Source of the DNA: Aquaspirillum serpens DSM 68
GTDB lineage: Bacteria; Pseudomonadota; Gammaproteobacteria; Burkholderiales; Aquaspirillaceae
Direction: 5' to 3'
Assembly: GCF_000420525.1 (NCBI RefSeq)
Contig: NZ_ATVC01000027.1
Span: forward strand, 1-33,524
Length of the DNA: 33,524 nt
Positions 1 to 33,524 of the stretch are shown here, piece by piece. Position 1 is the stretch's first letter, and each line of letters begins with the position of its first letter. A model generated the notes under the pieces. It saw only the letters and a program-made list of their open reading frames with translations. It was not told the DNA's origin and did not search any database. A program made the translations under genes and the position numbers.

Positions 1-383
<383 letters not shown>

Positions 384-398
384 CTGGACGAAATTTGT

Positions 399-941
399 AT
401 GCCCAATGTTGCTGAAGCCCGTGGCTTGCTTAATAGCGCCGATATTTTGTTTACTGCTGCCGAAGTGGATGCAGCGGTTGACCGTATGGCGACAGAAATT
501 ACTGCCAAGCTGGGCGAGACCTACCCTCTCGTGTTATCCGTCATGGGGGGCGCGGTCGTCTTTACCGGCCAATTGTTGCCACGCTTGTTGTTCCCTCTCG
601 ATTTTGATTATGTCCATGTCAGCCGCTATGGTGATAAAACCCACGGTGGTGAATTGGTGTGGCGCACTTCGCCAAAAGAAGATGTCCGCGACCGAGTGGT
701 GTTGGTATTAGATGACATCTTGGACGAAGGCGAAACCATGGCTGCCATTCGCGACAAGGTGCTCAGCATGGGAGCGAAATCGTTCCACAGTGCTGTGTTT
801 GCCAATAAATTGATTAGCAAAGCCAAGCCAATCACTGCAGACTTTGTTGGATTGGATGTCCCTGATCGTTATGTATTTGGTTATGGCATGGATGTGCGCG
901 GTTTGTGGCGTAATCTTCCTGCTATTCACGCCTTAAAGTGA
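399..941 (+). CDS. hpt: Hypoxanthine-guanine phosphoribosyltransferase
   Basis: Purine salvage enzyme converting hypoxanthine or guanine plus PRPP to IMP or GMP in the cytoplasm. The 180-residue protein has the type I PRTase PRPP loop VLVLDDILDEGET (about 102-114) and the HVSRYGDK segment (about 73-80) expected in this family. The ATG at 399 is preferred over an upstream TTG at 381 because GGACGA lies upstream at usable distance and family members start near here. It is followed 7 nt later by the methylthioinosine phosphorylase gene, whose product hypoxanthine is this enzyme's substrate. Its upstream neighbour upp is broken by an IS and followed by a terminator, so its current promoter is unclear. 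Confidence 0.92.
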   Translation: MPNVAEARGLLNSADILFTAAEVDAAVDRMATEITAKLGETYPLVLSVMGGAVVFTGQLLPRLLFPLDFDYVHVSRYGDKTHGGELVWRTSPKEDVRDRVVLVLDDILDEGETMAAIRDKVLSMGAKSFHSAVFANKLISKAKPITADFVGLDVPDRYVFGYGMDVRGLWRNLPAIHALK

Positions 942-948
942 GTGAATT

Positions 949-1689
949 ATGTTAGCCATCATCGGGGGTAGCGGGCTATCTCGTTTGCCAGGTTTAGACA
1001 TCACGCATCGTCAAGTGATGCGCACACCCTATGGTGAACCGTCGTGTCCTCTGTCTTTTGGGCAAATCGCTGGCCGGCAGGTCATCTTTTTAGCCCGACA
1101 TGGCTATGGCCATTCTCTTGCGCCACACGAAATTAACTACCGTGCCAATATTTGGGCGCTGGCTGAAATTGGGGTCAGTGGTATTTTGGCTGTTGGGTCT
1201 GTCGGGGGGATTCACCCTGAATTGACCACGGGCACGTTAGCCGTCCCTGATCAGATTCTCGACTATACCCATAGTCGGGCTGCGACTTTTTTTGAAGGTC
1301 CGGATCAACCGGTGGTGCATGTTGATTTTAGCTATCCCTATGATGCAACGCTGCGTTGCCGTCTGCTAGAGGCAGCGGCAACGTTGGCCGTTCCTGTTCA
1401 TGATGGCGGCTGCTATGCAGCTACTCAGGGACCTCGTTTAGAAACAGCCGCTGAAATTCGCCGTCTTGGTCAAGATGGGGCGGATATGGTGGGGATGACG
1501 GGAATGCCCGAAGCGGCACTTGCACGCGAAAAACACTTACCCTATGCCACATTAGCCGTAGTCGCCAATCGGGCGGCAGGGTTAAACGGCGCAGGGGTGG
1601 AAATTGATTTTCAAGCAAACCAAGCTGCTTTCCTTCAAGGTCTCGATCAGGCTCGGCGTATCTTGGTTGCGTGTTGTTCTCCGATTTAA
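949..1689 (+). CDS. S-methyl-5'-thioinosine (or thioadenosine) phosphorylase
   Basis: A 246-residue member of the MTAP/PNP-2 nucleoside phosphorylase family. Visible motifs include IIGGSGLSRLPG at the N-terminus, RHGYGHSLAPHEINYRAN (phosphate/substrate loop), AVGSVGGI, and YAATQGPRLETAAEI with GADMVGMTGMPEAALARE. The late segment reads VVANRAAG, with Asn where adenosine-type MTAPs carry Asp. By analogy with the Pseudomonas enzyme PA3004 this suggests preference for the 6-oxopurine methylthioinosine. The start is 7 nt after the hpt stop, so the two are probably one transcript: phosphorolysis releases hypoxanthine (or adenine) for Hpt and methylthioribose-1-phosphate for methionine salvage. Substrate choice is inferred. 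Confidence 0.85.
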   Translation: MLAIIGGSGLSRLPGLDITHRQVMRTPYGEPSCPLSFGQIAGRQVIFLARHGYGHSLAPHEINYRANIWALAEIGVSGILAVGSVGGIHPELTTGTLAVPDQILDYTHSRAATFFEGPDQPVVHVDFSYPYDATLRCRLLEAAATLAVPVHDGGCYAATQGPRLETAAEIRRLGQDGADMVGMTGMPEAALAREKHLPYATLAVVANRAAGLNGAGVEIDFQANQAAFLQGLDQARRILVACCSPI

Positions 1690-1754
1690 GAGTCTCTTTA
1701 TATTGGCTTGCCACGATAAAACAAGCCACCTTACCCTCATCAGGAGTGTTAGAA

Positions 1755-2684
1755 ATGACCGAAAAATACCGCCTAGTCACCCGCAGCGACTTTGACGGTC
1801 TGGTGTGTGCCGCTTTGCTGAAACATCTGGATTTGATCGACGATATCTTGTTTGTGCATCCTAAAGATATGCAAGATGGCAAGATCGAAATCTCTGGCCG
1901 CGACATTACAACTAACCTGCCTTACGTCAAAGGCTGCTATCTTGCTTTTGACCACCATCTGAGCGAAACCCTACGCAATGATGGCAATATCACCAACCAC
2001 ATCATCAGCCCAGATGCACCGTCGGCAGCACGCGTGGTGTGGGAATATTACGGTGGCCATCAGGCCTTCCCTGCCGCATGGGATGAAATGATGGATGCCG
2101 TGGATAAAGGCGACTCGGCGAACTTCACCACCGAAGAAATTTTGCATCCTGATGGTTGGGTATTACTGAATTTCTTGATGGATGCACGGACAGGTTTAGG
2201 GCGATTCCGTGAGTTCCGCATCAGTAACTATCAACTGATGATGAAACTTATCGACTATTGCCGCACTCACACCATTGAAGACATTTTGCATTTGCCAGAT
2301 GTGCTAGAGCGTGTTGATCTGTATTTTGAACACAAAGATCGCGCCCTAGATCAGCTGCGTCGTTGCACCAAAGTACATGGCAATCTGTTGGTGTTAGATT
2401 TGCGTGAAGAAGACACGATTTGGGCCACCAATCGCTTCACACTGTATGCCTTATTCCCACAATGCAATATCTCGGTGCATGTGCTGTGGGGTTTGAAACG
2501 GCAAAACACCGTGTTTGCCATTGGCAAATCGATTGTCAACCGTAGCTCGAACACCAACGTCGGCGAGCTGTGCCTCAGCTATGGCGGTGGGGGCCACTTG
2601 AATGCAGGAACTTGCCAAGTTGAGAACGATAAGGCAGCTGAAGTGCTAGATGTGATTATTCAAAAAATCAATGCTGATGGTTAA
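1755..2684 (+). CDS. DHH-family phosphoesterase
   Basis: A 309-residue DHH/DHHA1 protein. Motif I is RSDFDGLVCAALL (about 10-22), the DHH signature is in AFDHHLSET, and the C-terminal DHHA1 glycine motif is SYGGGGHLNAGTC. The family includes RecJ, oligoribonucleases, cyclic-dinucleotide phosphodiesterases and exopolyphosphatase-like proteins. This one resembles the stand-alone 'exopolyphosphatase-related' group, and its substrate is not evident. The ATG at 1755 is preferred to the longer open frame from 1671 because the latter overlaps the previous gene and its extra N-terminus does not look like DHH protein; CAGGAG at 1741-1746 could be the ribosome site. Confidence 0.82.
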   Translation: MTEKYRLVTRSDFDGLVCAALLKHLDLIDDILFVHPKDMQDGKIEISGRDITTNLPYVKGCYLAFDHHLSETLRNDGNITNHIISPDAPSAARVVWEYYGGHQAFPAAWDEMMDAVDKGDSANFTTEEILHPDGWVLLNFLMDARTGLGRFREFRISNYQLMMKLIDYCRTHTIEDILHLPDVLERVDLYFEHKDRALDQLRRCTKVHGNLLVLDLREEDTIWATNRFTLYALFPQCNISVHVLWGLKRQNTVFAIGKSIVNRSSNTNVGELCLSYGGGGHLNAGTCQVENDKAAEVLDVIIQKINADG

Positions 2685-2721
2685 TTTGGCATTGAAGTAA
2701 CTCAGCAAGAGGTACGTTGCC

Positions 2722-3246
2722 ATGTCTGTATGTCCTATTTTGAAAATGGGTGATCCCAGATTATTGCGTCTTGCCGATCCAGTGACAGCGTTTAATACGC
2801 CAGAACTGCATCAGTTATTGACCAATCTACGCGATACGATGGCAGCCACAGGTGGAGCAGGCTTGGCAGCGCCACAAATTGGGGTCAATCTGCAAGTCGT
2901 GATTTTTGGAACGGGTGAAAAACTTGCTCGCTATCCAAATGCCGACCCCATTCCCCCCACCGTATTAATCAACCCAACTCTGACCCCTTTGGGTGCCGAG
3001 ATGGAAGATAACTGGGAAGGCTGTTTATCTATCCCCGGACTGCGTGGCCTCGTCCCTCGTTATACCCGCTTACGTTATCAAGGTTTCAATGAATTCGGCG
3101 ACCTGATTGACCGAACAGTCGATGATTTTCACGCCCGCGTGGTGCAACATGAATGCGATCACTTGTGGGGCATCCTTTATCCAATGCGGATGAAAGACAT
3201 GCGCCAATTTGGTTTTACTGATGTGCTATTTCCCGATCTGGCCTAA
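2722..3246 (+). CDS. def: Peptide deformylase
   Basis: Removes the N-terminal formyl group from nascent proteins. The 174-residue protein carries all three metalloprotease motifs: [11 protein letters not shown] (44-54), EGCLSIPG with metal-ligand Cys101, and QHECDHLWG (142-150), in which HECDH supplies two His ligands and the catalytic Glu. AAGAGGT just upstream is a good ribosome site. It is not next to fmt, as it is in many bacteria, so this may be a second deformylase; a housekeeping copy next to fmt could exist elsewhere. It converges with the EAL gene, with 15 nt between their ends. Confidence 0.93.
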
Positions 3247-3261
3247 TTCGGTTATCTATGA

Positions 3262-4101
3262 TCAGCAAGGAATCACCGCATGTGGCATCGCTAAGAAATA
3301 ACCTTGCACCCAATCACACCCCACATCTTGTGCGAGGGAAAGTTGTAATTGATGTTCTATTCCCTCGCAAACCACTGTCGCGCCCATTTGATGTAAGTGC
3401 TCAACAATCTTGGGTAAGGCCAATCTCACTTTTGGTTCAACAACTGCCCTTTGGATAAGTAACCGATCCAACTTCACGATATCTGGTTCTAATAACCACA
3501 CTCGATCTAGGTTTGAGTGTCCCGCACCAAAATCGTCTAAAGCAATTAGAAAACCTTGTTGACGATAGCTATTGACTGCCTCAAGTAACAGCAAATTATC
3601 ATCGACAGCATCTTCGACAATTTCTAAAGTAATTTGTGGTGGAGACAGTCCTGCAATCTGTAAAATATCAGCAAAAAAACGACCATGTCCTGTTTTAACG
3701 CCAATCAGGTGGAACGCATTAATATTTAAAAAGATAGAAAAACTGGGGGTTGGCACTTGTCTTAGTAGATTAGCAATATGTAATACCCTGACCAAACGAT
3801 CAAGAAATATTGCTCGAGCAGGCATTCTTTCCGTGGTGAATAAAAGATTAGGCGGAATTGAGTGGCGATTACTCGACACTCTCGCTAAAGCTTCAACCGC
3901 AATAATTTTTTTCTCGAAAGAAAAGATGGGTTGATACGCAGAGGTAATTTCCCATTCATCAAAGTGGGCATAAATCTTTTGCTCACGACCAAAAAAAACA
4001 CGCTGATCTAGTGATGCTTCTGCAAAGAATGCATTTGCAGTGTCTAACAAATTGCAAATCGTGGGTGTGTTCACCAGATGCAATATATCAAAGTTACCCA
4101 T
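3262..4101 (-). CDS. EAL-domain cyclic-di-GMP phosphodiesterase
   Basis: A 279-residue protein that is mostly one EAL domain, with about 50 residues of unrecognised N-terminus. Catalytic positions look intact: EAL at 70-72 (AVEALARV), Asn in FLNIN (124-128), Glu in LEIVED (159-164), DDFG (189-192), Lys in KLDR (210-213), Glu in CEGIE (245-249) and QGYF at 266-269. Hydrolysis of c-di-GMP to pGpG is therefore expected. No GGDEF, PAS or transmembrane segment is seen, so it is probably soluble. It is transcribed alone, convergent with def. The PilZ protein at 13.0-13.8 kb is a possible effector of the same second messenger, but the genes are not linked. Confidence 0.88.
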   Translation of the reverse strand: MGNFDILHLVNTPTICNLLDTANAFFAEASLDQRVFFGREQKIYAHFDEWEITSAYQPIFSFEKKIIAVEALARVSSNRHSIPPNLLFTTERMPARAIFLDRLVRVLHIANLLRQVPTPSFSIFLNINAFHLIGVKTGHGRFFADILQIAGLSPPQITLEIVEDAVDDNLLLLEAVNSYRQQGFLIALDDFGAGHSNLDRVWLLEPDIVKLDRLLIQRAVVEPKVRLALPKIVEHLHQMGATVVCEGIEHQLQLSLAQDVGCDWVQGYFLAMPHAVIPC

Positions 4102-4202
4102 AACATTTTAATGCCTTTTTATTTTTACAAATGAATATTAACACCCTCCATTTTAGATAAAAAATAATATATAAAGATTCTCTCATAGCAAAAAGTTATA
4201 AA

Positions 4203-4224
4203 GCCCTCGATCAAGATCGAGGGC
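4203..4224 (-). terminator. Terminator after ssuF
   Basis: GCCCTCGATC and GATCGAGGGC form a perfect 10-bp stem with an AA loop. Read on the minus strand it is followed by TTTATAACTTTTT. It lies 12 nt downstream of the ssuF stop and would end the ssu transcript before the EAL gene. Confidence 0.75.
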
Positions 4225-4236
4225 GAGTAGCAAACA

Positions 4237-4452
4237 TCAGAGTTTTGCAATGGAAACTTCTGTCGATTTCACAAAGGCAATGACTTGATCACCCACTTTC
4301 AAATCCAGATCTTTGACTGAACGGGTTGTGATCACTGAGGTCACCAGTCCTGCTGGTGTATTGACGTCAACCTCTGACAGCACAGGCCCTTCTAAAATTT
4401 CAACAATATTGCCTTTAAATTGATTGCGAACGTTAATAGATTTGATTGACAT
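4237..4452 (-). CDS. ssuF: Molbindin-like TOBE-domain protein SsuF
   Basis: A 71-residue single TOBE (Mop) domain: MSIKSINVRNQFKG at the start, then VLSEVDVNTPAGLVTSVITT and SVKDLDLKVGDQVIAFVKSTEVSIAK. Such molbindins bind molybdate or similar oxyanions. As last gene of ssuEADCBF it matches the arrangement of Pseudomonas putida, where SsuF is needed for sulfonate or sulfate-ester use by an unclear mechanism. AAGGAA precedes the ATG, and the gene sits 13 nt after ssuB. Confidence 0.85.
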   Translation of the reverse strand: MSIKSINVRNQFKGNIVEILEGPVLSEVDVNTPAGLVTSVITTRSVKDLDLKVGDQVIAFVKSTEVSIAKL

Positions 4453-4465
4453 TTCAATTTCCTTT

Positions 4466-5281
4466 TCAAATTGCCCAACGTAGTTGTTGCCATTGTTGGC
4501 TCACATATTTGGTTACGCTGGGTGGAGATAAAACTGTTTGTGGTGTTGCTAAAATACGATGCAAAATTTTTTGCTCATATTCGACCAACAGTGCTTGTGC
4601 TGCTGAACGTGGTCTTGCTAAATCTATTTTAAGATCTAATCCAATTTTACCCCCTTCTAATAAAATGACTCGATCTGCCAGTTTGACAGCCTCATTGACA
4701 TCATGAGTGACCAATACCACAGTAAAACCATGTTTCTGCCATAGCTTTTCGATCAATTGCTGCATATCTATGCGAGTTAAAGCATCTAATGCACCTAGTG
4801 GTTCATCTAATAACAATAACTGTGGCTGATGAATCAAAGCTCGTGCTAATGCCACGCGCTGCTTTTGTCCACCAGATAAACGAGCCGGCCATTCTTGTGC
4901 TTTATCAGACAAGCCAACTTCGTCTAATACTTGATAGGCTTTTTCCTGCCACGGACCAGATAATCCTAATCCCACATTGTCAATCACGCGTTTCCAAGGC
5001 AACAAGCGAGGGTCTTGAAACATGACTCTAATTTGCTGCTGTTGATCATGATTACCAAAGATTATTTCTCCGGAGCTGGGTTGATCTAACCGAGACAGCA
5101 ATCGTAATAACGTGCTCTTACCACAACCAGAACGTCCCACTAATGTGACAAATTCACCTGCAGCAATCTCTAAATCAACTTCATTTAATACTTTCTTGTC
5201 AGAAAATTGCTGAGATACTTTCTTCAAATCAATCTTTAATGCAGATGATGTCTCAACGTGATGGATATCATTTTTCATCAT
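4466..5281 (-). CDS. ssuB: Aliphatic sulfonate ABC transporter ATP-binding protein
   Basis: A 271-residue ABC ATPase with Walker [10 protein letters not shown], the Q-loop in [12 protein letters not shown], signature [15 protein letters not shown], Walker [13 protein letters not shown] and the H-loop VTHDVNEA. It powers import of alkanesulfonates through SsuC. It lies between ssuC (7 nt gap) and ssuF, within one minus-strand operon, and GAGGAA precedes the start. A two-residue shorter start is possible (MM at the N-terminus). TauB-type taurine transport is an alternative, but SsuD/SsuE in the same operon favour Ssu. Confidence 0.92.
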
Positions 5282-5288
5282 CTTTTCC

Positions 5289-6059
5289 TCAATTCAAATA
5301 AGCAGGGTGCCATTTAAGTGCAACACGCTCAATGGCTCGGGCAAGCATATCGACTAATTTACCTAACACTGCATACAGCAAGATAGCTAATACAACAATG
5401 TCAGTTTGAAGAAACTCTCTGGCATTCATCGCAAGATAGCCAATTCCAGAAGAGGCAGAAATTGTTTCAGCGACAATTAAAATCACCCATGCAAACCCTA
5501 AAGAGAAGCGTACACCAACTAAAATAGAAGGTAGTGCGCCGGGTAGTAAAACATCCTTAAATAATTGCCAACCCTTTAGGCCATAACTACTTGCCATCTC
5601 TAGTAATTGTTGATCAATTGATCGAATGCCGTGGTAGGTATTCAGATAGACAGGGAATAATGTACCAAAGGCAACTAAGAAAATTTTTGCTCCTTCATCA
5701 ATTCCAAACCACAAAATAACTAATGGAATTAAGGCAAGAGGTGGAATATTTCTTAACATTTGCAAGGTGGTATCAAAGGTATTTTCAGCAACTTTTGATA
5801 AACCCGCAGCAAGCCCAAGGATGAATCCAAGTCCACCACCAATCAGAAAACCTAATAAAACACGAAAGAAACTGATTTTTAAGTGGGCAATTAACTCACC
5901 ATTGGAAAGTAAATCCCAACCTGCCACCAAAACAGCGGATGGGGCAGGTAAAATGCGGCTGTGCAACCACCCCACTTCAGCAGCAAACTGCCACCCACCA
6001 AATAGCAAAGCAGGAACACACCAAGGCACCAAAGGACGTAACCACGTTGACACAGCCAT
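5289..6059 (-). CDS. ssuC: Aliphatic sulfonate ABC transporter permease
   Basis: A 256-residue inner-membrane permease of the BPD_transp_1 type with about six hydrophobic helices. The EAA-like cytoplasmic loop ('[23 protein letters not shown]') contacts the SsuB ATPase. The ribosome site AGGAG lies 7 nt before the ATG. It follows ssuD with a 10-nt gap, in the canonical ssuEADCB order. It imports alkanesulfonates as a sulfur source. Confidence 0.92.
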
Positions 6060-6069
6060 TGCGTTACTC

Positions 6070-7215
6070 CTATGAAGCAGACACTAACTGCGCTGGGGGC
6101 GCGATATTAGCGATGGTTTCACCAAATGGTGTTAGAAAAGCAACATCGGGGGTCAGGGGTTGGGCACGATCAGGCAAGTGAGGGAATAACAATTCGGCCA
6201 CGCGGTAAGCTTCTTCCAGATGTGGATAACCCGATAACACAAAGGTATCTATGCCGAGTGCTTGATATTCTTTCAGTCGTGCGGCTACTGTCGGGCCATC
6301 CCCGACTAAAGCAGTGCCTGCACCACCGCGCACCAAGCCGACCCCCGCCCACAGATTTGGACTGACTTCGAGTTGATCGCGTTTTCCACCGTGTAAGGCA
6401 GACATCCGCCGTTGGCCTTCGGAATCGGTTTTAGCAAAGGCATTCTGTGCTGCAGCAATTGTGTCATCATCTAATCGACTGATTAATTCATCTGCTGCTT
6501 GCCATGCGGCTTCATTACTTTCTCGAACGATGACGTGAACCCGTAAACCAAATTTCACCTCCCGTCCTCGTAGTGCTGCACGTGCTTTTACGTCAGCAAT
6601 TTTCTCTGCGACTGCCGCAGGTGGCTCTGCCCATGTCAGGTAAGTATCAATATGCTCTGCGGCCAGTTCATGTGCTGCAACAGAGGATCCGCCAAAATAT
6701 AAAGGTGGATGAGGACGTTGCACTGGTGGGAATAAGACCTTGGCCCCTTCTACATCAATATATTGTCCTTGTAATGACACGGTTTCTCCGGCCAATACGC
6801 CCTTCCAAACATGCAAGAATTCACTTGCAGCATGGTAGCGTTCATCATGAGATAGCTTTACACCATCGCCAGCAAATTCATTTGGATCCCCGCCTGCTAC
6901 GACATTGACTAATAGACGTCCTCCGGAAAGCCGATCAAATGTAGAAGCCATCCGCGCAGCCACCGTGGGTTGCATGATGCCTGGACGAACTGCCACCAAA
7001 AACTTCAGGCGCTTTGTCAATGGAATCAATGTTGCAGCAGCCACCCACGGATCTTCGCATGAACGACCGGTAGGAATCAGCGCACCGTTGAACCCCAAAC
7101 GATCTGCTGCCTGAGCAATTTGCCCCAAATAAGCTTGATCTACTGCCCTTGCACCTTCTGCAGTTCCTAAGTAACGACCATCACCATGAGTTGGAAAAAA
7201 CCAAAAAATATTCAT
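6070..7215 (-). CDS. ssuD: FMNH2-dependent alkanesulfonate monooxygenase
   Basis: A 381-residue flavin-dependent monooxygenase of the luciferase-like superfamily that splits alkanesulfonates to aldehyde and sulfite, using FMNH2 supplied by SsuE. The N-terminus [18 protein letters not shown] and later [24 protein letters not shown] and [16 protein letters not shown] are characteristic of SsuD. Length matches the E. coli enzyme (381 residues). GGAG lies 5 nt before the ATG. It sits between ssuA and ssuC. Cytoplasmic. Confidence 0.95.
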
Positions 7216-7240
7216 TTCAACTCCAAAATGGGTAAAAAAA

Positions 7241-8170
7241 TTATTGCAATACGGCTTGTTGCACGGAAATCCGCTTCGGAATAAGTTTTAGATCAGCAAA
7301 AACATCTGCGATTTTTTGTTGCTCTTGAATCACAACAGAAGAGATCGGGGAGACACCAAAACTATATCGGCTGGTCGCCAATGAAACGATGTCTGTTGGC
7401 AACCCAATTTGAGGCGCGAGAAATGCTGTCACTTGTTCTGGGTTTGCCTTACCCCATTGATCAATTCGATCCAGTTCTTCTAGGACAATCTTGGTAATTT
7501 TTGGGTTTTTCTGTGCAAAATCTCGACGGGCAAGATAGAACTGATGGTTTTTTACAATCCCTTTACCATCCGCAATCACCCGAGCCCCGATCTGCTTTTC
7601 TGCTGCGGCAAGGAAAGGATCCCAAATGGCCCAAGCATCGACACTACCCCGCTCAAAAGCAGCGCGAGCATCGGCAGGAGGTAAGAAAACGGTTTGAACA
7701 TCGCTGTATTTCAAGCCATGTTTCTCTAATGCTTTAACCAGCAAGTAATGCACATTAGAGCCTTTATTAAGAGCAATTTTCTTGCCTTTTAAATCTGCAA
7801 CAGAACGAATGGTTGAGTTTTTTTGCACAACAATCGCTTCTGATGAGGGAGCCGGCGGCTCATTACCGATGTAAACCAAATCAGCACCCGCAGCTTGAGC
7901 AAAGATCGGGGGGGCTTCTCCTGTTGTTCCAATATCTATCGATCCGACATTTAAGCCTTCAAGTAGCTGGGGGCCAGCAGGAAATTCAGTCCATTTAACT
8001 TCAATACCATCTGCTTTAAGCCTTTGCTCTAGATTGCCTTTGGCTTTGAGAATGACTAACGTGCCATATTTTTGGTAACCAATTCTGACGGTGTCTGCAT
8101 GACTTGGCAGATGGATGAGTGCTACAACGCTGGCAGCCAAGATAGTGGGAAGAAAACGTTTTAAAGACAT
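7241..8170 (-). CDS. ssuA: Sulfonate ABC transporter substrate-binding protein
   Basis: A 309-residue periplasmic binding protein. A Sec signal peptide ([25 protein letters not shown]) is followed by [20 protein letters not shown], the usual mature start of SsuA. Internal features include [36 protein letters not shown] and the ligand-pocket segment [15 protein letters not shown]. It captures alkanesulfonates and delivers them to SsuC/SsuB. AAGGA lies 8 nt before the ATG. Confidence 0.92.
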
Positions 8171-8206
8171 TTTGATATCCTTTCTTAATTTTTTGACGCA
8201 AAATTT

Positions 8207-8806
8207 TTAGACACTGACTCGGGCATCACGAACACGCTCAGATAACCAAGCATCTTCTAATGGACGAGGGAAACGACGATGTAGCTGTTCAACAAATTGA
8301 TCTAATGCAAGGTCTAATCGTTGTGTCAGCTCACTCTCGAGGCCGACCAATTCACCAGCTTGGCTTGGACGTGTAATTTGTTTATCAATAGCAAACACAC
8401 CAGGCAAAATCTCACCTGCTTTTAATGCCGTCAAAACAGGTTTAAGGGCGTAATCGACGGCAAGCATATGTGCAGTTGTGCCGCCGGTAGCAATCGGGAG
8501 CACCACTTTATTGTGCAGTCCGCGTTCGGGGATGAGATCAAGCAGTGTTTTGAGTGCGCCAGAGTAGGCTGCTTTATAAACTGGGGTCGCAACAATCAAG
8601 CCGTGGCTTTGTTGAACTTGTTGCAAAAATTGTTGTACCGCCAAACTGTTAAAGCGGCCATATAACAAATCTTCGGCAGGTAACGAGAAGGGTGTCACAA
8701 CTTCAGTGTTGAAACCGTACGCATTCAAGTAGCGTAAGGCCACATCAACTAGGGCTGCAGTTCGAGAGTTTTCGCTCGGGCTGCCAATGAGGGCAAGAAC
8801 AGACAT
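8207..8806 (-). CDS. ssuE: NAD(P)H-dependent FMN reductase
   Basis: First gene of the ssu operon. It is a 199-residue flavodoxin-fold reductase that supplies FMNH2 to SsuD. The N-terminus SVLALIGSPSENSRTAAL is the flavin phosphate loop, and ATPVYKAAYSGALKTLLDLIPERGL is the conserved SsuE/MsuE segment, including the pi-helix Tyr region. The ATG at 8806 is chosen over the GTG one codon upstream because GGAG is 5 nt from the ATG but too close to the GTG. An AT-rich promoter candidate lies about 70 bp upstream. Confidence 0.92.
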   Translation of the reverse strand: MSVLALIGSPSENSRTAALVDVALRYLNAYGFNTEVVTPFSLPAEDLLYGRFNSLAVQQFLQQVQQSHGLIVATPVYKAAYSGALKTLLDLIPERGLHNKVVLPIATGGTTAHMLAVDYALKPVLTALKAGEILPGVFAIDKQITRPSQAGELVGLESELTQRLDLALDQFVEQLHRRFPRPLEDAWLSERVRDARVSV

Positions 8807-8874
8807 CACAACTCCTATCCATGTGCTGTGTTAGCAATGGAAACAAGCGTAACGCCAAATTTTAATAATTAAAA

Positions 8875-8902
8875 ATTATATTTTTTACGTCTTTAATTCC
8901 AA
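8875..8902 (-). promoter_or_regulatory. Candidate sigma-70 promoter for ssuEADCBF
   Basis: On the minus strand, TTGGAA (8902-8897) and TATAAT (8880-8875) are separated by 16 bp, within an AT-rich stretch about 70 bp before ssuE. The -10 is a perfect consensus match and the -35 matches 4 of 6. Sulfur-control sites for a CysB/Cbl/SsuR-type activator would be expected just upstream, but none can be identified by eye. Confidence 0.5.
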
Positions 8903-8912
8903 AAAAGTCTAT

Positions 8913-8991
8913 CAAGCATAAGGGAGGGGTGCACCTCATGTGTTGAGGTATCCCCATCCGGATCAATACACATACGTCTTTGTCATGCTTG
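8913..8991. other. Nested inverted repeats, possible structured RNA or regulatory hairpin
   Basis: An outer perfect 7-bp pair, CAAGCAT (8913-8919) with ATGCTTG (8985-8991), encloses a strong imperfect hairpin. In it, GGAGGGG (8923-8929) faces CCCCATCC (8952-8959), and ACCTCA (8933-8938) pairs with TGAGGT (8944-8949) around TGTGT. No open reading frame explains it. It lies in the 394-bp divergent gap between ssuE and yjhX, just upstream of the proposed ssu promoter. Strand and function are unknown; the family is not recognised. Confidence 0.4.
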
Positions 8992-9091
8992 GAGGAAGAT
9001 TTGCTTGGTGACAGTTTGATCGTAGAGGCTTTAAAATCGCAGGCTGATTTTATTTAATCAAAAAGGTTTTGGATGTTATTGGAGCTTGTAG

Positions 9092-9187
9092 CTATCTGAT
9101 AACGCCCCCCTGAATCAGATAGGTGGGATTGTTATCGATAGGCAAAAAATCGCATAGGCATAAAAAGCCCTTGCTAGTTTTGTACAA
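9092..9187 (+). promoter_or_regulatory. Inverted and direct repeats upstream of yjhX
   Basis: CTATCTGAT (9092-9100) and ATCAGATAG (9114-9122) form a perfect 9-bp inverted repeat with a 13-nt spacer. ATAGGCA occurs twice, at 9138-9144 and 9154-9160, 16 bp apart. The palindrome TTGTACAA lies at 9180-9187, 16 nt before the yjhX start. Such sites are what an autoregulated toxin-antitoxin promoter would show, but no protein-site pairing is known here. Confidence 0.35.
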
Positions 9188-9203
9188 CTACAAGATAGCC
9201 AAA

Positions 9204-9461
9204 ATGAATATCTCAAAGCCTGAACAAAAAACCTTGCATGTTCTTGCAAAAGGTGGCCGCATTGTCCACATCCGAAGTGAGTCGGGCCACATCACTCAAG
9301 TGGATTGTTACACGCGGGAAGGGTTTATCCTGACCGAGTGTACGATGACCATTTTCAAAAAACTCCGCGCTAAAAAATTGATTAGTTCAAAAAATCGTCA
9401 GCCTTATATGATCAATAAAGCTGGCTTGCGCGCCGTTCGCGCGCAATTAGATAATCAATAG
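9204..9461 (+). CDS. yjhX: YjhX-family toxin
   Basis: An 85-residue protein matching E. coli YjhX (UPF0386) along its whole length: [20 protein letters not shown], then [19 protein letters not shown], then [14 protein letters not shown] and the ending [10 protein letters not shown]. YjhX is described as the toxin of a toxin-antitoxin pair; the mechanism is not known to me. The open frame extends upstream to a GTG at 9123, but family homology begins at the ATG at 9204, so this start is used even though the ribosome site is weak. The partner gene begins 9 nt downstream. Confidence 0.85.
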
Positions 9462-9470
9462 GGGGGTGAG

Positions 9471-9977
9471 ATGAAAATTGAAATCAGAAAAGAAAAGCCA
9501 GCAGATATTGATGCCATTTTTTCTGTCACAGAAAAAGCATTTTTGAATGCTCAACACACACAACATACTGAACAATTCATTGTCAATGCTTTGCGTAACA
9601 ATCAAGCACTATCATTATCGCTGGTTGCACTGCATAACAATATTATTGTTGGCCATGTTGCCTTTTCGCCAGTCAGTATTTCTGGCTGTCATCAGCATTG
9701 GTTAGGTGTGGGGCCCATTTCGGTTTTGCCTCATCTTCAAAACCGAGGGATTGGGGCTCAGTTGATGCAGGCGGGGCTCGATTGGTTGGCGAATGTTGGT
9801 ATCGATGGTTGTGTGTTGGTAGGGGATCCCAGATTCTATTCGCGATTTGGATTTTCTGCTCAGCACGGTTTGATCTTGCCAGAGGTACCAGCAGAATACT
9901 TATTAGCAAAAAGTATCAGTGGTGTGATTCCACAAGGGATTGTAACGTTTAACGAGGCATTCCAAGCCAAGCAATAA
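9471..9977 (+). CDS. GNAT-family N-acetyltransferase (YjhQ/YhbS-like), candidate antitoxin
   Basis: A 168-residue acetyltransferase. It starts with the beta-strand IEIRKEKPADIDAIFSVTEKAF, and the acetyl-CoA loop lies in GPISVLPHLQNRGIGAQLM (Q90-N-R-G-I-G95). A late VLVGDPRFYSRFGF motif is typical of the YhbS group. In E. coli the yjhX toxin gene is beside yjhQ, which also encodes a GNAT protein. The same pairing here, 9 nt apart with a GGGGTGAG ribosome site, supports a toxin-antitoxin role. It could equally be an independent acetyltransferase; the substrate is unknown. Confidence 0.82.
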   Translation: MKIEIRKEKPADIDAIFSVTEKAFLNAQHTQHTEQFIVNALRNNQALSLSLVALHNNIIVGHVAFSPVSISGCHQHWLGVGPISVLPHLQNRGIGAQLMQAGLDWLANVGIDGCVLVGDPRFYSRFGFSAQHGLILPEVPAEYLLAKSISGVIPQGIVTFNEAFQAKQ

Positions 9978-9986
9978 GTAGTCTGA

Positions 9987-10022
9987 TGGCAGGGTAGAAA
10001 TGATCTTGGATTTACCCTGCCA
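9987..10022 (+). terminator. Hairpin downstream of the GNAT gene
   Basis: TGGCAGGGTA (9987-9996) and TACCCTGCCA (10013-10022) form a perfect 10-bp stem 10 nt after the GNAT stop. No good T-tract follows, so it may be a weak terminator or an RNA-stabilising 3' structure. Confidence 0.5.
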
Positions 10023-10039
10023 CAGATTATATGGTCAAA

Positions 10040-10180
10040 TTAAGAGAGTTTTTCTAATAATTTCTCAATCACTTTTTCAATTCCTAACTCTTTAGATTGC
10101 AACTTAAATAGATTTTCTCGGGCTTGTTCGATAATTTCGCGAATGGCCAGTTCTTGGGTTTCTTTTAAGTCATAACACAT
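10040..10180 (-). CDS. Small Glu/Lys-rich hypothetical protein
   Basis: A 46-codon open frame with ATG at 10180 and TAA at 10042-10040. It begins MCYDLKETQELAIREII and ends EKVIEKLLEKLS. The composition is strongly amphipathic (heptad-like Leu/Ile with Glu/Lys), suggesting a short helical or coiled-coil peptide. No clear ribosome site precedes the ATG, and it is not recognised. It lies between the yjhX-GNAT pair and the hisD terminator, in otherwise non-coding DNA. The regular helix pattern argues for a real peptide; the weak initiation signal argues against. Confidence 0.4.
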   Translation of the reverse strand: MCYDLKETQELAIREIIEQARENLFKLQSKELGIEKVIEKLLEKLS

Positions 10181-10249
10181 AATCAGTTAAAAAGTCATTT
10201 TTATACCGATTTGTGCAGCAATTTAATTCCAAGAAAATTTTACAACACG

Positions 10250-10291
10250 AAAAAAAACGCCCCACACCATAGCGGTATGAGGCGTTTTTTT
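10250..10291 (-). terminator. Terminator after hisD (bidirectional look)
   Basis: On the minus strand, GCCTCATACC pairs with GGTGTGGGGC around GCTAT (10 pairs, two G-U), followed by TTTTTTTT. Flanking A and T runs let it fold in both directions. It ends the hisG-lysE-hisD transcript 22 nt after hisD. Confidence 0.85.
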
Positions 10292-10312
10292 AAATCAGGA
10301 AAAGAGAGTGGA

Positions 10313-11608
10313 TTAGGTCGATTTAAGACGTAACTCAGCTGCGCGGGCATGGGCAGTTAAGCCTTCACCGTGCGCCAACGTGGCAGCGATTCGGCCAAGG
10401 CTATCCGCACCATCAGCAGACACACGAATCAAACTGCTGCGTTTTTGGAAATCATATACGCCTAATGGACTAGCAAAACGCGCGGTGCGGCTAGTAGGGA
10501 GAACGTGATTAGGGCCTGCACAATAATCACCAAGCGACTCGGACGTAAAACGTCCCATAAAAATCGCTCCGGCATGGCGCAGTTGATCGAGGTAGTGTTC
10601 AGGATGTTCTACCGACAACTCTAAATGCTCTGGTGCAATATAGTTAGCAATTTGGCAGGCTTCTTCTAACGAAGCCACTTCAATCATTGCCCCACGATTC
10701 TTCAAACTGGCTTCGATAATCGCTCGACGAGGCATGGTGGGTAATAAGCGGCCAATGCTGGCCTCAACCTCGGCGAGGTAATTCGCATCAGGGCAAAGCA
10801 AAATCGCTTGGGCGATTTCATCGTGCTCGGCTTGGCTAAATAAATCCATCGCAATCCAGTCGGGATCGGTTTTGCCATCACAGATCACCAAAATTTCTGA
10901 TGGTCCCGCAACCATATCAATCCCAACAATACCGAAGACACGGCGTTTTGCTGCTGCGACATAAGCATTCCCCGGCCCAGTGATTTTATCCACCGCAGGG
11001 ATGGTTGCTGTGCCATAGGCCAAGGCAGCCACTGCTTGCGCGCCGCCAACAGTAAATGCCCGATCAACCCCCGCAATAAACGCCGCAGCCAACACCAAAT
11101 CATTACGCTCGCCACCCGGAGTGGGCACAACCATAATCACTTCACCCACACCAGCCACCTTGGCAGGGATAGCATTCATCAAGACAGAAGAAGGGTATGC
11201 GGCTTTTCCACCCGGCACATAAATCCCAACTCGATCAAGCGCAGTCACTTTTTGACCAAGGACAGTACCGTCTTCTTCGGTGTATTCCCACGAATGGGCC
11301 AGTTGGTGCTTATGGTAGCGGCGAACACGACCAGCAGCAGCTTCTAATGCCGAGCGTGTTTCTGCTGGCAGTCGGGTAAACGCTGCTTTCAGTTCATCGT
11401 GAGTGATTTCTAAATCAGCAGCCTGTGCTACCTGAACACGGTCGAAACGGGCGGTGTATGCCAACAAAGCGGCATCGCCCTGTGTTTTAACAGCCTGAAT
11501 GATGTCGGCTACCGCTGTATCAACCGCAGGATCTTGAGCCGTCTCGAAGTCTAACAACGCAGCCAACCGTTCTGAAAAGTTGGCTTCTCGGGAAGATAAT
11601 TTCAACAT
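10313..11608 (-). CDS. hisD: Histidinol dehydrogenase
   Basis: A 431-residue zinc enzyme catalysing the last two steps of histidine synthesis (histidinol to histidine, two NAD+). Motifs include [70 protein letters not shown] (Zn/base region) and the late [21 protein letters not shown]. Length is normal. It is the distal gene of a three-gene unit with hisG and a LysE-type exporter, and an intrinsic terminator follows. The remaining his genes are not in the window. Confidence 0.97.
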
Positions 11609-11644
11609 AATGGGGCGCTATCTCGGATTGATTAAGAGAAAAAA

Positions 11645-12268
11645 TCAGGATAAAGCGACTTTAATACCCAGTGCTAGCAAAACACCCCCTAGCACTCGGT
11701 CAACCGTGTGTTGCACACGCCGTAAAGCGCGTAATACCCAAGCTTGTTGGATCAGCAAGACCAATAGAGGCCAATAGACAATCCCCAACAAGAAGATGAT
11801 AAGGGCAATTAAGATTTTTTCATGTAAAGAAGAATCGGGTTGCAACAGCTGAGTGAAAACACTGAAGAAAAACAACGTCACTTTGGGATTGAGAAGATTA
11901 CACAACAACCCTTCACTGAAAGCACGCCAAAATGGGACTTGTTGTTGTGTATGGCCATTTTCATCCGTGACAGATGACACACCACCACGTGACAACAAGG
12001 CCTGCACACCAATCCAAATCAGATAGCCTGCACCAGCATATTTCAACAGATCAAACAGCCACGGCGTTTGCTGAATAATCAATACCAAACCAAGCACACA
12101 ATAACTCATGTGCAGCGCAATACCCACGTTAATGCCTAAGGTGGTTGCTAATGCCGCCCGCCGTGAATAACGAGCAGCATTTTTCACCACAAGAAAAAAA
12201 TCTGGCCCCGGGCTTAGCATCGCCAATAAGGCAATGACGCTAATGGTTAGAACGGTGTCCCATCCCAT
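11645..12268 (-). CDS. LysE/RhtB-family amino-acid exporter
   Basis: A 207-residue inner-membrane protein with about six hydrophobic segments. The conserved N-terminal ALLAMLSPGPDFFLVVKNAARYSRRAAL is characteristic of LysE/RhtB efflux carriers, and LLCNLLNPKVTLFFFSVF is the second family motif. These export amino acids or their analogues, driven by proton exchange; the substrate here is unknown. Its ATG starts one nucleotide after the hisG stop (TAATATG), so it is translationally coupled to hisG, and hisD begins 36 nt later. An exporter inserted between hisG and hisD is unusual. Confidence 0.88.
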   Translation of the reverse strand: MGWDTVLTISVIALLAMLSPGPDFFLVVKNAARYSRRAALATTLGINVGIALHMSYCVLGLVLIIQQTPWLFDLLKYAGAGYLIWIGVQALLSRGGVSSVTDENGHTQQQVPFWRAFSEGLLCNLLNPKVTLFFFSVFTQLLQPDSSLHEKILIALIIFLLGIVYWPLLVLLIQQAWVLRALRRVQHTVDRVLGGVLLALGIKVALS

Positions 12269-12269
12269 A

Positions 12270-12932
12270 TTAGTTTTGGCTTTCTATTTTCACACCAGCA
12301 GCAAAGGCATCCATCACTGGGCGTAAGGTGGCGTATTTCAATTTCAGCGCAGCTTGGTTTACCACTAAGCGCGAACTGATATCCAAAATATGTTCCACTG
12401 CCACCAAATCGTTGGCACGCAGGGTATTACCGGTTGATACCAAATCAACGATAGCATCAGCCAAGCCAACCAACGGCGCCAACTCCATCGAACCATATAG
12501 CTTAATCACATCCACATGCACGCCTTTTCGGGCGAAGTGTTCTCGGGCAATTTGTGGATATTTTGTTGCAACTCGCAAACGCGCCCCTTGTTGCACTGCG
12601 CTGTCGTAATCAAAGCCGTTTTTAACCGCCACCATCATTCGACAACGGGCAATTTCAAGATCGAGCGGCTGATATAAACCTGCACCGCCATGTTCAATTA
12701 AAACGTCGCGTCCAGCAATGCCCAAATCCGCTGCGCCATATTGCACATAAGTCGGCACATCACTGGCGCGGACAATAATCAGACGCACATCAGGTAGATT
12801 GGTTTCAATAATCAGTTTGCGAGAAGATTCTGGGTCTTCTGTTGGCACAATACCCGCCGCCGCCAGCAGCGGTAGGGTTTCATCAAAAATTCGGCCCTTA
12901 GAAAGTGCAATCGTTAGCATGGGCACATCCAT
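12270..12932 (-). CDS. hisG: ATP phosphoribosyltransferase, short form
   Basis: First enzyme of histidine synthesis (ATP + PRPP to phosphoribosyl-ATP). The 220-residue length is that of the short HisG_S form, which lacks the C-terminal regulatory domain and needs the HisZ subunit; hisZ is not in the window. Motifs: [44 protein letters not shown] and the PRPP-loop region [18 protein letters not shown]. The second Met (12920) matches homologous N-termini and has GGATG upstream, so it may be the true start. It heads the hisG-lysE-hisD unit. Confidence 0.95.
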
Positions 12933-12952
12933 TAATTCAAAACGAAAAACAA

Positions 12953-12987
12953 TAAAAAAAACGGCCCAGCTGAGGTCATCAGCTGGG
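12953..12987 (-). terminator. Terminator after the PilZ gene
   Basis: CCCAGCTGA (12965-12973) and TCAGCTGGG (12979-12987) form a perfect 9-bp stem with a 5-nt loop. Read on the minus strand it is followed by CCGTTTTTTTTATT. It separates the PilZ gene from hisG. Confidence 0.88.
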
Positions 12988-13021
12988 TTGATCCTAATTT
13001 GCCCACACCACCACCTTAAAC

Positions 13022-13798
13022 TTAGTCACGCTCCATCGCACGACGTTCTCGTTCTAGCTGAGCAATATATTTTTGGATAATGGTTTGACCGCGCATTGAT
13101 AGGTCTTTGAACTCACAGCCAACCCGTACTTGCACCGTATTATTGCGCTGAGGAATACGCAAAATATTGCGTACTTCGATCACAACGGGAACTGTACCAG
13201 CTTGTTTTAAGTCCAAAGCCACATCAGAGTAAATCTGCGTCACATCAAATCCGGGTAAGTCTTCAGGCGTCACCAAAGACACCCCACCCAAACTGATGTC
13301 GTAGATCGGCAATGTCACCCCATTACCTTCGTCGTAGTCATGGACGTTACACATCACCGGACTGGCAATCGGGGTTCGAATGCGGAAATACTCGCGGCGC
13401 TGTAGTTTAATCAATGAGGAGGGTAGATTTGTCACGAAGGCGGGGGCACCTTCATACGTTGTCTCTTTAACCCGACCCACTGAGAACTGCGTCTTAACGC
13501 CTTCCGGCGCACAGACCAGCACGTTGCGTTCGCTCGTCAACAATAGCCGATTCATATTGCCGTCGGAACCTATGTCAAAAATCAGCAGATTTTGTCGGGT
13601 ATCGACCGCCAGAAGACGAGTCAAAATAAACGATTTTCCATGATTGGAAAACACGGTCACCATTTGTCCTGCGTTGATAATTCGACGCAAGTGGTGGGCG
13701 ATTTCCAATGAGGAAGTCAATGTATAGAGGGCGAGTTCCTCGCTCATCGGCAGAGGGGCGTTAGAGGCGTCGCCGGAAGGGGGGCTGATGTCTGTCAC
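13022..13798 (-). CDS. ycgR: PilZ-domain flagellar brake protein (YcgR-like)
   Basis: A 258-residue protein with an N-terminal YcgR-type domain (about 20-125) and a C-terminal PilZ domain (about 128-245). The c-di-GMP signature is complete: QRREYFRIR (RxxxR) and, about 30 residues later, DISLGGVSL (D/NxSxxG). YcgR proteins bind c-di-GMP and slow the flagellar motor. The listed start is a GTG with no clear ribosome site; an in-frame Met 17 residues later ([11 protein letters not shown]) is an alternative. It is transcribed alone with its own terminator. No flagellar genes are in the window. Confidence 0.85.
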
Positions 13799-13839
13799 GT
13801 TGCAGGAATATCGCTCTGTGTTACGTTACAAAGAATCAC

Positions 13840-13860
13840 TAAAGCAAAATTTATGCTTTA
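13840..13860 (-). terminator. Weak hairpin between the SCO gene and the PilZ gene
   Basis: TAAAGCA (13840-13846) and TGCTTTA (13854-13860) form a 7-bp AT-rich stem 22 nt after the SCO stop. The downstream T content on the minus strand is modest, so it may be a weak terminator or an operator-like dyad for the PilZ gene. Confidence 0.35.
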
Positions 13861-13881
13861 TGTGAGCTCAAAACAAGACCT

Positions 13882-14490
13882 TTAGCGTACCGTAAGCACC
13901 TGCTTCAGGTCATGAACCAACACATCCGCCCCGCTGCCATACGTTACATAAGAACGCAGGCGGCCTGACGGATCGTAAATATATGCACCGGCGCTGTGGT
14001 CGATGGAATAATTACCACCAGCAACATCTCCGCGTTTTTCTGCCACCACCTTAAAGGCACGGCTTACCTCAGCGATTGCTGTTGCACTTCCGGTCAATCC
14101 AATAAAGCGCGGGTGAAATGAAGTGACATAAGCTTTCATGATGTCTGGAGTATCGCGTTTAGGGTCGACTGAGACAAATAACACAGTGACCTTTTCTGCA
14201 TCATTTCCTAGACGATTCATCGCTTCTGCCATTTCAGCCAAAGTCGTCGGGCAAACGTCCGGACAGTGAATATATCCGAAAAACAAAACTATTGCTTGTC
14301 CATAGAAGTCTGAAAGACGTTTGGAATTACCATTATGGTCAATTAATGTAAAATCAGCACCGATTTTAGCATTACTGACATCTGTGCCTTTCAAATTGAG
14401 TGCAGGTGTTGTGGGTTGGCACGCTGCGATACCAACTAATAGCGCAGTCATGGCAAGCCATCGACATCCTATCGCAACCCAATTTTGCAC
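13882..14490 (-). CDS. SCO1/SenC-family copper chaperone, lipoprotein
   Basis: A 202-residue thioredoxin-fold protein used in CuA-site assembly of cytochrome c oxidase or in periplasmic redox defence. The N-terminal hydrophobic stretch ends in a lipobox (VGIAAC), so it is probably a membrane-anchored lipoprotein. Copper ligands are present: CPDVC in FGYIHCPDVCPTTLAEM, and the distal His in SIDHSAGAYIYDPSG. The start is GTG, with AAGGA 6 nt upstream. It lies between bioD and ycgR with no cox genes nearby. Confidence 0.9.
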   Translation of the reverse strand: MQNWVAIGCRWLAMTALLVGIAACQPTTPALNLKGTDVSNAKIGADFTLIDHNGNSKRLSDFYGQAIVLFFGYIHCPDVCPTTLAEMAEAMNRLGNDAEKVTVLFVSVDPKRDTPDIMKAYVTSFHPRFIGLTGSATAIAEVSRAFKVVAEKRGDVAGGNYSIDHSAGAYIYDPSGRLRSYVTYGSGADVLVHDLKQVLTVR

Positions 14491-14563
14491 GTTTTATCCT
14501 TCAGCTTAATATATGCGCAAGCACACAAAACCGTATGATACATGGCACAGACAGCCATCGTCA

Positions 14564-15208
14564 TTAACCTTGCTCAGACTTTGCAACAGAAAATGGGATT
14601 TCCTGCCACATTGGAACAGGTAAAGTCCGTTGTAGCGTCGCTAAATTCTCTTGATAAGCCAGTTGTTGCGGTACAACACGGTTCGCTATCCATCCTGCAA
14701 ATGGCGCACCACGCTGCACAATCGCAGCGGCAGTCAAACGGGCATGATTGATACAACCCAAGCGCATACCAACCACCAATACCACCGGAATTGCCAAGGC
14801 AAGGGCTAAATCTGCCATATCCAATTCATCTGTCAAGGGTGCCAACCACCCCCCCGCACCTTCCACAACGACTACATCCGCCTGTGCAGCTAATTGTCGA
14901 TAGCAATCAACTAAATGCTTGAGGTCAATTTGCACCCCCGCCTCTCGTGCCGCCAAATGTGGCGAAATCGGCGAGGGAAAACAATAGGGGTTCAGCAAAG
15001 CACGGTCGGTTTGTCCGGTGGCGGCGATTAACCGTTCAACATCATCATTGCGCCAAATACCCTGTTCATCCTGCCATGCGCCTGAGGCAACCGGCTTCAT
15101 GGCCGCCACCCGCAGGCCTTGTTGTTGCCATTGTTGAATCAGTGTCACAGCAACATGAGTTTTACCAATTTCAGTATCCGTACCAGTGATGAAATAGGCT
15201 TGGTGCAC
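14564..15208 (-). CDS. bioD: Dethiobiotin synthetase
   Basis: ATP-dependent carboxylation of DAPA to dethiobiotin in biotin synthesis. The protein has 214 residues. N-terminal AYFITGTDTEIGKTHVAV holds the P-loop, followed by MKPVASGAW, and VVVEGAGGWLAPL is the second nucleotide motif. A longer open frame starts at 15256, but that extension lies within a strong hairpin, and GGAGA lies 7 nt before the GTG at 15208, which aligns with normal BioD N-termini. That GTG is therefore chosen. No other bio genes are in the window. Confidence 0.92.
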   Translation of the reverse strand: MHQAYFITGTDTEIGKTHVAVTLIQQWQQQGLRVAAMKPVASGAWQDEQGIWRNDDVERLIAATGQTDRALLNPYCFPSPISPHLAAREAGVQIDLKHLVDCYRQLAAQADVVVVEGAGGWLAPLTDELDMADLALALAIPVVLVVGMRLGCINHARLTAAAIVQRGAPFAGWIANRVVPQQLAYQENLATLQRTLPVPMWQEIPFSVAKSEQG

Positions 15209-15236
15209 AACGATTCTCCGCGTCAAGATATGCAAA

Positions 15237-15262
15237 CAGGGCGTGGTAAACACCACGCCCTG
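15237..15262 (-). terminator. Hairpin between leuA and bioD
   Basis: CAGGGCGTGGT (15237-15247) and ACCACGCCCTG (15252-15262) form a perfect 11-bp stem with a 4-nt loop, 22 nt after the leuA stop. Only TTT follows on the minus strand, so termination may be partial and bioD may share some leuA transcript. Confidence 0.7.
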
Positions 15263-15284
15263 TAGTTAGCGTACCACAGCCAAA

Positions 15285-17102
15285 TTAAACAGCAGCGGCT
15301 TCAGACGATTTTTGTGGGTTGACTCGTTCACCTTTGCTGAGTTTGTTCAACGCAGACAAATAAGCTTTGGCACTTGCCACGATAATATCGGTATCCGCGC
15401 CTTGACCATTCACAATACGACCATCACGGGCCAAGCGCACAGTTACCTCACCTTGGCTATCGGTACCACTGGTGATTGCGTTAACCGAATACAGTTGCAA
15501 CTCTGCCCCAGAGTTGGCCAGTGACTCGATCGCTTTGAACGCGGCATCCACAGGACCAGAACCAGTGGACTCAGCACGTTGTTCTTGTCCCCGTTCGTTG
15601 ACAGTTAAGATAGCCAAAGGTGGCTCACCGGTTTCTGTGGCAACACGCAAAGACACCAGCTTGAAGTCCTCTTGTTGGTCGATGGTGGTGAGTTCATCAC
15701 TGACCAAGGCTTGTAAATCTTCATCAAAAATCTCACGTTTGCGGTCGGCCAATTCTTTAAAGCGGGCAAACGCAGCGTTGAGTGCTTCTTCTGACTTCAG
15801 TTCCACACCCAGCTCTGCCAATTTCGTCTTAAAGGCATTACGGCCAGACAATTTGCCCAATGTCAAACGGTTGGTGCTCCAGCCGACCGACTCGGCACTC
15901 ATGATTTCGTAGGTTTCGCGGTGTTTCAATACACCATCTTGGTGAATACCAGATTCATGCGAGAAGGCATTAGCGCCAACAATCGCCTTGTTGGGTTGCA
16001 CCGGATACCCCGTGATGGTGGAAACCAATTTTGAAGTGGGAACAATTTGTGCAGCGTCGATGCCAGTGTGGACACCAAACACATCATGGCGAGTTTTCAC
16101 TGCCATCACGATTTCTTCTAATGCCGCATTACCAGCTCGTTCACCCAAACCATTGATCGTACACTCGACCTGTCGCGCCCCGCCTTGCACCGCTGCCAAG
16201 GAGTTGGCAACCGCCATGCCCAAGTCATTGTGGCAATGCGCCGACCAAATCACCCGATCCCCACCGGGGGTTTTACTAATCAACTCACGGAAAAAGGCTT
16301 CTGTGCGTGCAGGCGTCGAATAACCCACGGTATCGGGCACATTCAAGGTCGTGGCACCTGCTTCGATCACTGCCCCAAAGACACGGGCCAGAAAGTCGAT
16401 TTCAGAGCGCAATGCGTCTTCAGCAGAAAATTCGACATCGTCGGTATATTCACGGGCAATTTGCACCGCTTTCACCGCGGCTGCCACAACCTCATCTTCG
16501 GTCATGCGCAGTTTCTTTTCCATGTGAATCGGGCTGGTCGCGATAAAAGTGTGAATCCGGCCACGTGCGGCAGGCTTAATGGCTTCACCGGCGGCGCGCA
16601 CGTCGCGCTCATTCGCACGCGCCAAAGAACAGACGGTGGATTGTTTAATCACCGAAGCAATTGCGTGGATCGACTCGGCATCGCCTGGGCTGGCGGCGGC
16701 AAAGCCGGCTTCGATGACATCAACGCCCAGCTTTTCCAGTTGACGGGCAATACGGATTTTTTCTTCACGGGTCATAGAAGCGCCGGGGCTTTGTTCGCCG
16801 TCACGGAGGGTGGTATCAAAGATAACCAAACGCGTATTGCTGCTCATACTAGGAATGCTCCCCAAAGTCGTGGTTGGCTGCGAAGACGTAGCCAAATACC
16901 AGTTCAAATCAAAATGTCGTCCCTGTGCTGCGGCAAGTTGGGCAAGTTTTTGTAGCTGCGGTAGCGGCAGACTGCTGCGCTCACGCCATTTGTATACCGC
17001 TGCTCGTGAAACGGCCTCGTCCGGAAAATGCTGCTGCAGCGCATCAGCAAGTTGGCTTGGGCCGCCAAAATCAGCGATAAGACGTTTAATGTCTAATTGC
17101 AT
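15285..17102 (-). CDS. leuA: 2-isopropylmalate synthase with N-terminal HTH-like domain
   Basis: Catalyses the first step of leucine synthesis. From Met86 onward it is a normal Leu[16 protein letters not shown], the metal-binding [27 protein letters not shown], and a C-terminal LeuA dimer/allosteric domain ending in [20 protein letters not shown]. Ahead of this are about 75 extra residues that look like a Cro/YdaS-type helix-turn-helix ([13 protein letters not shown], then [18 protein letters not shown]) and a short linker. I recall that databases name a small HTH domain seen on isopropylmalate synthases ('carph-isopro'), but could not check this. Start: the ATG at 17102 has GAGG 9 nt upstream; another ATG lies five codons earlier. 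An internal ATG (16847) behind GGGGAG could yield classic LeuA. Leucine probably feedback-inhibits it. Confidence 0.95.
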
Positions 17103-17234
17103 GATGGTTTGCCTCATCTAATGGGGTTACAGTACGTCAAATTAGACTTTTCGTCAATTAAATTCTTGCGGAGTCGTAAAAAAACCCGCACAAGGGCGGG
17201 TTTTTTTAGATTTAATGTCTAATTTTGTCTAATC
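17085..17234. repeat. GTCTAATT-type repeats around the leuA start
   Basis: The 14-mer TTTAATGTCTAATT occurs exactly twice, at 17085-17098 (in the first leuA codons) and 17211-17224 (before the pssA end), 126 bp apart. Related copies are AATTAGAC (inverted, 17140-17147), GTCTAATC (17227-17234) and TCTAAT (17117-17122). They bracket the leuA promoter region and look like operator half-sites. The binding protein is unknown; the HTH domain of LeuA itself is a candidate. Confidence 0.45.
17178..17207. terminator. Bidirectional terminator between pssA and leuA
   Basis: CCCGC (17185-17189) and GCGGG (17196-17200) are extended by runs of seven A and seven T on either side of an ACAAGG loop. It folds as an intrinsic terminator in both directions; functionally it ends the pssA transcript upstream of leuA. 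Confidence 0.9.
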
Positions 17235-18011
17235 TTGTTTGTCGCTGACCTCGGGTTGATAGGGCTCGACTTTCTTGCGCCGCACCATACACCATAGGCT
17301 GTAGCCATACCCCGAGAGGCCATACAACACAAAAAAGCCGAATAACACCAGCGGGGGTTTTGAGACTAATAACAAGATGGCCAACACTAACAGCAACAAT
17401 GCCATAAATGGCACTTTTTGCCGGACATTAATTTCTTTAAAACTGTAAAAGCGTGTATTGACCACCATCGATAAACCCGCAAAGGCGGTAAATCCCAAGG
17501 CCAACCACGCCAGCCAATCCACATCAACATGATATTCATGGCAAATCCACACCAAACCTGCTACTAAAGCGGCGGCAGCGGGGCTGGGTAGGCCAGTAAA
17601 CCAGCGTTTATCCGCTGTCCCTACCATCGTGTTAAAACGGGCAAGCCGCAGGGCGGCACCTGCACAGTAAATAAAAGCCACCATCCAGCCCAATTTGCCC
17701 AAATCTTTTAATAGCCATTCATAAACAACGAGAGCAGGGGCCACACCAAAGCTGACCATATCGGAAAGGCTGTCAAATTCAGCGCCAAACGCGCTTTGGC
17801 TATGGGTTAAACGAGCCACCCGTCCATCTAGGCCATCTAGCACCATCGCGATAAAAATCGCCACAGCGGCCACCTCAAAGCGGTTGCTCATTGCTTGCAC
17901 AATGGCATAAAAGCCTGAGAATAAAGCGGCAAGGGTGAATAAATTGGGAAGTAGGTAGATACCCTGCCGGCGCAGGGTCAGTTTTTCGGGCTTGTTGTAA
18001 GGTGCTTGCAT
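17229..18011 (-). CDS. pssA: CDP-diacylglycerol--serine O-phosphatidyltransferase
   Basis: Makes phosphatidylserine, the precursor of phosphatidylethanolamine. It is an inner-membrane protein with several hydrophobic helices. The CDP-alcohol phosphotransferase signature DGxxARx8GxxxDxxxD is complete in DGRVARLTHSQSAFGAEFDSLSD (read in two parts). ATG 18011 gives 260 residues beginning MQAPYNKPEKLTLRRQGIYLLPNLFTL, which fits homologues. An open frame extends 44 codons further, to 18143, but that extension does not resemble the family and neither start has a strong ribosome site. It precedes leuA, separated by a terminator. Confidence 0.9.
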   Translation of the reverse strand: MQAPYNKPEKLTLRRQGIYLLPNLFTLAALFSGFYAIVQAMSNRFEVAAVAIFIAMVLDGLDGRVARLTHSQSAFGAEFDSLSDMVSFGVAPALVVYEWLLKDLGKLGWMVAFIYCAGAALRLARFNTMVGTADKRWFTGLPSPAAAALVAGLVWICHEYHVDVDWLAWLALGFTAFAGLSMVVNTRFYSFKEINVRQKVPFMALLLLVLAILLLVSKPPLVLFGFFVLYGLSGYGYSLWCMVRRKKVEPYQPEVSDKQD

Positions 18012-18176
18012 AAGTTTCGCGGAAGGCGTAGGAAAAAATGCTGTGTCTGATGGATCAGGAAAAGTCCATAACCGTGCCACAGTCACACGCAATGTATCAT
18101 CGTTTGCCGCTAAGGCGATAGCGATGTGCACGTCCTTTGCCATGCAACAAAGAAATATCAGATAGCTGCAATGACA

Positions 18177-18198
18177 AACGGGAGCCTAAGCTCCCGTT
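18177..18198 (-). terminator. Terminator after ilvC
   Basis: AACGGGAGC (18177-18185) and GCTCCCGTT (18190-18198) form a 9-bp stem with a CTAA loop, 20 nt after the ilvC stop. On the minus strand it is followed by TTTGTCATT, a short T-tract. Confidence 0.7.
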
Positions 18199-18218
18199 TC
18201 TTGCTGTCCAAACAAAGA

Positions 18219-19319
<1,101 letters not shown>

Positions 19320-19811
19320 TTAGATTTTCAAAATGCGCTCGCCACGACCAATACCCGAGGCACCGGTACGCACGGTTTCTAAAATCACGGTGCGGTCGAG
19401 TGCTTCGATAAAGGCGCCGAGTTTTTCGCTGGTGCCGGTGAGTTCGATGGTATAGGTTTTTTCCGTCACATCGATGATGCGGCCACGGAAAATATCCGCC
19501 ATCCGCTTCATTTCTTCACGGTCTTTACCGGTTGCACGCACTTTAATCAGCATCATCTCGCGCTCGATGTGATCTGATTCGTTCAGATCAATCACCTTCA
19601 CCACTTCAATCAGCTTGTTGAGCTGTTTGGTGATTTGTTCAATCACATCGTCAGAACCGTGAGTGACGATGGTCATGCGGCTGAGCGTCGCGTCTTCTGT
19701 GGTAGAAACGGTCAGGGAGTCGATGTTATAGCCACGAGCGGAGAACAACCCCACCACACGGGACAAGGCACCGGCTTCGTTTTCAATCAAAATGGAAAGA
19801 ATGTGTCGCAT
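19320..19811 (-). CDS. ilvH: Acetolactate synthase small (regulatory) subunit
   Basis: A 163-residue subunit with an N-terminal ACT domain (MRHILSILIENEAGALSRVVGLFSARGYNIDSLTV) and a C-terminal ALS_ss domain ending in a TGASGIGRGERILKI tail. It binds valine and confers feedback inhibition on IlvI. It starts 15 nt after the ilvI stop and is cotranscribed with it. Confidence 0.96.
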   Translation of the reverse strand: MRHILSILIENEAGALSRVVGLFSARGYNIDSLTVSTTEDATLSRMTIVTHGSDDVIEQITKQLNKLIEVVKVIDLNESDHIEREMMLIKVRATGKDREEMKRMADIFRGRIIDVTEKTYTIELTGTSEKLGAFIEALDRTVILETVRTGASGIGRGERILKI

Positions 19812-19826
19812 AGTGAAGGCCTTTGC

Positions 19827-21587
19827 TTAGCACAGATTACCGTAGTCGCGGTCACCATCACCGCCACCGTTATTGCGCATATGCGGAGGCAAGTCCATTT
19901 CGTCCAACCCTTTGCCGTTACCAACCATTGGGAAGACGTTAACTTTTTGATCCGTCATAAAGTCAAAGAACACCAAACGTTCTTTGTACTTGCTGCTAAA
20001 GAATTCTTTCAACACCGGCTCAACATCGGCTGGTTTTTCAACACGAACCCCGACATGGCCATACGCTTCTGCCAACTTCACAAAGTCGGGCAGGGCATCC
20101 ATGTAAGATTCCGAGTAGCGGTTGCCGTAGAAGAATTCTTGCCACTGCCGCACCATGCCTAAATAGCGATTATTCAGGTTCACAATTTTCACTGGGGTGT
20201 GATATTGCTTGCAGGTGGACAATTCTTGAATATTCATCTGAATCGAGGCTTCACCGGTAATACATGCCACGGTGGCATCAGGATTCGCCAACTGCGCCCC
20301 CATTGCAGCAGGCAAACCAAAGCCCATCGTGCCTAAACCACCGGAGTTAATCCACTGTTTTGGGCGATCAAATTTGTAGTATTGCGCAGCAAACATCTGG
20401 TGCTGACCTACGTCAGAGGTGATGATGGCTTGGCCGTTGGTCACTTCCCACAGTTTTTCTACCACATATTGTGGCTTGATAATCTCTTGGTCTTGCACAT
20501 ACAACAGCGAATTGGGTTTGCGCCATTCTTCAATCTGTTGCCACCACGCTTCCAAAGCGATGGAATCGATGTGGACGTTGGTTTGACGAATCAAGGCCAA
20601 CATTTCATGCAGCACATCTTTCACATTGCCGACGATAGGAATATCGACTTTGACACGCTTAGCAATCGAACTCGGGTCGATATCGATATGAATGATTTTC
20701 TTAGGTACGGCCAAGAATTTTTCTGGCACCGACACCACACGATCATCAAAACGCGCACCAACGGCAATCAGCACATCACAGTTTTGCATCGCCATGTTGG
20801 CTTCATAGGTACCGTGCATCCCCAACATACCGACAAATTGACGGTCGGTAGCAGGATAGGCGCCCAAGCCCATCAAGGTGTTGGTACAAGGTGCATTCAA
20901 CAGGCGCACTAAGTCGCGGACTTCTTCGCACGCATCAGCCAATACCGCACCACCACCCACATAGATAAATGGACGTTTGGCTTCGCTGATTAAGCTGACT
21001 GCTTTGCGAATTTGGCCGGGATGACCACGACCAGCGGGAACGTAAGAACGAATGCTGACTGATTCTGGATAGTTGAACTCAGTCATCGCCTGAGTCACAT
21101 CTTTTGGAATATCAATCACCACCGGACCAGGACGGCCGGTTTGCGCGATATAGAAAGCCTTTTTAAAGGTTTCTGCCAATTCATTGACATCACGCACTAA
21201 GAAATTGTGTTTGACGCATGGACGGGTAATCCCAACCATGTCCACTTCTTGGAAGGCATCTAAACCAATCGCGGGAGTGGCCACTTGGCCGGAAATCACC
21301 ACCATCGGAATCGAGTCTAAATAAGCTGTTGCAATCCCTGTGACCGCATTTGTCGCACCTGGGCCTGAGGTGACCAGCGCAACCCCAACCTTTTTGCTGG
21401 AACGCGAATACCCATCGGCAGCATGGACAGCTGCCTGTTCATGCCGAACCAACACATGCTTGAATTTATCTTGTTGGAAAATCGCGTCATAAATTTCCAG
21501 CACTGCGCCGCCTGGGTAGCCGAAAACAAATTCGACGCCCTCTTCTTGAAGGCAGCGCGCAACGATTTCCGCGCCCGAGATCTTCAT
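19827..21587 (-). CDS. ilvI: Acetolactate synthase large (catalytic) subunit
   Basis: A 586-residue ThDP- and FAD-dependent enzyme joining pyruvate to pyruvate or 2-oxobutyrate. It has the ThDP-activating Glu in EEGVEFVFGYPGGAVLEIYDA, RHEQAAVHAADGY, GPGATNAVTGIATAYLDSIPMVVISGQV, and the ThDP diphosphate motif as ACITGEASIQMNIQELSTCK ... NLNNRYLGMVRQWQ. In that motif the usual GDG reads GEA. Length and domain order are normal. It is the first gene of the ilvIHC operon, with nearly 500 bp of upstream DNA. Confidence 0.96.
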   Translation of the reverse strand: MKISGAEIVARCLQEEGVEFVFGYPGGAVLEIYDAIFQQDKFKHVLVRHEQAAVHAADGYSRSSKKVGVALVTSGPGATNAVTGIATAYLDSIPMVVISGQVATPAIGLDAFQEVDMVGITRPCVKHNFLVRDVNELAETFKKAFYIAQTGRPGPVVIDIPKDVTQAMTEFNYPESVSIRSYVPAGRGHPGQIRKAVSLISEAKRPFIYVGGGAVLADACEEVRDLVRLLNAPCTNTLMGLGAYPATDRQFVGMLGMHGTYEANMAMQNCDVLIAVGARFDDRVVSVPEKFLAVPKKIIHIDIDPSSIAKRVKVDIPIVGNVKDVLHEMLALIRQTNVHIDSIALEAWWQQIEEWRKPNSLLYVQDQEIIKPQYVVEKLWEVTNGQAIITSDVGQHQMFAAQYYKFDRPKQWINSGGLGTMGFGLPAAMGAQLANPDATVACITGEASIQMNIQELSTCKQYHTPVKIVNLNNRYLGMVRQWQEFFYGNRYSESYMDALPDFVKLAEAYGHVGVRVEKPADVEPVLKEFFSSKYKERLVFFDFMTDQKVNVFPMVGNGKGLDEMDLPPHMRNNGGGDGDRDYGNLC

Positions 21588-22071
21588 GATGTATACGTGA
21601 AACCACAGTCTAGTGAGACTGGGGAGGCGAGACGCAGACCGTATATTGCCTGTGCCTTGGCCGATAATGCCTCTGTCACGTTTTCCTTTCGTCTTTGGCC
21701 AAAGGGTTAATCCGAATAGTCAAGAAGTGTGCGGCATTTCACCGCGCTGGACGATATTGGTCGTCTACAAGATTCGCACGTGCCGGTTAGGGGCGAATAT
21801 AGGTGGGTCAACCGAACAGGGGTCGGGTCGCGTCCACAGCCCTGATGGGGCCGTGGCGGATTGACGCCAGCCTTGAGATTGGGTAGTCCACAGATTCTAT
21901 CTGCTGCGGACAGGCGAAGGTAGCCTATATGACAAAACTCGGTCAAGATTTTTGTGCGCGTGCAGCATCAAAATCTGTTCTGGCATCGGGCGAATAGATT
22001 GCACCGCGAGTTTTTGCAAACCCCGTTAAAATGCGACCTTCTTTTTTATAAGCCGATTTGAAAGTAGGGCA
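21588..22071. other. 484-bp divergent intergenic region (ilvI / RDD gene)
   Basis: No convincing gene. For ilvI (minus strand) a TTGACC box near 21944 could be a -35, with a poor -10. Close to ilvI lie a CAGTCT/AGACTG hairpin (21607-21622, AGTG loop) and the palindrome TTTGGCCAAA (21695-21704). No leader peptide rich in branched-chain amino-acid codons and no T-box-like or known riboswitch core was recognised. GC content is normal. A long untranslated leader for ilvI is possible. Confidence 0.4.
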
Positions 22072-22584
22072 ATGGAACAAAACATCACCATGGCAGGAAT
22101 CTGGCGGCGGTTGGGCAGTCTGCTGTATGAAGTGCTGCTGTTATCAGCATTGATTTTATTTGCGGGGGTGGCTTTTCAACCGTTGTTTGCTTGGTTAGGT
22201 CAAGAGACTTGGTTGGAATGGGTGTTTCGACTGTACTTATTAGCCGTGTTGTATGGCTATTTTACTTGGTGCTGGCGTCGTGGCGGGCAGACCCTTGCCA
22301 TGAAGACATGGCGTTTACGATTACAGCGACAAGACGGCTATCCCATCGATATCAAAACAGCCGGCCTCCGCTTTGCAATTGCAGCGATTTTATTGATTGG
22401 AATTCCGGCGATATCGTATTTAGGTTGGAAAGCACGATTGCCGTTTAAGTCAGCCGTGTTTGCTGCATTGAGTTGGTGGGCGTTGCCCTATTTATGGAGT
22501 GTATGGGACAAAGACAGACTGTTTTTGCATGATCGTTTGGCCGGAACCGTACAGATGTACGAGCCCCGACCACCCCGAACATGA
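22072..22584 (+). CDS. RDD-family membrane protein
   Basis: A 170-residue inner-membrane protein with an RDD domain. It starts MAGIWRRLGSLLYEVLLLSALILF (first helix with Arg), a second helix lies around WLEWVFRLYLLAVLYGYFTW, and GGQTLAMKTWRLRL and HDRLAGT close the conserved core. Family members are transport-related or of unknown role. AGTAGGG precedes the ATG. Its last 93 codons are duplicated at 23.4-23.7 kb, and its C-terminus (PRPPRT) differs from that of the second copy (PRPPRPPRR), so the 3' end may have been exchanged or reconstituted during insertion of the DNA that follows. Confidence 0.88.
   Translation: MEQNITMAGIWRRLGSLLYEVLLLSALILFAGVAFQPLFAWLGQETWLEWVFRLYLLAVLYGYFTWCWRRGGQTLAMKTWRLRLQRQDGYPIDIKTAGLRFAIAAILLIGIPAISYLGWKARLPFKSAVFAALSWWALPYLWSVWDKDRLFLHDRLAGTVQMYEPRPPRT
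22268..22578 (+). repeat. Direct repeat, copy 1 (3' part of RDD gene)
   Basis: About 311 bp, matching 23416-23726 at an offset of 1148 bp. I counted roughly 18 mismatches (about 94% identity). From the shared ATG (22300) to the end of the shared coding part there are 14 mismatches, all at third codon positions and all silent. They cluster in the 3' two-thirds; the first 120 nt have only one. Confidence 0.92.
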
Positions 22585-22619
22585 TTCATACAGCTAATCA
22601 AAGAAATCTATAAGGAATT

Positions 22620-23120
22620 TTAGGTGCGATATGACCGTTGCTCTGTCATAAGTTCACCAAGTGTTGGGGCTTTTTCATTCAGGCCATAAGAGGTATGAAC
22701 GGTATGGCTACCTAAGGCCCGAATAAGTGCTTGGCGCATGGTCATCAAGTATTCATTTGGACTTAACTTTTGGCTCTGATCTGCCAATTTTTGAATGTTG
22801 AAATTAAGGCTGCCATGCCATTCTGTGCTACCGTCCTTAAACAAAATAGCCACTATTTTTCCACCTTGACGAAAAACCGTATCAGCTTCTTGTTTTAGCT
22901 GTTGTTGAAAATGAACTTGCCGGTTTTGGTCGTGAGTACCGGCAAGGAGCTTTTCAACACTCTTTAACTTTTCTGCAAAATCAAAGTCGTTGTGCTGCTT
23001 AATGTACTCTTCAGTCTTCCACAACAACTTTTCAGGGCTAGTTGAACCATCCATACGCTTAAAAGGTGAGTGTATGAGATGGCTAAAGTCACCTCTCTGA
23101 CTTGATGAAGAAATTTTCAT
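22620..23120 (-). CDS. Unrecognised protein in an AT-rich insert
   Basis: A 166-residue protein of unknown function lying between the two RDD repeats. The N-terminus is Ser-rich and polar (MKISSSSQRGDFSHLIHSP), followed by a Lys/Glu-rich helical middle (EKLLWKTEEYIKQHNDFDFAEKLKS...). A central segment RQGGKIVAILFKDGSTEWHGSLNF looks like paired beta-strands, and a helical C-terminus contains NEYLMTMRQALIRALGSHT. No signal peptide or membrane segment. The start at 23120 is chosen because GGAG lies 6 nt upstream; an in-frame ATG six codons earlier lacks this. The surroundings are AT-rich and look acquired. A secreted effector or a toxin/defence cargo are only guesses. Confidence 0.7.
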   Translation of the reverse strand: MKISSSSQRGDFSHLIHSPFKRMDGSTSPEKLLWKTEEYIKQHNDFDFAEKLKSVEKLLAGTHDQNRQVHFQQQLKQEADTVFRQGGKIVAILFKDGSTEWHGSLNFNIQKLADQSQKLSPNEYLMTMRQALIRALGSHTVHTSYGLNEKAPTLGELMTEQRSYRT

Positions 23121-23153
23121 AGTGATCTCCAGAAACAAAGGTTTTACGGCTAT

Positions 23154-23192
23154 CTACAATCTACACATCACAAAAATCACCGTGGACAACAT
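23154..23192 (-). CDS. Possible 12-codon leader peptide
   Basis: A minute frame, MLSTVIFVMCRL then TAG, lies 33 nt upstream of the unrecognised gene. It is preceded by a strong ribosome site GGAGG 5 nt from this ATG; an adjacent ATG is one codon earlier. It is hydrophobic. It could be a regulatory leader or chance; there is no independent support. Confidence 0.25.
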   Translation of the reverse strand: MLSTVIFVMCRL

Positions 23193-23415
23193 CATCACCT
23201 CCAAGAGCCAAGTAAGAGTGTGCAATTCAATTTCATCAACTCCCATTTAATCCGGCTTTTGAAATTATTTTTGCTCTACTCGCACGGGGCATCTCAACTC
23301 GCTTAGAATACATAAACAAAACAAAAAAACCATTGTTATTTTTACCTTAAAAATTTAAACTTTGTTGATTTTAATATTTTTCGAAAAAATTTATCCCAAA
23401 AGTGTTTTTTCGGCA

Positions 23416-23726
23416 GGCGCTAGCGTCGTAGCGGGCAGACCCTTGCTATGAAGACATGGCGTTTACGATTACAGCGACAAGACGGCTATCCCATCGATAT
23501 CAAAACAGCTGGCCTCCGCTTTGCAATTGCAGCGATTTTATTGATTGGAATTCCGGCGATATCGTATTTAGGCTGGAAAGCACGATTGCCATTTAAGTCG
23601 GCCGTATTTGCTGCATTAAGTTGGTGGGCATTGCCCTATTTGTGGAGTGTGTGGGACAAAGACAGACTGTTTTTGCATGATCGGTTGGCCGGCACTGTAC
23701 AAATGTACGAGCCCCGCCCACCCCGA
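23416..23726 (+). repeat. Direct repeat, copy 2 (3' part of RDD gene)
   Basis: Second copy of the sequence at 22268-22578. At its left edge the codons matching Trp-Cys-Trp of the intact gene are altered (the second Trp codon TGG is TAG here), and AT-rich unrelated DNA lies immediately to the left. Beyond the right edge the gene continues with its own ending CCTCCACGGCGTTAA. Confidence 0.92.
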
Positions 23727-23741
23727 CCTCCACGGCGTTAA
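23448..23741 (+). pseudogene. 5'-truncated second copy of the RDD gene
   Basis: An open frame of 97 codons from ATG 23448, identical in protein to residues 77-169 of the intact RDD protein and then ending PPRR. It lacks the first transmembrane helix and its normal start region, and no ribosome site is evident. A TAG lies in frame just upstream. It is probably the displaced original 3' end of the gene rather than a working gene. However, the absence of any amino-acid change means it either arrived recently or is still selected. Confidence 0.7.
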
Positions 23742-23772
23742 GACTTAAACGCCATGCTTAACCATTTTTTAA
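23734..23772. terminator. Terminator between truncated RDD copy and dut
   Basis: GGCGTT (23734-23739) and AACGCC (23748-23753) form a stem overlapping the RDD-copy stop. They are followed on the plus strand by TTAACCATTTTTTAATGG. It could stop transcription from both converging sides. Confidence 0.5.
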
Positions 23773-24221
23773 TGGCTGCCAGTCGAACCAAAACCGCCTT
23801 CACCTCGGTCGCTGGTAGCAAAGTCATCCACCAGCCGGAACTGTGCTTGCATCACCGGCACAATCACCAACTGCGCAATCCGTTCTAATACTTGAATGGT
23901 GTACGGTGCCGAACCTCGGTTCCACACCGACACCATCAATTGCCCCTGATAATCAGAGTCGATCAACCCGACCAAGTTACCTAAAACAATCCCGTGCTTA
24001 TGTCCCAAACCCGAGCGCGGCAAAATCATGGCGGCGTATCCTGGATCGGCCAAATGAATCGCCATCCCAGTCGGGATTAACGCTGTCGCACCGGCGGCTA
24101 ATTCCAAAGGTTGTTCGAGGGCAGCGCGTAAATCCAGACCTGCGGCACCTGCGGTTGCATAAGCCGGAGGGGTATCGTGTAAACGTGGATCTAAAATTTT
24201 GACATCGACTTCTAAAGTCAT
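23769..24221 (-). CDS. dut: dUTP diphosphatase
   Basis: Trimeric dUTPase (dUTP to dUMP + PPi), 150 residues. All five motifs are visible: AGLDLRA (27-33), [10 protein letters not shown] (68-77), GLIDSDYQG (85-93, including the catalytic Asp), [10 protein letters not shown] (114-123) and the C-terminal lid [10 protein letters not shown] (139-148). AAGGA precedes the ATG. It starts 9 nt after the coaBC stop, the classical dfp-dut pairing. Confidence 0.96.
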
Positions 24222-24230
24222 CGTGTTTCC

Positions 24231-25421
24231 TTAATGTTGGGAAGCGGTCGCTAACATCTGGGCAATATGCTGCACAATCGCCCATGCCACCGCTGATTTT
24301 TCCATTCGTGGCATCGGATGTTGGCCAGCATCATCCAATAGCACAATTTCATTATCATCCGCCCCCATCGCTGCTTGCGCTAAATTGGCTACCAACAATG
24401 GCAGTTTTTTACGTTGCCGTTTCGCTTCGGCGAATTCCAAGACATTGCGGCTTTCTGCAGCAAACCCTACGCAAAAAGGCGCATCGGCGCGGGCGGCGAT
24501 AGTGGCTAAAATATCCGGATTTTCAAGCAAACTCAGCGTGGGTACGCCTTCATGCTGTTTCTTGATTTTGTGCTCGTGGTATTCGGCTGGGCGATAATCG
24601 GCAACCGCCGCCACCGAAATAAACACATCTTGCCCAGATAACGACTGCTCCACTGCGGCTAACATCTCACGCGCTTGTCGGACAGCAAGCGTATGCACCC
24701 CAACGGGCTCGGTTAACGCTGTTGGGCCAGACACTAATGTGACTTCGGCCCCCGCATCACGACAGGCACGCGCCAAGGCATACCCCATCTTACCGGAGCT
24801 GATATTGGTAATGCCGCGCACAGGGTCGATTGGTTCAAAAGTTGGACCAGCGGTTAATAACACCTTTTTTCCCGCCAAGATTTTAGGTTGATGACAACCT
24901 TGCAACAGATCGAACAGCTGGGCGGCTTCTAACATACGCCCATCCCCCACTTCACCGCAGGCTTGTTCACCATGAGCAGGACCAAACACTTGCACGCCAT
25001 CTGCTCGTAACTGTTGCACATTACGTTGATTGGGTGGGTTTTCCCACATCTGACGGTTCATTGCCGGTGCCACAACCAATGGGCAAGTGCGCGCCGCCGC
25101 CAGTGTCGAAATCAAATCATCACAGCGTCCCTGTGCCAAACGCGCTAAACAATCAGCAGTGGCCGGTGCAATTAAAAACACATCGGCTTGGCGACTCAGC
25201 TCAATATGGGCCATTGCATTCTCTGGCCGTGCATCCCATACATCGGTAAAGACCGGATGTCCCGACAATGCTTGAAAAGTGGTTGGGCTGATAAAATGGG
25301 TTGCCGCCTCGCTCATCACTACTCGGACCTGATGCCCTGCCTTCACTAATAAGCGCACCAACTCACAGCTTTTATAAGCGGCAATTCCGCCGGTCACACC
25401 AATCAAATAAGACCTTGCCAT
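24231..25421 (-). CDS. coaBC: Bifunctional phosphopantothenoylcysteine decarboxylase / phosphopantothenate-cysteine ligase
   Basis: A 396-residue coenzyme A synthesis enzyme. The N-terminal CoaC flavoprotein half has GVTGGIAAYKSCELVRLL, the active-site His in MAHIELSRQADVFLIAPATADCLA, and VVAPAMNRQMWENP, including the PAMNxxMW motif. The C-terminal CoaB ligase half starts near LLTAGPTFEPIDPVRGITNISSGKMGYALA and contains SVAAVADYRP. AGGAG lies 7 nt before the ATG. It is cotranscribed with dut. Confidence 0.96.
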   Translation of the reverse strand: MARSYLIGVTGGIAAYKSCELVRLLVKAGHQVRVVMSEAATHFISPTTFQALSGHPVFTDVWDARPENAMAHIELSRQADVFLIAPATADCLARLAQGRCDDLISTLAAARTCPLVVAPAMNRQMWENPPNQRNVQQLRADGVQVFGPAHGEQACGEVGDGRMLEAAQLFDLLQGCHQPKILAGKKVLLTAGPTFEPIDPVRGITNISSGKMGYALARACRDAGAEVTLVSGPTALTEPVGVHTLAVRQAREMLAAVEQSLSGQDVFISVAAVADYRPAEYHEHKIKKQHEGVPTLSLLENPDILATIAARADAPFCVGFAAESRNVLEFAEAKRQRKKLPLLVANLAQAAMGADDNEIVLLDDAGQHPMPRMEKSAVAWAIVQHIAQMLATASQH

Positions 25422-25622
25422 ATTGCACTCCTATTTCTGACATCAAAAAGAAGTCGATTCTAACGCAGCTATTTTGTGCTGATGAGGACTATTGATTTTG
25501 TATATCCAATCACCAAATCTATTATTTGGCATCATCCGTTTGAATTGATGTGGTGATTGTCTTAACTTTATTGGTACAATTAAAAAGTTTGCGCTATTGC
25601 GCTTTAAGGCCTGTGATTTCTC

Positions 25623-26798
25623 ATGATTGTGATGCGTCGAATTTCTCTGTCTCTGGGTATAGCGGCTACGGCTCTGATGCTCTGTGTCACGCCTGCGCAT
25701 GCTGATGAATCAGCAGAAATTGATAAATTGTTGCGGCAGGGGCAAACCGCTCAAGCATTACAACGCGCTAATCAATGGCTGACACAACATCCAAAAGATT
25801 TAAAAGTTCGTTTTCGTAGGGGTGTTATTTTAGCCGACCAAGGCCGCTTAAATGAGGCGATTGTGCAATTTGCTGAATTAAGCCGCGATCATCCTAACTT
25901 GGCCGAGGCACGCAATAATTTAGCCGTGTTGTATGCCGCACGTGGTGAATTTGATAAAGCACAACGCGAATTAGAACAAGCTATTGCCTCTCATCCCGCC
26001 TATGCCACAGCACACCGTAATTTAGGCGAGCTCTATGAACGGATGGCTAAACAGGCTTACGATAAGGCGTTAAACCTCAATAAAACAGCCCCCTCAGCCA
26101 CAGAAAATAATTTATCGCGGTTGGCATTGATGCGTGGGTTGGCCAGTGAAAGCACCTCTCCACAAATCGCACGTTTGGCCGCTGCCACGCCAACACCTGC
26201 CGCCACTCCACCAGCGAATAAAACTGTTGTAACACCGCCCCCGATCACCACGCCGAGTACAACGGTCAATAATCTGGCGCCATTACTGAAATCACCGCCT
26301 GCCCCACCTGCCACGGCAAAAACTGAAGCGCCTGCAGTAAAAGCAGAACCTGCGAAGACCGAACCTGCCAAAGTTGAACCTAAACCCACAGCAGCCACAG
26401 CAGTAAAACCGAGTGCAGAACCTGCTACTCCACCCGTAAATCCCGCACAGCAAGCAGAAGAGCAAGCTGCGATTGCTGCATTAAAAGCATGGGCAGACGC
26501 ATGGGCGGCAAAAGATGTGAATCGTTATTTAACTTTCTATGCCCCAGCGTTCCGTACGCCTAAAGGTGAAAGTCGTTCGGCATGGGAGGCCAGTCGGCGG
26601 GTAAGAATTGATAAACCAGGGCAAATAGAAGTTGAAATTTTGCAACCTGTCGCGAAAACTATTGCAAAAGACCAAGTTGAAATTCGTTTCCGTCAACGCT
26701 ATCGCTCATCCACTTTCTCTGCCAACAGTGCAAAATCGGTGCTGATGACTCGTCAGGCTGGCAAATGGCAGATTCTTGAAGAATCCGTAGGACGCTAA
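25623..26798 (+). CDS. Exported TPR protein with NTF2-like C-terminal domain
   Basis: A 391-residue protein. An N-terminal Sec signal peptide (cleavage after ...LCVTPAHA) is followed by three or four TPR repeats (about 30-155; for instance RFRRGVILADQGRLNEAIVQF and NNLAVLYAARGEFDKAQREL) and a Pro/Ala/Thr/Lys-rich linker (about 175-280). It ends in a domain of about 110 residues (ALKAWADAWAAKDVNRYLTFYAPAF...) of NTF2/SnoaL-like pattern. It is probably periplasmic, a scaffold for the L,D-transpeptidase encoded next, with which its stop and start codons overlap (TAATG) and whose C-terminal domain resembles its own. An ATG three codons later is an alternative start. Confidence 0.82.
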   Translation: MIVMRRISLSLGIAATALMLCVTPAHADESAEIDKLLRQGQTAQALQRANQWLTQHPKDLKVRFRRGVILADQGRLNEAIVQFAELSRDHPNLAEARNNLAVLYAARGEFDKAQRELEQAIASHPAYATAHRNLGELYERMAKQAYDKALNLNKTAPSATENNLSRLALMRGLASESTSPQIARLAAATPTPAATPPANKTVVTPPPITTPSTTVNNLAPLLKSPPAPPATAKTEAPAVKAEPAKTEPAKVEPKPTAATAVKPSAEPATPPVNPAQQAEEQAAIAALKAWADAWAAKDVNRYLTFYAPAFRTPKGESRSAWEASRRVRIDKPGQIEVEILQPVAKTIAKDQVEIRFRQRYRSSTFSANSAKSVLMTRQAGKWQILEESVGR

Positions 26799-28042
26799 TG
26801 CTGAGAGTTGCCCCTTTTATCCGTTTCTTTGTCTTGTTGTGGATTGCGGTTTTTGCTGCACCGGTTGGCTCGATGAGCGCGTTGCCGATGGATGTGATCC
26901 GCACCATACGCGAAGAACCCAACTTGCAAGGCGAAGGTAGCTCGAGCAATCTCGAAGCGCTGGTGGTGCAAAGCCTAAAATCGATTCGCCAGCAACGGTT
27001 TGATGATGCCCTCGATCTGATTGATCGGGCGTTAGATATCAATCCTTCCTTCCGCTTGGCGCAAATGATTAAGGGAGATTTGCTGCTGGCGCGGGCACGC
27101 CCATTAGAAAGTCTGGGAAATGTCAGTGATGCCCCTCCCGAGGCAGTCGAAGACTTGCGGCGCGAGGCGTTTGTGCGCTTGGCGCGTTACGAAGCGCCAC
27201 CACCGGTCAATCTAGTGCCTGATGCCCTGCTAGAACTATCGCCCCAACAAAAATATGCGGTTTTGGTTGATACCGGTCGCTCGCGGGTGTACCTGTTTGA
27301 AAACCGTGATGGCAACCCACGCTATATCAGTGATTACTACGTTACCATCGGTAAGTTAGGGACAGAAAAACAAAAAGAGGGCGATAAACGCACGCCTCTG
27401 GGGGTTTACCATGTGACCCGCAGTCTTGATCCCGATACCCTGCCTGATCTGTATGGCGATGGTGCGTATCCCATCAACTACCCCAATGCCCTCGATCGCA
27501 AATTTGGCCGCACTGGTTATGGGATTTGGTTGCATGGTTCGCCCAGCGACACCTATAGCCGCCCGCCACAAGCCAGTGATGGCTGCGTTGTCCTAACCAA
27601 TCCTGACATCGTGGACTTAGGAAAACGCATCCAAGTTGGCTTTACGCCGGTGGTGATTGCGCCGAAGGTCAATTGGGTCAAAATGTCCGAACGCGAGATT
27701 TTGCGCCGCGAGTTACAAGAGGAAATTGAAACATGGCGGCAAGATTGGGAAAGCCGTGATATGGGGCGTTATTTGTCGCATTATGCCGACCAGTTCTGGA
27801 GTGATGATGGCAATTTCAGCCAATGGCGTGAACAAAAACAACGGGTCAATCAAGGGAAATCGTGGGTAAAAGTTGAGTTAAGTAATCTCAGTATCCTGCG
27901 CTATCCCGCCGCACAACCGATGGTGGAAGTCAGCTTTGACCAAAATTATCAAAGTAACAACCTCAAACAAGTGATTCGTAAACGGCAATATTGGGTGAAA
28001 CAAGACCAAGATTGGAAAATTGTGTACGAAGGCGCCGGTTAA
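26798..28042 (+). CDS. L,D-transpeptidase (YkuD) with NTF2-like C-terminal domain
   Basis: A 414-residue exported protein. An N-terminal hydrophobic signal or anchor (MLRVAPFIRFFVLLWIAVFAAPVG) is followed by a helical TPR-like stretch (about 50-90) and a YkuD domain (about 145-290) with the catalytic pattern WLHGSPSDTYSRPPQASDGCVVL (His early, Ser-Asp-Gly-Cys later). It ends in an NTF2-like domain (about 300-414, ETWRQDWESRDMGRYLSHYADQFW...). YkuD enzymes make 3-3 peptidoglycan cross-links or attach proteins to the wall. It is translationally coupled to the preceding TPR gene, which ends in the same kind of domain. The exact reaction here is not determinable. Confidence 0.88.
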   Translation: MLRVAPFIRFFVLLWIAVFAAPVGSMSALPMDVIRTIREEPNLQGEGSSSNLEALVVQSLKSIRQQRFDDALDLIDRALDINPSFRLAQMIKGDLLLARARPLESLGNVSDAPPEAVEDLRREAFVRLARYEAPPPVNLVPDALLELSPQQKYAVLVDTGRSRVYLFENRDGNPRYISDYYVTIGKLGTEKQKEGDKRTPLGVYHVTRSLDPDTLPDLYGDGAYPINYPNALDRKFGRTGYGIWLHGSPSDTYSRPPQASDGCVVLTNPDIVDLGKRIQVGFTPVVIAPKVNWVKMSEREILRRELQEEIETWRQDWESRDMGRYLSHYADQFWSDDGNFSQWREQKQRVNQGKSWVKVELSNLSILRYPAAQPMVEVSFDQNYQSNNLKQVIRKRQYWVKQDQDWKIVYEGAG

Positions 28043-28060
28043 TAAATTGTTGCGCTAAAC

Positions 28061-28093
28061 AAAAAACGGCCCGCCACCGCGAGCCGTTTTTTT
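28061..28093. terminator. Bidirectional terminator between the transpeptidase and comEA
   Basis: AAAAAACGGC and GCCGTTTTTTT flank an inner CGC/GCG pair and a CACC loop. The A-run, GC stem and T-run arrangement serves both converging genes. Confidence 0.88.
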
Positions 28094-28110
28094 ATGCCGA
28101 ATTGTGAGGC

Positions 28111-28446
28111 CTATTTTTTCACCGGTGCTTGTGCTGCAGCAGGTGTTGCCGCCGGCGCGGCGGCGGCGGGTTTAACCGCGGCAGGGGCGGTGGCCGGTTT
28201 GCCCACTGACAGTTCAGCCTTCATTTTCTCGACTGATTTTTTGCCAAAGCCATCGACCTTTTCCAAATCTTCCAAGCTTTTGAAAGGGCCATTTTTGCTG
28301 CGGTAGTCAATAATCGCTTTTGCTTTTGCCGGCCCAATCCCTGTTACGCTTTCTAACTGGGCTTGGTTGGCAGTGTTGAGGTCAACGGCAGCCCAAGCTG
28401 ACTGAAAAGCACATGCGGCAACCAGCATCAGAAACCATTTTTTCAC
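28111..28446 (-). CDS. comEA: ComEA-like helix-hairpin-helix DNA-binding protein
   Basis: A 111-residue exported protein. Signal peptide MKKWFLMLVAACAFQSAWA is followed by a ComEA-type double helix-hairpin-helix (VDLNTANQAQLESVTGIGPAKAKAIIDYR, then SLEDLEKVDGFGKKSVEKMK). The tail of about 35 residues is a low-complexity Ala/Pro/Lys stretch. ComEA proteins bind incoming DNA in the periplasm during natural transformation; this short form is typical of Gram-negative bacteria. The Ala/Pro tail is an uncommon extra. Confidence 0.88.
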   Translation of the reverse strand: MKKWFLMLVAACAFQSAWAAVDLNTANQAQLESVTGIGPAKAKAIIDYRSKNGPFKSLEDLEKVDGFGKKSVEKMKAELSVGKPATAPAAVKPAAAAPAATPAAAQAPVKK

Positions 28447-28560
28447 GATTTACTCCTCGAAAACGCTATTCATAAACTGAACAGTGGACAAATGGGATGA
28501 ACAAAACAACATATCATGCCCAAGGCGTAATTTAGCCTGTGGGGTGATGTTTTGCAATCC

Positions 28561-29382
28561 TTATTGCATGAAAAATTCCAAAACAATCTTTGAGCCAATG
28601 TAACCCAGCAACAAGACAACACTGCCACCAAGGGTCCATTGCGCGGCATAACGACCACGCCAGCCATAACGCAAACGGCCTGCCAACAGCGTGGCAAAGG
28701 TTAACCACGCACACAATGACAAAACGTTTTTATGATTGAATGTAAAAGGGCGGTGGAAAATATGTTCAGAAAACAACGCACCGGATAACACAGTCAAACT
28801 TAATAAGAAAAAGCCACTCCACAAGACACGAAATAACAGTTTTTCGAGTGTTAATAGCGGTGGCACATGTTGTAAAAACCGCATACCGCGTTTTTGATGC
28901 AATAGCCGTTCTACCGTCAACATCAACACAGCTAACAGCGTGGCAAGTGTAAACAAGCTATAGGCAAATAGCGCCACTAACACATGCAGAGCAAAAGGCA
29001 GCGAGGGGGTGAGGTGAGGAAGTGGCGCCGCCGGTAGGATAATCCCCAACAACACACCAAGGGCAGCGGATAGGAATAACAGAATCTGCACCCCTTCAAG
29101 GCGGTGGAAAAATGCCGTTACCCAATAAATCAATACCACTAACCACATCACTAATGAAATCGACTGACCCACGCCAAGGTGCATCCACCAACTTTCATCC
29201 CCTGCACCAAGACTGAGGGCATGACTGAACAGGGCTGCCGCTAAAGTCGTTTGTTCTGCCAATCGCATGCTGGCGGTTAGCGGTTGGCGTTGTCCTTGCC
29301 AGCGGACAAAAAAGTAGCGGCTCATTAAGAGATATAACAAGGCTGCCGCAGCAGCCAACAAGGTAAAAGCAGAAAAAGGCAT
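28561..29382 (-). CDS. ypjD: YpjD/CcsA-like cytochrome c assembly-family membrane protein
   Basis: A 273-residue inner-membrane protein with about eight hydrophobic segments and the cytochrome c assembly (CcsA/YpjD) pattern, including HVLVALFAYSLFTLATLLAVLML and the late LSGALFSEHIFHRPFTFNHKNVLSLCAW, with conserved His residues. Position supports the call: ypjD lies divergently next to ffh in E. coli and many proteobacteria. Its role is not established; a haem-handling or ABC-permease-like function is suggested by the family. Confidence 0.88.
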   Translation of the reverse strand: MPFSAFTLLAAAAALLYLLMSRYFFVRWQGQRQPLTASMRLAEQTTLAAALFSHALSLGAGDESWWMHLGVGQSISLVMWLVVLIYWVTAFFHRLEGVQILLFLSAALGVLLGIILPAAPLPHLTPSLPFALHVLVALFAYSLFTLATLLAVLMLTVERLLHQKRGMRFLQHVPPLLTLEKLLFRVLWSGFFLLSLTVLSGALFSEHIFHRPFTFNHKNVLSLCAWLTFATLLAGRLRYGWRGRYAAQWTLGGSVVLLLGYIGSKIVLEFFMQ

Positions 29383-29514
29383 AGTGACAACCAGCAGCCA
29401 GCCAACTGCGCGCGGTGAAATGCGGCGGCATTTTGGCCTATGGGTTAAAATAGAAACTTTGCCAAGTCTATACCAAACCCTTCTGGCGTTGGCATCTCAC
29501 GAAGGACATTCCCG

Positions 29515-30870
29515 ATGCTCGACAATCTGACAAACCGACTTTCCGGCGTCATTAAAACGTTACGAGGCCATGCGCGCCTTACCGAAGACAATATCGCCGA
29601 TGCCATGCGTGAAGTCCGCATGGCGCTTTTAGAAGCCGATGTTGCCTTACCCGTAGTGAAAAATTTTGTTGCCAGCGTAAAAGAACGCGCACTGGGTCAG
29701 GAGGTGATGGGGAGCCTGACACCGGGTCAAGCCATTATCGGCGTGGTGCATGAAGAGCTGGTCAAATTGATGGGGGCACAAAACGATGCCCTAAATTTGG
29801 CGGCTGTCCCACCGGCAATTGTCTTGATGGCAGGTTTACAAGGCGCAGGTAAAACCACCACCGTCGGTAAACTTGCCAAATTACTAAAAGAAAAACACAA
29901 GAAAAAAGTATTGGTGGTGTCGGCTGACGTCTATCGCCCAGCGGCGATTGAACAGTTACAAACCCTCGCCAAACAGCTTGATGTTGAGTTTTTCCCCTCC
30001 GATCCAAGCCAAAAACCGGTGGCAATTGCGCTGGCGGCAGTCGATCATGCCAAGCGTCATTTCTTCGATGTCCTGTTAGTCGATACCGCTGGCCGCTTGG
30101 CGATTGATGCGGCGATGATGGAGGAAATCAAAGCCTTGCATGCTGCGGTGAAACCGGTGGAAACCCTGTTTGTGGTCGATGCCATGCAGGGGCAAGATGC
30201 TGTCAATACCGCACAGGCATTTAACGAAGCCTTACCTCTGACCGGTGTGGTGTTGACCAAACTCGATGGTGACTCGCGTGGTGGGGCGGCGCTCTCGGTG
30301 CGCCATGTCACCGGCAAGCCGATTAAATTTATTGGCGTTGGCGAAAAATTAACCGGTTTAGAACCCTTCCATCCAGAACGGATGGCTAGCCGTATTTTGG
30401 GCATGGGCGATGTGCTGTCGCTGATCGAAGACGTGCAAAAAGGCATGGATCAGGCCGAAGCACTCAAGATGGCGAAGAAACTGAAGTCGGGTAAGGGCTT
30501 TGACCTTGAAGACTTCAAAGCCCAAATTCAACAGATGCGAAAAATGGGCGGCATGGTCAGTCTGATGGAAAAAATGCCTGGTCAGTTAGGTCAACTCGCC
30601 AAGGGGGTGCAAGGGGCAGACGCAGATAAAGCCGTCAATCGTATCGAGGGCATTATCAATTCGATGACGCCGCAAGAACGTGCTAAACCCGATTTAATTA
30701 AGGCCAGCCGTAAACGCCGGATTGCCGCAGGCAGTGGGGTAACCGTGCAAGAGGTCAACCGTTTGTTAAAGCAGTTTGAAGAAACCCAAAAAATGATGAA
30801 GCAGTTTACTGCCAAAGGCGGTATTTCTAAGTTAATGCGTGGAATGAAAGGCATGCTGCCAGGCATGTAA
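29515..30870 (+). CDS. ffh: Signal recognition particle protein Ffh
   Basis: A 451-residue SRP54 GTPase that, with 4.5S RNA, targets membrane proteins cotranslationally. N domain at about 1-90; G domain with P-loop GLQGAGKTT (108-116), DVYRPAAIEQL, DTAGR and TKLDGDSRGG; the M domain is Met-rich at the C-terminus (KMMKQFTAKGGISKLMRGMKGMLPGM). Length is standard. It is preceded by divergent ypjD and followed 4 nt later by an ATP-grasp gene. Confidence 0.97.
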   Translation: MLDNLTNRLSGVIKTLRGHARLTEDNIADAMREVRMALLEADVALPVVKNFVASVKERALGQEVMGSLTPGQAIIGVVHEELVKLMGAQNDALNLAAVPPAIVLMAGLQGAGKTTTVGKLAKLLKEKHKKKVLVVSADVYRPAAIEQLQTLAKQLDVEFFPSDPSQKPVAIALAAVDHAKRHFFDVLLVDTAGRLAIDAAMMEEIKALHAAVKPVETLFVVDAMQGQDAVNTAQAFNEALPLTGVVLTKLDGDSRGGAALSVRHVTGKPIKFIGVGEKLTGLEPFHPERMASRILGMGDVLSLIEDVQKGMDQAEALKMAKKLKSGKGFDLEDFKAQIQQMRKMGGMVSLMEKMPGQLGQLAKGVQGADADKAVNRIEGIINSMTPQERAKPDLIKASRKRRIAAGSGVTVQEVNRLLKQFEETQKMMKQFTAKGGISKLMRGMKGMLPGM

Positions 30871-30874
30871 GGCG

Positions 30875-31804
30875 ATGAATTCATCTGTTGTAAAGACCCA
30901 TCCAGCGTGGGATGTGGTGGTATTGACCGAAGCGCGCTATCTGGTTGAAGACGAAAACGATTGGTATAGCCGCCAACTCCATGCCGAAGATCGCTATGTT
31001 GTAGAAGCGTTGCAGGCATTAGGGCTGCGCGTAGTGCGGCGTGATTGGGCGGACCCTGCGAATACCTCAGGGGATGCACAAAGTTTGTTATTCCGTAGCA
31101 CATGGGATTACTTCGACCGTTTTACGACCTTCTCCCCGTGGCTGGAACAGGTATCCCAACAATGCCAGCTGTTTAATCCAGCACCGTTGCTGCGTTGGAA
31201 TGTGGACAAACACTATTTGGCCCATTTGCAAACCGCTGGGGTGCGGATTGTCCCGACTCATTTTATCGAAGTCGGCGACCCACACACCCTAGCCGATCAG
31301 TTGGCCCTGTTTGACGATGAGCAATGGATTCTCAAACCGGCGGTGTCGGGGGCGGCGCGGCATACCTATCGCTTTCACCGCCACCAAGTCGCCGATTACC
31401 AAGCGATTTATGCTGAATTGATTGCACATGAAAGCCTGCTGTTACAGCCGTTCCAACAGGCGATCACCGAGCAAGGCGAACTCTCTATCATCGTGATTGA
31501 TGGCAAGGTTACCCATGCCATTCGTAAAACCGCCAAGGCCGGTGATTTTCGAGTACAAGACGATCACGGTGGTACGGTGCATGCCCACGAGGCGACGGCA
31601 GAGGAAATTGCCTTTGCGCAAGCTGCTGTAGCTGCCGTGCCGTTTGATGTGGTGTATGCGCGGGTTGATGTGATTCGCGATAACCAAGGCCAGTTGGCGG
31701 TGATGGAACTGGAGATGGTCGAGCCGGAGTTATTCTTCCGCTATTGCCCTGCCGCGGCTGAACATCTGGCTCGGGCCGTACACCGCCGTTTGCAAGCGAT
31801 GTAA
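30875..31804 (+). CDS. ATP-grasp family protein
   Basis: A 309-residue protein of the ATP-grasp fold. LFRSTWDYFDR (about 71-81) resembles the DcsG (cycloserine pathway) and glutathione-synthetase-like group. WNVDKHYLAHLQTAGVRIVPTHFI, DEQWILKPAVSGAARHTYRF (ATP-binding Lys) and a late AVMELEMVEPELFF with acidic metal ligands complete the fold. Such enzymes ligate a carboxylate to an amine, thiol or hydroxyl; the substrate is unknown. It starts 4 nt after ffh, so it is probably cotranscribed, which gives no functional clue. Confidence 0.82.
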   Translation: MNSSVVKTHPAWDVVVLTEARYLVEDENDWYSRQLHAEDRYVVEALQALGLRVVRRDWADPANTSGDAQSLLFRSTWDYFDRFTTFSPWLEQVSQQCQLFNPAPLLRWNVDKHYLAHLQTAGVRIVPTHFIEVGDPHTLADQLALFDDEQWILKPAVSGAARHTYRFHRHQVADYQAIYAELIAHESLLLQPFQQAITEQGELSIIVIDGKVTHAIRKTAKAGDFRVQDDHGGTVHAHEATAEEIAFAQAAVAAVPFDVVYARVDVIRDNQGQLAVMELEMVEPELFFRYCPAAAEHLARAVHRRLQAM

Positions 31805-33214
<1,410 letters not shown>

Positions 33215-33234
33215 TTTGCTTTTTGTTTCAAAGT

Positions 33235-33263
33235 AAAAAAACCGCCGTCAAAGGCGGTTTTTT
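33235..33263 (+). terminator. Terminator after purB
   Basis: CCGCC (33242-33246) and GGCGG (33253-33257) are extended by A and T runs on both sides (seven A, six T). A textbook intrinsic terminator 20 nt after the purB stop. Confidence 0.93.
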
Positions 33264-33322
33264 CATTGTCTTGCAATGCACAATACCGCTAATCTCTCCC
33301 CTTATTTTAGAGGCTTGTACGC

Positions 33323-33524
33323 TGTAAACAACCCGCGACTGAAGTCGCAGGCTTTATCGTAGGACGAGACAATGTCTATCCCCGACATTAGGCCGGTTTA
33401 CAACAGCCCTTGGCGAGACGGCCGTCTCGCCAATCCACCGATATTAGCGCCTCGGTGGAGAACGGCTACAGATCCTGTGCTCCCACCGCTTTGCGGTAAC
33501 CTGGGATGCCGGCCACCGAAAACT
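33323..33524 (+). ncRNA. Putative HEARO / IscB omega-RNA, truncated by the window end
   Basis: About 200 nt of non-coding, very structured sequence. TGTAAAC (33323-33329) pairs with GTTTACA (33396-33402), enclosing hairpins at 33332-33351 (GCGACT/AGTCGC) and AATGTC/GACATT (33371-33388). Then come a perfect 24-nt palindrome (33410-33433), a CCACCG/CGGTGG hairpin, an ACCGC/GCGGT hairpin and the motif GGGATGCC. The order and pieces such as GACATTAGGCCGG and GGATGCC recall HEARO RNAs lying upstream of iscB. The guide would be roughly the 16 nt before 33323. Alternative: the right end of a minus-strand tnpB element, since the first hairpin read in reverse has a CTTCAG loop like the left element. 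Confidence 0.5.
33323..33524. mobile_element. Probable end of a second IS200/IS605-type (OMEGA) element
   Basis: The sequence changes character about 60 nt after the purB terminator, from plain intergenic DNA to dense inverted repeats. The boundary is placed near TGTAAAC at 33323. No complete ORF is visible in the remaining 200 bp; the protein gene (iscB on plus, or tnpB on minus) would lie outside the window. Confidence 0.5.

Follow-up and report, generated by a model that had tools for sequence, protein, structure and literature searches.

The right end of the window (the whole stretch of Aquaspirillum serpens DNA analysed, 33,524 nucleotides, contig C27 of a 119-contig genome) stops within a repeat behind purB, and the features at this edge are as follows.

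31841-33214, plus strand: purB, the upstream host gene (PF00206 and PF08328)
33236-33263, plus strand: terminator-like hairpin behind purB and upstream of the insertion (sequence scan)
33304-33323, minus strand: predicted guide segment, formed by the host DNA that adjoins the right end and placed by the boundary common to 20 distinct copies and by the guide position of the ISDra2 reRNA
33324-33524, minus strand: the 201 bp in the window of a non-autonomous element of 335 bp (IS200/IS605-type, PATE-like), with the remainder at C39 102-235
33324-33443, minus strand: right end with omega (re)RNA scaffold and, within it, the final codons of the lost tnpB (covariance model, covariation and the tnpB tail frame IGETAVSPRAVVNRPNVGDRHCLVLR with its stop)
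33324-33329, minus strand: right-end tip GTTTAC, 3' side of the pseudoknot (helix 3)
33332-33351, minus strand: subterminal right-end hairpin (helix 4)
33396-33401, minus strand: loop GTAAAC, 5' side of the pseudoknot (helix 3)
33410-33433, minus strand: perfect 24-nt palindrome, the first scaffold stem (helix 1)
33444-33524, no strand: inner filler, which continues in C39 and contains GGGATGCC (sequence comparison)

Two other contigs overlap this edge exactly. Bases 1-101 of C39 are identical to the final 101 bases of the window, and the end of C100 is identical to the final 95, with the two continuations diverging at the very next base after the overlap. On C39, the repeat stops at base 235, right before the ATG of a 546-aa MCP/HAMP/PilZ (chemotaxis-receptor) protein, and on C100 the same short form of the element stops right before exbD, which is directly continued by LpxK, Trm112, CTP_transf_3 (kdsB-like) and adenylate kinase (ADK) genes. 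Neither continuation has a nuclease gene directly next. In each of the three relatives that have a close exbD (G005, G003 and G002), an exbB-like frame lies right before that gene, and of four ExbB-family genes in the own genome none lies at a contig end. This favours C39 over C100, and we infer that the window copy joins C39. The gene after purB is, by reading of the translations, neither an MCP gene nor exbD in five family relatives (comEA-like in G001, G002 and G004, other genes in G003 and G005), so that this gene order does not settle the choice.

The chain of hairpins that an earlier note had described behind purB is real, as none of 200 dinucleotide shuffles folded as well, with a z of −3.5 for the region on the plus strand and of −5.2 for 33324-33443 on the minus strand. 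TGTAAAC (33323-33329), GTTTACA (33396-33402), the perfect 24-nt palindrome (33410-33433) and GGGATGCC (33503-33510) are all present. The structured feature, which had been given as 33305-33524, is nevertheless bounded differently, in that 33305-33323 is host flank, the element starts at 33324 and it continues past 33524 into C39. HEARO, the omega-RNA of IscB, is a structured RNA with a flank-derived guide, and in these respects the element resembles it. The proposal that the edge is such a RNA, with an iscB gene on the plus strand just outside the window, fits a structured repeat with a chain of hairpins at a contig edge. However, no HEARO match was detected at E ≤ 10 in 33200-33524 or in C39 1-260, the strand is the opposite one, C39 and C100 lead to the MCP gene or exbD instead of iscB, and homologous right ends are joined to tnpB, all of which makes HEARO identity extremely improbable. 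At the gathering score, no Rfam family matched in the window or in loci L069, L070, L162 and L091; weak matches at E ≤ 10, all below the curated scores, numbered 27 in 33200-33524, where the best one falls at the purB terminator, and 3 in C39 1-260. The RRXRR profile (PF14239) had 0 matches in the own genome, but the control of this search matched in no genome and the result is not decisive.

The relationship of the repeat to TnpB elements is apparent from its copies. Positions 33324-33434 are 75-79% identical to the ends of tnpB elements on contigs C75, C93 and C2, where the minus strand runs on into a TnpB C-terminal domain (PF07282; NF040570). Relatives with an intact or decayed tnpB occur in Herbaspirillum sp., a Methylococcaceae bacterium, Nitrospirae J017, Methylohalobius, a Gammaproteobacterium and Parasutterella, and they have in common the right end and its boundary GTTRTTTAC, with unrelated DNA beyond; the boundary reads the same in Herbaspirillum, with a weaker hairpin. 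Across 20 distinct copies, the right-end boundary is common and the DNA after it is different each time. TnpB was assigned by NF040570 and PF07282, and TnpA by PF01797; two J017 copies have a 137-aa TnpA ahead of tnpB, of which the one scanned was a PF01797 protein. The phage collection held one distant TnpB, and the plasmids held one close TnpB record and 17 distant ones; no relative was found in the viral contigs. In the own genome (G000, 2.6 Mb), PF07282 had 34 matches above the cut-off among the 37 listed, and these domains apparently represent several subfamilies, with many at contig ends. An explanation by a riboswitch-like leader RNA of the MCP gene would suit the position within a 5' leader, but related ends precede unrelated genes, one of them sits inside a gene, the ends match a transposon, and the window and the four loci named above gave no Rfam match at the gathering score; a host regulatory leader thus has hardly any likelihood.

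At the left contig edge, window 1-250 was observed to hold a C-terminal remnant and a right-end-like hairpin of another TnpB subfamily, with a weak C-terminal TnpB match on the plus strand of window 30-98 (PF07282, E 1.4e-4, below the cut-off). Both edges therefore look like TnpB-type remnants, and the idea that the 33 kb is bracketed by two kinds of nuclease element falls away.

To evaluate the right-end structure, 28 pairs were named, consisting of the palindromic stem, the loop hairpin with the pseudoknot and the subterminal hairpin. From the 20 distinct right ends known, 17 were aligned, with L005, L104 and L106 omitted as near-duplicates, and 97.3% of the cells were paired, with two-sided changes in 16 pairs; none of 500 shuffles equalled it in even one of five measures, and the pairing was lost when the partners were slid. 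In this alignment, helix 1 (10 pairs) had two-sided changes in 8 and 97.1% of its cells paired, although its overlap with tnpB codons means that part of its conservation may be coding, and helix 4 (8 pairs) had two-sided changes in 4 and 98.5% paired. Helix 3, the pseudoknot in which the hairpin loop GTAAAY pairs with the terminal RTTTAC, had 97.1% paired in the 17-sequence alignment, where the C45 and C12 copies are off by one base at the tip and lose pseudoknot pairs, and 98.7% in the set of 13 described below; since only one of its six pairs changes on both sides (UA/CG), its support is mainly constancy. In a set of 13 right ends that excluded the window, C2, C45 and C12 and retained C75 of the own genome, 97.2% of cells were paired, two-sided changes occurred in 15 pairs, and 0 of 500 shuffles were as good. 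Furthermore, a covariance model built from these 13 matched the minus strand of 33324-33443 over its entire length (1-122 of 122) with 111.4 bits and an E-value of 6.9e-27. This right-end scaffold, which overlaps the 3' end of tnpB, is of the TnpB omega/reRNA kind. The model match and the covariation bear out the claim that an OMEGA-type structured RNA marks the end of a mobile element here; the long-range pair and the palindrome are true parts of it, but of a TnpB right-end RNA on the minus strand, while GGGATGCC lies within the inner filler, outside the scaffold. What had appeared to be an IscB locus is hereby corrected to a TnpB-derived one.

Read through C39, the element runs for a total of 335 bp from the right end, through an inner filler that is shared between the two contigs, to a left end, and reading of its six-frame translation gave no tnpA or tnpB frame except the tnpB tail in the scaffold. 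No promoter was found in scans of the element. Among the compared loci, the filler matched the tnpB zinc-finger region over 22 bp in inverted orientation and G064 over 24 bp; as the latter match lies within what reads as an aldo/keto-reductase-like frame, it was taken as chance. The left end on C39 matches those on C18, C59 and C4, and left ends of the family are found on C39, C100, C18, C59, C4, C45 and C12. The C18, C59 and C4 ends (L066-L068) belong to own-genome copies with tnpB, in which the first 18-23 tnpA codons remain, and the C59 left end runs into a TnpB N-terminus that shares 71% identity with the L091 N-terminus over 136 aa. Because other copies in this genome have tnpB beyond a similar right end, it could be supposed that the window carries the edge of an intact minus-strand TnpB element with its gene in an unassembled gap. 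However, the exact 101-base overlap leads into C39, and after 134 more bases the element is closed there by a left end; C100 has the same short form, and the sequence past the palindrome is not tnpB. A gap containing tnpB is accordingly very unlikely. The fallback that the earlier note had offered, TnpB on the minus strand, named the right family, but the window copy lacks tnpB.

Gene-less copies of this family also occur elsewhere. Two complete 212-bp copies are present in the same genome on C45 and C12, matched by the 13-sequence scaffold model at E-values of 2.6e-15 and 5.8e-16, and a shorter one is present in genome G331 (E 0.005). Subterminal hairpins occur at both ends of the element, the left-end one being at C39 199-216, and the hairpin on C100 differs in sequence but pairs. 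Hairpins at both ends, a fixed short target and no target duplication are characteristic of IS200/IS605-type ends. The left-end hairpin was seen in two sequence versions, GCGATTGAAATCGC on C39 and C18 and CTGACTCAAGTCAG on C100, C59 and C4, both occurring on gene-less and tnpB-bearing copies as if swapped between them.

The window element, which is TnpB-type, has no genes and keeps a conserved guide scaffold, is of an already known kind. The main texts on palindrome-associated transposable elements (PATEs) of Haloquadratum and Halanaerobium describe gene-less elements with near-terminal palindromes related to IS605-type ends, as in the window element, without target duplication in Haloquadratum and with 28 nt of the left end, the final 58 nt of tnpB and the complete right end retained in Halanaerobium (PMC3119063, PMC7290912). 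The 335-bp, C45, C12 and G331 elements fit the PATEs, as both ends are kept and tnpA and tnpB are absent. The PATE papers (2011 and 2020) are earlier than the 2021 report of the TnpB guide RNA, whereas the scaffold of the window element is demonstrated by covariation; and the term "start codon" is absent from both PATE main texts (PMC3119063, PMC7290912), whereas the left end of the window element abuts ATGAA. In ISDra2, the reRNA comes from the right end and overlaps the 3' end of tnpB, the guide is taken from the flanking DNA, and insertion occurs 3' of a pentanucleotide (PMC8612924). The window family shares this layout, with TTCAT as the target instead of the TTGAT of ISDra2 (PMC8612924), and the window copy, unlike the ISDra2 TnpB/reRNA system, has neither tnpA nor tnpB.

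The parent elements, which carry subterminal hairpins and encode tnpA and tnpB or tnpB alone, insert 3' of TTCAT; their guide scaffold is formed by the tnpB 3' end with the right end, and the host DNA beyond it is the guide. The window copy retained both ends and the whole scaffold but lost the genes, so that both its movement and any guiding of TnpB would depend on proteins provided in trans. The genome has several copies of the element alongside nine PF01797 loci, none of which was an intact tnpA of the family (best 28-44% identity where matching), and the window copy may consequently be immobile. From its position, the guide is predicted to be the reverse complement of 33304-33323. A guide had been placed at about 33306-33322 before, which is the right place but on the wrong strand and for the wrong family. 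The plus strand of this segment contains AGAGG. Prior to the insertion it would have formed the leader of the following gene, which would make the guide antisense to the leader of a native translation start.

To characterize the other end, we examined 18 left ends: seven from the own genome (found by similarity to C39 and again by pattern), three from G214 and G331 (by a pattern with GCGGAG and ATGA, ≤3 mismatches), seven from the 15 closest TnpB loci (four by fuzzy pattern, three by eye) and one from a plasmid. In the other eight of these 15 loci, several of them cut by contig ends, the left end was not found. A pattern match in G189 was dropped before this count, as it reads as a sigma-54-regulator-like frame without a hairpin. 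TTCAT precedes 16 of the 18 ends, GTCAT one and CTCAT one, some having been found with queries that included ATGA. GGAG or GAGG lies 4-6 nt ahead of ATG in 17 of 18, a count to be read with the fact that the finding methods favour ends with GGAG and ATGA; the exception is Parasutterella, which keeps the hairpin and AAGGAAAC without GGAG. The predicted pairing of the left-end tips with the anti-Shine-Dalgarno end was −5.9 to −10.2 kcal/mol, compared with −1.5 kcal/mol in Parasutterella and −5.8 kcal/mol for the native leader left of the window element.

TTCAT is ATGAA on the opposite strand, and for this reason the left end often stands right before a start codon. A recognisable gene start is adjoined by nine of the 18 left ends, namely those of MCP, exbD, purN, mrpD, resB, nrfD-like, a CheW-like frame (below the Pfam cut-off), iscX and MS channel genes. 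The family profile starts at position 1 for PurN and IscX, and begins 21-85 residues in for MCP, ResB and NrfD, whose exact starts rest on the ORF. Two further ends adjoin only ORFs of 123 and 109 aa with no family, six are not at gene starts (C4, C12, L088, L089, L094 and the Methylomarinovum plasmid copy), and the G331 end was assigned to neither group. By our own gene calls, the 261 ATGA sites of the window comprise 15 at gene starts (counted generously), 217 inside genes and 29 intergenic. In the own genome, 5 of 7 ends are at starts, compared with 6 of 95 ATGAA sites (P 2e-5). If disruptive insertions are simply purged, this excess is not significant, as shown by the comparison with non-disruptive sites only (5/6, P 0.056; 5/7, P 0.13). 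For all copies, the figure was 11 of 13 (P 0.0003), which takes the baseline of this window for other genomes, includes the two ORFs with no family and omits G331 and four ends read as inside genes.

Taken together, the ends, boundaries, covarying scaffold, lack of genes and start-codon positions are evident from sequence, and it is highly probable that the repeat at this edge belongs to a short IS200/IS605 TnpB derivative without genes, whose right end faces purB and whose left end adjoins the next start codon, that of the MCP gene if the window joins C39. The left end may also supply a ribosome site to the gene behind it, for which exbD is the best case. In G005 and G003, an exbB-like frame ends, AAGGAG is next, and ATGAAC starts exbD 6-7 nt later, so that the native Shine-Dalgarno sequence lies just upstream of the point where the element stands in the own genome; in G002, exbD starts with ATGGAC, not ATGAA, right behind exbB. 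On C100, the left end GCGGAGATTCT is directly ahead of ATGAAT. If the ancestor resembled G005 and G003, the insertion split exbD from its own Shine-Dalgarno sequence and put that of the element there instead. The GGAG/GAGG of the element would thereby replace the displaced site, and such insertions would be tolerable.

It may also be that GGAG serves only for recognition by the transposase, and that the start-codon positions reflect the TTCAT target and the loss of harmful insertions, with the host genes translated poorly or from elsewhere. A transposase must recognise the terminal region, which includes the tip; 6 of 18 left ends are off gene starts, and the own genome has no significant excess over non-disruptive sites. 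On the other hand, Parasutterella keeps the hairpin and AAGGAAAC without GGAG, the GGAG/GAGG core is constant while its flanks vary, and the gene run from exbD to ADK continues directly behind the C100 copy. We consider recognition alone to be possible, though short of an even chance. We hold as a tentative proposal, which we would not yet call probable, that in this TnpB family the target is an antisense start codon and the left end a ribosome-binding site, so that the element settles between a gene and its Shine-Dalgarno sequence, even before essential operons, without silencing them; in the gene-less copies, nothing but the ends, the ribosome site and the guide RNA would remain, TnpB in trans would hold them in place, and their guides would be antisense to the leaders of native translation starts. 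No report of TnpB-element left ends as ribosome sites was found in the literature searched, which most subscription papers lie outside, and the ribosome-site-like left end with start-codon positions is a testable variant for which that literature gave no earlier description. If the left end supplies translation, it would be a simple way for a selfish element to make a start-codon insertion harmless and would link the target choice of TnpB to gene expression. Gene-less copies with a guide scaffold would also allow asking whether TnpB protects non-autonomous copies in trans.

The C12 copy (L070 1770-1981, 212 bp) splits a gene for a delta-class carbonic anhydrase between CAG and ATGAAC. There is no target duplication, and the alignment with homologs runs unbroken over the join. 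By reading, the upstream carbonic anhydrase frame continues through the element and stops at a TGA that overlaps the new ATG. Unbroken homologs of this carbonic anhydrase are found on Shewanella and Pseudoalteromonas plasmids.
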